From Halobacteriovorax marinus SJ (GTDB taxonomy: Bacteria > Bdellovibrionota > Bacteriovoracia > Bacteriovoracales > Bacteriovoracaceae): a stretch of DNA of 64,000 nucleotides. Below the pieces are notes generated by a model that was not told where the DNA came from, did not search any database, and saw nothing but the letters and a program-made list of their open reading frames with translations. The stretch's first letter is position 1; each line of letters opens with the position of its first letter. Where the stretch lies: contig NC_016620.1 of the NCBI RefSeq assembly GCF_000210915.2, positions 3,162,001 through 3,226,000 on the forward strand, given 5' to 3'. The translations under genes were made by a program, and so were the position numbers. Positions 1-64,000 of the stretch are shown here, piece after piece.

Positions 1-934
1 TTTCAGATATTTCATAAACTAAATTATCAATCTTATATTTAGTTATTGTGCTTTTAAAGCCTAGTGCATCTCTAAAGAGATCGTTTTTAAAATTCTTAGG
101 CAGTGCTGGGTATTGAGTTAAAAGTTCGTCAGTAGATGAAATGACAAATGTTGGAACTTCAATTTGTCCCTGCAACCATTCCTTCTCTGATTTAATATAA
201 CCAAGAATATTTCCTTTCTTTTTAACAATAATTCTTAATAATTTAAGTTCATGTTTTACTTTCTTTTTTTCTACAACTTTAGGAATGCTCTCAACTAATC
301 CTTCTTTAAAAGAGAGACAACTTCTCTTCACAGGACAGAGAACACAATCAGCTTTTCGAGCCTGGCAGATAACTCTCCCTAGGTCCATGAAAGCTTCATT
401 TAATTCACGGCTATTATTATCTGTTAACTCTTTTAATATTTCACCATTATAGAATCTCTTATAAATTTCTTTTTGTAACTTCACACCCTTTTCAATATCG
501 ATGGCATAGATTCTTGCAATCACTCTTTCTAAGTTAGCATCAACAGCGAGTGCCCTCTTTCCAGCACCAATACCAATAATAGCATTGGCCGTATAATCAC
601 CAATTCCTTTAATACTTTTTAAAGTATCTATATCTGTTGGAATTTTTCCACCATAATTTAATTGAATATCCTGAGCTGCACTTAAGAGATTTCTCGCTCT
701 TCTATAGTAGCCAAGGCCTTTCCAAGCAATACAAACTTCTTCTTCATTACTTTGTGCTAAAGATTTTAAAGTCGGATACTTTTTTAGAAACCTATCAATA
801 TGATTTACAACTGTTTGAACTGTTGTTTGCTGAAGCATGATCTCTGAAACGAGAGTTAAGTAAAGAGATCTATTCTCTCTCCACGGAAGGTGTGAGTGCT
901 GCTCACTAGACCATTTAAGTAATTTTTTAAACAT
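1..934 (-). CDS. mutY: A/G-specific adenine glycosylase MutY (C-terminus cut by window edge)
   Basis: This DNA repair glycosylase removes adenine mispaired with 8-oxoguanine. About 311 residues are visible and the C-terminal part lies beyond base 1. The N-terminal LPWR motif is at residues 16-19. The catalytic helix SEIMLQQTTV is at about 30-39, with E31 matching the catalytic Glu. The helix-hairpin-helix KGIGDYTANAI is followed by VDANLERV, whose D132 matches the second catalytic residue. Four cysteines at 190, 197, 200 and 206 have the C-x6-C-x2-C-x5-C spacing of the MutY/EndoIII iron-sulfur cluster. The ATG lies 25 nt after the VWA-like gene, so it is probably last in an operon with that gene and the XRE regulator. 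The Shine-Dalgarno sequence is weak, which fits low expression or coupling. A NUDIX (MutT-like) gene is also in the window at 22881-23333. Confidence 0.95.
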   Translation of the reverse strand, partial: MFKKLLKWSSEQHSHLPWRENRSLYLTLVSEIMLQQTTVQTVVNHIDRFLKKYPTLKSLAQSNEEEVCIAWKGLGYYRRARNLLSAAQDIQLNYGGKIPTDIDTLKSIKGIGDYTANAIIGIGAGKRALAVDANLERVIARIYAIDIEKGVKLQKEIYKRFYNGEILKELTDNNSRELNEAFMDLGRVICQARKADCVLCPVKRSCLSFKEGLVESIPKVVEKKKVKHELKLLRIIVKKKGNILGYIKSEKEWLQGQIEVPTFVISSTDELLTQYPALPKNFKNDLFRDALGFKSTITKYKIDNLVYEISE

Positions 935-959
935 GGATATCTTTTACTAGAGATGATGA

Positions 960-1733
960 TTATTTACAATACTTAGCGACTGCTTTATCGGTCATTTCGT
1001 GGACTTCTTTCATTGTGTAGGTATCTCTATCACCACCATAAATTGTGGCAGGAATAGTGTCCAAGTAATCTTTTAGCTCAAGAGAAAGCTCATCAATATC
1101 TGTAAAAACATAGAGATACTTGGCTGATGAATCATTAATCCATCTCATTAATCTCTTCTGATCATTTAAACCATAATTTACACAAGTAGAAGCGAGATCG
1201 CCCATTTGCTTTAAAGATGTATCAAAGAGTTGAATATTTACTTTTTCTCCACACCCATCTCTAAACTTTCTTGCAACGATTCTTCTTTCACAGTAGCTAG
1301 GGTCCTTACTATAGTCTACAGATCTCATACTTGAACTAGTATCAATCCATACTTCAACATTGGCCCTCACAACACTTTCTTTCTTTGCTTTTCCACAGAA
1401 AATATCGAAGTAATTTCCTTTTTCACAGTTAATCATATCAACTTCGGTAGCGTTAATTGTTCTATGTGGCCTTTCTTTTAGAGGTTTCTTATCTTCCATA
1501 TCCTCACCAACATAACCAATTTGAGGATTAAAACAGCCATCACCCATAGGAACGCAATCTAGCCCTCCTCCTCTAATATTCTTTGCAGTAAGCTTAGTGT
1601 ATTTAATTTTGCTGCTCTCAAATTCTTCAATAAAAGAAACGGCCTCTGGTGAAATAAAATAGAAGTGCACATGCTCAGGCAGAGCAAATGCCTTTAAAGA
1701 AAATAAGAAAAAAATCAAATAGGATTTTTTCAA
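960..1733 (-). CDS. exported protein with VWA-like MIDAS motif
   Basis: This is a 257-residue protein with a typical Sec signal peptide (MKKSYLIFFLFSLKAFA). After a region with several cysteines, residues around 129-136 read WIDTSSSM. This matches the DxSxS metal-binding (MIDAS) signature of von Willebrand A domains, and a later strand reads VFTDIDE. The start is a TTG that overlaps the stop of the upstream regulator by 4 nt (TTGA), which indicates translational coupling. MutY follows 25 nt downstream. I do not recognise a named family. A periplasmic or surface VWA-type protein that binds a partner through a metal ion is the most I can infer. The link to the XRE regulator suggests the pair is transcribed together, perhaps from the sigma-28-like promoter upstream of that gene. 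Confidence 0.7.
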   Translation of the reverse strand: MKKSYLIFFLFSLKAFALPEHVHFYFISPEAVSFIEEFESSKIKYTKLTAKNIRGGGLDCVPMGDGCFNPQIGYVGEDMEDKKPLKERPHRTINATEVDMINCEKGNYFDIFCGKAKKESVVRANVEVWIDTSSSMRSVDYSKDPSYCERRIVARKFRDGCGEKVNIQLFDTSLKQMGDLASTCVNYGLNDQKRLMRWINDSSAKYLYVFTDIDELSLELKDYLDTIPATIYGGDRDTYTMKEVHEMTDKAVAKYCK

Positions 1734-2362
1734 ATAGTCATTCCTTTTTGCCTAAAGAATCTAAAGAGATCATTTCCTAAATCAACAATTAGATCTCTTC
1801 CTTCAATATCTAAGTTTAGAAAGTCACTCATATAAGCTTTTTGCCTAGGAGTTAAGCTCTCTAACTTCTCTTTAATTGTTAAGTCTCCCTCTCGTCTTCC
1901 TTCAAATGAAATACTTTGAGACTTACCACCCACTTTTATTTTTGCGGTGACATTCTTATTTGCAGTTCCACCACCGAGAGCATCTGCAAGAGTATCTTCA
2001 AAAACCTCATTAGGTGAAGCACTTATCGATCCCCTCGTCTCCCCCATTACAGGTTCCTGCTTCGGAGCGAATTCATCGTCATCCTCTTTATAAAACTTCA
2101 CTAGCTTTATAAAGTGATCCGCATAATCCTCTTCGACAAAATCAATGATTTCATGAAGCGGTATATTTAATTTTGCAGATATCTTTGCAACAAGCTGCGG
2201 GTTAATATCGGAAGTTTTCTGGGCCAAGAACCTACTCATAGTAGAAACCCCTACATCTGTAATTTCGGCCAAATCTTTTTGCGACAAGGAACCACGTACT
2301 TGCATATACTTACGTACGACTCCTAGAAACTCTGCAATTTTATCTTGATTGAAATTCGACAT
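1730..2362 (-). CDS. XRE-family helix-turn-helix transcriptional regulator
   Basis: This is a 210-residue protein. Residues about 10-65 form a Cro/C1-type helix-turn-helix (SQKDLAEITDVGVSTMSRFL is the recognition part). A central acidic region and a C-terminal segment rich in charged helices follow, with no recognisable sensor domain. The ATG at 2362 is chosen over an upstream in-frame start because GGAG sits 7 nt before it. The gene is divergent from the pentapeptide-repeat gene at 2559. The shared 200-bp region holds TTGCA-type inverted repeats that could be its operators. Its stop overlaps the TTG start of the VWA-like gene. It is likely autoregulated and may also control the pentapeptide gene; that role is inferred from layout only. 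Confidence 0.8.
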   Translation of the reverse strand: MSNFNQDKIAEFLGVVRKYMQVRGSLSQKDLAEITDVGVSTMSRFLAQKTSDINPQLVAKISAKLNIPLHEIIDFVEEDYADHFIKLVKFYKEDDDEFAPKQEPVMGETRGSISASPNEVFEDTLADALGGGTANKNVTAKIKVGGKSQSISFEGRREGDLTIKEKLESLTPRQKAYMSDFLNLDIEGRDLIVDLGNDLFRFFRQKGMTI

Positions 2363-2431
2363 ATCTAATCTCCAAGTTACTGTTATCACAATAATGCGAA
2401 ATTTTTCTTCGCTTGTGAGTACCTGTAATCA

Positions 2432-2458
2432 TTATCGGAATTGCAAAAAAATACCTTA
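2432..2458 (-). promoter_or_regulatory. sigma-28 (FliA)-like promoter upstream of the XRE gene
   Basis: On the minus strand the sequence reads TAAG, 15 nt, then TCCGATAA. This is close to the flagellar sigma-28 consensus TAAA-N15-GCCGATAA (10 of 12 positions). The predicted transcript would start roughly 60 nt before the regulator ATG. The resemblance is seen directly; activity is inferred. Confidence 0.45.
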
Positions 2459-2473
2459 GTGCAATTTTTATTC

Positions 2474-2502
2474 TTGACGCAATGAGTCAGATAAACTAAT
2501 AT
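2474..2502 (+). promoter_or_regulatory. sigma-70-type promoter of the pentapeptide-repeat gene
   Basis: TTGACG and TAATAT are separated by exactly 17 nt, a near-consensus sigma-70 promoter. Transcription would start at about 2509, leaving a 50-nt leader with a GGGAG Shine-Dalgarno sequence 8 nt before the ATG at 2559. Confidence 0.7.
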
Positions 2503-2506
2503 TAAA

Positions 2507-2530
2507 TTGCACGGAGCAACAATGTTGCAC
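2507..2530. promoter_or_regulatory. overlapping inverted repeats, candidate operator
   Basis: TTGC-N5-GCAA at 2507-2519 overlaps GCAAC-N3-GTTGC at 2516-2528, right at the predicted transcription start of the pentapeptide gene. Related TTGCA/TGCAA elements occur upstream at about 2441 and 2459. They could be binding sites for the divergently encoded XRE regulator. The repeats are visible; binding is inferred. Confidence 0.4.
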
Positions 2531-2558
2531 CAAAAACACAGACTCGGGAGTAACCGAC

Positions 2559-3089
2559 ATGAAAACTCTAACTCAATTCTTTAATCCTTTTTTGAATGAG
2601 TGCCAACTGGACGCAAAGTATGAAGTTATCGAGAATATGGTAATAAATACTAAAGAATTCAAAGGTTTGAGTATTTCAGGTTCTCTCTTCTCTCTCACTA
2701 CCTTTAAGAATGTTACTTTCGAGTCCTGTGTTTTCTATGGATCAAAAATTGAGAATTGCAGATTTGTAAATTGCAATTTTATAAATTGCGAATTCAAATT
2801 TACTAACATTTCACACAGCAACTTTACAGGAACGAGGATAGAAAATTGCAAATGGGATTATTCTCCCATCAAAAAAACCGAGTTCAACTTTTGTTATTTA
2901 TGTGCCGTCACAATGCACTTTAGCTCTTCAGAGAGCAACAACACTCACAGCTCATGTACGAGCAATATTGATCTCTCGTGGGATCAGGCACTTATGGCAG
3001 GGGAAGCCGAGCTTGCCAGTGAGAAACGCGAACAGGAAAACTTCACTAACTTAGTTGAAAACTTCCTCTTCGGAAAACAAGCAGCTTAA
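2559..3089 (+). CDS. pentapeptide-repeat-like protein
   Basis: This is a 176-residue protein with no signal peptide, so probably cytoplasmic. Residues about 35-115 show repeating five-residue units with a central Phe/Leu/Ile and frequent Asn/Cys, such as FESCVFYGSKIENCRFVNCN and FINCEFKFTNISHSNFTGT. These predict a right-handed quadrilateral beta-helix. The C-terminal 50 residues are hydrophilic and helical. Pentapeptide proteins can mimic DNA or act as protein scaffolds, but nothing here fixes a role. A strong sigma-70-type promoter lies directly upstream. The XRE regulator is divergent from it, and a structured small-ORF locus follows on the same strand. Confidence 0.75.
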   Translation: MKTLTQFFNPFLNECQLDAKYEVIENMVINTKEFKGLSISGSLFSLTTFKNVTFESCVFYGSKIENCRFVNCNFINCEFKFTNISHSNFTGTRIENCKWDYSPIKKTEFNFCYLCAVTMHFSSSESNNTHSSCTSNIDLSWDQALMAGEAELASEKREQENFTNLVENFLFGKQAA

Positions 3090-3117
3090 CTATTTGAAAT
3101 AACGAATATAGCTCAGA

Positions 3118-3167
3118 TTGCCTCAAGGATATATTCGAAAGTCATATCTTTATAACTAGCGAGGCAA
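3118..3167 (+). promoter_or_regulatory. nested RNA hairpin upstream of small ORF
   Basis: TTGCCTC at 3118-3124 pairs with GAGGCAA at 3161-3167. Inside it AAGGATAT pairs with ATATCTTT (one G-U pair). This nested stem lies in the untranslated stretch between the pentapeptide gene and the 47-residue small ORF. Confidence 0.45.
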
Positions 3168-3231
3168 CTTATCTAATTCAGATCTGGTAAATGGATTTAT
3201 CACCTGAACAACTCAAAATCCTACCTTCTGA

Positions 3232-3253
3232 TCTGGCACCTTCGGGTGCCAGA
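3232..3253 (+). promoter_or_regulatory. 9-bp hairpin with UUCG tetraloop
   Basis: TCTGGCACC, a TTCG loop and GGTGCCAGA form a perfect 9-bp stem closed by C(UUCG)G, one of the most stable RNA tetraloops. It lies 37 nt before the small ORF at 3291. A CTCCT at 3260-3264 can pair with the AGGAG Shine-Dalgarno of that ORF at 3280-3284. Confidence 0.6.
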
Positions 3254-3290
3254 GCTCATCTCCTAAAAGGTAGCTTGCGAGGAGCCGATC

Positions 3291-3434
3291 ATGAAAGAGT
3301 TAATTGCATCATTATTACTATCTTTTTTAATTGCAGAAACAGCCCAGGGTGTTGTTACTAAATATAAGCATGAGATCCTGCCAAATATGGCCATTAATCA
3401 CCACCTAGGAAATCTAGAAATAGAGCTAGAATAA
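3291..3434 (+). CDS. 47-residue hydrophobic small protein
   Basis: This small ORF has a good Shine-Dalgarno sequence (AGGAG, 6 nt spacing) and encodes 47 residues. The N-terminus MKELIASLLLSFLIA forms a single membrane segment or signal peptide, followed by a charged tail. The leader is strongly structured and can mask the Shine-Dalgarno sequence. A 56-codon frame at 3191-3361 overlaps its start in another frame, like the mok/hok arrangement of type I toxins. I do not recognise a family. A membrane toxin, a small membrane regulator or a fortuitous frame all remain possible. Confidence 0.5.
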   Translation: MKELIASLLLSFLIAETAQGVVTKYKHEILPNMAINHHLGNLEIELE

Positions 3435-3483
3435 TTGGCAAATTTTGGTCTAAGTTATTAATAATTTAATAAAAGTAAAGATT

Positions 3484-3511
3484 TTGACCCTCTTAGGCCA
3501 TTCAATAGAAT
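3484..3511 (+). promoter_or_regulatory. possible sigma-70-type promoter
   Basis: TTGACC and TAGAAT are separated by 16 nt, about 100 nt before the small gene at 3617. The match is moderate. Confidence 0.35.
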
Positions 3512-3616
3512 CAGCTTATAAGTAAATGAAATTTATCCTTTTTTACATTTTCTCCAAAAAATTTTCTTCTTCACACTTAGAATATTGCCATAGCACGTAA
3601 ACGGAGGCTGAAGTTG

Positions 3617-3871
3617 ATGGAGAACATCGAATTACAGGAAAAGCTATACGATCAGTATAGAGAAGAGTTACAGCTGGCCTATAAGAGTTGCCTGCATTCA
3701 GGTCAATTCTTTGCCGGAGAATTTAATCATCATATTAATGAAATCTGGGCCATTGCCAAAGATGAGGGTTTCACAGAAATGGATTTCCAAGAAATTATTG
3801 ATGAAGTGGCCAATCAACATGTCGACTCAGTGATATATCCCTTCCCTACACTCATGCATACAGCTGCGTAA
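3617..3871 (+). CDS. small hypothetical protein
   Basis: This is an 84-residue acidic, helical, soluble protein without a signal peptide or recognised motif (for example MDFQEIIDEVANQHVDSV near the C-terminus). GGAG at 3603-3606 precedes two adjacent start candidates, TTG at 3614 and ATG at 3617. I chose the ATG, although the TTG has the better spacing. It converges on nadB with only 14 nt between the two stop codons. The reading frame, Shine-Dalgarno sequence and neighbour-like codon use support a real gene of unknown role. Confidence 0.6.
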   Translation: MENIELQEKLYDQYREELQLAYKSCLHSGQFFAGEFNHHINEIWAIAKDEGFTEMDFQEIIDEVANQHVDSVIYPFPTLMHTAA

Positions 3872-3885
3872 TAATTGTCTGTGGG

Positions 3886-5451
3886 TTAGCTCTTTCTATA
3901 GAAACAGCCCACAGATTCCCTATTTCTTCTTGAGGCATTGAGAACCATGTAACCGACTTCAACAGCGTTGCGAAGGCCAATCAGACTATCCTTCAGCTCT
4001 GCGTTCTTATAGAATCTTTCGATTTCATCGTAGAGTTCACTAAACATGGCATCTGCTCTCTTTAATCGATGTGAAGTTCTCGTAAGTCCTACATAATTCC
4101 ACATCGTTTGTTTCAGAGTCAGCCAGTCTTGAGAGATAAGAGCATTGTCGGCTTCTAGAGAACCTTTTCTCCAATCTTGAATTTTATAAGCATCATATAA
4201 AGAGGCTGTATCTAATTTCTTTGCAATATTTTCTGCAGCGATATAACCCCAAGTCAGTCCTTCTAATAAAGAAGTAGATGCGAGACGATTCGCTCCATGA
4301 AGTCCTGTGCACGCAACTTCACCAACTGCGTAGAGGCCTTTTAAATTTGTTTGCCCTTTCAAGTTTGTTTTTACACCACCGCAAGTATAATGAGCAGCAG
4401 GTACTACAGGAATAGGTTCCTTTGTTATATCCACATGTTTTTCAAGACAATGTTTATAAATCGTAGGAAATCTCTCCTTTAGCCAATCACTATCTTTGTG
4501 AGAAATATCTAAGTAAACACAATCATGACGAGTTTCAATAATCTCATCAGCGATGGCCCTTGAGACGACATCTCTTGGAGCAAGCTCTCTATCAGGGTGA
4601 TACTTCTCCATGAAGGCCACACCATTAGAATTTATGAGCCTACCACCCTCACCTCTTACGGCTTCTGAAATAAGAAATCTTCTATGGGAAGAACTATCAA
4701 AGAATGTCGTTGGATGAAATTGTATAAACTCCATATTTGTTAGAATTGCTCCGGCCCTTTTCGCCATAGCGTGACCATCACCTCTTGCTCCTTCTGAGTT
4801 TGAATGGTGGAGATAGAGTCCTCCAATTCCCCCAGTTGCAAGAATTGTAAATTTTGAAATAACCTTAGCAACTTCCTTAGTCTCTTGATTAAGGGCATAG
4901 ACACCAACGACATAATTGTCTTCATATCTTTGTTGGATACTCACTCCATGATGAACAGGAGTTAGTAGATCAATAGCAGTATGCTTAGTAAGAAGGTGTA
5001 CATTTGGAAATCGACTTTTATCACTAAGATAATTTAATAGAGATATTTGAATTTCCTTTCCGGTGAAATCACCTTGGTAAAGAATTCTATCGCGAGAGTG
5101 AGCAGCTTCTCTTGTAAAGAGCAATTCCCCTTTCTCATCTCTAGCAAAATTCGTTTTAGATTTTTCAATAAGGACTTCTTCTAGAATTTTTCCAGAGCGT
5201 TCTTTTAAAATCTCAGCGGCCTTCGTATTTGCCGTATAAGAAGATGCTTTTTGTATATCCTCTAAGAGATCTCTATCACCGTCGTGAGGATAGATAATTC
5301 CACCTTGGGCATAGAGAGTATTAGAGACTTTTGGATCTTCATCTCTAGTTAAAATACCTACACGAATTCCACTCTCCGCCAGCTTTGCAGCAGAAGTTAA
5401 TCCTGAAATTCCACAGCCAATAATGAGAACATCAAATTCGTAAACTGACAT
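3886..5451 (-). CDS. nadB: L-aspartate oxidase
   Basis: This flavoenzyme oxidises L-aspartate to iminoaspartate, the first step of de novo NAD synthesis. The protein has 521 residues, normal for NadB. Residues about 8-28 hold the FAD dinucleotide-binding motif (IIGCGISGLTSAAKLAESG). The substrate and FAD segment FHPTTFFDSSSHRRFLISEA is followed by VRGEGGRL and by the active-site region with RELAPRDVVSRAI. A C-terminal helical domain follows. The ATG directly abuts the stop of nadC (TAG-ATG), so the two are one operon in the order nadC-nadB. nadA is not in this window. The substrate-binding residues place it in NadB rather than the succinate dehydrogenase flavoprotein. Confidence 0.96.
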   Translation of the reverse strand: MSVYEFDVLIIGCGISGLTSAAKLAESGIRVGILTRDEDPKVSNTLYAQGGIIYPHDGDRDLLEDIQKASSYTANTKAAEILKERSGKILEEVLIEKSKTNFARDEKGELLFTREAAHSRDRILYQGDFTGKEIQISLLNYLSDKSRFPNVHLLTKHTAIDLLTPVHHGVSIQQRYEDNYVVGVYALNQETKEVAKVISKFTILATGGIGGLYLHHSNSEGARGDGHAMAKRAGAILTNMEFIQFHPTTFFDSSSHRRFLISEAVRGEGGRLINSNGVAFMEKYHPDRELAPRDVVSRAIADEIIETRHDCVYLDISHKDSDWLKERFPTIYKHCLEKHVDITKEPIPVVPAAHYTCGGVKTNLKGQTNLKGLYAVGEVACTGLHGANRLASTSLLEGLTWGYIAAENIAKKLDTASLYDAYKIQDWRKGSLEADNALISQDWLTLKQTMWNYVGLTRTSHRLKRADAMFSELYDEIERFYKNAELKDSLIGLRNAVEVGYMVLNASRRNRESVGCFYRKS

Positions 5452-6303
5452 CTAAGACCTCTTATACTTTAAAGAAAGATCTACCGCAGGAGCATCGTAA
5501 GTCATTGAACCAATACTAATGGCATCGACACCAGGAATGAGATACTTTTCAATTGTATTTAACCTTATTCCACCGGAGACTTCAAAGGTAACTCCAGCAG
5601 GCTTCATTGCAATAGCTTTTTTAATGTCATCAGGAGAGAAGTTATCAAGCATAAAGTGCTTTACACCTAAACCAAAGCAATCTTCAAGCTCAACTAGGTC
5701 GTGTATTTCAACTTCAATAGGAGTATAGAAACCATTCATTGATTGAAAGTATTCAACAGCAGGTTTAACACCGCCAAAGAAAGACTTATGATTATCTTTA
5801 ACCATCCACATATCACTTTGACCAAGTCGATGATTAAATCCTCCTCCAATTCTCACAGCGTACTTCTCAAGTCCACGCAGTCCAGGAGTTGTTTTTCTCG
5901 TATCAAGGATTTTAGTATTAGTCTCTTTTGCTAATTCAGAAAACTTATTCGTAAATGTTGCTATTGAGCTCGCTCTTTGGAGAAGATTAAGAGCAATTCT
6001 CTCACCAGTGAGAGCGAGAGCGAATGGAAGCTCAAATGATAACATTGATTGATCTTCCTTTTTAAACTTCTTTCCTTCAAATGATAAGTGCTCCTCAATT
6101 TGAAGGTTTGCTCCCAAGTAATTAAAAGCACCAAAGAAATAAGGGAGCCCGGCCAATACTAAATCGTCTTTGATTTTTAGCGAGCAATCAACCTTATCCA
6201 TTGGCAAGGATTGAATATAAGAATGATTCCTTGAGAGATCGTCCTCAGCGAAGAAGTGTTCAAAGTCTCTCTCCATTGCCTTATCGAATAATTTTGTGCT
6301 CAT
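5452..6303 (-). CDS. nadC: nicotinate-nucleotide pyrophosphorylase (quinolinate phosphoribosyltransferase)
   Basis: The enzyme converts quinolinate and PRPP to nicotinate mononucleotide, carbon dioxide and pyrophosphate. At 283 residues it has the usual family length. Diagnostic segments are ERIALNLLQRASSIAT, ILDTRKTTPGLRGLEKYAV, RIGGGFNHRLG (substrate-binding Arg/His/Lys residues), VEIHDLVE, FMLDNFSPDD and VSGGIRL. The ATG at 6303 is preferred over a longer frame because AGGAG lies 5 nt upstream and this gives a typical N-terminus. nadB follows without a gap. It is divergent from the ComEC-like gene across about 140 nt. Confidence 0.95.
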   Translation of the reverse strand: MSTKLFDKAMERDFEHFFAEDDLSRNHSYIQSLPMDKVDCSLKIKDDLVLAGLPYFFGAFNYLGANLQIEEHLSFEGKKFKKEDQSMLSFELPFALALTGERIALNLLQRASSIATFTNKFSELAKETNTKILDTRKTTPGLRGLEKYAVRIGGGFNHRLGQSDMWMVKDNHKSFFGGVKPAVEYFQSMNGFYTPIEVEIHDLVELEDCFGLGVKHFMLDNFSPDDIKKAIAMKPAGVTFEVSGGIRLNTIEKYLIPGVDAISIGSMTYDAPAVDLSLKYKRS

Positions 6304-6444
6304 ATTGTCTCCTATATTCTGTTCATATCTCTTTAGAAACAATAAGTTAAGTCTTATAAAGCCCTGTTCAAAACTATTGAGAACCCCCTTCAAAGTCTTT
6401 CATAAAATCAGTCACTTAGGTTTAGAAGTCATTGTTAATTTTGC

Positions 6445-7590
6445 ATGAATCCCACTATGACCAACTGGAAGTCCCCTCTCATTCTTGTACTCTCCTCCCT
6501 ACTTTTTATTTTGGCCCTTAGCAAAGAGAGGGCTAGCTATCGACCAATGAGACAGTCTGACTTCATTAGAGCTCACTTAGTTCGTATGCAGAATATTCAA
6601 GAGCGCGAGAGCTTTGCTCTAAGCAGGGCCTTTATTCTTGGAGATAAGAGAAGTTTAACTAAGGATTTAAAACAAAAGTTTTCAACACTTCATATAAATC
6701 ATCTCTTCACTCCAAGTGGGATACACTTCTCCTCCTTCTTTATACTCTTTCTTCCTTTATTAAAAAGACTAAGAAAGAAAGAGTTAAAAAAGACAGCACT
6801 TGCCATTGAATTGATACTTTGTCTTCTTCCTTTTGGGCTTAACCAACTCTACTCCTTAAAAAGGATTTCAATTTTAAGAATTTCAAATCTTATTTTCAAA
6901 AAGCTAAACTTGAAAATGAACATCTTTACTATTTTCGTTTTGAGTTTCCTCTTTGACTTTATATTTGGAACTTATGAACAAAGCCCAATGAGTTATGCTT
7001 TTAGCTTTCTCTTTCTCGGTAGCTTACTTGCCACCCCAAAACTATCTTCAATTGCACTGAGCTTCTTAAGTGCAAATCTCTTCATCACACTATTCTTTCC
7101 ATCGACTGTATCTCTTATAGGCTTTTTTCTAGGTTTTATTTTCACTTCATTTTTTTCAATAACATTTCCATTTCTCTTTCTACTTTATTGGACGAGTTCC
7201 CTTACAACTCTGGACTTAACCTATTTATTTTTTAATCTCTATCAATTTTTAGTTAATTCTTTTTACAAGCTCTCTATTCTTGGACCAAGCGTAGAGATTG
7301 ATCTCATTGGCTATTCCCTCTTACTCATTTTCACCATTGTTCGCAGAAAGAGATTTCTGATTTTTGCCATCATTCTGTCTTCTAATAGAGTCTACAATAT
7401 TCCAGCAGAGAGAGTTTCTAAGAATAATCTTAACCGTGAAGTAAGAATTAATAACTGGAAAATTAAAGGTCAAAAGGAAGTAGGACTTAACAAGGAGATG
7501 AGTTGTAGAAGAATTATTTTAACTAATGGGCATAGAATAACTTGTAGAAAGATCAAACCCAAGGAGGATCTTTTGGCACAATCCTCTTAA
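6445..7590 (+). CDS. ComEC/Rec2-like integral membrane protein, short form
   Basis: This is a 381-residue multi-pass protein. The segment at about 60-95 (ALSRAFILGDKRSLTKDL, then HLFTPSGIHFSSFFIL) matches the competence-domain signature of ComEC/Rec2, where HLLAISGLH is usual. Several hydrophobic helices follow up to about residue 305, then a basic soluble tail. The N-terminal OB-fold region and the C-terminal metallo-beta-lactamase-like nuclease domain of full ComEC are absent. Full ComEC forms the DNA uptake channel; whether this short form transports DNA is uncertain. Two close ATG codons occur and neither has a clear Shine-Dalgarno sequence. The 3' end overlaps the convergent histidine kinase gene by 38 bp. 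Confidence 0.75.
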   Translation: MNPTMTNWKSPLILVLSSLLFILALSKERASYRPMRQSDFIRAHLVRMQNIQERESFALSRAFILGDKRSLTKDLKQKFSTLHINHLFTPSGIHFSSFFILFLPLLKRLRKKELKKTALAIELILCLLPFGLNQLYSLKRISILRISNLIFKKLNLKMNIFTIFVLSFLFDFIFGTYEQSPMSYAFSFLFLGSLLATPKLSSIALSFLSANLFITLFFPSTVSLIGFFLGFIFTSFFSITFPFLFLLYWTSSLTTLDLTYLFFNLYQFLVNSFYKLSILGPSVEIDLIGYSLLLIFTIVRRKRFLIFAIILSSNRVYNIPAERVSKNNLNREVRINNWKIKGQKEVGLNKEMSCRRIILTNGHRITCRKIKPKEDLLAQSS

Positions 7591-9208
7591 TCCAACTCAT
7601 TTGCTCAAAAGAAGATTTTTCAAATCCTGTCGTCAGGTAAATTTCGCTTATTCCAAGTTCGAAATACTCTTTTGCCTTAATCTCCCCCTTTACATCATCA
7701 GAAAGGCTACTATCAATATAGAGAGTAAAATCACTTCCTAAACTATCTAGTGACTTTTCAAAATCAATACAAGAACTAAATGAATAAAACTCAACTGACT
7801 TTGACTTGGCGGCAGACTCCCAAGTTAGCCTAATAAGTTCATCATCATCAATTAAAACGTACTTCTTTTTTAGACGAGGGATACTTATAGAAAGCTGAGT
7901 TCCTTCGTCAACGACAGAGCTTACGAATATATTTCCACCACTCTTAGAGATAATCTCTCGAGCATAATGAAGACCAAGACCAGTTCCATTATCTTTACCA
8001 GAGGTATAGTTTTTTTCAAAAATCTTACTCATTTTATCTTCTGAGATACCCTGACCACTATCAGAAATATTTAAATAAAGAAATCGTTCATCAAAGTCTA
8101 ACTTAATGCTAACTTTACCTTTCGCCTCTTTGAGGGCCTCTACAGAGTTGTTAATAATATTAGAGAACACTCTTTTATACTCAGAGCTATCCCCGAGGAG
8201 AAGCTCAGTTTCAACAAAATTATTATGCTCGTATTCAATTTCAAGGTCAGTTAAACTCATAAACTCTAACTTTTTCTCTTCAATGATATCAACTAATAGA
8301 TCGTGCACTATAAACTTACTTAGTGACACTTCGCTTTCAGAGAATACCAACTCTCTAGTCTTTTGGTGCATATTGTTAGCAATACTTCTTATTCGCTCTA
8401 GGGCCGTCTTTATTAAATTAAAGCGACCACTCTCTAATCCTTTCAACTCATTTACTGCCATATCAAGGGCAGCCAATGGTGAACGTATATCATGGGCGAC
8501 TTGCCTAGCAACTTCAACAACGATCTTATTTTCTGCATTTTTAATTTGCTCGTCTTGATAACTCTTTAACTGAAAGAGAAGTTCATTTCGATTTTCAAAA
8601 AGGGACTTGAGTTCATCAATTTGAAGAATTTGATCACGATAGTAAATATCCTCTTTCGCCTGTTCAACATTTACAACACCAGAGAGAGACTTCGTTACTT
8701 TTTGCAATGGTCTTATCACAATTCTAATAAGATAATGATTTGTAACAAAAGTTAAAATTACAAAAGAAATCCCAAGAAAAACAAGTAGTGGGCCGGTTTC
8801 ACTAATGAATCCTTTTTTAACGTGGTAACCAAGAACGATCTCAGCAAGAACCTCTTTCTTTTGCTCGTCAAAGAAAAGAGTTTTTTTTAGTACTTCTCCA
8901 TTAGAGACCTCTGTCCCACTCTTACAAATGATAAATTCATCAGTTAAAATTTGAATATAATTAACAGAGTTTTGATCAAAATATTGATTACATTTTTTCT
9001 CCACGCTTGCATACTGACCCATAATGATGTCTTGTGAAACAAGTGAAGAAAAGAGATTTAAATTTTCATTATAGAGTTTTTTAATATTATCGTTATTAAT
9101 TCTTTCGAATGCGGTATAGAGATAAAAGCTCAACACAACAGAAAAAATGATATTCAATAATAAAAGAGGAATAGAAACGGCTCTAGAAAGCGAGAGATTA
9201 ATCTTCAT
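7553..9208 (-). CDS. hybrid sensor histidine kinase with C-terminal receiver-like domain
   Basis: This is a 551-residue inner-membrane kinase. Membrane helices lie at about 12-31 and 140-158, enclosing a periplasmic sensor of roughly 105 residues. The phosphoacceptor H239 lies in QVAHDIRSPLAAL. The ATPase boxes are NIINNSVEALKEA (N box), ISDSGQGIS (G1) and GTGLGLHYAREI (G2). The last 110 residues resemble a receiver: VLIDDDELIRLTW (acidic pocket), LYIDSSL (candidate phosphoacceptor Asp) and IVPKDPPW (conserved Lys). The ATG overlaps the end of the substrate-binding protein gene by 11 nt, making it the last gene of the five-gene operon. The partnership suggests it reads out ligand binding by that periplasmic protein, which is inference. 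No separate response regulator adjoins it. Confidence 0.92.
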   Translation of the reverse strand: MKINLSLSRAVSIPLLLLNIIFSVVLSFYLYTAFERINNDNIKKLYNENLNLFSSLVSQDIIMGQYASVEKKCNQYFDQNSVNYIQILTDEFIICKSGTEVSNGEVLKKTLFFDEQKKEVLAEIVLGYHVKKGFISETGPLLVFLGISFVILTFVTNHYLIRIVIRPLQKVTKSLSGVVNVEQAKEDIYYRDQILQIDELKSLFENRNELLFQLKSYQDEQIKNAENKIVVEVARQVAHDIRSPLAALDMAVNELKGLESGRFNLIKTALERIRSIANNMHQKTRELVFSESEVSLSKFIVHDLLVDIIEEKKLEFMSLTDLEIEYEHNNFVETELLLGDSSEYKRVFSNIINNSVEALKEAKGKVSIKLDFDERFLYLNISDSGQGISEDKMSKIFEKNYTSGKDNGTGLGLHYAREIISKSGGNIFVSSVVDEGTQLSISIPRLKKKYVLIDDDELIRLTWESAAKSKSVEFYSFSSCIDFEKSLDSLGSDFTLYIDSSLSDDVKGEIKAKEYFELGISEIYLTTGFEKSSFEQMSWIKRIVPKDPPWV

Positions 9209-10637
9209 TTACGATATCTCCCAGACTCGGAATAAATTTATAGCTGTAACGTGATGCCTTCTTCTTTAGCTTTGTCGCAATTATTGGATTAATCGAAAAA
9301 GATTGTATAATCCAGTCTTGTGACTCAAAATTTGTAAATGACTTAGAGTAACCCTTAAGCCTCTCTCTAATATTATTCGTATTGCGATATTCACTTAAAT
9401 CTTTCATAAATGATTCTGTTGAACAATTTGTAAATTTATACTGATTAGATTTTTCCAAAATACTTAAGAAACCATCAGGGTCAGGAAAAACTCCAACTGA
9501 TGCTCCTGAAATTAAGTGATACTCTCTACCTTGAAGGTTCTTAACATAATCCTTACCTGCCACAAGTGTTATCTCTGAATCTATTTTCTTTTCCAATAGG
9601 GTCTTTCTTAAGTTATCAATAATCTCTTTTGAGAAGTGTTCAACCCTAAGTTTTAAAATAATTTTCCTTTTAAAGGATACAGGTGTTGGATCAGAAACTT
9701 TATGGTCTTTAAAATAAGACCTAGGCATCACTCCATTTGGTAGAAATGTTTTTTGCCTCTTTAAGAGGTAGTTTTCTTTTGCATTATCAAAAACCCCTTG
9801 AATAATGAATGAGAGGTACCTTCTCTGTTTAGCTGATAGGTTATACTCCTTATTACAATTGAAGTAGAGATGGTTAATGGCCAATCCATTTAGCGAAAAT
9901 ATTGAATACTTTTCTTTATCAAGCCCTTCAATATCTTCCTCACTTGGACCAAGAACAACATCGTAGTTTGAGACTTGATCACTTTTAGAGATGATGAAGC
10001 TCTCTTCTTTTGAGATAATACTGAGTTTACCTTCTTTGAAATCAACCTTTGCGTCTCTTGCAAATTTCCCCTTCACGTTTCCACTTACGGAAAATTGATA
10101 ATCTCCTTCTTTCATTGTCTTGGGAATTATTCCAAATGTTGGCAATGACAAAACATAGAGAAGTGGCGAATACGCTTTTTTTAGGTTGAGGGAAATAGAG
10201 AGCGAGTTATTTACTTTTATTAACTCATCGAAATTTATTTTTTTAGATTCATTGTCACGAACTCCGAAGGCATTTAAGAGATAACTCTTAATGGAACTCT
10301 TATTAGACTTATGAAAGTATCTCTTCAGGGAGTATTCTATATCCCAAGCTGTAATTTGATAACCTTGATAGAAAACGTTCTTCTTTAATTCAAATGTATA
10401 TTTTTGTCCGTCTTTGGAAACACTCCATCTCTTTGCAATATCTCCGCGCAGAAGACCTTTATTATCTATAGAAACAAGGTTTCTAAAAAGGTATTTGGAA
10501 ATAAAATAATTATAGTAATGCCATTGTTTAATCGGAAGAACACTCTTTGGCATTATTGGCATAGAGATTTGATAACTCTTTATTGCAAAAGAGCTGAAGC
10601 TCAAAAACAATAGGATAACTGCGAACTTAATTTTCAA
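9198..10637 (-). CDS. family-5 extracellular solute (peptide)-binding protein
   Basis: This is a 479-residue periplasmic protein with the signal peptide MKIKFAVILLFLSFSSFA. The N-terminal lobe has the family-5 pattern LVSIDNKGLLRGDIAKRWSV, then TFELKKNVFYQG and ITAWDIEYSLKRYF, as in OppA/DppA-type proteins. The C-terminal DPDGFLSILE fits the family too. The start chosen is a TTG at 10637 with AGGGG 5 nt upstream and the signal peptide right after it. It overlaps the HExxH gene stop. No ABC permease or ATPase genes are nearby, so uptake is unlikely to be its role here. Directly downstream is a histidine kinase with a periplasmic domain, so it may present a peptide ligand to that sensor (inference). 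Confidence 0.85.
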   Translation of the reverse strand: MKIKFAVILLFLSFSSFAIKSYQISMPIMPKSVLPIKQWHYYNYFISKYLFRNLVSIDNKGLLRGDIAKRWSVSKDGQKYTFELKKNVFYQGYQITAWDIEYSLKRYFHKSNKSSIKSYLLNAFGVRDNESKKINFDELIKVNNSLSISLNLKKAYSPLLYVLSLPTFGIIPKTMKEGDYQFSVSGNVKGKFARDAKVDFKEGKLSIISKEESFIISKSDQVSNYDVVLGPSEEDIEGLDKEKYSIFSLNGLAINHLYFNCNKEYNLSAKQRRYLSFIIQGVFDNAKENYLLKRQKTFLPNGVMPRSYFKDHKVSDPTPVSFKRKIILKLRVEHFSKEIIDNLRKTLLEKKIDSEITLVAGKDYVKNLQGREYHLISGASVGVFPDPDGFLSILEKSNQYKFTNCSTESFMKDLSEYRNTNNIRERLKGYSKSFTNFESQDWIIQSFSINPIIATKLKKKASRYSYKFIPSLGDIVNED

Positions 10638-11412
10638 GAGCACCCCTATAGTTATAAACAAGTTTCATTCCAAATTCTGTTAACTGAGATCGATCAAAAG
10701 TTTCAATAGTTTGTCTCAAAAGCTCTCTTTCATTCTCTAATTTATACTTAAACTTATCCTGATGCATAATAAGTCTAAACATGACATGTGCGGAATGTAG
10801 TCTTCCAATTGGAGGTCTCTCCTTTCTCTGAAAAGGTGCGTATCTCAGCTCTTCATCACTTCCCTCAAGAACCAGACGGTCTTCAAGGTTTAGAAGAAAT
10901 AATTCTTGGTGAGCAATTTCATGGACAATAGATTTAATAACATCTTCTTTATTTTCACATTCACTAAAATTTAAATAAAGACAAAATAGTGAATGAGGAT
11001 GTGACGCTCCTCTAAAATTTGGCGCAGAGACAAGACAAAACCTTAAATGCTTATTTAGGTCAAAACCCAAATCATCCATCGCAGAGATTTCGTTGATAAT
11101 TTCATCAAGATTAAATCTAGAAGCATCTCCACGAAATGATGTCAGAGATTCGCTTACTATATTAATTCTTCTATTCCAAAATGCTTCAAACTCTGTTGAT
11201 ACGTCTAAATTGACAACCCTTTTTTTGTAGAAGTCATTGATGCCAACTATTTCTTCAAAACTTAAGTCTCCATAATAAAGTAGAGATAAATAACACAATG
11301 GAGCAGAGGCCAAAAAGTCCAAGTTAAACTTATCCATTAAGGCCTTGGCGTAAGTTGCTCTTACTTTTTCAAATTTATTTTTAAATATCCAAGAGTCTAA
11401 AGCACCACTCAC
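10627..11412 (-). CDS. HExxH-motif enzyme resembling RiPP peptide beta-hydroxylases
   Basis: This is a 261-residue soluble protein. HEIAH at 164-168 is the metal-binding motif. It is followed by NLEDRLV, then YAPFQRKERPPIG, then RLHSAHVMFRL at about 204-214. This order (HExxH, a short spacer, an RP-containing loop, LH-xx-V-[MF]) is what I know from HExxH proteins found beside ribosomal peptide precursors (TIGR04267 type), some shown to be Fe(II)/2-oxoglutarate-dependent peptide beta-hydroxylases. There is no signal peptide, so it acts in the cytoplasm. The GTG start overlaps the SDR stop (GTGA) and its own end overlaps the binding-protein gene. The alternative is an ordinary zinc metalloprotease, but the C-terminal signature argues against it. 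The exported repeat protein is the obvious candidate substrate (inference). Confidence 0.7.
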   Translation of the reverse strand: MSGALDSWIFKNKFEKVRATYAKALMDKFNLDFLASAPLCYLSLLYYGDLSFEEIVGINDFYKKRVVNLDVSTEFEAFWNRRINIVSESLTSFRGDASRFNLDEIINEISAMDDLGFDLNKHLRFCLVSAPNFRGASHPHSLFCLYLNFSECENKEDVIKSIVHEIAHQELFLLNLEDRLVLEGSDEELRYAPFQRKERPPIGRLHSAHVMFRLIMHQDKFKYKLENERELLRQTIETFDRSQLTEFGMKLVYNYRGALEN

Positions 11413-12413
11413 TTAACTTTTCCTAGAGTTTTAATCAAGGCCCTTTCTTTTTCTCTGAATGAAAATGCGTAACTCTCTTCCCTAAGTTGTAAATATTCGT
11501 CATTAAGGTCTTTGATCCAATCAACTACTGGAGTAATAGTCTGCTGACTCTCTACTTCTTTAAGTAAAGTAAGGTCGAGTTCATACTTCCCCCACTTACC
11601 AAATGGAGGTGGAGTTATTTCATTTTCAACAAACTTCTCTTTTCCAACATTAAATATAGGTGTTTCGAAGTTGTTACACTTATCAATCATGGAGATCAAT
11701 TTCTTATTCGTGAATATTTCATCTTGAGCATAATTTACAATTAGATTTTCTCTGTTATTTGAGTTTTTTATCAGATCAAAATAAAATCTTGCCATATTGG
11801 TGGAGTAAACAAGGTGATAGGTATTATGACCTTCATCCGGAAGGAGAACACCTTCTTTATCGTGAACTCTCTCTAAGAAATAATTTGTTCTCTTAATCGG
11901 ATCTCTCTTACCTAAAATAACATTAGGTCTAATAATCACTTTCTGAGAAAAATTTGAGTCAAGGAGAAGTCTTTCACAATCGGCCTTTCCTTGAATGTAG
12001 TCCCACTCCCTATCTTGAAAGAGAGAGTTTCTTTCATACTGATGATAAACATCAACATCACTTTCTTTGAAGTTATTTTCTTTTTGGTTACGAATAAGGT
12101 GATAAACAGCTGATGAGCTCGTGAGGAGATATTTAATCTCATTTCTACCTGATAGTGCCTCTAGCAAATTACTTATTATTGATTTATTCACTGAGATATT
12201 ATCGACGACTATTTCAAATTGATAATCTGCAAGTTGATCTAAATCTTCTCGCTTGGTAACATCGCCTTTGAGAGTAAGAAGTTGATCGCTTTCTATACCT
12301 GGAACATTACCACTTCGATTGAAAGTCACGACCTTAGTACCAGAACTTAAAAGCATCTCCACTAACTCTCTACCTACAAATGAATTTCCTCCAAATACAA
12401 GAACTGTCGACAT
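11409..12413 (-). CDS. extended SDR, NAD-dependent epimerase/dehydratase-like
   Basis: This is a 334-residue Rossmann-fold protein. VLVFGGNSFVGRELVEML at the N-terminus is the GxxGxxG nucleotide-binding motif. LTSSSAVY supplies the Ser/Thr site and WDYIQGKADCERLL holds the YxxxK catalytic pair. IIRPNVILGKRD is typical of NAD-dependent epimerases and dehydratases. The ATG at 12413 has GGAGG 4 nt upstream and lies 14 nt after the repeat-protein stop. The 3' end overlaps the HExxH gene by 4 nt. Most relatives act on nucleotide sugars, but none of the usual sugar-pathway genes are here. Its substrate could be a residue or sugar on the repeat protein. That is speculation from position. Confidence 0.85.
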   Translation of the reverse strand: MSTVLVFGGNSFVGRELVEMLLSSGTKVVTFNRSGNVPGIESDQLLTLKGDVTKREDLDQLADYQFEIVVDNISVNKSIISNLLEALSGRNEIKYLLTSSSAVYHLIRNQKENNFKESDVDVYHQYERNSLFQDREWDYIQGKADCERLLLDSNFSQKVIIRPNVILGKRDPIKRTNYFLERVHDKEGVLLPDEGHNTYHLVYSTNMARFYFDLIKNSNNRENLIVNYAQDEIFTNKKLISMIDKCNNFETPIFNVGKEKFVENEITPPPFGKWGKYELDLTLLKEVESQQTITPVVDWIKDLNDEYLQLREESYAFSFREKERALIKTLGKVK

Positions 12414-12427
12414 TAACCCTCCGAGCA

Positions 12428-13315
12428 CTAAGGAAAGAAAATATCAGAACCAAAGCTAGCTGAAGTCCTTCTGCCACCAGTTAAGATCTCTACTCTTGCT
12501 TCAGAGAACCCTGCATCTCTTAGTCTCTCTAAAACAGACTCATTGAAACTGAAGTCTCCTGATAAGATTTCTACTCTAGACTCCGAAATATTATTATTTC
12601 TAAATACATCTAGCTCAAAATCACTCAATCCATTCTGCACTCTAGCGTCGTTAATAAGAATCTCAACTCTTGACTCGGCCATACCCGCATCTCTTAGAAG
12701 GTCAATATTTAAACTTCTACCACTATCGACTAATATCTCAATACGAGATTCTGAAAGCATTTCAGCTCTTAAAAGGTCCAGCCTAATATTGTCTCTAGAA
12801 TTAATTAATATCTCAACTCTAGATTCTGAAAAGCCTGCCTCACTTAAGTTTTGTAAATTTATATTTCTCTGATCTCCCGAGAGAATCTCCACTCTTGATT
12901 CTGAAAAAAGAGACTCATTCATAACATCAAGGCTTACGTCCTCTACTTTTTCAGAGGTTAGGATCTCAATCTTTGCAGCTTGAAACTCTTTAATGAAATA
13001 AACTGCAGTATTGAGCTCTTGGTCTTTTATATCAATGATGCTTTCTAAACTCTTATGATCTTTTTCGCTTAAGTTCAGTGCATTTTCTTTGAGGAGATTA
13101 TAAATATGAGGCCTTAGAGTGAAGAAGCTCTTATCATATTGCTTTGCTAGCTTTAGAGCTATAATGTCTGCCTTAAACCTTAAAAGCTCATCTTTAGCGG
13201 CTTCGCTTAAGTTAGAATTTAATTGAAATTGTCCCAGGGCTGATTCAATTTCTTGAGCTAAAACTCCCGATGGAACACTTAATAAAAGTGCTACTGACAA
13301 TAATTCTTTTTTCAT
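12428..13315 (-). CDS. exported protein with seven 25-residue repeats, possible modified-peptide precursor
   Basis: This is a 295-residue protein. A Sec signal peptide (MKKELLSVALLLSVPSGVLA) leads a helical region to about 110. Repeats follow, built on F-S-E-S-R-V-E-I-L and then an acidic/amide stretch ending L-R-D-A-G. Clear copies start at 137, 162, 187, 212, 243 and 270, and a degenerate one at about 111 (KIEIL). The core octapeptide is nearly invariant while the linkers vary. I know no named family for it. AGAGGT lies 4 nt before the ATG. It is first in the operon that carries the SDR and the HExxH enzyme, so it could be their substrate with each repeat as a core. A plain structural solenoid is the alternative. 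Confidence 0.7.
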   Translation of the reverse strand: MKKELLSVALLLSVPSGVLAQEIESALGQFQLNSNLSEAAKDELLRFKADIIALKLAKQYDKSFFTLRPHIYNLLKENALNLSEKDHKSLESIIDIKDQELNTAVYFIKEFQAAKIEILTSEKVEDVSLDVMNESLFSESRVEILSGDQRNINLQNLSEAGFSESRVEILINSRDNIRLDLLRAEMLSESRIEILVDSGRSLNIDLLRDAGMAESRVEILINDARVQNGLSDFELDVFRNNNISESRVEILSGDFSFNESVLERLRDAGFSEARVEILTGGRRTSASFGSDIFFP

Positions 13316-13437
13316 AACGACCTCTTGAGTACAAAAATCTTTGTATTCATATACTTATAAATTTGTGTTTTTAAAAGAGGATTGAAAAAATTCTATTTAA
13401 TACACAGGTAGTAAGATACTGTAATCACATACACACC

Positions 13438-13468
13438 CACGACTTCCCCTAGGAAAGAGAAAGTCGTG
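13438..13468. terminator. hairpin after the E1 dehydrogenase gene
   Basis: CACGACTT and AAGTCGTG form a perfect 8-bp stem with a 15-nt loop, about 12 nt past the E1 stop codon. The T-rich tract (CTTTTT) follows it on the plus strand, so it is not a textbook terminator for the minus-strand gene. Its position still suggests a 3'-end or mRNA-stability role. Confidence 0.4.
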
Positions 13469-13479
13469 AGCTTTTTAAA

Positions 13480-15669
13480 TTAGAAACTTAGTAATTTCTT
13501 TAATTGATCGTAAACATCATCGATCTGAGGAAGGATATAGTCTTCAGATGTTGGACAGTAAGCAACATAAGAATCTCTCGCAGTTACTCGTAGAATCGGA
13601 GCATCTAGTGATTCGAAACACTCTTCATTAACTCGTGCTGCAATTTCTCCAGCAAATCCAGAAGTCTTCGTCTCTTCGTGACAGATAAGAAGTCTATTTG
13701 TTTTCTCTAGAGACTTCTTAACAGCATCCATATCGAATGGAACTAAAGTTCTAGCATCTAAAATTTCAATTTTCACACCAAGTTCAGATTCTACTCTCTT
13801 GGCCGCTTCAATTGACTTTTGAACAAGTGCTCCCCATGCAACGATAGTTGCATCTGCACCTTCTCTTGCCACGCGAGCTTTTCCAAAAGGAATCATATAT
13901 TCTTCACCAACATCAGCTGTTCTATTATATCCTTGATAGTAAAGGTGCTTATGCTCTAAGAACATTACTGGATCATCTGCTCTAATGGCCGTTCTTAGAA
14001 GTCCAGCAGCATCAGCAGCATTAGATGGGTAAGCAACACAAATACCTGGCACGTGAGTAAAGAGAGACTCTCCACACTGAGAGTGATAAATAGAACCACC
14101 TCTTAAGTAACCACCAATTGGAACTCTAACAACCATTGGACATTTGAAGTCACCACCTGATCTATATCTCGTCGTGGCCATTTCATTTTTTAGTTGCATA
14201 TAAGCAGTCCAGATATAATCAAAGAATTGAATCTCTACAACTGGCTTAATTCCTCTCATGGCCATACCAATAGCACGACCAATAATATTTGCTTCAGCAA
14301 GTGGTGAGTTGAATACTTGTCCCTCTTTAGAAGCTCTTTGAACTCCTGATGAAACTTTAAATACACCACCCTTTCCAGAAAGGTCAGGGTTATCTAATTT
14401 TTCAAGTTGAGAGAAGTCTGCTACGTCTTCACCAAACATTCTTAAAAGAGGATTCGAAGCGAACTCTCTTTTTAAAACAGCATTAATAGCTCCGGCCATT
14501 GGAATATCATCTTTTCCTTCAAGTGTAGGAGTTGTATCAAACTCACTTGAAGTGATATCTACATCTTCAGAGAAGATATGTTTTAATGAATCTTCTGGCT
14601 TTGGCCACTCTGTTGCGATTGCATCATTCATGGCCTGTCTTACTTCTTTAGAAACTTCATCTAAAAGTTCTTTAACTTCAGACTCAGTCATAATTCCAGT
14701 TTCAATAAGTGTCTTTGGGTAAGAATTGAAAACATCAATTACTTTTTCTTCTGCCAACTCTTCTTTTGTTCTATACATTGATTGATCATCAGAAAGAGAG
14801 TGTGAATATGGTCTTGTAACATGTGAGTGAACAAGAACTGGACCCTTCTTCGCTCTAATATGTTTTACCGCTTCAACAAATGTTGCATAAGATTCGATTG
14901 GACAATTCCCATCACACTCTAAAACTTTAAGTCCAGGAAATTCATCCATGGCCTTAGAGATAGACCCTCCAGGAGTCTGTACAAAAGTTGGTGTAGAAAT
15001 CGCGTAACCATTATCTTCAACATGGAAGAGAACTGGGAGCTTATTTACACAAGCTGTTGTTAGCCCTTCCCAGAACTCACCTTGAGAAGTTGTACCATCA
15101 CCACAAGAAGTATAAACAACTTCATCATCTTTAAAGTTATCTGTTCCTACATCGTCGCCTTGAGCATCTAGAGAATTTAAATACTCTCCCGCTTCTGCAA
15201 CACCACAGGCCTGAAGAAATTGTGTTCCTGTACATGATGACTTATTAACAATATTTAATTTTACATTTCCCCAGTGCGCCGGCATTTGACGTCCATGAGA
15301 AGCTGTATCGCCGATATTACCATTTGCCTGACATAGCATTTCGTAAGGAGTTACCCCTAAGCCAGTACATAGTGCTCTATCTCTATAGTAAGGAATGAAC
15401 CAGTCATATCTTGGCTTCATTGCAAAGGCAGCTGCTGTTAGAACACCCTCATGACCTGCTCCAGAAATTTGAAAGAAGGCCTTTGATTGCTTCTTCATTG
15501 TAATTTCTGCATCATCTAATTTTCTAGAAACATAAATATTTCTAAGCATTGAGATGAGATCTTCTTTTTTAAGCTTATATTTCTTAGCAAGTTTTAACTT
15601 ATCTTCTGCGCTTAATTTCTTTAATTTCTTAGAACTCATTTCTTTCAGTCCTTTGGTTTTATCGAGCAT
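13480..15669 (-). CDS. fused E1 alpha-beta 2-oxoacid dehydrogenase (branched-chain or pyruvate)
   Basis: This is a 729-residue single-chain E1 component that decarboxylates a 2-oxoacid with thiamine diphosphate and passes the acyl group to E2 lipoate. The alpha part (to about 370) has the ThDP motif GDGTTSQGEFWEGLTTACVN, then LPVLFHVEDNGYAIS and the regulatory-loop-like RPYSHSLSDD. The beta part (from about 385) has AGAINAVL, SPLAEANIIGRAIGMAMRG, RVPIGGYLRGGSIYHSQ and the C-terminal transketolase fold with VAWGALVQKSIEAA. The ATG has GGGG 5 nt upstream. Leucine dehydrogenase 1.4 kb away favours branched-chain 2-oxoacids as substrate, but pyruvate is not excluded. E2 and E3 genes are not in the window. 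Confidence 0.9.
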   Translation of the reverse strand: MLDKTKGLKEMSSKKLKKLSAEDKLKLAKKYKLKKEDLISMLRNIYVSRKLDDAEITMKKQSKAFFQISGAGHEGVLTAAAFAMKPRYDWFIPYYRDRALCTGLGVTPYEMLCQANGNIGDTASHGRQMPAHWGNVKLNIVNKSSCTGTQFLQACGVAEAGEYLNSLDAQGDDVGTDNFKDDEVVYTSCGDGTTSQGEFWEGLTTACVNKLPVLFHVEDNGYAISTPTFVQTPGGSISKAMDEFPGLKVLECDGNCPIESYATFVEAVKHIRAKKGPVLVHSHVTRPYSHSLSDDQSMYRTKEELAEEKVIDVFNSYPKTLIETGIMTESEVKELLDEVSKEVRQAMNDAIATEWPKPEDSLKHIFSEDVDITSSEFDTTPTLEGKDDIPMAGAINAVLKREFASNPLLRMFGEDVADFSQLEKLDNPDLSGKGGVFKVSSGVQRASKEGQVFNSPLAEANIIGRAIGMAMRGIKPVVEIQFFDYIWTAYMQLKNEMATTRYRSGGDFKCPMVVRVPIGGYLRGGSIYHSQCGESLFTHVPGICVAYPSNAADAAGLLRTAIRADDPVMFLEHKHLYYQGYNRTADVGEEYMIPFGKARVAREGADATIVAWGALVQKSIEAAKRVESELGVKIEILDARTLVPFDMDAVKKSLEKTNRLLICHEETKTSGFAGEIAARVNEECFESLDAPILRVTARDSYVAYCPTSEDYILPQIDDVYDQLKKLLSF

Positions 15670-15792
15670 GAAAACCCCTTTTGTCGCTTTGCGACGAATG
15701 TATCAAAAATCTATAGCAGACTACCTAAATGAGCGCCGAATGTCTAAAATGACACAGAGGGGAATGAGAAGAATTATTGAAATTTATTGAAT

Positions 15793-16911
15793 TTACAGAC
15801 CGTAACTAAAGCTCAGAGCAAATCTTCTATCCTCTTCGCCTCTAAATTCGTTAGATGTGGTATCAACAGCGTATGTCGTAAGATCAAATTCAAGCTTCTG
15901 AGACTTTATCCCAAGCCCTGCAGAACCCCAACCATCTCCATATCCGGCCCTAATAAAGAACTTTCTAGCAATATCGAATTCGATACCAAAAGTTAGCTTT
16001 CTATTTGTGGCCACACCATCGTATTCACTTGAGATATCTTTGTAATTGGCTTCAAGGTGCATTCTTACGACTTTTCCAATTTGGGGAGTTAGAGAAAATC
16101 CAACATCCATAGAATTTAGAACATCTGTTGGTGCACCATTTGTACTTCCCTCAGAAAATTTCTGATCAAAAGCATTGTTCATCTTTACCGCTAATGTTGG
16201 GAGGAATGTAATTGGTAGCGTTAGCTTTGCCCCCGCAACAACTATGACCGCTGCTCCCTTTTTTATTTCATCAGGATTTTCATTATACTCAGTATTGGCA
16301 TCACTCTCGCCAACAATTTCTTTTCTATTGAGATATGTTGCCGATCCACCAATCTTAAAAACTCCACCAAAGAGAGAGATATTTAGGGCCGCATATGGAC
16401 CGTGGTCTCTTCTATCAGCGTATTCAAAACTTGCACCGGCTTCTGTTCCAATAGTTGCTCTCGTTCTCTTAGAGAGCAAATAACCTAAACTAAAATATCT
16501 TGTTGTAAAATTTGGTAGAAAGTGAAATCTCTGATGTGAAATTGTTCCTTTGTTTTTAACGAGACTCTTTCTCTGCCCTTCTAAGCTAAAGGCATCCATC
16601 ATCTCAGGAAAGACATCTAAAACGCTTCCTCTAGTTGAATTATCAATCCAACCCTTATTGAATTCCATGTGGAAATTACTTAAGTGAAAATGAGTTTTTC
16701 TAACAGTACCTAGTCCCGCAGGATTATAGTAAACAGCACTAGCATCATCGGCCTTAGCCACGTAGGCATTTCCCATAGCAAGCGCTCTGGCAGAAGTGGC
16801 CAACTCAGGAAAGACAGCATCTTCAAAGTCGATTGCAAAACTAGGCAACGACAGCGAACAAGTAAGGACAATTATAAATGGTTTAAGCAAAAGCTTTCTT
16901 AAACTTCTCAT
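15793..16911 (-). CDS. outer-membrane beta-barrel protein, PorV/UPF0164-like
   Basis: This is a 372-residue exported protein with a signal peptide (basic MRSLRKLLLKP, hydrophobic core, cleavage near SFA). Right after it comes ATSARALAMGNAYVAKADDASAVYYNPAGLG, whose ARALAMG and YYNPAGL elements mark PorV/PorQ and FadL-like barrels. The rest alternates polar and aromatic residues in beta strands and ends in aromatic-hydrophobic LSFSYGL, usual for outer-membrane insertion. No clear Shine-Dalgarno sequence precedes the ATG. It lies between the E1 gene and leucine dehydrogenase, all on one strand, but with gaps of over 100 nt. It may be a transport or scaffold barrel; the substrate is unknown. Confidence 0.75.
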   Translation of the reverse strand: MRSLRKLLLKPFIIVLTCSLSLPSFAIDFEDAVFPELATSARALAMGNAYVAKADDASAVYYNPAGLGTVRKTHFHLSNFHMEFNKGWIDNSTRGSVLDVFPEMMDAFSLEGQRKSLVKNKGTISHQRFHFLPNFTTRYFSLGYLLSKRTRATIGTEAGASFEYADRRDHGPYAALNISLFGGVFKIGGSATYLNRKEIVGESDANTEYNENPDEIKKGAAVIVVAGAKLTLPITFLPTLAVKMNNAFDQKFSEGSTNGAPTDVLNSMDVGFSLTPQIGKVVRMHLEANYKDISSEYDGVATNRKLTFGIEFDIARKFFIRAGYGDGWGSAGLGIKSQKLEFDLTTYAVDTTSNEFRGEEDRRFALSFSYGL

Positions 16912-17019
16912 CAGGTTATTTTAACAAGTTTAAAAGGGGAATCGTATGGGGAAAGAAGGTTGAGCTAGACAGTATTAACCCAGTATAAAGCTCAACTATA
17001 TTGGGTAAGGTATTAAAAT

Positions 17020-17040
17020 CCCTGACCACGAAGGCCAGGG
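17020..17040 (-). terminator. terminator of leucine dehydrogenase gene
   Basis: On the minus strand CCCTGGCC, a 5-nt loop and GGTCAGGG form an 8-bp stem (one G-U pair) followed by ATTTT. It lies 12 nt after the stop codon. Confidence 0.6.
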
Positions 17041-17051
17041 AATATGAAAAA

Positions 17052-18161
17052 TTAATTTCTCGTCTTTCTTCCAGGGAATCTATGTCCAAGATTACCAAGG
17101 TATTTACCGTTAATATTTCTAATAGACTCAATTCTACTCTCAGCAAGTACGTCCGCAGCTTTATTTACTGGGATATCTTGCTCATCAGAGATTGCAAAGA
17201 TCTTTAACGTTGTATCATAAATTGTATCAACCATTCTTGAAGACTTAGAATCAGACCATCCTTCAAATTCGATTGAAACGTTCATTAATCCACCAGCATT
17301 GATAAGGTAATCTGGAGCGTAGAGAATTCCTTTTTGTCTTAAGATTTCTCCGTGACGATCTTCAGCTAATTGGTTATTTGCAGCACCTGCTACGATTTTA
17401 CACTTTAATCTATCAATAGTGTCGTCATTAACTGTTGCACCTAGGGCACATGGAGCATAGATATCACAATCAACATCGTAGATATCATTAACACCAACAA
17501 CTTCTACCGCAGGAACTGCTTCCTTAAGAAGTTGAATATTTCTTTCGTTAATATCGCAAACAACAACTTTTGCACCTGCTTCATCTAGGAACTTCGCAAG
17601 GTATCTACCAACAGACCCCGCACCTTGAAGAGCAACTGTTTTTCCTTTTGGAGAACGATCACCGTATACTTTCATACAAGCAGCTTCGATACCTCTGAAA
17701 ACACCCTTTGCTGTATATGGAGATGGGTTACCTGAACCACCGTGGATCTTTGCAACACCACAAACATTTCCAGTTTCAGTGAAAACGTGCTCAATATCCT
17801 GAACACCAATATTTACGTCTTCTGCTGTAATATATCTTCCATTAAGAGACTCTAAGAATCTACCGTAAGATCTGAAAAGAGCTTCTGACTTATCTTTCTC
17901 TGGATCACCGATAATAACGGCTTTACCACCACCAAGGTTTAAACCTGAAACAGCAGCTTTATAAGTCATACCTTTAGATAGTCTTAATACATCATTAATC
18001 GCTTCTTCTTCTGAAGCATATGGCCACATTCTTGTTCCACCCAAAGCTGGACCTAGAGTTGTGTTGTGAATAGCAACAATTGCTTTTAGATTACAACTTG
18101 GATCGCTAAAGAAAATTACCTCTTCGTGTCCATCTTTATATAATCTTTCAAAGCTCATCAT
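17052..18161 (-). CDS. leucine dehydrogenase (Glu/Leu/Phe/Val dehydrogenase family)
   Basis: This 369-residue NAD-dependent enzyme deaminates leucine, valine or isoleucine to the 2-oxoacids. Substrate-domain segments are LGPALGGTRMWPY and GMTYKAAVSGLNLGGGKAVI, the latter with the catalytic Lys. ITAEDVNIGVQDIEHV and GGSGNPSPYTAKGV follow. The NAD domain has VALQGAGSVGRYLAKFL, and ADYLIN-like APDYLINAGGLMNV lies near the C-terminus. The length matches leucine rather than glutamate dehydrogenases (about 420). GGAG precedes the first of two adjacent ATG codons by 7 nt. It probably feeds the fused E1 dehydrogenase encoded nearby, giving a branched-chain amino acid catabolic route. Confidence 0.94.
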   Translation of the reverse strand: MMSFERLYKDGHEEVIFFSDPSCNLKAIVAIHNTTLGPALGGTRMWPYASEEEAINDVLRLSKGMTYKAAVSGLNLGGGKAVIIGDPEKDKSEALFRSYGRFLESLNGRYITAEDVNIGVQDIEHVFTETGNVCGVAKIHGGSGNPSPYTAKGVFRGIEAACMKVYGDRSPKGKTVALQGAGSVGRYLAKFLDEAGAKVVVCDINERNIQLLKEAVPAVEVVGVNDIYDVDCDIYAPCALGATVNDDTIDRLKCKIVAGAANNQLAEDRHGEILRQKGILYAPDYLINAGGLMNVSIEFEGWSDSKSSRMVDTIYDTTLKIFAISDEQDIPVNKAADVLAESRIESIRNINGKYLGNLGHRFPGRKTRN

Positions 18162-18186
18162 TTTTTAGCTCCTTGCTACATGATCC

Positions 18187-18213
18187 TTAATAATTTCCAT
18201 ATCATACCGATAA
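18187..18213 (+). promoter_or_regulatory. sigma-28-like promoter upstream of ferredoxin gene
   Basis: TTAA, 15 nt, ACCGATAA resembles TAAA-N15-GCCGATAA (10 of 12 positions). A separate TATAAT at 18241-18246 is an alternative sigma-70 -10 element without a recognisable -35. Confidence 0.35.
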
Positions 18214-18266
18214 GGAAGTATCTGAATAAATTCAGCAAACTATAATCACTAAAGGATGGAATTCGT

Positions 18267-18617
18267 ATGCCCACCGTGTCACTCGTACAAGTAGCCGAAA
18301 ATGGAGACTTATTAGATGAAGAAACCCTCAATTTTGAGGTCGAAGAGGGTGAAAACCTCTGGGTTGGACTTGAAACGGCCGGTCACTTACTCCCAAAAGG
18401 TTGCCTTGCAGGCTCTTGCGGCACATGTAGAATAAATGTCCTCGAAGGCGCGTCAAATCTTTCTAAATTAAGCGTCATTGAAAATGATACTGTTGAGCAT
18501 ATCAAAGGCTCATATGTAGAATCATACGGCGAAGAATGGATCCAAGGCAAAGAAGTTAGACTTGCTTGTAGAGCAAGAGTAAATGGCGATGTTAAGATTC
18601 ATATTTTAAAGAAGTAA
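18267..18617 (+). CDS. 2Fe-2S ferredoxin
   Basis: This 116-residue soluble electron carrier has the plant/adrenodoxin-type fold. The cluster loop CLAGSCGTC supplies three cysteines, the fourth being in RLACRARVNGDV near the C-terminus. The N-terminal half is strongly acidic, usual for partner docking. ATG at 18267 is preceded by AAGGA at a somewhat long spacing. It is divergent from leucine dehydrogenase, and its 3' end overlaps the convergent secreted-protein gene by 12 bp. The partner reductase is not obvious; the TrxR-like flavoprotein 1 kb away is a possibility without direct evidence. Confidence 0.9.
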   Translation: MPTVSLVQVAENGDLLDEETLNFEVEEGENLWVGLETAGHLLPKGCLAGSCGTCRINVLEGASNLSKLSVIENDTVEHIKGSYVESYGEEWIQGKEVRLACRARVNGDVKIHILKK

Positions 18618-19016
18618 GTTGAGCTTCCCCTCAATTAATAGATAGTCTTCTCCATCGTCCCACGACTCTTTATAAATAAGCTCCGTACCGATCTTTTTTA
18701 ATGAGAGTCCGTAAACTCCATTTTCATAATTTAAATTGATTTCATTCTCAGTAACCTCTCCCACTTTTTCACCAAAGTAGTAGAGTGCACCATCAACGAT
18801 ATTGAAGCTCGAGGGAGGATAGGAAGCTTGAATATCAGAACAAATATAACCACCATCTAGAATATAGAGCTTCTTATCTGTTTGCTTGATCTGCATGAAG
18901 ATTTCTTTGCACTCTCCGCTTCTATTATTATAGTCAAAGAATCCACCAGCACTCCACTTCCCAGTAAGCCCGGCGAAAGAGGAAGACATTAACAAAAAAG
19001 CGATTAATGTTTTCAT
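18606..19016 (-). CDS. small exported hypothetical protein
   Basis: This is a 136-residue protein with a signal peptide (MKTLIAFLLMSSSFAG). The mature part has two cysteines (GECKEI and GYICSD) and is rich in Gly, Tyr and beta-prone residues, suggesting a small disulfide-linked beta domain such as a lipocalin-like fold. The ATG overlaps the stop of the TrxR-like gene by 4 nt (ATGA), so both are co-transcribed. No family is recognised. Confidence 0.65.
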   Translation of the reverse strand: MKTLIAFLLMSSSFAGLTGKWSAGGFFDYNNRSGECKEIFMQIKQTDKKLYILDGGYICSDIQASYPPSSFNIVDGALYYFGEKVGEVTENEINLNYENGVYGLSLKKIGTELIYKESWDDGEDYLLIEGKLNLLL

Positions 19017-19990
19017 GCGTTTCTTCTCCCTCTTCTAATCTTAGCATTTATATCATCAGCACTATCTACCGCCGTATCCCATGCTGTATAGATCTGCTTC
19101 TTCACACCCGCTCTTAAATCTCCTGCAACATAGAAGTTCTCTATATTTGTTTCACCTTTATTATTGGTCACAACAAATCCTCTCTCATCAACTTCAGCCC
19201 CAAGAGATTTTGCGAGTTCATTATAAACAATCATCCCCAGAGACACGAAGCTCATTTCAACTTCAACGATACCCTCGCCCTCAACTTCAAAGCCTTCAAG
19301 CTTTCCAGACTTAGTGTCACCGTGAATAGAGAAAATCTCTCCTTCATAAACTTCGATACCGTACTTATCAATTAAGCCCTTAACTTCATCATCAAATTCT
19401 GGAGTCTCACCATGAGTGAATATCTTCATCTCCGGTGTTTGATACCTCTCATAAAGCATCGCTGCCACCCAGCCTGCTCCATTAGTGTGTCCAATAATTC
19501 CCGTCTTCTTTCCATAGACATGATGTCCATCACAACGAAGGCAGTAATCTATAGACTGATTATTAGCGTAAGGAAAAACTGGTGCGATATCTCCATCGAT
19601 CTTAGGCTGTACATCCATAACTCCAGTACAGAGAATAACGTACTTTGCTTGATACTTATCACCTTTATTATCTACTAATTCAAAGAGACTTCCCTCTTTC
19701 TTTAATTCTGTAATTCCTCTATTTTTCTGCCAAACAAACTTTTCTTTTAAGTCACTTTCTTTTGATAGCCAGTCAAGTTGCTCTCTATTTGGATTCTCGA
19801 TCCCTTTCTTATATTCTAAGTGGCCTGGCATATTTTCGACTTTAGTCACCCACATAGCACGCGACTTCTTCTTATCTTTACCTGTACCTGGGAAGAGAAT
19901 TGTTTCATCATTATTTAGAACTGATCTAAGAGTGGCCATCACTCCTGCTGATCCTCCACCAATTACTGCAACATCATATATTTTTTCCAA
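19013..19990 (-). CDS. thioredoxin reductase-like FAD/NAD(P) oxidoreductase
   Basis: This is a 325-residue flavoprotein. The N-terminal AVIGGGSAGVMATLRS binds FAD. A central pair DYCLRCDGHH sits where TrxR has its redox CxxC (usually CATCDG). GIIGHTNGAGWVAAMLYERY lies at the NAD(P) site, and FYVAGDLRAG binds the FAD ribityl near the C-terminus. The start chosen is a TTG at 19990 with AGGAG 7 nt upstream. The Arg within CLRC and the lack of the classic GxGxxA nucleotide motif suggest a divergent disulfide reductase rather than canonical TrxB. A strong terminator sits just upstream, so it needs its own promoter or partial read-through. The downstream secreted-protein gene is coupled to it. Confidence 0.8.
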   Translation of the reverse strand: MEKIYDVAVIGGGSAGVMATLRSVLNNDETILFPGTGKDKKKSRAMWVTKVENMPGHLEYKKGIENPNREQLDWLSKESDLKEKFVWQKNRGITELKKEGSLFELVDNKGDKYQAKYVILCTGVMDVQPKIDGDIAPVFPYANNQSIDYCLRCDGHHVYGKKTGIIGHTNGAGWVAAMLYERYQTPEMKIFTHGETPEFDDEVKGLIDKYGIEVYEGEIFSIHGDTKSGKLEGFEVEGEGIVEVEMSFVSLGMIVYNELAKSLGAEVDERGFVVTNNKGETNIENFYVAGDLRAGVKKQIYTAWDTAVDSADDINAKIRRGRRNA

Positions 19991-20003
19991 AATAATTCTC
20001 CTC

Positions 20004-20035
20004 AAAAAAAAAAAGACCTAGATAACTAGGTCTTT
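20004..20035 (-). terminator. rho-independent terminator after the CNNM/CorC gene
   Basis: On the minus strand AAAGACCTAG, a 4-nt loop and CTAGGTCTTT form a perfect 10-bp stem followed by a run of 11 T. It ends directly at the Shine-Dalgarno sequence of the TrxR-like gene. Confidence 0.9.
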
Positions 20036-20066
20036 AGTATAAACGTAAATGTAAAATATTTTAAGC

Positions 20067-21437
20067 TTAGACGGGAGATATTTTTTGCGAAGCCATTCGA
20101 TCAACTTCTTTTTCTTCAACATTTTCTTCTTCACCAGCAGAATTGGCCTCTCGTTTAGAGAAAAAGTGCTTTTCACCATCGACATCTTGAATTCTAATTT
20201 CTCTAATCTCGTAATCTTGAACTTTCTTCAATTCAAAAGATAGACCTTCCCAAACAATAATTTGTCCCTCTTCTGGAAAGTTATTTCCAAGCATATCTAA
20301 AATAAACCCAGATACTGTAGAGTAGTTATCGTTTAGAGGTATCTTAATTTCGAAATCGTTATATAGCTCTCTTAGGGAAAGAGACCCATCAATATAGATT
20401 CCCGTCTCTAAATCACTAATTTGGTATTCTTTATTAATTGATTCTTCTTCTTCGTCGTGCTCATCTTGAATTTCTCCAAAGATCTCCTCAACGATATCTT
20501 CTAAAGTAATAATACCAACGATTAGACCATTCTCATCTTTAACTAAAGCGAGGTGAACTTTCTTTCTATTCATATGATCGAAAACCGCTTGGATCTTCAT
20601 ATGTTCATAAACAAAGAAAGGACTCTTTAAATGTTCAGTAATATCGAAATTCTCTCTCTCTTCTTGCTCTAGGAATACAAGTTCTTTAACGTGAAGAAAG
20701 CCTTTCATATTTTCAAGCTCACCATCACATACTGGGAAACGAGAGTGAGTATCTTCTTTAATAACAGTTAAAACATCTTGGTAGCTAGATTCTGACTTTA
20801 GATATTTAATCTTTTGTCTTGGTATCATAATGTCTTTAACTTTGATTTTCGGAAAATCTAAAACAGAGTGAAGAAGATCCACTTGTTTAGAATCGATTGT
20901 GTTTTCTTTCTCCGCTTTTTGAACCATATACTCAATATCGAGCTTAGTGATAAGTCGACCAGTAAGTTCAGCATTCTCACCTAAGAAAGTACTAATAAAC
21001 CAGACGATACTTTTAATCACTGGAAATAGTGAGATATACCAAAGCTGAAGAAAGCGAATTGTTGGAACAGCAAGCTTTTCAGCGTGAGTTCTCGCAAAAG
21101 TCTTTGGAATAATTTCACCGAAAATAAGAATGATAAAAGTTGTTATACCCACGGCAATTCCGATGGAATCTGATGAGAAAATTCTCGCCGTAAGAGTAGT
21201 CATTAATGATGACGCAAAAATATTAACAACGTTATTTCCAACAAGGATCGTAGTTAGGAATTCATTAGGGCGCTCAATCATGAAATTGAGAGCATTTCCT
21301 CTACTTCCACCTTCTTCAATAATCTGCTTTGCTCTATCAATATTGATAGACATGAGGACAGCTTCTGAGCCAGAAAAAATTCCCGACAAGAGAAAGCAAG
21401 TCATTAGTAAAACGACTTCATAAGTTTCTACTTGCAC
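20067..21437 (-). CDS. CNNM/CorC (HlyC/CorC) family membrane protein
   Basis: This is a 456-residue protein linked to magnesium or cobalt efflux. The N-terminal DUF21 domain (to about 185) has several membrane helices with LLSGIFSGSEAVLMSINIDRAK, LTTILVGNNVVNIFASSL and IFGEIIPKTFA. A CBS pair follows (KDIMIPRQKIKYL and EIFGEIQDE at its boundaries). The C-terminal CorC_HlyC domain contains GIYIDGSLSLREL and TVSGFILDMLGNNFPEEG. The start is a GTG with AGGA upstream. It is monocistronic, with a strong terminator after it. The gap of about 240 nt upstream holds nothing else I recognise. Confidence 0.92.
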   Translation of the reverse strand: MQVETYEVVLLMTCFLLSGIFSGSEAVLMSINIDRAKQIIEEGGSRGNALNFMIERPNEFLTTILVGNNVVNIFASSLMTTLTARIFSSDSIGIAVGITTFIILIFGEIIPKTFARTHAEKLAVPTIRFLQLWYISLFPVIKSIVWFISTFLGENAELTGRLITKLDIEYMVQKAEKENTIDSKQVDLLHSVLDFPKIKVKDIMIPRQKIKYLKSESSYQDVLTVIKEDTHSRFPVCDGELENMKGFLHVKELVFLEQEERENFDITEHLKSPFFVYEHMKIQAVFDHMNRKKVHLALVKDENGLIVGIITLEDIVEEIFGEIQDEHDEEEESINKEYQISDLETGIYIDGSLSLRELYNDFEIKIPLNDNYSTVSGFILDMLGNNFPEEGQIIVWEGLSFELKKVQDYEIREIRIQDVDGEKHFFSKREANSAGEEENVEEKEVDRMASQKISPV

Positions 21438-21676
21438 GTTACACGTCCTGACAGAAAGTTGAATAATGTAATTGATTTAATTTGAGAGAGGTTGGCCAAG
21501 CTAAAGTAGCCGATGAATGACGGAGGTTCTATTTCCCAGTTCCTTGTTAAGTTAATAATGTGACAAATCTTTTATACTTAAATAAATGAAATGTCTTTAC
21601 TTATAATACATCGCATTGATTTCTTTGTCTATTTTATAGTAAAACCAACGACTTATTGTAATAATTATACCACATT

Positions 21677-22132
21677 TTAGTGGTGCTCTAGCTGTTTGCC
21701 ATTAAAATCGTGATCAGAATAGACGATTCTATCATTCATTTCATGGTTAAAGCCGTATATCTCTTTGATATTGCTTACGTTTCTAAAAATCGTATTGCAC
21801 TTATAACAAATCGCAATCTGGCTCAATTTTCTAAATAATATGAGGTCCATTGCGTAGAGAACAAGAAAAGATATTCCATACGTCCAGATTGAGAGGATTG
21901 CCGCCACAATAAATAAGGCCACACCAATTTTTCGATTAAAATCTTTCTGTGAATAGAAGTCTTTTCTTTCGCAACATGGGCACTGCTTTAAAATACCTGT
22001 CTCATGCTCCTCACTGAAATGAACGGGAGTTTCTTTTTCGCAGACATCACACTTTGCAATCTTGGCCTCAGTGCTTGGTAAAACGTGAACTCCTGAACCG
22101 CATTCAGAACAAGTTAAAGTAACTTCCATCAT
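21677..22132 (-). CDS. zinc-ribbon membrane protein
   Basis: This is a 151-residue protein. Cysteine pairs CSECGSG, CDVCEKE, CPCCERK and CYKCNT frame two zinc ribbons. Between the third and fourth pairs lies a hydrophobic stretch IGVALFIVAAILSIWTYGISFLVLYA, one long or two short membrane helices. The role is unknown. It overlaps the upstream membrane-protein gene by 4 nt and is last in the group of three with the NUDIX gene. A short ACCAC/GTGGT stem spans its stop codon. Confidence 0.7.
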   Translation of the reverse strand: MMEVTLTCSECGSGVHVLPSTEAKIAKCDVCEKETPVHFSEEHETGILKQCPCCERKDFYSQKDFNRKIGVALFIVAAILSIWTYGISFLVLYAMDLILFRKLSQIAICYKCNTIFRNVSNIKEIYGFNHEMNDRIVYSDHDFNGKQLEHH

Positions 22133-22899
22133 ATTAGTAATCCATATTTAAAATATAAATACGCTGAAACTAGCTCTCCTACAAAGACAAAAATTGTCAT
22201 GGCGTACAGTACTCCTGTAGCACTTTGAGTGGAGCGAATCTTCACTAGTTTCCAAGTAAAAATACTCATTGCGAAGATGACAACATAGCCCCAGCCAACA
22301 CGCATAGTCAACATTAACCAGTTAAATGCGTAACCTCCACCTAGCTGAGTGAACTCCTTGAAGAAGCCCCAATTCTGATATGTTTCATATGAAGACCAAA
22401 CAACTTTAATTGCTAGAATCGCCCAGAGAATAAGCACACAAATTTTCAGTGGCTTCTCACTTAATTTTGGAACGACTAAGTAGTAGTGACCAAGAATCAT
22501 TGCGTAGGTAATAATCCCATTTAGAATCGCCGAACTCAGACCAAAGCGGTACTGAGTGCTCCAGCCATTTTGAAAGTCCATTAATAGATAGAGCATAGCG
22601 AGGTTGTGAACGACAAAGAGCACCCACATAAAAATAGTTTTCTCGTCTTTGTGCAATTGTCTTATTAAGAAGAAGGCCGCTATCGCAATATAGTAAATTC
22701 TAGAAACTGGATCTGTTAAAGTTCCATAGGATAAGTGAATAAGGAACCCAATTGAAACTGAGCCTAGGCAAACACTATTAATTAACTTCTGAAATCCTGC
22801 CCCAGTTAGCTTTGGACTTGCAATCCAAGTAAATAACCCTATTCCAAGTGCTAGAGTCATAAAGAAAAACTCTGCTACATTTAAGATTTCTGCGCCCAT
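22129..22899 (-). CDS. multi-pass membrane protein of unknown function
   Basis: This is a 256-residue protein with about seven hydrophobic helices spread over its length and short polar loops. There is no recognised motif. It overlaps the NUDIX gene upstream by 19 nt and the zinc-ribbon gene downstream by 4 nt, so all three are translated from one mRNA. Why a NUDIX hydrolase is coupled to two membrane proteins is not explained by the sequence. Confidence 0.65.
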   Translation of the reverse strand: MGAEILNVAEFFFMTLALGIGLFTWIASPKLTGAGFQKLINSVCLGSVSIGFLIHLSYGTLTDPVSRIYYIAIAAFFLIRQLHKDEKTIFMWVLFVVHNLAMLYLLMDFQNGWSTQYRFGLSSAILNGIITYAMILGHYYLVVPKLSEKPLKICVLILWAILAIKVVWSSYETYQNWGFFKEFTQLGGGYAFNWLMLTMRVGWGYVVIFAMSIFTWKLVKIRSTQSATGVLYAMTIFVFVGELVSAYLYFKYGLLI

Positions 22900-23333
22900 A
22901 TATTCTCCAACATTCCTGCTCTTTGATGCCTATCTATATAATTTAAAAGGTCGTCTATTATTTCATAATTTACTTCGGGAAGTCTCTCTTTATAAGGTAA
23001 AGACATTTCATTGAAGTTAAATTTAAACCACTGCCCATTGGCGGGACTTACATCATCCCCCTGCGCAAAGTGCACAAAGAGACAGACACTTCTATCTTTG
23101 TAAGTATGTGTCTTAATCTTAAAGAGGAAGGTCTTCGAAAGCGAAACACTGGCCTCTTCTAGGAATTCTCTACGTGCGGCTTGATGAGAATCTTCACCTG
23201 CTTCGATTTTTCCGCCGGGAAACTCTAGCAATCCGTTAAGGGGTCCATCTTCAACTCGCTCCTGCATCCACAGCTCAAGAGAGCCTTTTTCTATAGATCT
23301 AATCAGAATGACAATTGAAACTGGAGTAACCAT
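22881..23333 (-). CDS. NUDIX hydrolase (MutT-like)
   Basis: This is a 150-residue protein. The NUDIX box is complete: GGKIEAGEDSHQAARREFLEE (GGK...E...REFLEE), preceded by LLEFP and QERVEDGPLNG. This arrangement is like MutT 8-oxo-dGTP diphosphatase, which would complement the MutY encoded at the left edge. Substrate specificity cannot be read from sequence alone. ATG at 23333 has AAGG 7 nt upstream; an in-frame upstream extension has no support. It is divergent from the Dus gene. Confidence 0.85.
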   Translation of the reverse strand: MVTPVSIVILIRSIEKGSLELWMQERVEDGPLNGLLEFPGGKIEAGEDSHQAARREFLEEASVSLSKTFLFKIKTHTYKDRSVCLFVHFAQGDDVSPANGQWFKFNFNEMSLPYKERLPEVNYEIIDDLLNYIDRHQRAGMLENIWAQKS

Positions 23334-23408
23334 GAGTAACCTTAAAATTTTTATAATACTTTCTAGCAAAAATAAAAAGTGACCACAAGTCTTGAGATAT
23401 TGACACCC

Positions 23409-24416
23409 ATGGTCTATAAGCACTTTATGCGAAAATTACCTTTCAAAGAGAGATCACTTTTATTTGCACCTATGGAGGGAGTAACCGACGAGCCCTACCG
23501 TATTGCTATTGAAAGGGCCTTTCCTGAATGGGATTACCTATGTACTGACTTCCTAAGAGTTCCCACTGTAGGGTCATTCTCTACTCAGAAAATAATTGGT
23601 CACTACGGTGAAAAGGTTCTAAGCACTCCTGAACTTAGAAAGAAGACAGGATTTCAAATCCTCACTAGTTACCGCGCTCAAACTAAGGAGATGGTCTCTA
23701 GGCTCAATTCAATAGAAGAAATTGAGCATCTTGATTTAAACCTCGGTTGTCCTTCTAAGAAAGTAAATGCCCACAAAGGTGGAGCCTACCTCTTAAGTGA
23801 AATGGATGAACTTAGAGAGATCATAAAAATAATTAGAGAAAACTTTAAAAGAACTTTCACGGTAAAAATTAGAATCGGCTACAAGAATACAGACCGCTTC
23901 CTTGACTCACTAAAACTCTTTGAAGATGAAGGTGTTGAGGCCATAACAATTCACGGCAGAACTAGAGATCAGCTCTACCGAGGCCTCGCCAATTGGGACT
24001 ACATAAAGCAAGCAGTTAAAAGCGTTAATATTCCAATTATAGGAAACGGTGACGTTTGGACTGTTCACGATATTGATAGAATGTTCGACTACTGTGAGTG
24101 CGATTCAATTATGCTAGGAAGAGGGGCTTTAAAAACGCCATGGCTTGCTTCGCTCTACTATCAGAATAAAGATTCTTTAGATGATCTCGATGACTACACT
24201 CTATTAGAAGCTAGAAAGACATTTATTCAAAACTACTTTGATGAACTTGAGAGAGAGTATAAGAAAGAAGAAAATCAAAATATTAGAATTCTAAATAGGT
24301 TTAAGTCTTTTTCTCGCTATCTCTTTGATGATTTTGAAAACCCTGAACAATTGCGATCTAGTTTTTTACGAGCGAACTCTCTCGACCACTTTAAAGACCT
24401 TCTGTACGGAATTTAA
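23409..24416 (+). CDS. tRNA-dihydrouridine synthase family protein
   Basis: This is an FMN enzyme that reduces uridines in tRNA D-loops, about 335 residues. The signature elements are LLFAPMEGVTDEPYR (FMN phosphate and N-terminal motif), LDLNLGCPSKKVNAHKGGAYLL with the catalytic Cys, TVKIRIGY, ITIHGRTRDQLY and IPIIGNGDVW. The DusA, DusB or DusC subtype is not decided here. Start is uncertain: GTG 23379, ATG 23409 and ATG 23427 are all in frame without a clear Shine-Dalgarno sequence. The 3' end overlaps the convergent membrane-protein gene by 26 bp. Confidence 0.88.
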   Translation: MVYKHFMRKLPFKERSLLFAPMEGVTDEPYRIAIERAFPEWDYLCTDFLRVPTVGSFSTQKIIGHYGEKVLSTPELRKKTGFQILTSYRAQTKEMVSRLNSIEEIEHLDLNLGCPSKKVNAHKGGAYLLSEMDELREIIKIIRENFKRTFTVKIRIGYKNTDRFLDSLKLFEDEGVEAITIHGRTRDQLYRGLANWDYIKQAVKSVNIPIIGNGDVWTVHDIDRMFDYCECDSIMLGRGALKTPWLASLYYQNKDSLDDLDDYTLLEARKTFIQNYFDELEREYKKEENQNIRILNRFKSFSRYLFDDFENPEQLRSSFLRANSLDHFKDLLYGI

Positions 24417-24813
24417 TTAACTTCAACAATCTCTTTCTTTGAAAAATTAATTCAAAGTATAAACCTCCGATTAGTGAGGCCATAAAAATACCTTTCATAC
24501 TAATGAGAAAGCAAAGAAAGGAAATGATTATTGGTGGTATAGAGCGAAGAAAAATTCTTAAATAAAACTTAGAGCTCAGAGAAACAAGAAAATTATCTAC
24601 TCCAAAAACAAAGCGTAACAGTGAGAACTTATATTTCTTTAACTCTAGCCTCTCTCTCAAACTTGGTGCATGAATAGTAAAGCTCCAACAAAATCCTAAA
24701 ATTATATAATTTAATGTTTGGAAACTTAAATTTATAAACCAAAGAATAAGAGTTAAAAAAAAGAGAGCAACTAGATAAGTTACTAAATATTTATTTTCTC
24801 TATTTAATTCCAT
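24391..24813 (-). CDS. small membrane protein, hypothetical
   Basis: This is a 140-residue protein with four hydrophobic segments (around 12-28, 32-48, 85-105 and 108-125) and basic loops. No family is recognised. It overlaps the convergent Dus gene end. Support comes from the uninterrupted frame, AT-rich codon use and a hydrophobicity pattern typical of membrane proteins. Confidence 0.5.
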   Translation of the reverse strand: MELNRENKYLVTYLVALFFLTLILWFINLSFQTLNYIILGFCWSFTIHAPSLRERLELKKYKFSLLRFVFGVDNFLVSLSSKFYLRIFLRSIPPIIISFLCFLISMKGIFMASLIGGLYFELIFQRKRLLKLIKFRTEGL

Positions 24814-24924
24814 TTTCTTACACCGCTACATAAGTCGTTATTAATATTATAGCAGAGAAATTATTACCATCTCTTATTTTTTTCTAAGCACATTTATAAT
24901 GAAATCTACCATTTTGGAGGATAC

Positions 24925-25365
24925 ATGAAAAAGCTAATTACTATCTGCGCCCTTGCAGCTTCTTTTACTACATTTGCTGATTGTACAAACAGCTTTAACA
25001 AGGGTGTCACTCAATACAACCTCGGAGCAAGTTATTTTCAAGATGGGATGAATCACTATCAAAGAGCTGTAGATGAATCTAGAGGCCAAGGTAGAAGATC
25101 AATTATCTGTGAAGCCCTTTTAAAGTCCAATACAGGTTTTGATGTTGCAACAAGATCATTCTTAAGTTGTACGACGGCATTTGGAGAAGCGGCTTCAAGT
25201 TGTTCTGGAACAACTGGACAAATCGCTAGAGATAATCAACAAACATGCGCAGAAAACCACAGTGTTTCAGAGGATAACTATGCCGCTATCTTAGAAACAC
25301 TTAAGGCCACTTGCTTTGGAGAAGAGGGGAATACTCTCATTAATACTGTCGTTAGAAGTTTATAA
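24925..25365 (+). CDS. small cysteine-containing exported protein
   Basis: This is a 146-residue protein with a signal peptide (MKKLITICALAASFTTFADC). The mature region is helical and has six cysteines, likely forming disulfides in the periplasm or outside. GGAGG lies 5 nt before the ATG and TATAAT at 24895-24900 is a good -10 element, so it is probably well expressed from its own promoter. A 10-bp inverted repeat follows the stop. The family is unknown. Confidence 0.7.
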   Translation: MKKLITICALAASFTTFADCTNSFNKGVTQYNLGASYFQDGMNHYQRAVDESRGQGRRSIICEALLKSNTGFDVATRSFLSCTTAFGEAASSCSGTTGQIARDNQQTCAENHSVSEDNYAAILETLKATCFGEEGNTLINTVVRSL

Positions 25366-25374
25366 TTCTAAAGT

Positions 25375-25396
25375 AGCACCGAGACTTCTCGGTGCT
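25375..25396. terminator. convergent terminator hairpin
   Basis: AGCACCGAGA and TCTCGGTGCT form a 10-bp inverted repeat with a tight loop between two convergent genes. There is no T-run, so efficiency is uncertain. Confidence 0.55.
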
Positions 25397-25401
25397 CAAT
25401 C

Positions 25402-25899
25402 TTAAAGACACTCTTTCTTTTTTAACCTAGCAGAGAAATCATAGAAGAGACCTCTTCTTACAGATGAGAAGTAAAAGTCTCCTTCAATCTCATCTCCCAC
25501 AATTTTAAATTTTGCATCAACTAGGAAATCAACTTTAATTCTTTCATAATTAGAGCTGTAGTACATTATATCTTCATTCATCTTAAAGGAGATTTCATTT
25601 CCTACTTTTGTCCACTCACCTTTTTCGACAGGAATAATGACGTTAGAAAATCCGTACCAAGGGTCGTTATAGCCATTGAAGACACTTACTACTAACGTTT
25701 TTAATTCTTTAAAAGTTTCAAGGTCACGGTAGTATTGATTATCTGTTAGAAAAAATTCACTCTGCGAATTGAGTGCTGATGGCCCACTTACTACATCTTG
25801 AGCATTAAAAGAAATAGTCTCATAACATCCTTTAAGTTCACTATAAGCAAGAGAGTTTAAAGATAGAAAGACTAAGAATAGAATTGATAACTTCTTCAT
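25402..25899 (-). CDS. exported hypothetical protein
   Basis: This is a 165-residue protein with a clear signal peptide (MKKLSILFLVFLSLNSLAYS). The mature part is beta-rich and aromatic (YYRDLETFK, DPWYGFSNV, FYFSSVRRGLFYDF) with cysteines near both ends that could form a disulfide. I recognise no family. It converges with the preceding small exported protein across a shared hairpin. Confidence 0.65.
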   Translation of the reverse strand: MKKLSILFLVFLSLNSLAYSELKGCYETISFNAQDVVSGPSALNSQSEFFLTDNQYYRDLETFKELKTLVVSVFNGYNDPWYGFSNVIIPVEKGEWTKVGNEISFKMNEDIMYYSSNYERIKVDFLVDAKFKIVGDEIEGDFYFSSVRRGLFYDFSARLKKKECL

Positions 25900-25984
25900 G
25901 AAATAAATCTCCAGTAAAAAATTTAAATTAATTTTAACATAGAGATTTACTTTTTAGGATAATGTTAGATTTCTTGAGAATAAA

Positions 25985-26009
25985 AAAACCATCCAAACTG
26001 GATGGTTTT
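25985..26009. terminator. bidirectional rho-independent terminator
   Basis: AAAACCATCC, a 5-nt loop and GGATGGTTTT form a 10-bp stem with T-runs on both sides. On the minus strand it ends the rny transcript 160 nt past the rny stop codon. Confidence 0.9.
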
Positions 26010-26170
26010 AATATTTTGTGTTTTGTTCGCGTTTTGTACGATCCTTGCTCGCGCGCGATCCGCCCATGCATTTTGTACGTGCTCCTTGCTCACACGACAG
26101 GCGCTAACGCTTCTGTCATGTGCCAAGGTGCCTAGCGACGTCAAAACGCTTTCGCGTTTTGCACGCGCGG
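26010..26170 (-). ncRNA. GC-rich structured 3' region of rny, candidate RNA element
   Basis: This 160-bp stretch is far richer in G+C than the surrounding genes. Read on the minus strand it contains an 8-bp hairpin with a GAAA tetraloop (26142-26161). A second long hairpin pairs 26091-26103 with 26108-26122 (10 plus 3 bp, AA bulge, one G-U pair). A T-tailed terminator follows. CGTRCAAAAYGC occurs three times (26029-26040, 26068-26079, 26154-26165) and GAGCAAGGA twice. It may be a processed 3' UTR, an independent small RNA or an extragenic repeat family member. The structure is seen; function is inferred. Confidence 0.5.
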
Positions 26171-27730
26171 CTACTTCGCAACGCCGATGGCCTTAGTCTC
26201 TCTCACAACTGTAATCTTAATTGTTCCAGGGTAAGACATCTCTTCTTCAATTTTCTTAGCAATATCTCTTGAGAGCATCACTGTCTGCTCATCACTTACT
26301 GAATTATTTTCAACAATAACTCTCACTTCTCTACCACCAGAGATTGCATAAGACTTTGAAACACCTTCAAAGCTATTCACAATTTCTTCAATATCTGTAA
26401 GACGTGAAACGTAAGACTCCATCATCGCTTTTCTTGCACCTGGACGAGCACCTGAAAGTGCATCACCTGCAGCAACAATATGAGCTAGAACAGATTCTGG
26501 TTTCTCATCATCGTGGTGTGCTCTAATCGCATGTACAATATCAGGAGACTCTCCGTACTTCTTAGCAAAGTCTGCACCTGTTACAGCGTGAGAACCTTCT
26601 GCTGAAGCATCAAGTACTTTTCCAATATCGTGAAGAAGACCTGCTCTTCTTGCCTGCTTAACGTTTAACCCCATTTCAGCGGCCATAGCTCCACAAATAA
26701 ATGCGGCTTCAATTGCGTGCTGATATTGATTTTGAGTATATGATGTTCTCCAATTTAGAGCACCAACTAACTTTAAGATCTCTGGGTGAATTCCGTGAAC
26801 ACCTATTTCCATTTGTGCTTTTTCACCAAGAGAGAGAAGTTGTTTCTCCATTTCAGTTTTAGACTTATCATGAAATTCTTCAATTTTTGCTGGGTGGATT
26901 CTACCATCAGCAATGAGTTTTAAAATTGTCTGTCTAGCAATCTCTCTTCTCACAACATTAAACGAAGAAATAACAACAACTTCAGGTGTGTCATCAATAA
27001 TTAAATCAACTCCACAAATTTGTTCGAAGGCCCTAATGTTACGACCTTCACGACCAATTAAACGCCCCTTAACGTCATCAGACGGAAGCTCAACCGTTGA
27101 GATTGTTTTCTCTGCAACGTGCTCTCCAGCAAATCTTTGAATGGCGATACCAACAATTCTCTTTGCTCTTTCTTCCGCTTCTTCTTTCGCTTCTTCCTCT
27201 AGGCGAACAAGTCTTTTAGAGAAGTCTACTTTCGCGTCTTCTTCCATTAAAGAAATAAGCTCTTCCTTTGCTTGCTCTTCTGTAAGCTTGGCCACTTCAG
27301 TTAGCTTTACAACAATTTCTTCTTGCTTAGCCTTGAAACGTCCTCTCTCTTCATCAGCACTTCTCTTTGCTTTTTCAAGATCTGCTTCTTTGTCAGCAAG
27401 ACGAGCTTTTTCCTTAGTTGCTTCTTCTAACTTTGAATCAAGCTTAGCTTCTTTTTGAGCAATTTCTTTTTCTTGATCTTTAATTTCTTTCGTTCTTTGA
27501 CTGATTTCTCTGTCTAGATTTTGCTTTTCTTCCTTAGCAATCTCTTTAGCTTCTTTTCTAGCTTTATAGGCTAAATCCTTCGCCTTCTCTTTCGCCTCTT
27601 CGATGATTTCATCACCCTTCGACTTTCTTTCATTCAATTCCTTCATTGCTTGCGAATTTCTAACAAAAAATCCCGCTCCCGCACCAACGATTAGAAAAAG
27701 AATGGATGCAAGAATAACTTCTATACCCAT
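26171..27730 (-). CDS. rny: ribonuclease Y
   Basis: This is a 519-residue membrane-anchored endoribonuclease that starts mRNA decay. An N-terminal membrane helix (MGIEVILASILFLIVGAGAGFF) leads a long charged coiled coil (to about 185). A KH domain follows (LPSDDVKGRLIGREGRNIRAFE), then the HD domain with AGLLHDIGKVLD, GSHAVTGADFAKKYGE and IRAHHDDEKPES, and the C-terminal ISGGREVRVIVE segment. AAGGAG lies 7 nt before the ATG. It is last in a block with the formyl-THF cyclo-ligase and zapA. The 3' region is unusually structured. Confidence 0.97.
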   Translation of the reverse strand: MGIEVILASILFLIVGAGAGFFVRNSQAMKELNERKSKGDEIIEEAKEKAKDLAYKARKEAKEIAKEEKQNLDREISQRTKEIKDQEKEIAQKEAKLDSKLEEATKEKARLADKEADLEKAKRSADEERGRFKAKQEEIVVKLTEVAKLTEEQAKEELISLMEEDAKVDFSKRLVRLEEEAKEEAEERAKRIVGIAIQRFAGEHVAEKTISTVELPSDDVKGRLIGREGRNIRAFEQICGVDLIIDDTPEVVVISSFNVVRREIARQTILKLIADGRIHPAKIEEFHDKSKTEMEKQLLSLGEKAQMEIGVHGIHPEILKLVGALNWRTSYTQNQYQHAIEAAFICGAMAAEMGLNVKQARRAGLLHDIGKVLDASAEGSHAVTGADFAKKYGESPDIVHAIRAHHDDEKPESVLAHIVAAGDALSGARPGARKAMMESYVSRLTDIEEIVNSFEGVSKSYAISGGREVRVIVENNSVSDEQTVMLSRDIAKKIEEEMSYPGTIKITVVRETKAIGVAK

Positions 27731-27750
27731 CTCTTTACTCCTTTATTATT

Positions 27751-28305
27751 TCAAACTTCAATGATTTCTTTATCTGTGACAATCCAATTTAGATAACAAT
27801 CGTGATCTTCCATTGGGATGTCAGCAATTAATTGCTCATCGAAACTTAAACCTATGGTTATACCTTTATAATTCTTTAAATACTTATCGTAATAACCCTT
27901 TCCGCGACCAAGTCTCTCGCCATTTCTTCCAAAGGCAAGGCCCGGAACAACTAGAATATCTGGATCAATTTCCAAGCACTCTAATCTGGGCTCAAATATC
28001 TTTACTTTAAAACTCGATTTCTCAACCAAGTCTTCATACCTCGACTCTCTAAAAACCATCTGTCCCAAATCATTTACACTTGGAAAAGCTAGCTTGAAGC
28101 CTTGGCCCTTTAACCCACTCACAATATCTATCTCATCAGAAAGTGGAGCAAAAAGTCCTATCGTTTTATCACTGGAAAGAAGGGAGAGATCCCCAAGAAG
28201 TTTTGTAAAATAGCTTAAGCAAGAGAGCTCTTTCGATTTTTTTTCTTCAGCATTGAAATTATTCAATCTCTCTCGAAGAATTTTTCGAAGATTTTCTTTA
28301 CTCAA
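27751..28305 (-). CDS. 5-formyltetrahydrofolate cyclo-ligase
   Basis: This is a 184-residue enzyme that converts 5-formyl-THF to 5,10-methenyl-THF with ATP. The C-terminal signature VVPGLAFGRNGERLGRGKGYYDKYL is diagnostic, as are the N-terminal LRKILRERL and the central FAPLSDEIDI. The start appears to be TTG with GGAAG upstream. zapA lies 31 nt upstream, the same pair that in many proteobacteria flanks 6S RNA, but the gap here is too short for it. Confidence 0.92.
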   Translation of the reverse strand: MSKENLRKILRERLNNFNAEEKKSKELSCLSYFTKLLGDLSLLSSDKTIGLFAPLSDEIDIVSGLKGQGFKLAFPSVNDLGQMVFRESRYEDLVEKSSFKVKIFEPRLECLEIDPDILVVPGLAFGRNGERLGRGKGYYDKYLKNYKGITIGLSFDEQLIADIPMEDHDCYLNWIVTDKEIIEV

Positions 28306-28336
28306 AATTTACTTCCACTCTTTTGTAAGAGAAGAA

Positions 28337-28642
28337 TTAGATAGTAGAAGGAGACACTTCTTCAATAAATTGAAGAGCATCACAAGCTGTCGTATGCAAT
28401 CTTGATATATTATTTTCGAAGTCTTTCTCAATTGAAAGTTTTTCATTCGCCACTTTTAAAGCCGCTAACGTTGCAACTTGGGCAATATCTAATTGAGGAG
28501 ATTTTTGTCTAATTTCCTCAGTAATTTGCTGTACGTAACTCACAACCTCATCTGCTGAAATACTTGCCTCAGACTCATCTGGTGTGAACTTGATTTTATA
28601 TCCTAGTACGTTAAATTCTTTTTCTTCTCTTATACTTTCCAT
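28337..28642 (-). CDS. zapA: ZapA-like cell division protein
   Basis: This is a 101-residue protein that would bundle FtsZ filaments. The N-terminal beta strands (EKEFNVLGYKIKFT) and the central DIAQVATLAALKVANEKL helix fit the ZapA pattern, where [LV]AVLAALN[LI]A is usual. A coiled-coil C-terminus follows. Position next to the formyl-THF cyclo-ligase is the classic ZapA neighbourhood and supports the call. Confidence 0.8.
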   Translation of the reverse strand: MESIREEKEFNVLGYKIKFTPDESEASISADEVVSYVQQITEEIRQKSPQLDIAQVATLAALKVANEKLSIEKDFENNISRLHTTACDALQFIEEVSPSTI

Positions 28643-28690
28643 CTCTTAAATATTACCCTTAAAGGAGCATTAGAGTCAATCTACTTACTA

Positions 28691-29968
28691 TTACTCAAGG
28701 TCCAAAAGGGCGTCCAAGTACTCACTGAGATTGAAGATATTCAGATCCTCGACCTGCTCTCCAACACCAATGTACGCAATTGGTACTTTTAATTTATCAA
28801 CAATTCCTATTGCAGAACCTGCTTTAGAAGATCCGTCGCATTTCGTAAAAATTAATCCTGACAGCCCAAGAGTATTATTAAACTCTTCAGCCTGTCTCAA
28901 AGCGTTTTGACCCGTAATGGCATCAATTACTAAGAGAGTCTGATGTGGCGCAGAGTCATCCAGCTTCTTCAAAACGTCTCGACTCTTCTTAAGCTCTTCC
29001 ATAAGGTTACCTTTTGTATGTAACCTTCCTGCAGTATCTAAAATACAGTAGTCCGCACCCTCATTAATAGCCGTTTGCAGAGCATCATATCCTACGCCAC
29101 TAGGGTTTGCTCCTTCTTTGGCCCTAATCATCTGAGCTCCGGCCCTTTGACACCAAACTTCTAGTTGATCCACTGCTGCAGCTCTAAAGGTATCACAAGC
29201 ACCAACGACAACTTTTGCTCCCTGAGCAGTGAGCTTCGTCGCAAGCTTTCCAATTGTAGTTGTCTTACCAGCGCCATTAACACCAACGACCATGATAACC
29301 TTTGTTTTTCCACGATTCGCTTCATTAAACTTATAAAGGTCGCTATCAACCGTTGCCTGTACGCCATTCATTTTTGAATCTAAGAAAGTCTTTAAGTATT
29401 TCTTAAACTCTTTCTCACCGAAACCATCTTTCTTGGCCTCTTCTTCAAGACCTTCAATTAATTCAACTGCGATAGTTGGACCAATATCTGCACCATAGAG
29501 AAGCTCTTCAACCTCTTCTAATGTGTCATCATCCAATCCTTTCCCAGTAAAAATAGCTCCAATCTTTCCCCACACTTCAGAGCTTGAACGCGAAAGCCCT
29601 TTTCTAAGCCTATCTCTCCAGCTTATTTCGACTACTTTCTCTTCAACTTTTTCTTCAGCAACAGGAGTTGGTTCTTCTTTAGGTGACTCCTCTTTCGCCA
29701 GAGCGTCTTTCTCTACTTCATCAGCACTTTGCTTGGCCTCAATCTCTGCACTGACCTGCTCAACTTCATCTTTAAAAGTTGGCTGATCCTTAATTTGTTC
29801 AGGAGTCTCTAACTTCTTTGTTGGTGATTTTCTAAAAAGAAGAAATAGAACTAATACGAGCAGAAGGGATAGCCCTCCTCCTGCACCATAAACATGGTTA
29901 ATATCTGCAGTTAAGTTTTGACCTGTCTGGTCATATAGATTTTGAAGTAATTTAATTAAATCATTCAT
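28691..29968 (-). CDS. ftsY: signal recognition particle receptor FtsY with membrane anchor
   Basis: This is a 425-residue SRP-receptor GTPase for co-translational membrane targeting. Unlike E. coli FtsY it begins with a true membrane helix (SLLLVLVLFLLF at about 34-45), then an acidic A-domain-like linker (to about 125). The NG domain has VGVNGAGKTTTIGKLA (P-loop), DTFRAAAVDQLE, LDTAGRLHTKGNLMEEL and TKCDGSSKAG (guanine specificity; Cys and Ser replace the common TKLDGTAKGG). The ATG has GAGG upstream. It lies upstream of zapA but with its own spacing of 48 nt. Confidence 0.96.
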   Translation of the reverse strand: MNDLIKLLQNLYDQTGQNLTADINHVYGAGGGLSLLLVLVLFLLFRKSPTKKLETPEQIKDQPTFKDEVEQVSAEIEAKQSADEVEKDALAKEESPKEEPTPVAEEKVEEKVVEISWRDRLRKGLSRSSSEVWGKIGAIFTGKGLDDDTLEEVEELLYGADIGPTIAVELIEGLEEEAKKDGFGEKEFKKYLKTFLDSKMNGVQATVDSDLYKFNEANRGKTKVIMVVGVNGAGKTTTIGKLATKLTAQGAKVVVGACDTFRAAAVDQLEVWCQRAGAQMIRAKEGANPSGVGYDALQTAINEGADYCILDTAGRLHTKGNLMEELKKSRDVLKKLDDSAPHQTLLVIDAITGQNALRQAEEFNNTLGLSGLIFTKCDGSSKAGSAIGIVDKLKVPIAYIGVGEQVEDLNIFNLSEYLDALLDLE

Positions 29969-30046
29969 TAAAAATCCTCTTGTGTATTTTGTGCACCCAT
30001 TGATATGTCATAGAAAAAAGAAAATCAACACATGGCGCGGTGAAAG

Positions 30047-31036
30047 GTGAAAGAGAAGAGTGAACGCTTAAAAAAGCTTCAAAAACTATTTAAACTCCAA
30101 CAATTCATAAGAGACTTTTTTCTAGAAAGAGAATTTATTGATGTTCTTACTCCTCCGATGGTGCAAAACCCTGGAATGGAAACTCACATCCACCCCTTCC
30201 AAGTTAGAAGTCCGCACAATAAAGAAAACCTTGAGCTCTACTTACACACATCACCTGAGTTTCATATGAAAGAGCTCCTTTCTCTAGGCTTTTCAAAAAT
30301 TTATAATATTTCATATTGTTTTAGAGATGAGCCAAACTCGACTCATCATCGCCCGCAATTTCTAATGCTCGAGTGGTATAGAACGCAAGAGTTTTACACT
30401 ACTATAATGAAGGATACAGAAGATCTTTTTAAATATTGCTGTGAAAAAATGCTCGCCAGTGGAGAAGAAATTAAAAGCGAGCTCAAGAATTTCTCTCCAA
30501 TGAAGAAGACTGTTCAAGAAATATTCTTAGAAGTTCTAAAAATTGATATTTTGGAATACCTAGAAAAAGATAAGTTATTGGCACTCATCAGAGAGCGCTT
30601 CCCGCAGGTTCCTCTTCCACCAGAAAAAGACGACCACCTCTTAAGTTGGGACGATGGTTACTTTCTTTTATTTCTAAATGAAGTTGAACCAAAGTTAAAA
30701 GAGTACCCTTTTATTATTTTATATAATTTCCCACATCACTTAAGTGCTTTATCAACAATCAACAAAGATGACTCCCGTGTTTGTGACCGCTTTGAAGTCT
30801 ATAGCTTTGGTATTGAGTTATGTAATTCGTTTAATGAGCTTACTGAGTTAGATTTACTAAGAGAGAGATTTAATGAGCAAGGACGACTAAAGGAAAACCT
30901 TTATCAGTACAAACTACCAGAGCCAAGCGAATTCTATAAGACGATGAAAAGTCTTCCAACTTCCAGTGGTATTGCACTAGGAGTTGAAAGACTACTTATG
31001 TCTATTTGTGATATTGAAAATCCGTTCTACTACTGA
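30047..31036 (+). CDS. EpmA-like elongation factor P lysine ligase
   Basis: This is a 329-residue class II lysyl-tRNA synthetase paralogue without the anticodon-binding domain. Segments FLEREFIDVLTPPMVQNPGMETHIHPF, LHTSPEFHMKELLSLGFSKIYNISYCFRDEP and HRPQFLMLEWYR are characteristic. The C-terminal motif 3 region reads SGIALGVERLLM. Such enzymes (EpmA/GenX/PoxA) attach beta-lysine to EF-P. The length and absence of the N-terminal OB domain separate it from LysRS. EF-P and EpmB genes are not in the window. The start is a GTG without a convincing Shine-Dalgarno sequence. Confidence 0.88.
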   Translation: MKEKSERLKKLQKLFKLQQFIRDFFLEREFIDVLTPPMVQNPGMETHIHPFQVRSPHNKENLELYLHTSPEFHMKELLSLGFSKIYNISYCFRDEPNSTHHRPQFLMLEWYRTQEFYTTIMKDTEDLFKYCCEKMLASGEEIKSELKNFSPMKKTVQEIFLEVLKIDILEYLEKDKLLALIRERFPQVPLPPEKDDHLLSWDDGYFLLFLNEVEPKLKEYPFIILYNFPHHLSALSTINKDDSRVCDRFEVYSFGIELCNSFNELTELDLLRERFNEQGRLKENLYQYKLPEPSEFYKTMKSLPTSSGIALGVERLLMSICDIENPFYY

Positions 31037-31812
31037 TTAGTAGCATTGAATAATTTATGAAGCTTTATAATGACTTCAGACTTTACGTGTTGAACCGGAA
31101 CAAACTCGGCCCACTTTCTATGCCTTTCTCTTGAAGTACTTACACGAATTTTATTCGTAAAATAAGTTGGATACTTCTTCGCTACCTCAGCAGAGAATAC
31201 GGCATACCAATCATAGAAGAGATTAACATCTTTAAAGAGTAGCTCGTCGATTATCTCAAGCGTTTGCTCTACTAAAACTCTCTTTAGAGTATAGAAGTTT
31301 GTCTTTTCCAAAGAATCTTTAGAAATATTCTTATCCATAAAAGATGAAACATAGTACTGAGCAAATTTAATTCCAGAGTCAGTCATTGGAGAATCATAAT
31401 TTTCCATCGCTGCATAAGTATTATCTAGGACGAGGGCCCTATAAACTCCCTCACGACTTCCCCCTTGAGTAATAACATTCATCCATTTAGCGATATCATT
31501 ATCATTAGGCTTCACTCTTCGTGCTGATTCATAAACTTCAAATAAAAAAGAGAGGTCTGCTTTCTCCATTTTATCTTTAGAGATTTTTGATTTTGTTTTA
31601 TCGACGAATTCAGGACGAGTAGACTTTGCATCTTTATTAACAACTGGAATTTCAGGCAACTTAATTGATTGCTCCTTCTCTCCAAATAATTTTACAGCAA
31701 TCTCTTCTCCTAAGTATTGCTCTACATAAGGTCTTACTTTGTCACTCCAACTTTCAGCTTGTACGCTGCTAATACTTAGTGACATCATTAATACAATTAA
31801 AATCTTTCTCAT
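31030..31812 (-). CDS. exported hypothetical protein
   Basis: This is a 260-residue protein with a signal peptide (MRKILIVLMMSLSISSVQAES) and a mostly helical mature region including DIAKWMNVITQGGSREGVYRALV and a long amphipathic C-terminal half. I do not recognise the family. It lies 10 nt after the 62-residue phosphoacceptor-like gene and NtrC-type regulator, so the three form an operon. The 3' end overlaps the convergent epmA-like gene by 7 bp. A periplasmic function controlled with the regulator is possible but unproven. Confidence 0.65.
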   Translation of the reverse strand: MRKILIVLMMSLSISSVQAESWSDKVRPYVEQYLGEEIAVKLFGEKEQSIKLPEIPVVNKDAKSTRPEFVDKTKSKISKDKMEKADLSFLFEVYESARRVKPNDNDIAKWMNVITQGGSREGVYRALVLDNTYAAMENYDSPMTDSGIKFAQYYVSSFMDKNISKDSLEKTNFYTLKRVLVEQTLEIIDELLFKDVNLFYDWYAVFSAEVAKKYPTYFTNKIRVSTSRERHRKWAEFVPVQHVKSEVIIKLHKLFNATNQ

Positions 31813-31822
31813 TCTTCTACCT

Positions 31823-32011
31823 TTATTCTTTAATTATTTCTTTAACACTTCCCCATGTCTCTTCTAGGCTCGTAGCCTTTTCAAGTAAAAGAGGAAGTAT
31901 CTTTTCAACTAGATCTGGATTTGATTTCCAATTATCGTTAACAAGGGCCAACGACTGCGCAATTGCAGAAATACTCGAATTCATGTCGTGAATTAATTTA
32001 CTCTTGTCCAC
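31823..32011 (-). CDS. 62-residue protein made of a histidine-kinase phosphoacceptor-like helix
   Basis: This tiny protein contains LIHDMNSSISAIAQSLALV at about 6-25. It resembles the H-box of histidine-kinase dimerisation domains (H-D-[LM]-N-N/S), followed by a second helix (LLLEKATSLEETW). There is no ATPase domain. The GTG start overlaps the NtrC-type regulator gene by 14 nt in another frame. It could be a phosphotransfer partner or phosphatase helper for that regulator, or a decayed kinase remnant. The tight overlap and clean helical-hairpin pattern favour a real gene. Confidence 0.55.
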   Translation of the reverse strand: MDKSKLIHDMNSSISAIAQSLALVNDNWKSNPDLVEKILPLLLEKATSLEETWGSVKEIIKE

Positions 32012-33383
32012 AGCCCTTTCCTATTCTCTCAGATATACGATAAAAAGCACTATTAGATATCTTTAAGACCCCTAAAGATTTCCTCACTTTATCATTATTA
32101 TTCTTTAGCACTTGTGAAACTGCATCCTCTTCAACTTTTTCTACAAAGGCCTTTAGCCCATTTATTTGAATGTATTCCATTTGCATCTTATTTAAAATAC
32201 TTCCCTCTAGGGCCGGAGAGAGTTCACTTGAATCTAAACAAGAGCTCTTAGTAACTCCTAAGATATGAGAAGGGAGATCATCTACCTTTATAATTCCATG
32301 AGCTTTCGCCTGAAGAATTTCTACAACTTTTCTAAGCTCTCTTATATTTCCAGGCCACGAATATTTTTCAAGTAAAGTCTTAACTTCTGCTGACAGAACG
32401 ACTCTCCTCTTTCCCTGTCCTAAGAAATGCTTAATCAAAAGAGCGATATCTCCTTTTCTCTTACTTAAGGCCGGAAGCTCAATATTAAATCCCTCTATCC
32501 TAAAATAGAGATCTTCCCTGAAGTCTCCATCTTTGACCATTTGCTCGAGGTCCTCACAGGTTGCACTCACTAAGCGAAAGTCGGACTTAACCATCTTTTC
32601 ACTCCCCAGTGGATAGAATGACTTTTCATCAATTGCCTTAAGAATTTTCTTTTGAAGAATCATTGGCATTGTCGCTATTTCATCTAGAAATAACGTCCCA
32701 CCATCTGCTAGTTCAAACTTTCCTTTCTTAGAACTCTCGGCTCCCGAGAAAGCTCCCTTTTCATACCCAAATAGTTCTGCTTCTAAAAGGTTCTCAGGAA
32801 TTTCAGAGCAATTGAGATGAATAAACTTATCATCATTCTCAAAAATCAATTCATGAACAAGCTTTGCAATGAGCGTCTTTCCTGTTCCTGTTGGCCCTTT
32901 TATAAAGACCGGCTTATTAGCAGAAATAACCTCACTAATAATTTTCAAGCTATCAATTAACTTCTGATCTTGAGTGATATATTTTCTTGAGAAGAACTTC
33001 TTTAGAGTAGACTCTTTAGAGAGTACTTTATACTTTCTAAGTACAAGCTCTAAAGCATCCTTATCAAAAGGTTTAGAAAGATAATCCTCACAACCTCTTA
33101 AATAAGCTTCCTCAATATTGGTCTCTTCTTCTCTTCCTGATAAGACAACAGGGTAAGCTCCCGATGACTTCACTAGTGGAATAAGGTCTAGGCCAGCTAG
33201 ATCTCTTTCAAGATCTAGATCAATCCATGCTAAATCAAATTTTTCTGATTCAATTAATTTCGTTGCTTCTTGTGAGTTCTCAGCTTCCCTTACTAGACCA
33301 TGATCTTTGAGTAAAGTTACTAAGTTTAATCTCGAAAGTGCATCATCTTCTATAACGAGAAAGTTTAACGTCTTCTTGCTCAC
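31998..33383 (-). CDS. NtrC-family sigma-54-dependent response regulator
   Basis: This is a 461-residue regulator. The receiver (residues about 5-120) has the acidic pocket EDD, phosphoacceptor D55 (WIDLDLE) and KPF near 101. The AAA+ domain has [16 protein letters not shown] (Walker A), [13 protein letters not shown] (Walker B), [18 protein letters not shown] and [14 protein letters not shown]. The sigma-54 contact loop reads GAFSGA in place of GAFTGA, a conservative change. The C-terminus carries a Fis-like helix-turn-helix ([19 protein letters not shown]). No full kinase gene adjoins it; instead a 62-residue H-box protein overlaps its 3' end. Confidence 0.94.
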
Positions 33384-33646
33384 TGTAAGCCCCAGAAATA
33401 AAAAGGATTAGTCTTTATCCTATTGTATTTTCCAAGCTCAATTTAAACAAATTTAAATTCAATGGGCAGAGATTTAACCCCTTGTAAAAATTGAGATGAT
33501 TAAGAAAAGCTTATTTTTAAGGATAGTTCTAGAATTGAGTAAGACTTGCTGCCTCTATTTTCGGGCAATTTTACTCAAGCTCTCTTTACTGAATAGGCAA
33601 TTTTTTCCACTTAAGAGTTTGAAATTAAAGTACTCTCTCATCTTTC

Positions 33647-33674
33647 TAAATATCCGCTCAGAAAGTGTCGATAA
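33647..33674 (+). promoter_or_regulatory. sigma-28-like promoter at the lipoprotein start
   Basis: TAAA, 16 nt, GTCGATAA is one base from the sigma-28 -10 consensus (GCCGATAA) with a spacer one longer than usual. The ATG at 33682 begins 8 nt later and lacks a Shine-Dalgarno sequence, so the mRNA could be leaderless. The rest of the 298-bp gap 33384-33681 holds no gene I can support. Confidence 0.4.
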
Positions 33675-33681
33675 TAAGACT

Positions 33682-36600
33682 ATGAGAACTTTATGGAAGA
33701 TATCGACATTTTTAGTTTTATTATTCACCCTTACAGCGTGTATGCCGGACAGCCTCACGAAGTTTAAAGAAGCACCTACTAAGAAAGTAGATGATACAAC
33801 TTCGGCCGGAGGTAGTGGCGATGATACAGATGAAGAGGAAGTAGAGATTGTTACAGAGTTAACAAATCTTGAAATCCCTCAATATGCTGACCCTGTTAAC
33901 GGGGACCTCATGCTCTTAAATGTCGACAATATAGGGACTCTTAAAGCTGGTGATAATATTTTCTCATCTGCAACAATGTTTAAGACAACAGATAAAGGTG
34001 CTGCGAGAATTATTCAAGTTGCGCCTGACGATACGGGAACATCAGGAAAGCTACTCGTTAGAATTACACTTGCTGCGGCCGGTGTAACGAGAGTATTTAA
34101 TGAGGACGACTTTGTAGACAATTGCTCTCTTGGTTATGCAAATTGTGCTGTTGGAGCTTCTACAGCAACTAAAGTTGGTGGAACATCATTTTATTTTGAT
34201 CCATCTGGAACACCTGCCTTTTCAAGAACACTAACAGTAGATTCTACAAATCCTGTTCCAATTAAATTTAGAGTAGAGCCAAGTCTACCTTTAGGAGTTA
34301 GTTTGAATGAAGACACAGGTCTTCTTCAATCTCCAGTTGTACCTTTTACAATTGCAAATACTTTTGACTTAGAAGAGTACAACTTCATTGCAGAAGTTGC
34401 AGAAGATAATTTCGGAGAAATTCTAGACGAGCAAGAAACTGTTTCATATCTTGACTCTATCAGTTCAAAAGTTGGTTCTCAGGCCACTACAATTTCTAAC
34501 TATAACTTTTCTTATAAGTTATTAAACGGTGACAGAATACTTATAAAACTCGCTAATACTACTGGTATTTACACTGGTGATACTCTCTATTCATGTATCT
34601 CTTCAACATTTACAAGCTGTAATAGTAATACTGAGTATACGGGAATTGGAACTGTTTATCATGTTGATACAGAAAATAGTGAAGTCTACTTGACTGTTGC
34701 AGACGTTAACGGAGCAGCAAATCCAAGTGAGTTCCTTGACGGATACTACGTTCATAAATCAAATGGGTCATTATTTACAATTCAAAACGGTTCTCCATCG
34801 AGACTTTATAACTCTAGTTCAACTGGTATTTCATTTACACCAGATTGGGAAGTTGATCCTGCAGGAGATGGAATCACTGTTCTTTTCAATATAAACTCTC
34901 TTATTCCAGGGATGTCTATTGATACAAACACAGGTGTTGTTTCACTAACTGCTCCTATTCAACTTAGTACAGAAAATGAGTACCAAGTGACAGCGATTAA
35001 CTCTGCAACGGGTGAAACTATTTCAAATTATGTTTTCAAACTTGGTGTTTTTGATCCACCAGGTGGCATCTCATATTCACTTCCGACACTAAACCTTGGG
35101 ATTGGAAGAGACTCTATTGACTACGAACCTTCTCTTACGCCAGCAAACTTTGCTGACGCAGAAAGTGTTTACTATAGCGTTGCAGGTACTATTGTTTCAG
35201 GAATTTCTTTTGAAGAAGAGTCTGGAGCATTCCAAGGTGTACCAAATGCATACGATGCTGGTACTCTTTTAACAATTAGTGGATTCCATCCAAGATCTGG
35301 ATCAACTGCATTTGCCTCAACAACTTTAACAATTAGGGCCGGTACACCAATTGATGATTTCTACTATCCACAGTATCTTAACGAGTATTTACAATTAACT
35401 GTTTCAGATACATCAATTTTTAGCCTTGCTCAAAATATTTCATCTAACAATGGTGCTCAAGGTACTGTTTCATATATCAATAGCGATACGAGCCAAATTG
35501 TAGTGCAAGTAACTGCAAACCTCACAGGTAATCAGGTTTTTAAAGCTGGTGATACATTAGATAATGCTGGAACATATTCTTTTCCAAAGGCAAACCTCAC
35601 GAGTGTAGTGCATATCTTTAATTCGGCAGCAGGTGTTGCTTCTAGAGTACCCGCTCTTTACAATAACTCACAAGCAATTGCGCTCGCTGGTGGAGAAGTT
35701 GTTACTTATAATGTAACTCCAAGTCTACCTGCCGATTTTACAGCTTTTAATACAGCAACGGGTGAAATTGACGGTGATTCTTCACTACCTCTTTCTCTAA
35801 CGTCAGCTAGAACTGTAAATATTCTTCTAACAAATTCAATTGGTGAAATTACTACTAAGCCATACACTTTCTTGGTCAAGAGTGCTCCAATTGAAGCAAC
35901 AATAGGTAGATACCAATTCATAAGACTTTCTCAAAACTTCAATCGCTTCTATATCGGTACGAGATTTCAAACTGCTGCAGGTATTAAAGGCAGAGTTGTC
36001 CACAAGATAGGAGACGCTACAACAGGTGGATTACTTGTCGAGGCTCAGGGAACAATTGAAGCTGGCGATCAGGTTGATAATGTCATTCCTTACCAGGCTG
36101 CTGAAGGTCGCGTAGAGAATTATATCTTTATCACACTCAAAGATGTTACGACTCTTGCTGCTTCAGACACAATTACAACTCCTGATGGAGACAACGCTAC
36201 AATTGTAAATGTTATTGGCGCAGAAAATAAACTCTATGTAAAAATAAATAGCGGTTCATTTGAAACTGGTGAAATTGTAAATGCAGGTACTGCAACAGAA
36301 AGTATTGTTATGGATGTCGTAACGAAGCACTATGCTTCTCACATCTTAAAACTTGCTAATGCAGCGGCTTTCCAAGTTGGTGGATATATCTCTTCTAACA
36401 CAGGAGCTGCCAGTGCTGATGTAATCTTCAAAGAAGATGCAAATGACTATGTTTACTTACAAGTTATAAGCGGGACATTCTCAGAGAATTCAAATGTTGA
36501 CGATCTAGCGACATATGCTGCTGCAGCGTCGACAGTTGATCAGATTGCAGGTCCAATTGTCACAATCACTTCTTCAGGGAATGCTGGAGGTAATAATGTT

Positions 36601-38604
36601 ACATCTAGTACAAACCCATTTGCAGAGGGAGCAACAATCACAGCTGACAATGGTTCACATCAATCATCAGGTATCGTTCTCGATGTTGTTGGAAACGACT
36701 TTACAGTTGATGTTAAAGACTTAAAAGGAACAAATGCCTTTGAGGTTGGAGATGATATTGATGATGCAACACCATTCAACTCAACTCTTGGAAGTGCAAA
36801 CTCAATTACTGCTGTAAGCACTACAAATATTATTCCAATCTATGTTGGTGAAGAAACTTATATTGAAGGTAAGGTTAAGGGTGTATTTAGTGATGTTTCT
36901 CTAACTCCAGACACTCTACCTTCTGGACTAAGCTTCAATAGCACAACAGGTGTGATCTCTGGTATTCCTACAGAGCCACAGGTAAAGACAACTTATACTA
37001 TTACTTACTCTTCACCTGGTGATGCCGATGCAACATTCTCATTTGAACTGATTACATATAATCAATTTGAGCTTATTCAAGAAACAGAGAACGCTTCATC
37101 ATTTAATCTTCATAAAGAAGGTGAAGGTTTTGGAACAACTTCATGTAAGATCCTAAGCTCACAGGTATCAGAAACGAATGACTCTAACTATCAGATGAAT
37201 GATGTTGTCTGTAGATTAGAGGCCGGAGAACTTGATCTTTATAATAGAGGTGCAAACTTAAAAGTTAAGTCTGGTGCGGGAATGTGTGAATACGTTCGCT
37301 ACGTACCAGAAACTCACAAAAGTTACCCTGCAGGTAGAACTGACTCATACTATGTTCAGTACTCTGACTTTGCGGGAACATGTGCAGGTGGTATTTCTTC
37401 TTTAAGTATCCCTGACCCTCTTGCTGTTGGTGGACCGATTGAACTTGTTGAAACGGCTGCTGACAATAACGACAATATTCCTATTAATGCCAATGGAGAT
37501 GTCTTCTTTGGAAGAAAAGTATGTCTTACAGGTGATTGTCTAGAGAGATTTGCGGTATCTGCTGATGGTGCGACTTCATGTCAATTTGATCACAGAGAAC
37601 ACCAAACAGGTCTTAACTGTGACGAAGGTAGTAACTGGGTTGCAACAGTAAGTTGTGAAGAAGATGATGATACTGGTGCCTGTACTTGTACTTCTACAGA
37701 CTTTGTAGAAACAAGATGTGGTGGTAGTCGTTACAACTGTATGAGTGGTGCAATTAAGAGTACGGAGCTCGATACAGAGAGTGAGTCATCACTTATTGTA
37801 AACTCATTCAGTGGTGTAACTGCAGAGTTCCCAGTTGATGCTCCTCAGTCTCAGGGTCAGTATAGTAATACTATTATCTCAAATACGACGAGAGCAACAC
37901 AGTGTAGAGACACTACTCAAAACTTTGCTTTTGATAGTTACGATAATGCTGGAAACCTAACAACATTTATTAGTAACCTTGCAAATTATAACCAAATTGA
38001 TACAACAGCTAGAGGTTTCTGGGCAGACTTAAATCCAACAGGAAGCTCGGCCATGAACGCTAACAAGTTCTACGAATACCATTGCCTTGATGCCTCATAT
38101 AATATTAAGGCGAGAATTAGACTTCAAATCAGAGACTGGAACGAGAGTTTCAATCCAGAAACACCTGAAATTGAAATCTTCGATAACGGTGGAGCTATTG
38201 CAGGTATCGATACTTCAGGGCCAAATTGCTTCGGTGAAGAATGTGATCAAAGATGGGACTGGGATAGTTTAGTTGATGGTCTCTCAGCTGGATCAAGACC
38301 AAATTATACTGTTGCCGCAGGGTCTTGCTCTAGAGGTGGTAATGCAACTTTTGCATCAACAATTACAACAGTCGCGGGAAGTAACGTTCTAACAGTAAGT
38401 GGTGGTGCACTTGGAAGTGATATCACAATTGGTAGTATTATTAAGGTCGGTGCAAACCTAGCTGGTAACGAGTTTAGATACTTTACAGTGACTGGCTATA
38501 CTTCAACTACAATTACAACATCAACTCCTGCCGATGTTACAGTATCAGGGCTAGACTGGGAGCTCATAAGAGACTTCCCATTCCCACTAGATCATACTAA
38601 TTAG
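33682..38604 (+). CDS. giant surface lipoprotein with repeated beta modules
   Basis: This is a 1640-residue protein. The ATG at 33682 gives a lipoprotein signal (WKISTFLVLLFTLTAC), so a longer upstream frame is rejected. An acidic, Ser/Gly linker follows. Two module types then alternate. Putative-Ig (He_PIG/cadherin-like) segments have the signature LPSGLSFNSTTGVISGIP (near 1075) and related copies near 195, 400, 515 and 680. About seven 60-80-residue units have the pattern F-x-x-G-D/E-x-[VI]-x-N-x-x-G with V-x-V strands, reminiscent of repeats in phage tail and surface adhesins. The C-terminal 450 residues are cysteine-rich. It is probably an outer-membrane adhesin. The 3' end overlaps rimO by 8 bp. 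Confidence 0.8.
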   Translation: MRTLWKISTFLVLLFTLTACMPDSLTKFKEAPTKKVDDTTSAGGSGDDTDEEEVEIVTELTNLEIPQYADPVNGDLMLLNVDNIGTLKAGDNIFSSATMFKTTDKGAARIIQVAPDDTGTSGKLLVRITLAAAGVTRVFNEDDFVDNCSLGYANCAVGASTATKVGGTSFYFDPSGTPAFSRTLTVDSTNPVPIKFRVEPSLPLGVSLNEDTGLLQSPVVPFTIANTFDLEEYNFIAEVAEDNFGEILDEQETVSYLDSISSKVGSQATTISNYNFSYKLLNGDRILIKLANTTGIYTGDTLYSCISSTFTSCNSNTEYTGIGTVYHVDTENSEVYLTVADVNGAANPSEFLDGYYVHKSNGSLFTIQNGSPSRLYNSSSTGISFTPDWEVDPAGDGITVLFNINSLIPGMSIDTNTGVVSLTAPIQLSTENEYQVTAINSATGETISNYVFKLGVFDPPGGISYSLPTLNLGIGRDSIDYEPSLTPANFADAESVYYSVAGTIVSGISFEEESGAFQGVPNAYDAGTLLTISGFHPRSGSTAFASTTLTIRAGTPIDDFYYPQYLNEYLQLTVSDTSIFSLAQNISSNNGAQGTVSYINSDTSQIVVQVTANLTGNQVFKAGDTLDNAGTYSFPKANLTSVVHIFNSAAGVASRVPALYNNSQAIALAGGEVVTYNVTPSLPADFTAFNTATGEIDGDSSLPLSLTSARTVNILLTNSIGEITTKPYTFLVKSAPIEATIGRYQFIRLSQNFNRFYIGTRFQTAAGIKGRVVHKIGDATTGGLLVEAQGTIEAGDQVDNVIPYQAAEGRVENYIFITLKDVTTLAASDTITTPDGDNATIVNVIGAENKLYVKINSGSFETGEIVNAGTATESIVMDVVTKHYASHILKLANAAAFQVGGYISSNTGAASADVIFKEDANDYVYLQVISGTFSENSNVDDLATYAAAASTVDQIAGPIVTITSSGNAGGNNVTSSTNPFAEGATITADNGSHQSSGIVLDVVGNDFTVDVKDLKGTNAFEVGDDIDDATPFNSTLGSANSITAVSTTNIIPIYVGEETYIEGKVKGVFSDVSLTPDTLPSGLSFNSTTGVISGIPTEPQVKTTYTITYSSPGDADATFSFELITYNQFELIQETENASSFNLHKEGEGFGTTSCKILSSQVSETNDSNYQMNDVVCRLEAGELDLYNRGANLKVKSGAGMCEYVRYVPETHKSYPAGRTDSYYVQYSDFAGTCAGGISSLSIPDPLAVGGPIELVETAADNNDNIPINANGDVFFGRKVCLTGDCLERFAVSADGATSCQFDHREHQTGLNCDEGSNWVATVSCEEDDDTGACTCTSTDFVETRCGGSRYNCMSGAIKSTELDTESESSLIVNSFSGVTAEFPVDAPQSQGQYSNTIISNTTRATQCRDTTQNFAFDSYDNAGNLTTFISNLANYNQIDTTARGFWADLNPTGSSAMNANKFYEYHCLDASYNIKARIRLQIRDWNESFNPETPEIEIFDNGGAIAGIDTSGPNCFGEECDQRWDWDSLVDGLSAGSRPNYTVAAGSCSRGGNATFASTITTVAGSNVLTVSGGALGSDITIGSIIKVGANLAGNEFRYFTVTGYTSTTITTSTPADVTVSGLDWELIRDFPFPLDHTN

Positions 38605-39973
38605 TAAGGACAACTCGTCCAACTAAATCATAATCTAAAACTTCGGTGATCTCGACTTTAACGAGATCACCTGCTTTTAGATCTTCAATATCGCTATCAT
38701 TAATAATTACTTTTCCATCAATATCTGGAGCTTGACCAATGTGACGCCCTTGTATGAGGAGTTCCGTTTCTTCGTGCTGACCTTCAATAAGAACATCAAT
38801 CAACTGACCTTCATACTTTGCATTAAGCTCTCTAACAATCTCTCTTTGAGTTTCAAAGAGCTGATCAAAACGATCGTCGATCGTTTCCTGGTCAACCTTA
38901 CCTTTTAATCTATAAGCAGGAGTTCCCTCTTCATCTGAATATCTAAAGATTCCAAGGTGATTAAATCTCGCCTTCTTAACACCCTCAAGTAACTCTTGAA
39001 AATCTTCATCAGACTCACCTGGGAAACCTACAATAATAGAAGTTCTTAGAACAATTCCCGGAATTCTCTCGCGCAGTCTCTCTACGCGATTCATGATTTC
39101 GGCTCCAGTAATTCTTCTATTCATTCTCTTGAGTACATTATTTGAAAAGTGTTGAACTGGCATATCTAAATAGCTACAGATCTTCTTGCTATTTCTCATC
39201 TGCTCAATAACTTCATCAGTAAGCTCATCTGGATAGAAGTAAAATAGACGAACCCAATCAATTCCTTCCACTGTTTCAAGACCATTTAAAAGCTCGTGAA
39301 GGTTATTGTTTTCATCTAAATCGACACCGTAGTCTGAAAGATCCTGTGAAATTAAATTAAGCTCTCTAACTCCTGACTCAGATAGTTTCTGCGCCTCAGT
39401 CACAAGAGATTCAACAGAGCGAGATCTTAGTCTTCCTCTTAGTGTTGGAATAATACAGAATGTACAATTTCTATTACAGCCTTCAGAGATTTTTAACCAA
39501 GCTGTATAGAAGGGCGAAGTATTTAGTCGTGGATCAAACTCAGTATGAATGAACTTTGGAATTTCAACAAAAGACTTCTTCTCTAATTTATTATCTTCTA
39601 GTGCCTTTAGAAGAGGCACTATTTTATTATACTCTCCAGTTCCAATGAACATATCCACTTCGGGTAGAGACTCTTCTAATTGATCAGAATATCTTTGGGC
39701 CATACAACCAGAGACCACGAGAGCTTTACAGTTGCCTTGCTCAGTATCTTTGTAATCCGCAAGATCAAGAATAGTTTCAATAGACTCTTGTTTTGCGGCC
39801 TCTACAAACGAACATGTATTTACAACGATAACTTCCGCACTATCTGGCTCAGGAACAACCTTAAACCCATCAAGGCCCATATAACCAAGCATAACTTGTG
39901 AGTCTACTAGGTTTTTAGAGCAACCTAGGGAAGTGAAAAATACAGTGCGGTCTTCAAACTTAGTCGTTTGCAT
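38597..39973 (-). CDS. rimO: ribosomal protein S12 methylthiotransferase
   Basis: This is a 458-residue radical-SAM enzyme that methylthiolates Asp of ribosomal protein S12. The N-terminal MTTase domain has FTSLGCSKNLVDSQVM, VNTCSFVEAAKQES and VVSGCMAQR, whose three cysteines bind the auxiliary cluster. The radical-SAM core has SEGCNRNCTFCIIPTLRG (CxxxCxxC). A C-terminal TRAM domain (VLIEGQ to VVLTN) follows. SLGCSKNLVDSE-type N-termini distinguish RimO from MiaB. AAGGA lies 6 nt before the ATG. Confidence 0.96.
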   Translation of the reverse strand: MQTTKFEDRTVFFTSLGCSKNLVDSQVMLGYMGLDGFKVVPEPDSAEVIVVNTCSFVEAAKQESIETILDLADYKDTEQGNCKALVVSGCMAQRYSDQLEESLPEVDMFIGTGEYNKIVPLLKALEDNKLEKKSFVEIPKFIHTEFDPRLNTSPFYTAWLKISEGCNRNCTFCIIPTLRGRLRSRSVESLVTEAQKLSESGVRELNLISQDLSDYGVDLDENNNLHELLNGLETVEGIDWVRLFYFYPDELTDEVIEQMRNSKKICSYLDMPVQHFSNNVLKRMNRRITGAEIMNRVERLRERIPGIVLRTSIIVGFPGESDEDFQELLEGVKKARFNHLGIFRYSDEEGTPAYRLKGKVDQETIDDRFDQLFETQREIVRELNAKYEGQLIDVLIEGQHEETELLIQGRHIGQAPDIDGKVIINDSDIEDLKAGDLVKVEITEVLDYDLVGRVVLTN

Positions 39974-40103
39974 AAAAGTTCCTTAAATTTAAAAAATATC
40001 TTGAGCACTTGTAATATAAATTCTTCCAATAATCAAAGGGTTGTGTAATTTTTCATTGAAATAGCAGATTGCATTTTTCAGCACCTGCAAATAGACTTAA
40101 ATC

Positions 40104-42110
40104 ATGGAAAATAAAAGACTTTTTACCTTCATTTTACTCTTAATTCTCAGCTCCTCTTGTTCGAGAAATGTTATCAATCCTCCTCACCCAAACTTTATGA
40201 ATTTGACGGGCAGCCTAGAGCCTTCAAAATCAGATATTTTGGCGAAGAAGTTTCATCTAGCAAACTTAGATTTCAATAATAAATATTTTGAAAAATCCTG
40301 TAGTGTTTATGAGGAACTATTAGAAGAAGGTGACTTCCCTCTTCAATCCATAGCACTTATACGAGCGATAAAGTCGTGTGACTGGACAGTTACTAAACTC
40401 ATTTCCATCTGGGATAGTAAAAGTGTTGAGCCATGGCTTGCTCAGGATTACCATCTCATTTCACTTGAGGTTGCAAAAAGTAAAAATATAAAACTATGGC
40501 AAGCCAAGCATAACTTTGCACTCTACCCTTTTGAAAAAAGAAAGGAAGAGAAAGAGAAGTTTATTAGAAATGCTCTAGAGATTGCTGAAGACGAGCAGAT
40601 AACTGAACTCGTCACTAAGTATAACGAAGAACTACAGAAAATCTCTCCCCGCTTTATCACTGCCCCTAGCGATGAATTGCTCTATGATGTGGCCAGAGAC
40701 TTCGAAAGAGCAAGAGAGTATGACAAGGCGATAGCGACATATGAAAATATCATTAAGAATTCAAGTATCGATCTAAAAATTAAAATAAACTCTTGGCACA
40801 GAATCACTAGAGTATTTAAAAACAAGAGAAGAAAAGATCTAGCATTGAGTTCTACTAAAACTTTAGTTAACTGGATTACTAAGAATAAAGAATTATTTGG
40901 AACTCAATATGGGTATGAGCTAGTAGAGGCCAGAACAAGATGGGCCAGAGCAACTTGGACAGAAAATAATCTTCCTCTAGCAAAGAAAATTTTAACAAAC
41001 ACTCTTAATAGAAATAATCCTGAAAGCGAACAAGCTGCCACAATCTACTATCTACTTGCGGGAATAGCTAAGGAAGAGAAGAAAATTAAATCGGCCATAG
41101 TCTATCTAAAAAAGTCAGTGGACCTAAGCACTAGCTCGCAAAGGGAAGATATTCTCTGGCAACTCGCATGGCTTGAATATAAGAGAAAGAACTACTCTGA
41201 ATCCACAACTCTCTTTAAGAAGTTACATAGTGAGTACGATGATGTTTCCAAATATACCTATTGGTTAGCGAAATCTCTTTCCCGTGAAAAGAAAACAAAA
41301 GAATCAATTGAATTCTTTTCTAAAACAATTGAACTCAATCCCTTTGGATACTATGGCATTTCGGCAAAGAGAAATCTTGGTCTAAAAGATGGATTTAACT
41401 TAGAAGTTATTGAGAGTTCTAAAGATAATCTCTTTGAGTGGCTAATTGCTCTAGGAGAATACGAGAAGGCTTCAAAATACTTAGATAGTCTAATCTATTC
41501 ATCAAAGTCAGCCTCTAGTAAACTTTCTCTCCTAGAGAGAATGAATAGAGCTAGAAACTTTCAAGGAAGTTTAAAAACATTCTTCAATATGGGCGAAGAT
41601 CAAAGACTAGAGATAGAAAAGAAGTTTATCCAGTATATCTATCCAAAACCAGTTCTTGAATCCAAGTATCTTGAGAATAACTTTGATAACAATCTAGCCT
41701 ATTCAATTATCAGACAAGAGTCGGCCTTTAACAGAGAAGCGAGAAGCTTTGCAGATGCTTATGGTCTTATGCAAATCATTCCTTCTAGGGCAAAGAAATT
41801 GGCCAAGAAGCATCGTATTCCTTATCAAAATACGGAAGACCTCTACGATATTGATGTGAATATGGCCCTTGGTGTTCACTATCTAGAGGATCTGAAAAAA
41901 ATGTTTGATTATTTACCAATGGCAATTGGATCATACAATGCAGGAGAAGCTGTTATGAGTCGCTGGGTAAAGTCTAGGTATCAAGGGGATATAGAGACTT
42001 TTATTGAAGATATTCCATACAGGGAAACTAGAAAATATATTAAGCTTGTTCTAAGAAATTACTATATATACCAGCAGCTTCCCATAGATAAGAAAGTCTT
42101 TATCTATTAA
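40104..42110 (+). CDS. lytic murein transglycosylase lipoprotein (Slt type)
   Basis: This is a 668-residue protein that cleaves peptidoglycan glycan strands to 1,6-anhydro ends. The N-terminal lipobox (LLILSSSCS) predicts membrane anchoring, unlike soluble Slt70. Residues about 40-520 are TPR-like helical repeats (LYDVARDFERAREYDKAIATY, AIVYLKKSVDLS). The catalytic domain begins at about 530: SIIRQESAFNREARS carries the catalytic Glu, followed by AYGLMQIIPSRAKKLA, GVHYLEDLKKM and AIGSYNAGEAVMSRW. The ATG has no clear Shine-Dalgarno sequence. The 3' end overlaps lolA by 11 bp. Confidence 0.93.
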   Translation: MENKRLFTFILLLILSSSCSRNVINPPHPNFMNLTGSLEPSKSDILAKKFHLANLDFNNKYFEKSCSVYEELLEEGDFPLQSIALIRAIKSCDWTVTKLISIWDSKSVEPWLAQDYHLISLEVAKSKNIKLWQAKHNFALYPFEKRKEEKEKFIRNALEIAEDEQITELVTKYNEELQKISPRFITAPSDELLYDVARDFERAREYDKAIATYENIIKNSSIDLKIKINSWHRITRVFKNKRRKDLALSSTKTLVNWITKNKELFGTQYGYELVEARTRWARATWTENNLPLAKKILTNTLNRNNPESEQAATIYYLLAGIAKEEKKIKSAIVYLKKSVDLSTSSQREDILWQLAWLEYKRKNYSESTTLFKKLHSEYDDVSKYTYWLAKSLSREKKTKESIEFFSKTIELNPFGYYGISAKRNLGLKDGFNLEVIESSKDNLFEWLIALGEYEKASKYLDSLIYSSKSASSKLSLLERMNRARNFQGSLKTFFNMGEDQRLEIEKKFIQYIYPKPVLESKYLENNFDNNLAYSIIRQESAFNREARSFADAYGLMQIIPSRAKKLAKKHRIPYQNTEDLYDIDVNMALGVHYLEDLKKMFDYLPMAIGSYNAGEAVMSRWVKSRYQGDIETFIEDIPYRETRKYIKLVLRNYYIYQQLPIDKKVFIY

Positions 42111-42705
42111 TCTTTGTATTGGCGGGCACTTTGAAAACAAAGTGCTCTTTCTTAAACTTCGGACCTTCAACTATTTTAGACAATTCAAGCTTCTTCGTTT
42201 TCTTATTAGATAAAGTCATTTCTACAATTTTTAAATTCTTAAATGTAGCGGTATCTTTTTTAAAAGTAAGCTTGGCCTTCTCTACACCTAAATCCTTAAT
42301 AATAGTTTTTGAGAATTCTAGAAAGTACTCTCCAGCTTTATTCTTTGAAACTTTATATAACTTATTTGTTAACAATCCCTTTCTCAAAATATCTAGAAAC
42401 TTTGTAAGCTCATTCTTAGTTGCATCTTGGATAGTCACTTGTCCAGGCTCAGACTCTATGAATGCTGGAGTATAGTACCAAGTTTTAGAGTCATTACTAA
42501 CGTAAGTAAGACTCTCTGGCGAAGATGTCTCCAATTTAATATTTCCAGGATACATATAGTCCATTGTCCCCTTAGACCTTTTCTCCTTACCAGTGAGAGC
42601 ACTCTTATAGACTTGCTCAAAGCTTGCAGAAAAACTATTAGGAATAAATCCTGTAGCGAATGTTTGATTGATAAATAGTAATGAAATTAATAAGAATTTA
42701 GTCAT
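42100..42705 (-). CDS. lolA: outer-membrane lipoprotein carrier LolA-like protein
   Basis: This is a 201-residue periplasmic chaperone that ferries lipoproteins from the Lol ABC transporter to the outer membrane. The signal peptide is MTKFLLISLLFINQTFA. The mature part follows the LolA beta-sheet pattern (FSASFEQVYKS, KGTMDYMYPGNIKLETSSPES, DSKTWYYTP). The ATG at 42705 is chosen because GGAGG lies 10 nt upstream and the signal peptide starts there. That start lies in a 12-bp hairpin whose loop contains the Shine-Dalgarno sequence. The gene converges on the lytic transglycosylase. Confidence 0.85.
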   Translation of the reverse strand: MTKFLLISLLFINQTFATGFIPNSFSASFEQVYKSALTGKEKRSKGTMDYMYPGNIKLETSSPESLTYVSNDSKTWYYTPAFIESEPGQVTIQDATKNELTKFLDILRKGLLTNKLYKVSKNKAGEYFLEFSKTIIKDLGVEKAKLTFKKDTATFKNLKIVEMTLSNKKTKKLELSKIVEGPKFKKEHFVFKVPANTKINR

Positions 42706-42738
42706 AATAGTGAAGCCTCCTAAAGACTTCACTATTAT
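42704..42738 (-). promoter_or_regulatory. 12-bp hairpin enclosing the lolA Shine-Dalgarno sequence and start codon
   Basis: A perfect 12-bp inverted repeat (42704-42715 with 42727-42738) surrounds an 11-nt loop that contains GGAGG. The lower stem includes the first two bases of the lolA ATG. In mRNA it would occlude the start codon while presenting the Shine-Dalgarno sequence in the loop. Alternatively the DNA palindrome binds a protein. Confidence 0.7.
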
Positions 42739-42753
42739 AACGATTTATGAAAA

Positions 42754-45700
42754 TTAGTGCAATTGTACTGATACTGCTTTTGATACACCTGGCTCTTGCA
42801 TTGTCACCCCATAGAGAGTGTCGTTCAATTCCATTGTCTTCTTATTGTGTGTAATAAGAATAAATTGAGAATCTGAACTCATCTCTCTTAGAAGTTCATT
42901 GAACCTACCTACGTTTGCATCATCAAGTGGAGCATCAACCTCATCCAGTAAACAGAACGGAGAAGGCTTAACAAGGAATATAGAGAAGATAAGAGAAACC
43001 GCTGTCATGGCCTTTTCACCACCTGACATGAGGTTAATATTCTGCATCTTCTTCCCTGGTGGTTTCGCAATAATGTCTACACCACATTCGCTGTCATTTA
43101 TATCTCCAGTTACCTTAAGCATGGCCTCACCACCACCAAAGATAATTGGGAAAACTTTTCTAAATCTCACATCAACTTCTTCAAAGGCGATTTTAAATCT
43201 TTCCTTAGATTTTTCATCAATGTGATTAATTGCTGTTTCAAGATCTTCTAAAGATTGCTTAAGTTCAACTTCTTGTACTCTTAGGAAATCAAATCTTAGC
43301 TTTTGACGATCGTAATCTTCGATGGCCTGCCAGTTAATTTCTCCAAGACGGTTGTACTCATTCTTATAATTCTTTAACTTATTTGAACATTCCTTAAGAT
43401 CTTGTCCATATCTTCTATGGAATTCGTAAGACTGCTTTTCAATAGTAACGAGTCCATTCTCAGTTTCCATAAAGTGCATCTGTCTTGTATCAATAAGATC
43501 ATCAAAGTCATCTTGATCGTACTCAAGGAAGCCACCAATGGCCTCACGAAGATCGATCTGATATTTTTCAAAGATATTCTTAACAACTTCGACTTCATCG
43601 TTTTGCCACTGATTAATCTTAAGTTCATATTCAGTTATATCTTTTTCGTTCTTAGCGATTTTCTTAGAAAGCTCCTTAACTTCATCTTCTCTCTCCTGCA
43701 TAGCAAGTAAGAGCTGAGTTAAGTCATCTTTCATAATTCCAAGAACATCATCTCTTTCCGATAGCTCTGAAGCCATTTCTTGATTAGATGACTCTAAAGT
43801 ATCAATTTGATCATTCGTTGTTTCAATCTCTTCATTATATTTTTCAATTAACTCTTTATTAGAAGCAATTCTCGCTGTCTGCTTATCCATTTGAGAATTA
43901 ATATCTTCAATCTGAGACTGAATTCCAGAAACTCTTTCTTTGAAAGTATTGATCTCAACTTGTTTTTCCATATAAGCTTCGCGTTCAGTCTCATATGTAC
44001 TTTTAAGGTCTGCAAGTTCGGCATTCTCTTCTTCAAAGCGAGTGCTTAATTCTTCTAGCTCTTCATCTAGAGAAGATTTATTTTTAGAGAGAGAATCTTC
44101 ACTCTCTAACATATCTAATCTAGACTTAGAGATTTCTTGTTTTCTCTTCTTTAGAATTTCAAGTCTTGTATTTCCAGACTCCATACCAGAGAGCTTAGAC
44201 TCAAGTGCTGATTTCTTAGCAGCATGATCAGCTCTTGCTTCAGAGAGAAGATTTCTCTGCTCTTCTAAGCTATCTCTCTTCTGCTCTAGAACGAGAGATT
44301 TCTCCCCTGAATTTGTCTCAAGTTCAGCAACCTCAACTCTTAACACTTCAATTTCTTTTTCCAGCTCTTGGATCTGATTATTTCTTTCGACAACACCCTG
44401 CCCCTCAGAGCTTCCAGACATTGTTAAAATTTTACCATTTCCAGGATTCTTCACTAGAAGCTTCCCATCAGTTGAACTAATGGCCTTAAATCTAATCGAA
44501 TCAGAAATTGATTTAAAAACTTCTTGATCAAACTTACTTGCAATAAAGTAACCGTCAAAGAAAGGAATTAATTTTGATTTATATTCTTCAGGAAGATTTA
44601 AAAGTTCGTGTACAGGAGTAATATCTCCACCCGTAGCAACTCTTAGTCTCTCTAAAGTTTCCTCTGAAGTAATGTCTCCATTCTTATTTGGGGCCAAGAA
44701 CTCAAGAGCTTTATCATTATTAGTTTTACACCACTCAATTACAGCTGAAACATCTTCATCTGTAGAAACAAGAGTGTCCATAAAGTCACTTAGAAGGTTT
44801 TGAACGGCCTTCGCGTGATCTTCTTCACACTGAATTAAATTACCAAGTAATTGATACTTATCAGAATCTACAGTCTCAAGAAACTCAACTGCACCTTCCC
44901 TTACACCGTCCATTGCCGCAGCAATTTCTTGAAGAGATGAGAGTTTAGATTCTTTAGTAATGAGTGACTTACTCTTTTCCTTAAGTTTAGCATCTAACTC
45001 TTTATTCGCTGAGATTAACTCTTCGATTTCAGACTTAAGCTCTGACTCAACTTCCGTAAGTTTCTCAGATAATTCTTGAGCAGTATGAACTGCATCTCTT
45101 TCATCTGCAATTTGAGTTGATACTCCAGAGTATTGCTTCTCAAGTGCCTCAATCTCTTCTGTAATATCTTGAAGGTTAGCTGCATATTCTTCGAGCTTAG
45201 AAGTATTTTGAAATGCTGCTTGAGAAAGAGTGTTAAGTTCAGATTTCTTTAACTCAATCTCTTCTTTTAAAGTATCCACCTGATCTGTTTTAAGCTCAAG
45301 TCTCTCTTTAAGTAATTCTATCTTCTCTTCTACTTCTTCAAAATTAACAGTTTCTTCATTTCTAGTTTGAAGTTCAACTAAAGAATCTTCAAGGGCCTTA
45401 ATTTTTTCTTCCCTCTCAACTAGTTCCTCTTCGAGTTCAGTCATTTCTTTCTGTCTTGTCTCAATGAGGTTTTCTTTATCAGTTAGTGTCTTACAAAGAT
45501 TTGAGAATCTCTCTTCCGCAGTTGCAAGTTGAGTAGATATTTCATTTCTTTCTTTTTGAAGAATTTCTAATTTCTCAGTTTGTTCTTCCTTCTTAAATCT
45601 CTCTTCTTCAAGTGAGATCTCTAAGGAATTCTTTCTTGTTCCCCAACCCTCTAATTCAAGAGTCTTTTCATTTAATAACGTCTTCCCATCTCTTAAATCT

Positions 45701-46434
45701 TTTAAGAGATCATAAACCTTATGCGCGTGAACAATAATATCATTTCTTTTAATTTTTTCTTTTAAAGAACGAGCTCTCTCGGCCTTCTCTGCTTGCTTTT
45801 GCAGGGCCTTTAAGTTCTTCTCAATCTCAGATTGAAGATCTTGAAGTCTATTAAGGTTTTGCTCTGTTTGCTCAATCTTCTTAAGCGATTCTTTTTTTCT
45901 AACCTTAAACTTTGTAATCCCTGCAACTTCTTCAATCATTGTACGGCGCTCTTCTGGCTTGGCCTGTACAAGTCTGTTGATCTCACCTTGGGCGATAATA
46001 GAATAAGACTTTGCCCCAGCTCCGGTATCCATGAAAACTTCTTGAATATCTTTCAATCTCGCTGGGTAATTATTAATTCTATATTCAGTTTCACCGTTTC
46101 TATATAGCTTTCTTGTTAATTGAATTTCAGAAGGGCTAGAAACTTTATTTCCAATATGGATATGCTTTCCATCATCATTTCCAAGAACTAGTGTAGCTTC
46201 AGCATATGCACCTGGATTATATTTTGATGAACCAGCAAATATTAGGTCTTTCATGGATTTACCACGAAGGTGCTTCGCCGATTGCTCACCCATGACCCAA
46301 AATAATGCGTCTACAATATTTGATTTTCCACAACCATTTGGTCCTACAATACCAGTAATCCCATCGTCGAAATGGATAGTCGTGCGATCTTTAAAGGATT
46401 TAAATCCCTGTATAACAAGTCTCTTCAATTTCAC
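42754..46434 (-). CDS. smc: chromosome segregation protein SMC
   Basis: This is a 1226-residue condensin ATPase. The N-terminal head has KLKRLVIQGFKSF, GIVGPNGCGKSNIVDALFWVMGEQ (Walker A) and QGEINRLVQAKPEERR. Two long coiled coils enclose a hinge (about 510-670, with GNLIQCEEDHAKAVQNLL). The C-terminal head has LMSGGEKAMTAVSLIFSIF (signature) and PFCLLDEVDAPLDDANVGRF (Walker B). A GTG start at 46434 with AAGGA 7 nt upstream places KLKRLVI right after it; an upstream extension of 38 residues is unlikely. ScpA and ScpB genes are not nearby. lolA begins 49 nt downstream of its stop. Confidence 0.96.
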   Translation of the reverse strand: MKLKRLVIQGFKSFKDRTTIHFDDGITGIVGPNGCGKSNIVDALFWVMGEQSAKHLRGKSMKDLIFAGSSKYNPGAYAEATLVLGNDDGKHIHIGNKVSSPSEIQLTRKLYRNGETEYRINNYPARLKDIQEVFMDTGAGAKSYSIIAQGEINRLVQAKPEERRTMIEEVAGITKFKVRKKESLKKIEQTEQNLNRLQDLQSEIEKNLKALQKQAEKAERARSLKEKIKRNDIIVHAHKVYDLLKDLRDGKTLLNEKTLELEGWGTRKNSLEISLEEERFKKEEQTEKLEILQKERNEISTQLATAEERFSNLCKTLTDKENLIETRQKEMTELEEELVEREEKIKALEDSLVELQTRNEETVNFEEVEEKIELLKERLELKTDQVDTLKEEIELKKSELNTLSQAAFQNTSKLEEYAANLQDITEEIEALEKQYSGVSTQIADERDAVHTAQELSEKLTEVESELKSEIEELISANKELDAKLKEKSKSLITKESKLSSLQEIAAAMDGVREGAVEFLETVDSDKYQLLGNLIQCEEDHAKAVQNLLSDFMDTLVSTDEDVSAVIEWCKTNNDKALEFLAPNKNGDITSEETLERLRVATGGDITPVHELLNLPEEYKSKLIPFFDGYFIASKFDQEVFKSISDSIRFKAISSTDGKLLVKNPGNGKILTMSGSSEGQGVVERNNQIQELEKEIEVLRVEVAELETNSGEKSLVLEQKRDSLEEQRNLLSEARADHAAKKSALESKLSGMESGNTRLEILKKRKQEISKSRLDMLESEDSLSKNKSSLDEELEELSTRFEEENAELADLKSTYETEREAYMEKQVEINTFKERVSGIQSQIEDINSQMDKQTARIASNKELIEKYNEEIETTNDQIDTLESSNQEMASELSERDDVLGIMKDDLTQLLLAMQEREDEVKELSKKIAKNEKDITEYELKINQWQNDEVEVVKNIFEKYQIDLREAIGGFLEYDQDDFDDLIDTRQMHFMETENGLVTIEKQSYEFHRRYGQDLKECSNKLKNYKNEYNRLGEINWQAIEDYDRQKLRFDFLRVQEVELKQSLEDLETAINHIDEKSKERFKIAFEEVDVRFRKVFPIIFGGGEAMLKVTGDINDSECGVDIIAKPPGKKMQNINLMSGGEKAMTAVSLIFSIFLVKPSPFCLLDEVDAPLDDANVGRFNELLREMSSDSQFILITHNKKTMELNDTLYGVTMQEPGVSKAVSVQLH

Positions 46435-46668
46435 AAGCGCGTCCTTTGCTTGAAATGTGTGTGTATGTCTTAGGAATCTACCATTAATAAAGGCATTTCG
46501 TACACGATTAAATGCAAAATGTAAGATCTTGTGAGGCCATCGCAACACGTACTTTCAACAACTTGGACTCATTTATTTATAGTGTGCTTTTTATTGTTTT
46601 TTGCTAATTCACTATTTTTATAAGAAAACTTAATTAACTCTCTTAATCTTGCCTTAAGAAATTAACCC

Positions 46669-46695
46669 TAAAGCTCTAAATTCATATACCGATAC
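46669..46695 (+). promoter_or_regulatory. sigma-28 (FliA)-type promoter of the MCP gene
   Basis: TAAA, exactly 15 nt, ACCGATAC matches TAAA-N15-GCCGATAA at 10 of 12 positions and lies 30 nt before the MCP ATG. FliA control of chemoreceptor genes is standard, so sequence and context agree. Confidence 0.7.
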
Positions 46696-46724
46696 TTAAG
46701 AAAACTTAAACCTTGAGAGCGGTT

Positions 46725-48317
46725 ATGAAAAAAATAAACTTTAAAATCAAACTACTTTTATTGTGTTCTTTTATGTCTCTAGTTAGTCTTGTCATAGGGG
46801 CAGTTTCCTACTTTGGATTCGATCACTTTAGTGAACTTGCAAGTGAGGTTAATCATGACGTCATTCCAAGAAGCACACTTGTTCACACTATGGATGTCAA
46901 TTATCAGAAAACGAGAATTGCCGTAAGAACATTGGGCCTATCCAATCTATCCGAAGAAGATCGAGAACAGGCCATCGCGGACTCTCTTACAGCTGTGGCG
47001 AACTATGAGAATGCAGCCAAAGATTTAGATACTAGAATCACGAAACCTATAGAGAGAGAACTCTTTAATAATGTTGCTAGTGAATGGGCCGACTTTAAAA
47101 AAGTTGGTGTTCGCGCTATCGAACTGGCAAAAGTCTATGATGAAGCGGCCAAAAAAGATCTCTTAGAAATTTTCCTCGTTCACTGCCCCAAAGCCGCTAA
47201 GAGCTACCAAGCAGTATTAGACGAATACACAAAGAATATAGAAGAAGAAGTTCTTTCTTCATCAGAAGATATTTCTAGAACAACTCATTTTTTAAATTAT
47301 CTTCTCATTGGTATTTCTTTAAGTGGTATTTGTATTGGGCTAATTGCCGGGATCGTCTTTGCCAATAAGATTTCTACTTCGATAAGAGCGACAGTTGAGT
47401 CTCTAACAGAGAGCTCTACTTTTCTAACAAATAGTGCAAATAGTATTGCCGAAACATCTCAAAACCTTTCAAGCTCAAGTGAGCAGCAAGATTCATCACT
47501 TCAAGAATCATCTGCTTCACTCGAGGAAATTAGCTCAATGGTGAGAATGACTGCTGACAATGCAATGAAGTCAAACGACCTTGCCAATAGAAGTTTAGAA
47601 AGAGCTTCTCGTGGTAAGCAAGTTGTTACAACGATGATTCATTCGATGAATAATATTAATACAGATATTGATACTATTGTAGATGAACTCGATGGTAATA
47701 ATGAAAAAATGAAGCATATCACAGAGCTTATAAATAAGATTGAGGAGAAAACTCAAATCATTAACGATATTGTTTTCCAAACAAAGCTTCTCTCGTTCAA
47801 CGCCTCAGTTGAAGCGGCGAGAGCTGGCGAAGCTGGAAAAGGTTTTGCGGTAGTTGCAGAGGAAGTTGGAAACCTTGCTCAACTTAGTGGTAAAGCATCT
47901 GTTGATATTGCAGAAATGGTTTCAAATAGCGTTGAGCAAGTAAATCATATTATTGAAGATTCTAGAGGAAGAGTTTCTTCCCTCGTTTCAAATGTTAGAA
48001 CTAGCGTTAACAATGGTTCTAGTATTGCCAATGAATGTGGTGAAATCTTAGAGAGCATTGTCGTCAGTGTAGCCGATGTAACATCTGCTATTTCAGATAT
48101 ATCTACAGCTTCACAGGAGCAGTCAAAAGGTATTGAAGAGCTTCAAGAGTCCATCTTACAAGTAGACTCTTCATCAAAATCGAATACGGGAATTGCCAAA
48201 GACGCATCAGAGATAGCTGTAAAACTGAAAGGACAAGTTGTCACAGTAAATAGTTCTATCATTGAAATTCAAAATGTTATTTTTGGTAACTTTGAAAATA
48301 AAAAGAAAGCCGCTTAA
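46725..48317 (+). CDS. methyl-accepting chemotaxis protein
   Basis: This is a 530-residue transmembrane chemoreceptor. It has membrane helices at about 5-27 and 184-206 and a periplasmic four-helix-bundle sensor between them. The cytoplasmic signalling hairpin tip reads [20 protein letters not shown], followed by [21 protein letters not shown]. The ATG at 46725 is preferred over a TTG four codons upstream. The upstream promoter is sigma-28-like, fitting co-regulation with motility. It overlaps the convergent Sel1-like gene by 4 bp. Confidence 0.95.
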
Positions 48318-49243
48318 TTAGGACAAAGAGTCTTATCAAGTTTACACCCAAGCTCTCTAAATTTATTTGCGAGCTTGGGATTTCTACTTTGGTAGTTCGA
48401 ATATTTCATACAAGAGCTAGCCGATGGTCCAATTTCTGCCTGACAACTTCTTCTATAAAAGCTCATTGACCTCGCAAGGTTTTTCTTTTCAATACTCTGA
48501 GCAAACCTTAAGCAACCAATTCCAAGATCTAAGTCACAGGCCTTCTCAAAAGAAGCAAACTCGAGCTTCTCCTCTTTTTGCTCAACCTCACCAAGCGCCA
48601 AACACCCATAGGGAGATTTATTATTACAAGAAGTCTCCGCCCACTTTCTAGCGTCTTTTAAATTTCCAAGAAATAAGAAGTTATTGGCAAGCATTGTACA
48701 ACTTTCAAACTTTTCAGCTTTACAATCTTTTTCAAGGAGAGACATTCTTTCTTTTAACAGCCTTAAATAAATTTCTTGATCACTTGACTCACTCTCACTT
48801 AAATCTTTTGCTGCACTTCTTATGATTTTCGAAAAGTAAGTATCGTATTTTTCTTTCTCTTCACATGAAGACTTAAGCCCTAACTGACATCCTTTTTCAA
48901 AACTCTCTACGGCCTCAATATAAGATTTTTTCTTAAAGTAATATCTAGCGAGATGTAGACAACCTGTTGGAAAATTATAATCACAAGACTTCTTAAGGAG
49001 ATCTAAACTATTCTTAGTTTGATTTAACTTTTGGTTAACCCTCTCTAAAGCAAAGCACGATTTACCATCCTTTAAATCACACCCCTTCTTAAAGTAAATA
49101 ATGGGAGCAAGCTGATCCCCTCTCTTAGACATTTCATAGGCGTATTCAAAGCAATCATTTGCATTCGCCTTTTCACACGAATCCTTTAGATCCTTAGCGC
49201 TAATACTTAGAGATAGAATGAGTGATAGAAAAACTTGTAACAT
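48314..49243 (-). CDS. exported Sel1/TPR-like repeat protein with paired cysteines
   Basis: This is a 309-residue protein with a signal peptide ([16 protein letters not shown]). Repeats of about 36 residues each hold a pair of cysteines roughly 8 apart, for example [52 protein letters not shown] and [18 protein letters not shown]. These are the hallmarks of disulfide-bridged Sel1-like repeats as in Helicobacter cysteine-rich proteins. It is probably periplasmic or surface-located and binds other proteins. The ATG at 49243 lacks a Shine-Dalgarno sequence; a TTG 33 nt upstream is the alternative. Confidence 0.8.
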
Positions 49244-49396
49244 ATAGTAATAATATAACACGGTGTTGTTATTCAAAAAATCTATAAGTTACTAGTAATT
49301 GAATCATGCTATATAAAAATTATAGATTCTCTCATTTTTAAACACAGCACAATAAATTCTAGATATAACTCCTCTCCAACGAAAAAGGGGGATCTA

Positions 49397-49759
49397 ATGA
49401 AAAGGTTATTAGTATTAACAACACTAGCACTTCTCAGCTTTAACAGTTATGCATTAAAAATTTCCAAATCTACTGTAAATTGTATTCTTGAAGAAGGGCA
49501 CATGGAGATTGTCGTTAAAGAATCAAAAGACGAGAGAATTTCAGTTGCTCTCTATGATCTAAACTTAGATTTTACTAGAGCGAAGCTCATGTATAAGAGC
49601 CCTAAGCTCACTTATAACGATTCAACGAAGACGTATCAATCAAAGAGCGGAGCAATTAACTTTCAATTCTATAAGTCTAAAGTTCAAAACTATGGCGCAG
49701 AATTAGAAGTCGAAAGTATTGATTTCTATAGCGATATGTTCTCATGTGAGAATTTCTAA
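49397..49759 (+). CDS. small exported hypothetical protein
   Basis: This is a 120-residue protein with a signal peptide (MKRLLVLTTLALLSFNSYA), a beta-rich mature part and one cysteine near each end (VNCILEE and FSCENF) that may form a disulfide. A strong Shine-Dalgarno sequence (AGGGGGATCT) precedes the ATG. The DUF5329-like gene follows 18 nt downstream on the same strand, so they are probably co-transcribed. The family is unknown. Confidence 0.65.
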   Translation: MKRLLVLTTLALLSFNSYALKISKSTVNCILEEGHMEIVVKESKDERISVALYDLNLDFTRAKLMYKSPKLTYNDSTKTYQSKSGAINFQFYKSKVQNYGAELEVESIDFYSDMFSCENF

Positions 49760-49777
49760 TTGTGATATAATTCTTGA

Positions 49778-50161
49778 ATGAGACTAGCTCTTCTATTTTT
49801 CACAATCACTATTTTTCTTTGCCAGTTCACCCTGGCAAAGGATGAAGTGAACCAAAACGAACAACGCAAAATAAACTCTCTTCTCCAAAGAATAAAAAAG
49901 TCTGAAGTGATATTTATTCGAAATGGTAGTGAGTACTCTCCTAAAGAAGCACATGATCATCTCAAAAGAAAATTAGATTACGCTCTGAATTCATGGTTTG
50001 CGCCGGCCAAAAGCAAGTGGACGGCCAAAATGTTTATCGAAGAGATTGCTTCAAAGTCTTCATTTTCCAAAAAGCCCTATCAAATTAAACTCAAAAACGG
50101 CGAAGTATTAAATACCGAAACTTGGCTCAAGAAGTTACTTAAAGAAATTGAAAAGAAGTGA
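49778..50161 (+). CDS. DUF5329/YfeK-like exported protein
   Basis: This is a 127-residue protein with a signal peptide (MRLALLFFTITIFLCQFTLA). The mature part follows the DUF5329 pattern: INSLLQRIKKSEVIFIRNGSEYSPKEAHDHL, then AKMFIEEIASKSSFSKKPYQI and a C-terminal TWLKKLLKEI. The molecular function of the family is unknown to me. Its stop is 6 nt before the 3' end of the tRNA-Pro gene on the other strand. Confidence 0.75.
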   Translation: MRLALLFFTITIFLCQFTLAKDEVNQNEQRKINSLLQRIKKSEVIFIRNGSEYSPKEAHDHLKRKLDYALNSWFAPAKSKWTAKMFIEEIASKSSFSKKPYQIKLKNGEVLNTETWLKKLLKEIEKK

Positions 50162-50167
50162 GAAAAA

Positions 50168-50242
50168 TGGTCGGGACGACTGGATTTGAACCAGCGACCC
50201 CTACTCCCCCAGAGTAGTGCGCTACCCCTGCGCTACGTCCCG
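50168..50242 (-). tRNA. tRNA-Pro (anticodon GGG)
   Basis: This is a 75-nt cloverleaf. The acceptor stem CGGGACG pairs with CGTCCCG, discriminator A and encoded CCA follow. The anticodon stem CTACT/AGTAG encloses loop CTGGGGG, giving GGG for proline. The T-arm contains GGTTCAAATCC. It shares most of its D-arm with the tRNA-Pro at 57355. Confidence 0.95.
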
Positions 50243-50316
50243 TTTCTAGATACAATATATTAAAAGAGATCAACGTAGTCTTCAAGGCTTTATAAATTTA
50301 CTGGATGAAATAGTAG

Positions 50317-50328
50317 AAAAATGGTCGG
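50317..50328. repeat. attachment-site-like direct repeat, left copy
   Basis: AAAAATGGTCGG equals the 3' ends of both tRNA-Pro genes. To its right, on the minus strand, GGGGGT and GGTTCG elements resemble a decayed tRNA T-arm. Confidence 0.45.
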
Positions 50329-50785
50329 CTCGCCAAAACCGTATACGAACCAAACCCCCACTGTTGCTATCTACCTGTTTTTATTGCACATTTTTTTCAA
50401 TAATCCCAAGGAAAATATCGGAATTTTACGGAAACTGTATCTTAATTTTGATCTCTCAATGAGCAAAATTAGTGAACTGACTGAAGGAAAGTGGCCAAAG
50501 ACTTCCATCATTGAAGCCCTTCAGGCCCATGGAATTAAGAAGTCGGACACTCCAATTCCTTCCAAACCTAAGTACGGGTACAAGGTCGAAAATGGGGAGC
50601 TGGTTCTTTGTGAAAAAGAACAGAAAATCATCAAGCTAATCTTAGAGCTTCACGACCAAGACAACTCCTTGCGAAATATAGCCAGAATTCTAAATGAGAA
50701 AAAAATCAAAGGTAAATACGGCGGTCTTTGGGACAAGTCCGTCATTTCTACCATTATAAAGCGTGAAACCAAACAGGAGGAATAA
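50321..50785 (+). CDS. recombinase-domain protein without catalytic domain
   Basis: This frame encodes up to 154 residues. The C-terminal part (KYGYKVENGELVLCEKEQ, then LILELHDQDNSLRNIARILN and KYGGLWDKSVISTIIKR) matches the DNA-binding 'Recombinase' region that follows the catalytic domain in large serine recombinases. The serine-containing resolvase domain is missing. The upstream part has a helix-turn-helix-like segment (KISELTEGKWPKTSIIEAL). The ATG at 50321 lies inside the att-like repeat, so the real start could be 50459 or an unusual codon. It may be a remnant of the island's recombinase or a standalone DNA-binding protein. The small membrane peptide gene follows 2 nt later. Confidence 0.6.
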   Translation: MVGSPKPYTNQTPTVAIYLFLLHIFFNNPKENIGILRKLYLNFDLSMSKISELTEGKWPKTSIIEALQAHGIKKSDTPIPSKPKYGYKVENGELVLCEKEQKIIKLILELHDQDNSLRNIARILNEKKIKGKYGGLWDKSVISTIIKRETKQEE

Positions 50786-50787
50786 TC

Positions 50788-50955
50788 ATGCGTGCAGTTA
50801 TCGAAATCATTCTTGCAATTGGCTTTACGGCTGTAACAGGAACGACTGTTTTAAACTTCTCTAGTAAGGCTATCAAAAAAGAAGCTCTCACAAAGGTGCA
50901 GAAAGGGCTTCCATCACTTGAGAGTTTTACAAAGAAATTAGTAAAACCTAGATAA
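50788..50955 (+). CDS. 55-residue single-span membrane peptide
   Basis: A strong Shine-Dalgarno sequence (AGGAGG) lies within the end of the preceding gene, 8 nt before the ATG. The protein begins MRAVIEIILAIGFTAVTGTTVL, a likely membrane helix, and ends in a lysine-rich tail. No family is recognised. The very close coupling with the recombinase-domain gene suggests a functional pair. Confidence 0.6.
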   Translation: MRAVIEIILAIGFTAVTGTTVLNFSSKAIKKEALTKVQKGLPSLESFTKKLVKPR

Positions 50956-51040
50956 GCTTCATTTTAAGTACTCAACAAATTGCTTTAAATCTCCTCAAAA
51001 TGCAAAGGTAAGAAGAGTTGTTAGAAGTATTTAAAAGGTA

Positions 51041-51730
51041 CTAACGATTTAAACGTTGATTGAGTAAATCAACAAGCTTACTTTGATTCTCTATGCAACA
51101 GGCTCTTGCATTAGCCTCTCTTTGTTCTAAGTGATGAAAGTATTTTCCTGAAACTAGAGCAGAAGCTTCACTAGAAGTAGCTAACCATACTTGAGTATCA
51201 ACTCCCATTTTTAAATCATCCGTAGCTTCTGATCCTCCCATTCGAGTTGGAACCCAGCCCGGATCGACAGCATTTACAAAACAGTCTGACCATTCCTTAG
51301 CAAAATAATTTGAAAGCATAGTAGCGTAAAGTTTTGAGTCAGAGTAATTAAGTTTATCCAAACGACTGAAGTCAACATGACCATTTAAGTGCATTGATGA
51401 GCTTAAAAAAATCATTCTTTTTGGCCTATGAATCAGACAACTTAATATAAAAGGGGTAAGCACATTAACAATGAATAAATCATCTGGACTTGCATTATAT
51501 ATTCCGGCATTTTGTATTATTGCATCATAAGGGCCATACTCATTAGCTTGTTCAGCAACCATCTTAATCTCTTCAAGTTTAGAAAAATCACCAATGACGT
51601 ATGTTAGATTGTCCTTCATTTGAGACTTAGAGTTTCTCGCATGAAAGATTACATCATGCCCCATCCTTAAAAGTTCGAGCCCTGCTAATTCACCTAAACC
51701 TGTTGTTGAACCAGTAATAAATATTTTCAA
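51041..51730 (-). CDS. short-chain dehydrogenase/reductase
   Basis: This is a 229-residue classical SDR. TGSTTGLGELAGLELL binds NAD(P), NAG appears in IIQNAGIY, the catalytic Ser lies in MIFLSSSMH, and LNYSDSKLY provides YxxxK. VDPGWVPTRMG is the usual post-catalytic loop. The start is TTG with AAGGA 7 nt upstream. It is last in the divergent-from-LysR operon, 13 nt after the MFS gene. The substrate is unknown. Confidence 0.88.
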   Translation of the reverse strand: MKIFITGSTTGLGELAGLELLRMGHDVIFHARNSKSQMKDNLTYVIGDFSKLEEIKMVAEQANEYGPYDAIIQNAGIYNASPDDLFIVNVLTPFILSCLIHRPKRMIFLSSSMHLNGHVDFSRLDKLNYSDSKLYATMLSNYFAKEWSDCFVNAVDPGWVPTRMGGSEATDDLKMGVDTQVWLATSSEASALVSGKYFHHLEQREANARACCIENQSKLVDLLNQRLNR

Positions 51731-51743
51731 AAGTTTTTCCTTT

Positions 51744-52955
51744 TCAACAAGTTAACTCATTTAATTTCTTACAATCAATATCCTTCTCAAAACGAGTCTT
51801 AACAAAATAATATACCACTAGGGATGCAAGAATCCATAAAACCCCACTCATGCCAAATAAGATATCTACTCCTAAACGATCGAAAACAATTCCTCCAAAG
51901 AAGGAACCTATTGCGGCTGAAGTCTGTACCGCGGCGACATAAAGACCACCAATTGTTTCAGTATTCTCAGGAGCTATTTTGGGTCCCCATTTTGACCACG
52001 ATACAGGGATAGGAGCAAAGCAAAAACCTAAGAGAAAAATCAATATTCCAGTTATAGCAATCGTGCTGCTGGTAAGAGTAAGGCAAAAGCTTGTCAAAGC
52101 TAAAAGTATTGGGGAAATAATCATTGTCCCTCCGAGACTCCTATTTACGAGTTTTGCTGCCTGTAAACTACCGATAAAATAAGCTAAATCAAATACAAGG
52201 AACATGATTGATATGTCGTGCCCCTCTAAGTTTATCTTTTGCTCAAGATAGGGACGCAGAAAAGTTAAAGTTGCAAAACGCCCACAAAAAGTAAGCCCTA
52301 TTGCAATCATTCCACTTCTAACGGAGCCTTTATTAAAAACCTTTATTATTGTTCCAAGCCTAATTTCACCAAGAGGTTTTAAGTGCGGCATACTGTAAAT
52401 TATCCATCCAACGCCAAGAATCCCAATCACTGAATTTAAATAGAAAACATTCCTCCATCCTATTATTTCACCTAGAAAACTACCAAGAGGTGCTGCAAGC
52501 ATAGCCGAAAATGAAGCACTCCCAAATATAATTGAAAGCGCCTTCGCTACATTCTTTTCCTCTACAATTCGTATGGCAATTGCTGTTGACATAGACCAGA
52601 ATCCACCGAGCGCAACTCCTAGCATTACTCTTCCGACTAAAATTGTTGAAAAGCTGCTTGATGAACCAACAATTACACTAGAAATAAATGTGAGTAATGA
52701 AAAGCCAATGAGAACATTTCTTCTATTTAGACTTCTCGTTAGATATGCACAAAAGAGACTTGATAAAACTGCGAAAATCGAAGTTACAGTCACAGTTTGT
52801 CCTGCAACACCTTCAGTTATATTTAAATCTTTCGCAATTGGAGTCAAAAGACCAGTTGGTAAAAACTCCCCAATCATAATTGACGAAACTCCAAAGGCCA
52901 AAGCCCAAATTCCTCCCCATGAGTTTTTATTTTTTATTGAAACTTCATCCACCAT
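51744..52955 (-). CDS. MFS transporter, DHA1 (AraJ-like) type
   Basis: This is a 403-residue inner-membrane transporter with twelve predicted helices. The N-terminal half has the motif-A-like loop YLTRSLNRRNVLI between helices 2 and 3 and GRVMLGVALGGFWSMSTAIAIRIV. The family covers sugar or drug efflux proteins of the AraJ/YdhP group. AGGAC lies 6 nt before the ATG, which sits inside the end of the metallohydrolase gene (22-bp overlap). Substrate specificity cannot be read. Confidence 0.9.
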   Translation of the reverse strand: MVDEVSIKNKNSWGGIWALAFGVSSIMIGEFLPTGLLTPIAKDLNITEGVAGQTVTVTSIFAVLSSLFCAYLTRSLNRRNVLIGFSLLTFISSVIVGSSSSFSTILVGRVMLGVALGGFWSMSTAIAIRIVEEKNVAKALSIIFGSASFSAMLAAPLGSFLGEIIGWRNVFYLNSVIGILGVGWIIYSMPHLKPLGEIRLGTIIKVFNKGSVRSGMIAIGLTFCGRFATLTFLRPYLEQKINLEGHDISIMFLVFDLAYFIGSLQAAKLVNRSLGGTMIISPILLALTSFCLTLTSSTIAITGILIFLLGFCFAPIPVSWSKWGPKIAPENTETIGGLYVAAVQTSAAIGSFFGGIVFDRLGVDILFGMSGVLWILASLVVYYFVKTRFEKDIDCKKLNELTC

Positions 52956-54073
52956 CTTTTTGTCCTATAATCTTCACTCACCTCTACAATTTCACCAATA
53001 TTGGGCATAATGATCGGAAAATTTCTTTCTACTGAATAATCATAAATTTTTTGTGCCGGTTCAAACCATGAATGTGTCGACAAAGTAAAAGCGCCCCAAT
53101 GTACAGGAAAGAATATCTTCGCCTTGAGATCGTAAAAAGCTTCAACCCCTTGCTCCGGCAAAAGGTGGACTTCCTCCCAGTTTTTGTTATATTGGCCATT
53201 ATCAAAGAATGCGATATCAAATGGTCCATATTTTTCACCGATTTCTTTAAAATGAATGTCGTACCCAGAATCACCGCTAAAGAATATTCTCTTCTTCACA
53301 TTTTTAATTATCCAACCGGCCCACAAAGTTGAGTTCTTATTACTAAATGAACGACCAGAAAAATGTTGAGCAGGAGTGGCCACAAACTCGATATCATCAA
53401 ACTCTAGCTTATCCCACCAATCGAATTCATTAATACTTGATTTTTCAATTCCCCACCCCTCAAGATGTGCTCCAACACCAAGGGGGACCATGAACTTTGT
53501 ATCTTTGTCCCGAAAGAACTTTATAGTTGGCATATCCAAATGATCATAATGGTCATGAGAAATTAGGACGTAATCGATCCTAGGCAATTCTTCTAAACTT
53601 AGCGGCGAGGATTGAAATCTTCTTACAATGAAAAAAAAAGGAGAAGCAAACTCCGATACAATAGGGTCGACTAGAATCGTTTTACCACTGATATTTATTA
53701 AAAAGGAAGAGTGTCCAAACCATATAACCTTTAGCTTGTCGGATGGTTTTAAAAACTCACCTAAATTTGGTTTTAAAACTGGAAGTCTGTCTAATGGTTT
53801 TCGTTGATTTTCGTTGCCAAAGAAAAAACTAATCCATGCTCCTGCTTCATTCTTTCTTTTTGCCATCCTTTCATTCATTTTTTCTAAAGCTTCCTGGTCT
53901 CTATTTATAAAATTTTCCGTGGAAGTATCAAAATGATCAGAACTTGCGAATCGCTCACGGTCTTCTTGATTTGGATTTGAGCCTAAGGATAAAAAGGCAT
54001 AGCTTAAAAGATAAATAATAAATACAAATATAATTAAACTAGTTAATATTGATATATTCTTAACTCTATTCAT
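52934..54073 (-). CDS. membrane-anchored MBL-fold metallohydrolase (NAPE-PLD/UlaG-like)
   Basis: This is a 379-residue protein. An N-terminal membrane helix (about 7-29) anchors a metallo-beta-lactamase domain. Metal ligands are in ISHDHYDHLDMPT (HxHxDH), ATPAQHFSGRS, FSGDSGYDIH and FFPVHWGAFTLSTHSW. The HFSGR and SGDSGYD elements resemble N-acylphosphatidylethanolamine phospholipase D-type proteins. GGGG precedes the ATG by 5 nt. It lies in the island operon between the alpha/beta hydrolase and MFS genes. Confidence 0.88.
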   Translation of the reverse strand: MNRVKNISILTSLIIFVFIIYLLSYAFLSLGSNPNQEDRERFASSDHFDTSTENFINRDQEALEKMNERMAKRKNEAGAWISFFFGNENQRKPLDRLPVLKPNLGEFLKPSDKLKVIWFGHSSFLINISGKTILVDPIVSEFASPFFFIVRRFQSSPLSLEELPRIDYVLISHDHYDHLDMPTIKFFRDKDTKFMVPLGVGAHLEGWGIEKSSINEFDWWDKLEFDDIEFVATPAQHFSGRSFSNKNSTLWAGWIIKNVKKRIFFSGDSGYDIHFKEIGEKYGPFDIAFFDNGQYNKNWEEVHLLPEQGVEAFYDLKAKIFFPVHWGAFTLSTHSWFEPAQKIYDYSVERNFPIIMPNIGEIVEVSEDYRTKRWWMKFQ

Positions 54074-54138
54074 TTATGCCCCGTTATACTTTAACCCTAA
54101 AGCAGATGCCTCAGGGTTTTAGCTTTAAAACTTTACGA

Positions 54139-55182
54139 TTATTTCAAATTTGTTTTGAAGAAAGTTGTAATTTTATCAAAAGGAATCTTGTCCACTTGAT
54201 CATATAGATCGACGTGACTAGCACCTTTCACAATCACCAGCTCTTTAGGCTCGGCAGCGGCTGCATAAGCAGTTTCGCTAAAGTAGCGAGAGTGAGCTTT
54301 TTCACCGTGAATAAAAAGAGCCGGTCTTGGAGAGATTTCCTTAATGTAAGTCAATAACGGAAAATTCATGAAAGATAAGGACGTAGTCTGTGTCCAAGCA
54401 TTACCAGAATTGACCGAACGCTTATGATATCCACGCTGAGCAGACATGTAATAGTTGTGATAGTCCACTAAGAACTGTGCTTCGCCACCTTTCAGTTCAT
54501 TGTAAGGGGGTTGGTAAGCTGGAGTTCCCGTTTCTGCATCTTTCCAGCGCTGCTGGCCCAGTTGCTCTAATGTTTTCGTGCGCTGTTCGAGTGTCACGCT
54601 GTCGTTGTAGCCTTTAGACATAACTCGCGACATATCGTACATCGTACTCGATACAACCGCTTTAATACGCTTATCGACGGCCGCTGCACTTAGGGCCATC
54701 CCACCCCAACCACAAATTCCGATAACGCCAATTCGGCTTCGATCAACGAAAGATTGCAGACCAAGAAAATCTACAGCTGCACTAAAATCTTCGGTACTGA
54801 TGTCAGGCGAAGTGACATTGCGTAGCTCTCCACTGCTTTCGCCAGTGTAAGAAGGATCGAAGGCAAGCGTGATGAATCCACGTTCTGCCATTGTTTGTGC
54901 ATAGAGGCCTGATGCCTGCTCTTTGACTGCTCCAAAGGGACCACCAACAGCAAGAGCTGATAGTTTTTTGCCATCAACGTCCTTTGGAATGTATAAATCT
55001 CCAACAAGAGTGATTCCATATCTGTTTTTAAAAGTTACTTTCCTATGTTCTACTTTATCACTTTTGGCAAAAGTCTTATCCCATTCATTTGTTAGTTTCA
55101 ATTTGCCTCCTCCTGCACTTGAACAAGCAACAACTCCAAGCAGAGTTGAACCAAGTAACAATCTTCTTAGTATTGTTTTCAT
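54139..55182 (-). CDS. alpha/beta hydrolase lipoprotein with Cys at the nucleophile position
   Basis: This is a 347-residue protein with a lipobox (GSTLLGVVACSS). The alpha/beta hydrolase core has LAVGGPFGAVKEQ (oxyanion loop), LAFDPSYTGESSG, GVIGICGWGGMALSAAA (nucleophile elbow with Cys in place of Ser) and a C-terminal VKGASHVDLYD (catalytic His). The Cys nucleophile recalls dienelactone hydrolases and the YcjY-type group. AGGAGG precedes the ATG. Codons are clearly more G+C-rich than those of nearby chromosomal genes, which suggests recent transfer. It starts 12 nt after the alcohol dehydrogenase gene. Confidence 0.85.
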   Translation of the reverse strand: MKTILRRLLLGSTLLGVVACSSAGGGKLKLTNEWDKTFAKSDKVEHRKVTFKNRYGITLVGDLYIPKDVDGKKLSALAVGGPFGAVKEQASGLYAQTMAERGFITLAFDPSYTGESSGELRNVTSPDISTEDFSAAVDFLGLQSFVDRSRIGVIGICGWGGMALSAAAVDKRIKAVVSSTMYDMSRVMSKGYNDSVTLEQRTKTLEQLGQQRWKDAETGTPAYQPPYNELKGGEAQFLVDYHNYYMSAQRGYHKRSVNSGNAWTQTTSLSFMNFPLLTYIKEISPRPALFIHGEKAHSRYFSETAYAAAAEPKELVIVKGASHVDLYDQVDKIPFDKITTFFKTNLK

Positions 55183-55194
55183 ATTCCTAACCTC

Positions 55195-56244
55195 CTATAG
55201 CGTTGCCATATCAATTACAAATCGATAACGGACATCACTTGTTAATACACGTTCATAAGCTTCGTTTACTTTTTGAGCAGCAATTACTTCAATCTCTGGA
55301 GTGATGTTGTGCTCTCCACAAAATTTTAGCATCTCTTGAGTTTCCTTAATTCCACCAATCCCTGATCCTGCATAAGTTCTTCGCATGAGAATTAGAGAAA
55401 AAGGGTGGATACTTAATGGCTTCTCTGGCGCTCCAACAGACACAAGAGCTCCATCTAACTTTAGAAGAGAAAAGTAGCTAGACATATCAATATCAGACAC
55501 AGCAATTGTATTGATAATAAGATCAAAGCGAAGAGCATTTTTCTCTAATGCTCCTTCTTCTGCTGTTATGATAAAATCATCTGCGCCTAAATGTTTTGCA
55601 TCTTTGCGCTTTGACTCTGATCTACTAAGAACTGTGACATCTGCACCCATCGCTTTTGCTAGTTTAACAGCCATATGCCCAAGGCCCCCTAGGCCCATGA
55701 CCGCAACTTTTTTACCTGGCCCAGCATTCCAATGTCTTAAAGGTGAATATGTTGTGATTCCCGCACATAAAAGAGGTGCTGCTTTATCAAGCGGTAAATT
55801 ATCAGGAATTTTTAAAACGAAATCTTCATTGACTACGATTCTGTCAGAGTAGCCTCCTTGAGTGACTCCTGATCCATCTCTTTCAATAGAACCATAAGTC
55901 ATTGTGTTTCCATCGACACAATAATTTTCAAGGTCGGCTTTGCAGTGAGAGCATTCTCTGCATGAATCGACCATGCAGCCAACTCCTACTCGATCTCCAA
56001 CTTTATACTTTGTCACACCTGATCCAACTTGAATCACAATGCCTGCGATCTCATGCCCTGGAACCATAGGAAATGGAGAGCCCATTCCCCATTCATCTCT
56101 AGTCATATGGATATCTGAGTGGCAAATACCGCAATACTTGATATCAATCACCACATCCTTAGTCTTCGGATCCCTACGTTCAAATGTGTATCGCTCTAAA
56201 GGTGCCTTTGGTTTTAAAGCTGCAATAGAATTAGTCTTAATCAT
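55195..56244 (-). CDS. zinc-dependent alcohol/aldehyde dehydrogenase (YahK/cinnamyl-ADH type)
   Basis: This is a 349-residue medium-chain dehydrogenase. The catalytic zinc site is in [18 protein letters not shown] and [10 protein letters not shown], with the third ligand in [12 protein letters not shown]. The structural zinc is held by [15 protein letters not shown]. The NADP-binding motif is [20 protein letters not shown], followed by [11 protein letters not shown], whose Ser/Arg favour NADPH. The ATG at 56244 has GGAGG 5 nt upstream. It is the first gene of the operon divergent from the LysR regulator and presumably its main target. Confidence 0.92.
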
Positions 56245-56333
56245 TTCGACCTCCAAACAAGTATTATTTTAGACTAGATTACAGTTTCGATAAATGGCAC
56301 AATGGACAATGAATCATTAACGAGGACGCAATA

Positions 56334-57254
56334 ATGGACAAGAATAGATTTGATGGGCTCATCGCCTTAAAATTAGTCGCTGAGAACCAAAGCTTTAAAG
56401 CCGCAGCTGAATTACTTAATATTTCAACACCAGCAATAAGTCGTATTATTGCCCAGCTTGAAGAAAGCATGGGCGTCACCTTGTTAACGAGAACAACTCG
56501 ATCTGTTAGGCTAACTAATGCCGGAGCAATCTTCTTGGAACAAGTATCTCCTGCAATGGAGCAAATTCTGAAGGCCCAAGACTTCATTAAAACCTATGGT
56601 GAAAAGCCATCTGGGCCTTTGCGAATAAATACGCCCGTTATCTTTTATCAACACTACCTCAAAGACTTCATTAAAAAATTTCTAATTAAATATCCAGAAA
56701 TACAATTAGAGATTTTTTCAGATGATCAAGCTACAAATATCTTTGAGCGCGGTTTTGATGCAGGCATTAGAGCAGACGACATCATCGCAAAAGATTTAAT
56801 TGCTTTTAAATTATTTGGGCCAATAGATTTTGTTACAGTTGCATCCCCTAACTATTTTAAAGAATTTGGAAGACCTATGCATCCGAAAGATCTTCTTGAA
56901 CATAACTGTATTACCTTAAGATTTGGTTCTGGCTCCGGCATATATGACAAATGGGAGTTTGAAGAAAAAGGCAAAGAATTCAACGTTAAGATTCATGGCA
57001 ATCTCATTTTAAATAACTCTGAAAACATCAGACAAGCGGCACTTATAGGGCAAGGTATCGTTTACACAGAAAAAGGTTGTGTTGAAGAAGACCTAAAGGC
57101 AGGACGCTTAGAAATTGTCTTGAATAAATATAAATGTCAAAGTACCGGCTTCTATCTCTACTATCCTCATAAGACTCAAATTTCGCCGGCACTAAGGGCA
57201 TTTATTGAATTTTTTAAAGAAGTAAAGCAACGTGAAAGATTAAGTAGAAAATAA
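56334..57254 (+). CDS. LysR-family transcriptional regulator
   Basis: This is a 306-residue regulator. The N-terminal winged helix-turn-helix reads FKAAAELLNISTPAISRIIAQLEESMGVTLLTRTTRSVRLT. The substrate-binding domain starts at about 90 (GPLRINTPVIFYQHYLKDFI). It is divergent from the alcohol dehydrogenase operon with about 90 nt between them, the classic LysR layout, so it likely activates that operon in response to a metabolite. A hairpin follows its stop. It belongs to the CrgA/DmlR-like subgroup by general look only. Confidence 0.92.
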   Translation: MDKNRFDGLIALKLVAENQSFKAAAELLNISTPAISRIIAQLEESMGVTLLTRTTRSVRLTNAGAIFLEQVSPAMEQILKAQDFIKTYGEKPSGPLRINTPVIFYQHYLKDFIKKFLIKYPEIQLEIFSDDQATNIFERGFDAGIRADDIIAKDLIAFKLFGPIDFVTVASPNYFKEFGRPMHPKDLLEHNCITLRFGSGSGIYDKWEFEEKGKEFNVKIHGNLILNNSENIRQAALIGQGIVYTEKGCVEEDLKAGRLEIVLNKYKCQSTGFYLYYPHKTQISPALRAFIEFFKEVKQRERLSRK

Positions 57255-57300
57255 ATTCAACTAGCCAAGATCAGAGTGACTCTATGGTAATGAGGTCTTG

Positions 57301-57321
57301 GCACTAACTTGAAATTAGTGC
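57301..57321. terminator. hairpin after LysR gene
   Basis: GCACTAA and TTAGTGC form a 7-bp stem with a 7-nt loop 46 nt after the LysR stop, followed by an AT-rich tract with no long T-run. Confidence 0.45.
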
Positions 57322-57349
57322 ATTTAAATAGTGCAAAAAATATCGCACA

Positions 57350-57361
57350 AAAAATGGTCGG
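57350..57361. repeat. attachment-site-like direct repeat, right copy (tRNA-Pro 3' end)
   Basis: AAAAATGGTCGG here is the CCA end and discriminator of tRNA-Pro(TGG) plus the T-run after it, identical to the copy at 50317-50328. Confidence 0.45.
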
Positions 57362-57429
57362 AGTGATAGGATTTGAACCTACGACCCCCTGCTCCCAAAG
57401 CAGGTGCGCTACCCCTGCGCTACACTCCG
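57355..57429 (-). tRNA. tRNA-Pro (anticodon TGG)
   Basis: This is a 75-nt cloverleaf. The acceptor stem CGGAGTG pairs with CACTCCG, followed by A and encoded CCA. The anticodon stem CCTGC/GCAGG encloses TTTGGGA, giving TGG for proline. The T-arm is GTAGGTTCAAATCCTAT. Its 3' end forms the right border of the putative island. Confidence 0.95.
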
Positions 57430-57471
57430 ACTGATTCTTTTTTATGAGAGATTTTTATAAGGCCTATTACA

Positions 57472-58056
57472 CTATTTGGCAATCCTTTCCTTGAAAAATT
57501 TCTCGGCCATTTTACAAGCGTTCGCTCTGTGAGAGTTTTCATTCTTCCACTCAGGCACCTGGGCCACAGTCTTAGACTCAAACTCACCTAAACCATGGAA
57601 TACAGGGTCATATCCAAAGCCATGATCACCAATGTAATTTTCTCCAATAAGGCCATTGAGTCTTCCCTCAAAAAAGAAAATTTCTTGAGGGTTTAAGTAA
57701 AAACAAAGAACACAAGTAAAGTGAGCTGCTCTATTCTCAATATCTTTCATTTTATCCAGTAAAAGCATTGCTCGATCTTTATCATCAAGACCTGGACCAC
57801 CAAACCTAGCTGAATAAATACCTAGCTCTTCTGGCAATGCCTGCACATTTAAGCCTGAATCATCTGCTAATACTGGAACTTGAAACTTATCATAATAGGC
57901 TTTCGCTTTTAGAAAAGCATTCTCATTATAGGTTGTGCCGTTTTCTTCGACCTCTAACTTTTCAGCCGCAGCACTTACTTCAATGATTGAAGTATCAAAT
58001 AACTCTGCAAACTCTTGCGCCTTATGAGCATTTCCCGAAGCCAATATAAATTTCAT
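57472..58056 (-). CDS. rdgB: non-canonical purine NTP pyrophosphatase (RdgB/HAM1)
   Basis: This is a 194-residue enzyme that hydrolyses ITP, dITP and XTP to the monophosphates, cleansing nucleotide pools. Signature segments are ILASGNAHKAQEFAELF (N-terminal), VLADDSGLNVQAL (metal-binding Asp pair), GIYSARFGG, HGFGYDPVF and the C-terminal SHRANACKM. The ATG overlaps the RNase PH stop by one base (TAATG), the common rph-rdgB pairing. Confidence 0.95.
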   Translation of the reverse strand: MKFILASGNAHKAQEFAELFDTSIIEVSAAAEKLEVEENGTTYNENAFLKAKAYYDKFQVPVLADDSGLNVQALPEELGIYSARFGGPGLDDKDRAMLLLDKMKDIENRAAHFTCVLCFYLNPQEIFFFEGRLNGLIGENYIGDHGFGYDPVFHGLGEFESKTVAQVPEWKNENSHRANACKMAEKFFKERIAK

Positions 58057-58760
58057 TAAGATAAAACCTTTTCTTGCTCTTTAAAAACAGATTGAATTGC
58101 TTCCGTAGCACACTCTAGGATCGCATTGAGTTCATCTCTTGAAAATGCTTCACCTTCTGCTGTTCCCTGAACTTCAATAAATTTTCCAGATTTAGTCATA
58201 ACGATATTCATATCTGTTTCACAAGTTGAATCCTCATCATAATTAAGGTCAGCAATAACTTTACCTGCAGAATTTATTCCAACACTAAGTGCCGCTAAAG
58301 GCTCCTTTATTGGTGTTTCTTCAATAAGACCAGACTCTAGTAATTTCTCGACTGCCATCTCAAGTGCAACATACGCCCCTGAAATAGATGTTGTACGAGT
58401 TCCACCATCAGCAACTAAGACATCACAATCAATTTGGATACTTCTCTCACCTAGCTTTTCAAGATCAATAATGGCCCTTAAGCTTCTTCCAATGAGTCGT
58501 TGAATCTCTTGTGTTCTCCCACTGACCTTACTTCTTTCTCTTCTATTTCTAGTATGAGTTGAAGACGGAAGCATAGAGTACTCAGCTGTAATCCAACCTT
58601 GTCCTTTATCCTTTAAGAACCTTGGAACACTTTCTTCAACTGTTGCAGTAATATGAACCTTAGTGTTTCCAAATTCTGCAATAACACTTCCTGCTGCATA
58701 AGGGTTAATTCCCGCTGTAAATTTAATATCTCTAGGCTGAGATCTTTCGATAATTGACAT
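58056..58760 (-). CDS. rph: ribonuclease PH
   Basis: This is a 234-residue phosphorolytic exoribonuclease that trims tRNA 3' ends. [21 protein letters not shown] is the typical N-terminus, followed by [62 protein letters not shown] (phosphate and active site) and [20 protein letters not shown] lies 9 nt before the ATG. It forms an operon with rdgB and adjoins the tRNA-Pro(TGG) gene region. Confidence 0.96.
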
Positions 58761-58836
58761 GTTACTAACCCCTTTATAATGATTACATATTATTTTTACC
58801 TAAATAATAGAGAATTGAAAAGAAGGTCATTTTAAT

Positions 58837-59535
58837 ATGAATGAAAAGATTGAGCATCACCACTTAGAAATTTGCGAATCAACACAAATCACTTTGAAAG
58901 AAATTTTAGCTTCTAAAGATGAAGTAGAAAATATTCTTATAACTAGTGAGAAACAAACTCTAGGAAGAGGAAGAGGAACAAATAAGTGGGAATCAACTCC
59001 TAACTCAATTGCTATGAGCTTTAGTTTAAGGCCACATCCCGTCATCACTTTAACTTCCCTTGAACTCGGAGTTTTAATCTGTAGATACTTTCAAGGTGCT
59101 CAACTAAAGTTAAAATGGCCTAACGACATACTAAACTCAAAAGGTCTAAAGAGTGCCGGTATTCTGTGTCAAACATATAAAGATCATATCTTAGTTGGAC
59201 TAGGATTAAACTATGGAACAAGTGACGAAATAAAACCTTCAAAAGAATATAAATTTGGAAGAGGGTATATACACGAAGATAGTTTAACGAAAGAAAAGCT
59301 AATTAAAACTTCTAAGGAACTCTATCAATTCATTCTGGATAATCGAACTTCAACTAACGACTTTTCAAAAGAGTGGAGTTCATATTGTATTCATCAAAAT
59401 AAATCTGTAACGATTATTGATGATCAACGTAGAGATCAGGGACTATTTATTGGAATTGGAAAGAATGGGGAAGCCCTCTTAGAAAAAGAGGGTGCTATTA
59501 AAAGCGTCTATACAGGATCACTATATCTTGATTAG
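58837..59535 (+). CDS. birA: biotin-[acetyl-CoA-carboxylase] ligase, BirA catalytic type
   Basis: This is a 232-residue protein that activates biotin as biotinyl-AMP and attaches it to the carboxyl carrier protein. ESTQITLKEIL, then TLGRGRGTNKWES (the adenylate-binding GRGR loop), LKLKWPNDILNSKGLKSAGIL with the catalytic Lys, and VGLGLNYG are diagnostic. The N-terminal DNA-binding repressor domain of E. coli BirA is absent, so it is enzyme only. It overlaps the convergent receiver-protein gene by 4 bp. Confidence 0.92.
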   Translation: MNEKIEHHHLEICESTQITLKEILASKDEVENILITSEKQTLGRGRGTNKWESTPNSIAMSFSLRPHPVITLTSLELGVLICRYFQGAQLKLKWPNDILNSKGLKSAGILCQTYKDHILVGLGLNYGTSDEIKPSKEYKFGRGYIHEDSLTKEKLIKTSKELYQFILDNRTSTNDFSKEWSSYCIHQNKSVTIIDDQRRDQGLFIGIGKNGEALLEKEGAIKSVYTGSLYLD

Positions 59536-60836
59536 TGCTTAAGTGTACTTGTGATATCTTTAATTTCTTTCTTAATTAAATTCTCTGCTAAATCAGGTAT
59601 GACTTCCCAAGCAACTTGTTCAATCTTCTCTCTACAAAACTTTTGAACTAACTCTTCAAGAGCAGGAGTGATTGCGTCTTTTACTTGAGCTACAATTTCA
59701 TCTGTATCTATATTTAAGTCAATTGCAGGTGATCTATCATTTTCAAGTTGAGAAGGATTGATTGCATCAACAGAGTAACTCTCTTTCTCAGAGTCTATCT
59801 CACTTTCTAAGTCGGCAAAGATTTGATCAACTTCTTCTTCTGCAATATCGTCTAAATCTTCGATATTTGCTGAAGTTGCTGTGTCAAAAGAGTTTTCATT
59901 CTCAGAAAGCTCCTCTTCCACTTGAGCAGACTCTTCATCTACGGCCCAGAAGTCTTCCTTATCTATTTCATCTTCTAGTGAAGCATGTTCTTGTACGTTT
60001 TGTGATTGAAATTCTTGTGGCATTTGAAATGAAGGATCAGTTGCATCAAGATCTTCTTCAACTTCGACATCATCAATTTCACTAGCAGATATACTTGAGT
60101 CTGAATCTGGGTAATCCATATCTTCATCAGAAGGTAGACTTGATTCAGATTCAACTTCTTCTGCAGAAGACTCTTGAGCTTCTATCTTAGGAGGGAATAC
60201 CCCAAATTTATTTTCTGCACCAATTACATTAGGAACTTCAATTCCCCAACCTTTCATCTCTTCACTGAGAGCATCTTCGGCCTGTGCTTCATCAAACACT
60301 AGTTCCTCTGGCTCTTGATCAGATTTAGAAAGTGTTGCACTAGAATTGTCAGATGGTTTAGGTGAATCAACTACCCAATCATCTCCAATAATATCTTCTT
60401 CAACTTCATCTTGAATTTCTTCATTATATGATGATTCTTCTTCATCTAGATTAATGTCTGCAAGATCTCCTCTATTATCTAGGAGCATGCGACACTTCTG
60501 AATAAACTTTTCACTCTCAAATGGCTTTACAATTTTATCGCCAATACCTGAGTCTGATAATTGATAATCATCAATCGAATCAAAAGTTCCAAGCATTGCT
60601 AGGATTTCACTATTACTTGAAATTCCTTTAATTTTCTTCGCGAGATCATAACCTGAAAGAGATTCAGATAGATTAAAGTCCAGTAGGATTAAATCAAACT
60701 CTGATGACTCCACTTTCTTAATAAGATCACTCTCATTGAGACACTCAACTAATTCATAATCTGTATTAGAAAGAGTGATTGCTATAACTTTTTGAATTGT
60801 AAGACTGTCGTCAGCGACTAATATTTTTTCTGCCAT
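59532..60836 (-). CDS. receiver-domain protein with long acidic linker and PopZ-like C-terminal helix
   Basis: This is a 434-residue protein. The receiver (residues about 3-118) has ILVADDSLTIQKVIA, the phosphoacceptor in LILLDFNLSES and KPFES. About 250 highly acidic, low-complexity residues follow. The last 60 residues (EELVQKFCREKIEQVAWEVI then PDLAENLIKKEIKDI) resemble the C-terminal segments of PopZ/DUF2497 and of polar response regulators in delta-proteobacteria. That suggests localisation to a pole or to other proteins rather than DNA binding. A TTG 18 nt upstream is an alternative start. The PP2C and FHA genes lie upstream in the same orientation. Confidence 0.8.
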   Translation of the reverse strand: MAEKILVADDSLTIQKVIAITLSNTDYELVECLNESDLIKKVESSEFDLILLDFNLSESLSGYDLAKKIKGISSNSEILAMLGTFDSIDDYQLSDSGIGDKIVKPFESEKFIQKCRMLLDNRGDLADINLDEEESSYNEEIQDEVEEDIIGDDWVVDSPKPSDNSSATLSKSDQEPEELVFDEAQAEDALSEEMKGWGIEVPNVIGAENKFGVFPPKIEAQESSAEEVESESSLPSDEDMDYPDSDSSISASEIDDVEVEEDLDATDPSFQMPQEFQSQNVQEHASLEDEIDKEDFWAVDEESAQVEEELSENENSFDTATSANIEDLDDIAEEEVDQIFADLESEIDSEKESYSVDAINPSQLENDRSPAIDLNIDTDEIVAQVKDAITPALEELVQKFCREKIEQVAWEVIPDLAENLIKKEIKDITSTLKH

Positions 60837-60890
60837 ATAGATATTGTCACTCAATTTCGTCCGGTAAGCAACTGATTATTAATACAATGG

Positions 60891-61631
60891 CTAAAACTGG
60901 AGAAAAATAGTCGACTGATTATCTAGGTTTCCTCTTTGATTTGAGAGCTTAGTCAGTTCTTTAATTTTCCCATTATCATCTAAGTCTTGTCTCTCAATAG
61001 TATGCTTAATCTCTTTGTGAGTAACTCTTGAATATACTCCGTCAGTCATAAAGATAAATAGATCACCAGACATGACTTTGAATTCTTTTACGTTCAAATG
61101 TAAATCATCAAAAAGTCCAAAACCACTCATAGGAGTTGTTCTAAATTGAGTATCATAATTATCTTCACTTAAAGACTCTAGAGAATCTGGCCTTACTATA
61201 TTATCAAGCTTTCCTCTCCTAAAGAGAAAGGCACTACAATTACCTGTTGAGGACATTGTTAAAATACTATCTGCCAAAGTTGCAGCTATACAAGAAGCTC
61301 CACCTCTATTTGACAGTCCTTTTTCCTGATTATCATTTTTAATCATGGAGTGGGCCAAATGCATTGAGTTCACAAGGGCGTTGCCCTCAATTAAATATTT
61401 ATGGCTATAATAAAAAGGAAATGTTGAGTCTGGGTCTCCACCAATTTTTGTATAAAACTTCAATATCGTATCTTTAATTTTAGCAACTGCTGCATCACCT
61501 ATATTTGAGCCTCCAAAACCATCAAAGATTAAGAAGAGTTTATTCTTTAAATCTACAACTGCATCATCTTCATTAATTTGTAAGTATGGCCCTTGATTTG
61601 TATAAACAGAGTAGCTTCTTAACTTCACCAT
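60891..61631 (-). CDS. PP2C-family serine/threonine protein phosphatase
   Basis: This is a 246-residue metal-dependent phosphatase. Conserved elements are NEDDAVV, LFLIFDGFGGSNIGDAA (metal-binding Asp-Gly-x-Gly), RGGASCIAATLADS, FIFMTDGVYSRV and LDNQSTIFL (final metal Asp). It starts 2 nt after the FHA protein gene, so both are one mRNA. Its natural role would be to dephosphorylate proteins read by the FHA domains; no Ser/Thr kinase gene is visible in the window. Confidence 0.92.
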   Translation of the reverse strand: MVKLRSYSVYTNQGPYLQINEDDAVVDLKNKLFLIFDGFGGSNIGDAAVAKIKDTILKFYTKIGGDPDSTFPFYYSHKYLIEGNALVNSMHLAHSMIKNDNQEKGLSNRGGASCIAATLADSILTMSSTGNCSAFLFRRGKLDNIVRPDSLESLSEDNYDTQFRTTPMSGFGLFDDLHLNVKEFKVMSGDLFIFMTDGVYSRVTHKEIKHTIERQDLDDNGKIKELTKLSNQRGNLDNQSTIFLQF

Positions 61632-61633
61632 AA

Positions 61634-63913
61634 TTACTCCAAATAATCCTTTAATTTCTCAGTTGCTTTAAGATAATACTCACTATCCATTGGCGATATT
61701 TGCTGAACTTCTTGAAATTTTTCTTTTGCTTCATTAAAGAGACTTAGAGACTCAGCGATGATCGCCTCTCTAAAGACTCTTTTAGAACGAAGTGTAAGTC
61801 TATCGCGAATTTGATCCATCTCATTTAAAGCTTCTTTATGTGTAGGATCAAATTCTAAAATTTTATTATAAGTTTCGTAAGCACCCTTAAGGTCTTGCCC
61901 TTCATTCAATGATCTAGCTTTACCTAGAAGAGGGCCTACAATATTATTCAAATTCTCTTTGGACTCGTTAAGCATTTGAGTTGCCTCTTTAACTAAGTCA
62001 TCATCCATTCCTTGGAGACGTAAGAAAATCTCTAATTTCAAAATGGCACTATGCCATTCACCTTTAAGGTAAAATGATTTCCCTGGTTCAAGCTCGGTCT
62101 CTTGTCTCTTTCTTTCTGCTTCTCTCTGAGCCTTTTCAACAGAGATGCGGTCTTGCTCTTTTCTCCATTCATCAAGCTCTAGCTTAAGTTGAGGGACGTC
62201 ATAATTTTCAGGATCTAAACTTAGAATTTCCTGAAATAGAGATCTAGCATAAGTCTCTTGTCTATTCTTAACTGCTTCCTTAGCCTTCTCTAGAAGTTGA
62301 GCGATCTTTACTTTTAATTCCGCTCTTCTTATCTCTTCTCTCTTCTTTTTCTCGGCCTCTTCAATACGAGCTAAACCTTCTTTAGCATTATTATAAATCT
62401 GATTTGAATTTTTATATTCAGGAATGACCTGACGCAATCTCTCTATTTCAATAAGTGTTTGCTCATACTTTCCACTAGCAAGTAAATCCTGCGCAAGAAG
62501 ATATTGAGACTCTACAAATTCTTTTTGCTCCGGCTTCAACTCAATCTTAGGCTTATTAAGCGCTTTCTTAGGTTGATTTGCCAGTTGCTCATTCTTCTTC
62601 TTATTCTTTTCACTTTCTTCAGGCACAGGGTCATCGGTTAGAAACACAAGCGCCAATAAAAGTCCTACTACGATATAAATAAGCTTCTTTCTCTGAGCTG
62701 GATCTTTAAGAGCTTCTTTTGAAAATAATGACTTTGGGGTAGTGTCTACTGGAGCGCCGAAACCATCTCCATCGAGTTCAACAACATCATCATCGCCTTC
62801 ATAATCAGCTGCGACTTCAACGACTTCTTCCACCTCTACTATTTGATTCTCTTCAACAGGCATTAACCTATCTTTCTCTTTATCTAAGAAGTCAGAACCT
62901 ACTCTAAAAGTAAATGTTGTAGAACCAATTATAAATTCATCATTATTAGTTAAAACGGCTTGATTGACCCTTTCACCATTTAAAAGGGTTCCATTACCAG
63001 ACTGCATATCTTCTAGAATACAGGTGATATTATTCTTCTTTAATTTTGCGTGAGTTGAAGAAACCTCTGGATCATTTAATACAATCTGACATTTGGCAGG
63101 GTCTCTACCGATAATGACTTCTTGATCTTCAACATTATATTTATCGTATGGTGCATTCTCACCAAATAGCTCTAAGAAGAAAGAAGCAAATGACTGAAGA
63201 ACCTGAGTCTTATCATCCTCTTCATAGTCATCATCTAGGCCATACTCATCATAGCCATCTTCGCCGTATTCTTCATCTCCATAGTCACCCTCGGAGTCCA
63301 TGGCACCGTCACCGAATGTCTCTGTACCATCATTGTCATCTGGAAATTCAACGTCGTTATTCTCTCCAGAGAAAAAAGAAGTCGTCTCACCAATTGAAGA
63401 TGACTCACCTCCATCTCCATCTTCCTCATCTAGTACTTGTGCATCTTCATTCGCATCGAGAGAGTCTAATGACTCAAGATCATCAGATTGCTCTTCAGTA
63501 TCTTTTTTGGCAGCGACTTCCGAGGGAGCAATGGCGACAGTCTCAGTAAATGATTCTTTCACTTCTTCAACGACTGGCTCTTCAACAACTGGTGCTTTTG
63601 TTGTTGGCATTATAAAACAAATTACTGAGAAAGGACCAATATTGATCATATCTCCATTGTTGATCTGAATATCTGAAACGTCTGTACCATTAACATAGAC
63701 CTTACCAAACTCAGAGAGTTGTTTGATTGACCATGTTTCTCCATTGAAGTTTAACTGGGCATGTTCTCTTGAGACCATCTTATCATCTAAGCAGACATGA
63801 CACTCCTCAGAGCGTCCAATAAGGAAGCTTAATCCTTGTCCTGCCATCGTGAGCTCACTTGTTAAGTCAAACTCACCTACAGATATATTTCCTTTAGAAA
63901 CATTTAACTTCAT
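61634..63913 (-). CDS. double-FHA, membrane-spanning, TPR protein
   Basis: This is a 759-residue protein. FHA domain 1 (about 15-105) has LIGRSEECHVCL, SREHAQL and VYVNGTDV. A long acidic linker follows. FHA domain 2 (about 260-340) has VIIGRDPAKCQIVL, SSTHAKL and GNGTLLNG. A membrane helix (KLIYIVVGLLLALVFLT) lies near 415. The rest is coiled coil with TPR-like helices (AKSYDKAL-type units, for example ALNEMDQIRDRL). The N-terminal FHA pair is cytoplasmic and the TPR part likely faces the periplasm. It would bind phosphothreonine partners and may assemble an envelope complex. The ATG overlaps the upstream partial gene by 20 nt. Confidence 0.88.
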   Translation of the reverse strand: MKLNVSKGNISVGEFDLTSELTMAGQGLSFLIGRSEECHVCLDDKMVSREHAQLNFNGETWSIKQLSEFGKVYVNGTDVSDIQINNGDMINIGPFSVICFIMPTTKAPVVEEPVVEEVKESFTETVAIAPSEVAAKKDTEEQSDDLESLDSLDANEDAQVLDEEDGDGGESSSIGETTSFFSGENNDVEFPDDNDGTETFGDGAMDSEGDYGDEEYGEDGYDEYGLDDDYEEDDKTQVLQSFASFFLELFGENAPYDKYNVEDQEVIIGRDPAKCQIVLNDPEVSSTHAKLKKNNITCILEDMQSGNGTLLNGERVNQAVLTNNDEFIIGSTTFTFRVGSDFLDKEKDRLMPVEENQIVEVEEVVEVAADYEGDDDVVELDGDGFGAPVDTTPKSLFSKEALKDPAQRKKLIYIVVGLLLALVFLTDDPVPEESEKNKKKNEQLANQPKKALNKPKIELKPEQKEFVESQYLLAQDLLASGKYEQTLIEIERLRQVIPEYKNSNQIYNNAKEGLARIEEAEKKKREEIRRAELKVKIAQLLEKAKEAVKNRQETYARSLFQEILSLDPENYDVPQLKLELDEWRKEQDRISVEKAQREAERKRQETELEPGKSFYLKGEWHSAILKLEIFLRLQGMDDDLVKEATQMLNESKENLNNIVGPLLGKARSLNEGQDLKGAYETYNKILEFDPTHKEALNEMDQIRDRLTLRSKRVFREAIIAESLSLFNEAKEKFQEVQQISPMDSEYYLKATEKLKDYLE

Positions 63914-64000
63914 CTGCCCTCAATCCCTGCTCTTCAACAATTATATCAATTTCTTTCTGAGCTCTCTTATAGCGCTCATCCTCAGGTCTCTCTTGTAAAT
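63894..64000 (-). CDS. partial gene, C-terminal 35 residues only
   Basis: An open frame enters from beyond the right edge and ends at 63894-63896. Only a hydrophilic tail (ERPEDERYKRAQKEIDIIVE and beyond) is visible. Its stop lies 20 nt inside the FHA gene start, and the FHA Shine-Dalgarno sequence (GAGGG) lies within it, so it is probably the preceding gene of the same operon. The product cannot be named. Confidence 0.55.
   Translation of the reverse strand, partial: LQERPEDERYKRAQKEIDIIVEEQGLRADEVKCF

Follow-up and report, generated by a model that had tools for sequence, protein, structure and literature searches.

Five neighbouring genes in Halobacteriovorax marinus SJ, of the phylum Bdellovibrionota, whose members prey on other bacteria, encode an exported repeat protein, a short-chain dehydrogenase (SDR), a HExxH enzyme, a periplasmic binding protein and a histidine kinase. 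Does the enzyme modify the repeat protein, and do the binding protein and the kinase sense the product? We addressed this question in a 64,000-nucleotide stretch of the genome, hereafter the window, and in related loci across the phylum.

Organization of the operon

A first-pass annotation had placed five genes here on the minus strand. All five open reading frames were present at their coordinates, and the gene families it had called were confirmed (Epimerase/extended SDR, mod_HExxH, SBP_bac_5, and HATPase_c with HisKA). Taking the longest ORFs, the repeat protein and SDR genes overlap by 1 nt, the SDR and HExxH genes by 4 nt, the HExxH and binding-protein genes by up to 35 nt (less with an inner start), and the binding-protein and kinase genes by 11 nt. 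The five genes form a genuine operon, flanked by nadB, nadC, a ComEC-like gene, E1 and an outer-membrane protein gene. The second gene (11409..12428, minus strand) encodes an extended SDR of the NAD-dependent epimerase/dehydratase family (Pfam Epimerase, 8e-13). PADLOC returned weak matches to HEC-02B and Cas11e (E about 1e-3 to 1e-4), which we took as chance.

The HExxH protein is a predicted peptide hydroxylase

The alpha-ketoglutarate HExxH family of RiPP enzymes was recognised only recently, and to our knowledge its reactions cannot yet be predicted. The third gene of the operon (10627..11412, minus strand) encodes a predicted peptide hydroxylase of this type, with HEIAHQ at residues 164-169 and RPPIGRLH at 199-206. 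The HMM search proposed in the first-pass annotation gave TIGR04267 at 51.5 bits, against a cutoff of 40, along with mod_HExxH (1.2e-13); among the enzymes of related loci, L043, L129 and L121 scored 51-54.5 bits and L010, at 39.7, fell just under the cutoff. The protein matched ChlB-HExxH (8s5f) in the PDB by sequence (phmmer, 2.8e-5), and its HExxH and downstream RPxx..H signature aligned with that of 8s5f; H164, E165, H168, R199, P200 and H206 are invariant in 24 enzyme sequences. The AF2 model, also proposed beforehand, agreed with the solved fold of 8s5f (Foldseek E 1.9e-6; VIA Z 18.8 over 251 residues at 3.5 A) and reached Z 16.7 to SjiH, while the top row beyond these two stood at 5.5. 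Clear membership of a metalloprotease family had been named in advance as fatal to the reading; HMM, 8s5f and fold point instead to the alpha-ketoglutarate HExxH family, no Pfam peptidase matched the protein, and selecase and M32 chains appeared in the ranked list of fold matches as weak rows only, although such a list has limited power to dismiss a metalloprotease and PflC is a precedent for hydrolysis. On sequence and modelled structure, then, the assignment to the alpha-ketoglutarate HExxH peptide hydroxylases holds, and the protein resembles ChlB-HExxH, PflC/PosC, PesO and BipH (TIGR04267 / IPR026337) in HMM, catalytic motifs and fold. It carries no signal peptide and looks cytosolic.

It is also conceivable, if quite improbable, that the main work of the enzyme is proteolysis or oxidative cleavage of peptides, with a cut in the precursor at every [SA]R motif of its repeats. 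At ARMD, PflC breaks the peptide backbone, and in the absence of its leader it has hydrolytic activity (PMC12636437); the operon and its relatives hold no other recognised protease. With cutting in the cytoplasm, however, the cores would lose their single Sec signal, and both fold and motif are those of the oxygenase family rather than of classical metalloproteases.

The repeats of the exported protein are conserved

The first gene (12428..13315, minus strand) encodes a protein of 295 aa, the presumed precursor and substrate; a crude rule predicts a Sec signal peptide at its N-terminus. Seven SESRVEIL-type repeats had been claimed for it, which we can specify as six copies of [AS]R[VI]EIL and one degenerate copy (QAAKIEIL). 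On the minus strand, the degenerate first motif FQAAKIEIL (12959..12985) is followed by motifs 1 and 2, both FSESRVEIL (12881..12907 and 12806..12832), motif 3, LSESRIEIL (12731..12757), motif 4, MAESRVEIL (12656..12682), motif 5, ISESRVEIL (12563..12589), and motif 6, FSEARVEIL (12482..12508), at a spacing of 25-31 aa. When the protein was shuffled, 4,998 of 5,000 trials contained no copy and the maximum was one. TRF found no tandem repeat in the gene, so that the repetition exists at the protein level only, and the copies differ in their synonymous codons; the repeats are thus not a recent DNA duplication.

The sole homologue accepted for this protein is in the sister genome, G045, and a search of the phylum added two weak matches only (E 0.002 and 0.01). 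Around motif 5, the G045 protein is short by one unit in the pairwise alignment. Between the two proteins the motifs are 87% identical and the linkers 54% (p 3.5e-5), with 28 synonymous and 7 nonsynonymous codon changes inside the motifs, and the best-conserved residues of the window protein are the SESRVEIL repeats themselves. The AF2 model was uninformative (pLDDT 43), and Pfam matches to UBA, Sigma54_CBD and HlyD were rejected as weak and below cutoff.

A related cassette recurs across Bdellovibrionota

Among 369 Bdellovibrionota genomes, we found about 35 related loci, most of which combine a HExxH enzyme, a family-5 solute-binding protein, a histidine kinase and a small Sec-exported protein, here called the partner. 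The partner gene was not found in L009, where the contig ends, nor in L120, L132 and L128. This cassette spans many genera and several families and is patchy, missing from most relatives. Within the genus, the distribution of the five genes is that of a single block, and two congeners lack all of them. Failure of the repeat protein and enzyme genes to co-occur in related genomes had also been named in advance as fatal to the reading: both occur in the congener G045 and both are missing from the other three congeners. The SDR was recognised only in the window and in G045 and is not a general part of the cassette. Repeats, likewise, are a rare derived state (two genomes); the common exported protein is small and bears one short motif, in most cases C-terminal. 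The earlier proposal of a multi-core exported precursor with its own sensor has fared unevenly: the exported precursor with a sensor is strengthened by the recurrence of the four-part set across the phylum, while the multi-repeat form is rare. Queried with the enzyme, plasmids and phages gave no match; viral contigs yielded one distant tandem pair (L105) and nothing with clade-1 and repeat queries.

An antibacterial or anti-prey peptide, whose accumulation is gauged by the sensor, would suit a phylum rich in predators, and in Pseudomonas Os17 a cluster that includes a HExxH enzyme influences antibiotic activity (PMC7726476). We consider this improbable: no immunity gene or dedicated exporter was recognised in the cassettes, regulatory genes dominate them, and most relatives lack the patchily distributed cassette altogether.

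Partner motifs differ with the enzyme clade

The partners are often 90-160 aa long, with N-terminal regions conserved within subgroups and near-complete divergence outside the motifs between subgroups. An [AS]R-x-[DEN] motif is present in 9 of 12 partners of clade-1 enzymes and in none of the 18 of clade 2 (p 1.5e-5), whereas SF lies within the last 12 aa of 12 of 18 clade-2 partners as opposed to 30 of 676 background sequences (p 7e-12); these p-values are guides, as the patterns were partly picked post hoc and the sequences are related. Of 686 ORFs, 2 had the literature-derived pattern [AP]R[MVT]D within their last 13 residues, and both encode partners. RxD is found near the C-terminus in L119, L121, L124, L126, L127 and L130, and in the window R-x-E is internal, within the repeats; three clade-1 partners (L043, L114 and L117) lack the Arg of the motif. 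The SESRVEIL repeats look, from sequence, like the clade-1 partner motif multiplied. Single-protein motif scores were weak, and an HMM of clade-1 C-termini gave no significant match to the window repeats, so this homology is suggested by the pattern, not by a profile.

These motifs resemble known targets. PflC/PosC act at a C-terminal ARMD (PMC12636437), PesO on the Pro preceding R(V/T)DN (PMC13060819) and BipH on the residue preceding Arg-Ser (PMC12707348); the targets of published HExxH enzymes are Pro, Ala, Gln, Asp, His and Phe, with Ser not among them. In addition, the RxD and FxSxx classes are conserved C-terminal peptides that adjoin zincin-like enzymes (PMC7159879). As the definition of a RiPP system demands, the gene for a divergent protein with a conserved core motif adjoins that of the modifying enzyme.

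Two other explanations of the exported protein bear on these data. The repeats could be a structural solenoid unrelated to the enzyme, their adjacency being incidental; their spacing fits helical or strand repeats and the low-confidence model suggests short regular elements. Against this very improbable reading, the five genes share one all-or-none distribution in the genus, and [AS]R-x-[DEN] recurs beside clade-1 enzymes in several lineages. The exported protein could also act in the periplasm as a partner to the binding protein and kinase; hydroxylation of it (dependent on oxygen, iron and 2-oxoglutarate) would then report the metabolic state to the sensor, so that the cassette would sense oxygen or nutrition rather than a secreted peptide. 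Partners of 90-160 aa with subgroup-conserved N-termini exceed what a bare leader needs, repeat copies could allow multivalent binding, and no dedicated protease was recognised in the cassettes. We nevertheless hold it to be unlikely, since partners diverge outside the motifs between subgroups as RiPP-type precursors do, and L129 has a bare two-repeat FGESRV peptide directly 5′ of a clade-1 enzyme with no recognised sensor genes.

Sensor genes and promoter

The fourth gene (9198..10661, minus strand; start uncertain, TTG or an inner start) encodes a periplasmic family-5 solute-binding protein of the peptide/nickel type (SBP_bac_5, 2e-16). Its PDB matches include both peptide-binding and nickel-binding proteins, and its top NCBIfam match is NikA (1.9e-12), with staphylopine-binding CntA matching too. 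Such matches would suit a metal-binding product, in which hydroxylated acidic residues chelate a metal, the binding protein picks up the resulting complex and the kinase signals metal status. We regard this as a rather remote prospect, given that the same family holds many peptide binders, that neither the five genes nor those next to them include an ABC transporter or TonB receptor, and that the SF motifs of clade 2 are poor metal ligands.

The last gene (7553..9208, minus strand) encodes a membrane histidine kinase with a receiver-like C-terminal part. It had been called a hybrid kinase: the kinase part is clear (HisKA, and HATPase_c at 2.2e-19), but Pfam does not detect the receiver-like tail of the window protein, so the hybrid label rests on homology (Response_reg is weak, E 0.001, in the homologue from L010) and conserved residues.

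Many related loci add an NtrC-type sigma-54 activator, often with a sigma-54 promoter in front. A perfect sigma-54 site precedes 7 of 26 operon starts and 1 of 288 other ORFs, and a site of at least 8/10 precedes 14 of 26 and 20 of 288, respectively, in the same 300-bp interval. The window copy and its sister in G045 lack both regulator and sigma-54 site: none of the latter was found upstream of the window operon and no cognate response regulator within it, and sigma-70-like sites upstream were no commoner than in shuffles. Upstream of the repeat gene, TAAATAGAATTTTTTCAATCC (13379..13399, minus strand) is a possible promoter or operator; it is conserved in the G045 alignment and occurs once in the genome with 3 mismatches allowed.

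A model for the cassette

We favour modified-peptide signalling, in which the enzyme modifies the exported protein and the binding protein and kinase sense the product, and put its probability at roughly one half. The enzyme would bind [SA]-R-[VI]-E of the unfolded precursor ahead of export and oxidise the residue preceding Arg or a neighbour, a reaction for which related enzymes acting at A-R-M-D and P-R-(V/T)-D are the precedent. Since the substrate has a signal peptide and the enzyme none, modification must beat export; the model therefore requires, as we infer, modification in the cytoplasm before Sec export. The modified protein would exit via Sec, proteases would free peptides from it, and the binding protein would capture these, its loaded form switching the kinase. 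In most relatives, the NtrC protein would next be activated by the kinase and would turn on its own operon, a positive feedback. In the window lineage the motif would have been multiplied, an SDR gained (perhaps for a second modification) and the regulator lost; if so, the window protein would yield about six near-identical signals.

Relation to known systems and significance

In LuxP-LuxQ-LuxO quorum sensing, a periplasmic binding protein, a kinase with a receiver part and an NtrC-type sigma-54 activator act together. The regulator-containing relatives share this layout, which the window copy, lacking the regulator, does not complete; here, moreover, the binding protein is SBP_bac_5 and not LuxP-type, the ligand is presumably a modified ribosomal peptide, and the operon seemingly controls itself. 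As in other TIGR04267 systems, the enzyme gene lies next to that of a small precursor whose motif is of the [ASP]-R-x-[DE] type. Unlike in those systems, the window precursor is Sec-exported, multi-copy and tied to a binding protein and kinase, and the window genes include no MNIO, radical SAM or ABC exporter. In Pseudomonas pfl/pos (PMC12636437), ARMD is the HExxH target, and ARMD is also found near the C-terminus of the L121, L126 and L127 partners; that system differs in its nitrile-hydratase-type leader and MNIO-nitroreductase, has no dedicated sensor, and no Sec signal is mentioned for it. The actinobacterial FxSxx-COOH/RxD peptide-processing systems look similar in pairing a zincin-like enzyme with a small, fast-diverging protein bearing a short C-terminal motif (RxD or F-containing), but they accompany VMAP/AP-ATPase conflict systems and, in the FxSxx type, a radical SAM enzyme (PMC7159879). 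No VMAP/AP-ATPase or radical SAM genes were found among the five window genes (Pfam) or in the immediate flanks; here the companion of the enzyme is a periplasmic sensor, joined in relatives by a sigma-54 activator.

The phylum-wide set links HExxH enzymes to a dedicated sensor and regulator, a role absent from the literature searched, and suggests a candidate rule, testable across the family, that these enzymes act beside Arg in [ASP]-R-x-[DE]. More tentatively, and with somewhat less than even confidence, we propose that the cassettes are an undescribed Gram-negative family of cell-cell or self-sensing signals: Sec-exported ribosomal peptides oxidised by a HExxH enzyme, read by a periplasmic binding protein and kinase under sigma-54 positive feedback, patchily distributed in Bdellovibrionota, with the window copy as a multi-core version. 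We found no quorum-sensing peptide for these predators in the literature searched. If the proposal is true, this would be a new kind of bacterial peptide signal, and a self-sensing peptide could give access to the switch by which the predators move between attack, growth and prey-independent life.

The operon and its repeat protein

A five-gene minus-strand operon had been proposed at 7553-13315 in the first-pass annotation, and all five ORFs were found there. Behind the repeat protein (12428-13315), Pfam and NCBIfam identified an extended SDR (11409-12428), a TIGR04267 HExxH enzyme (10627-11412), a family-5 solute-binding protein (9198-10661) and a histidine kinase (7553-9208). In that order the longest ORFs overlap by 1, 4, up to 35 and 11 nt. 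The first product (295 aa, with a Sec-like signal) carries six [AS]R[VI]EIL copies and one degenerate copy spaced 25-31 aa apart; in 5,000 shuffled versions of the protein there was at most one copy. Its counterpart in the sister Halobacteriovorax genome G045 differs by one repeat unit; motif columns are 87% identical versus 54% for the linkers (p 3.5e-5), and the motif codons show 28 synonymous and 7 nonsynonymous differences, so selection acts on the motif at the protein level.

Among 129 genomes of the family, each representing a different species, only 2 have the repeat protein. As the annotation's reading implies, it goes together with the enzyme: G045 has the complete operon at the same chromosomal place, and both genes are missing from the congeners G043, G044 and G046. 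In G044 and G046 all five genes are missing and the ComEC-like gene on one flank lies right next to the E1 gene on the other, while in G043 (L161:5078-11514) the site holds a 1,747-aa protein without a Pfam match and a second gene with a weak GDSL-lipase match. The five genes thus come and go together, as a single unit, at a site whose content varies.

Identity of the HExxH enzyme

The enzyme had been taken for a RiPP-type HExxH protein, and the TIGR04267 search bore this out (51.5 bits; cutoff 40). Its sole convincing match among PDB sequences was 8s5f, the HExxH oxygenase domain of ChlB, in an alignment that spans HE..HQ and RPPxGxLH. The AF2 model (pLDDT 74 overall, mostly 87-96 across the catalytic half) gave Z 18.8 against 8s5f (251 residues) and Z 16.7 against SjiH (22ob); the best structural match outside these had Z 5.5. 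Sequence and predicted fold thus place the protein in the TIGR04267 family. A second, longer member (475 aa, 61.3 bits) is encoded outside the window in the same genome (L054:6674-8101; C1:3356673-3358100). Many Bacteriovoracaceae genomes encode related proteins. Neither a binding protein nor a kinase was recognised beside the gene, and its product perhaps serves a separate core function in the family. An IMG/VR viral contig (L105:4075-5835) carries two tandem HExxH-family genes, the first with a degraded motif, possibly a pseudoenzyme/enzyme pair.

A cassette across the phylum

Profile searches of 369 Bdellovibrionota genomes yielded about 35 related HExxH loci. The main gene orders at these loci were NtrC - exported protein - binding protein - HExxH - kinase, exported protein - HExxH - binding protein - kinase(-NtrC) and, at L121, L126 and L127, NtrC - exported protein - HExxH - binding protein - kinase. 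By a crude signal rule, most cassettes encode a small exported protein close to the enzyme gene. A still cruder automatic tally, in which ORFs hidden under antisense frames are overlooked, scored 16/24 against 2/11 background genes (p 0.01). Variant cassettes (L053:2233-7393 and L051:243-3408) have a membrane protein resembling transporters (in L053, MFS_1 8.9e-07) between enzyme and kinase. In another Bdellovibrionota genome (G094; L009:6060-6456) an HExxH/binding-protein pair follows what visual inspection suggests is a tRNA-Met gene, and no ORF for an exported protein was found in the interval; this site is a possible insertion point.

The NtrC protein of the cassettes proved to be a genuine sigma-54 activator (Sigma54_activat 1.3e-65). 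A perfect TGGCAC-N5-TTGC site precedes 7 of 26 operons versus 1 of 288 other ORFs, and at least 8 matches to the site occur before 14/26 versus 20/288 with the same 300-bp search span. Neither an NtrC gene nor a sigma-54 site was found at the window or G045 operon; instead, ahead of the repeat gene, the two have in common an element of 22 bp, whose 21-base core, TAAATAGAATTTTTTCAATCC (13379-13399), occurs once in the genome.

Partner motifs follow the enzyme clades

The enzyme tree has two main groups. Exported partners of clade 1, which includes the window enzyme, carry [AS]R-x-[DEN], in the form of ARMDFVRQ (L121, L126, L127), ARADIVQQ (L119, L124), SRVDERQR (L130) or the repeats of the window and G045 proteins. 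The partner at L129 (8752-9864) also has it: this bare peptide of 70 aa contains two FGESRVNGVIIDI repeats that are nearly identical, and between its gene and the HExxH gene directly after it lies a terminator-like hairpin. Sensor genes were not recognised beside this precursor-enzyme pair, an ideal minimal system for enzymology. [AS]R-x-[DEN] is present in 9/12 clade-1 and 0/18 clade-2 partners (p 1.5e-5), and SF lies within the last 12 residues of 12/18 clade-2 partners versus 30/676 in the background; given that these sequences share ancestry and that inspection preceded part of the choice of patterns, the figures serve as guides. An independent pattern, [AP]R[MVT]D close to the C-terminus, was built purely from published targets and matched 2 of 686 ORFs, both partners. 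Against a link between the window repeats and the clade-1 motif, single-protein motif scores were weak, and an HMM of clade-1 tails did not pick up the repeats.

Among related enzymes in that literature, PflC and PosC act on Gln by hydroxylation and also cut at ARMD (PMC12636437); the Pro preceding R(V/T)DN is hydroxylated by PesO (PMC13060819), and the C-terminal ortho-Tyr by BipH, with Arg-Ser coming next in biphenomycin C (PMC12707348). Actinobacterial zincin-linked small proteins fall into the C-terminal classes RxD and FxSxx (PMC7159879).

Proposed mechanism

We propose that the unfolded precursor would be modified in the cytosol at [SA]R[VI]E, exported by Sec and processed by proteases; the binding protein would then capture the product and the kinase switch, and in most relatives sigma-54 would close a positive feedback loop. 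The cassette, the identity of the enzyme, the exported partner, the link between motif and clade and the sigma-54 sites are established by the analysis, whereas the steps of modification, processing and sensing are inferred. The modification could instead be oxidative cleavage at every motif, the reaction of PflC, but this would strand cores in the cytoplasm, and we therefore favour hydroxylation. The main difficulty for the proposed scheme is one of timing, as the enzyme has to reach a substrate bearing a signal peptide before Sec exports it. Oxidation or reduction of a modified residue might be the task of the SDR, a speculative role since, among the loci examined, it occurs only in the window species and G045.

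Taken singly, the components have precedents: the enzyme family, the RxD/FxSxx peptides and relays of binding protein, kinase and sigma-54 are all known. Our literature search found no multi-copy Sec-exported substrate for the HExxH family and no description of these parts combined as a self-sensing cassette, and there is a fair chance that the cassette represents a new signalling class.
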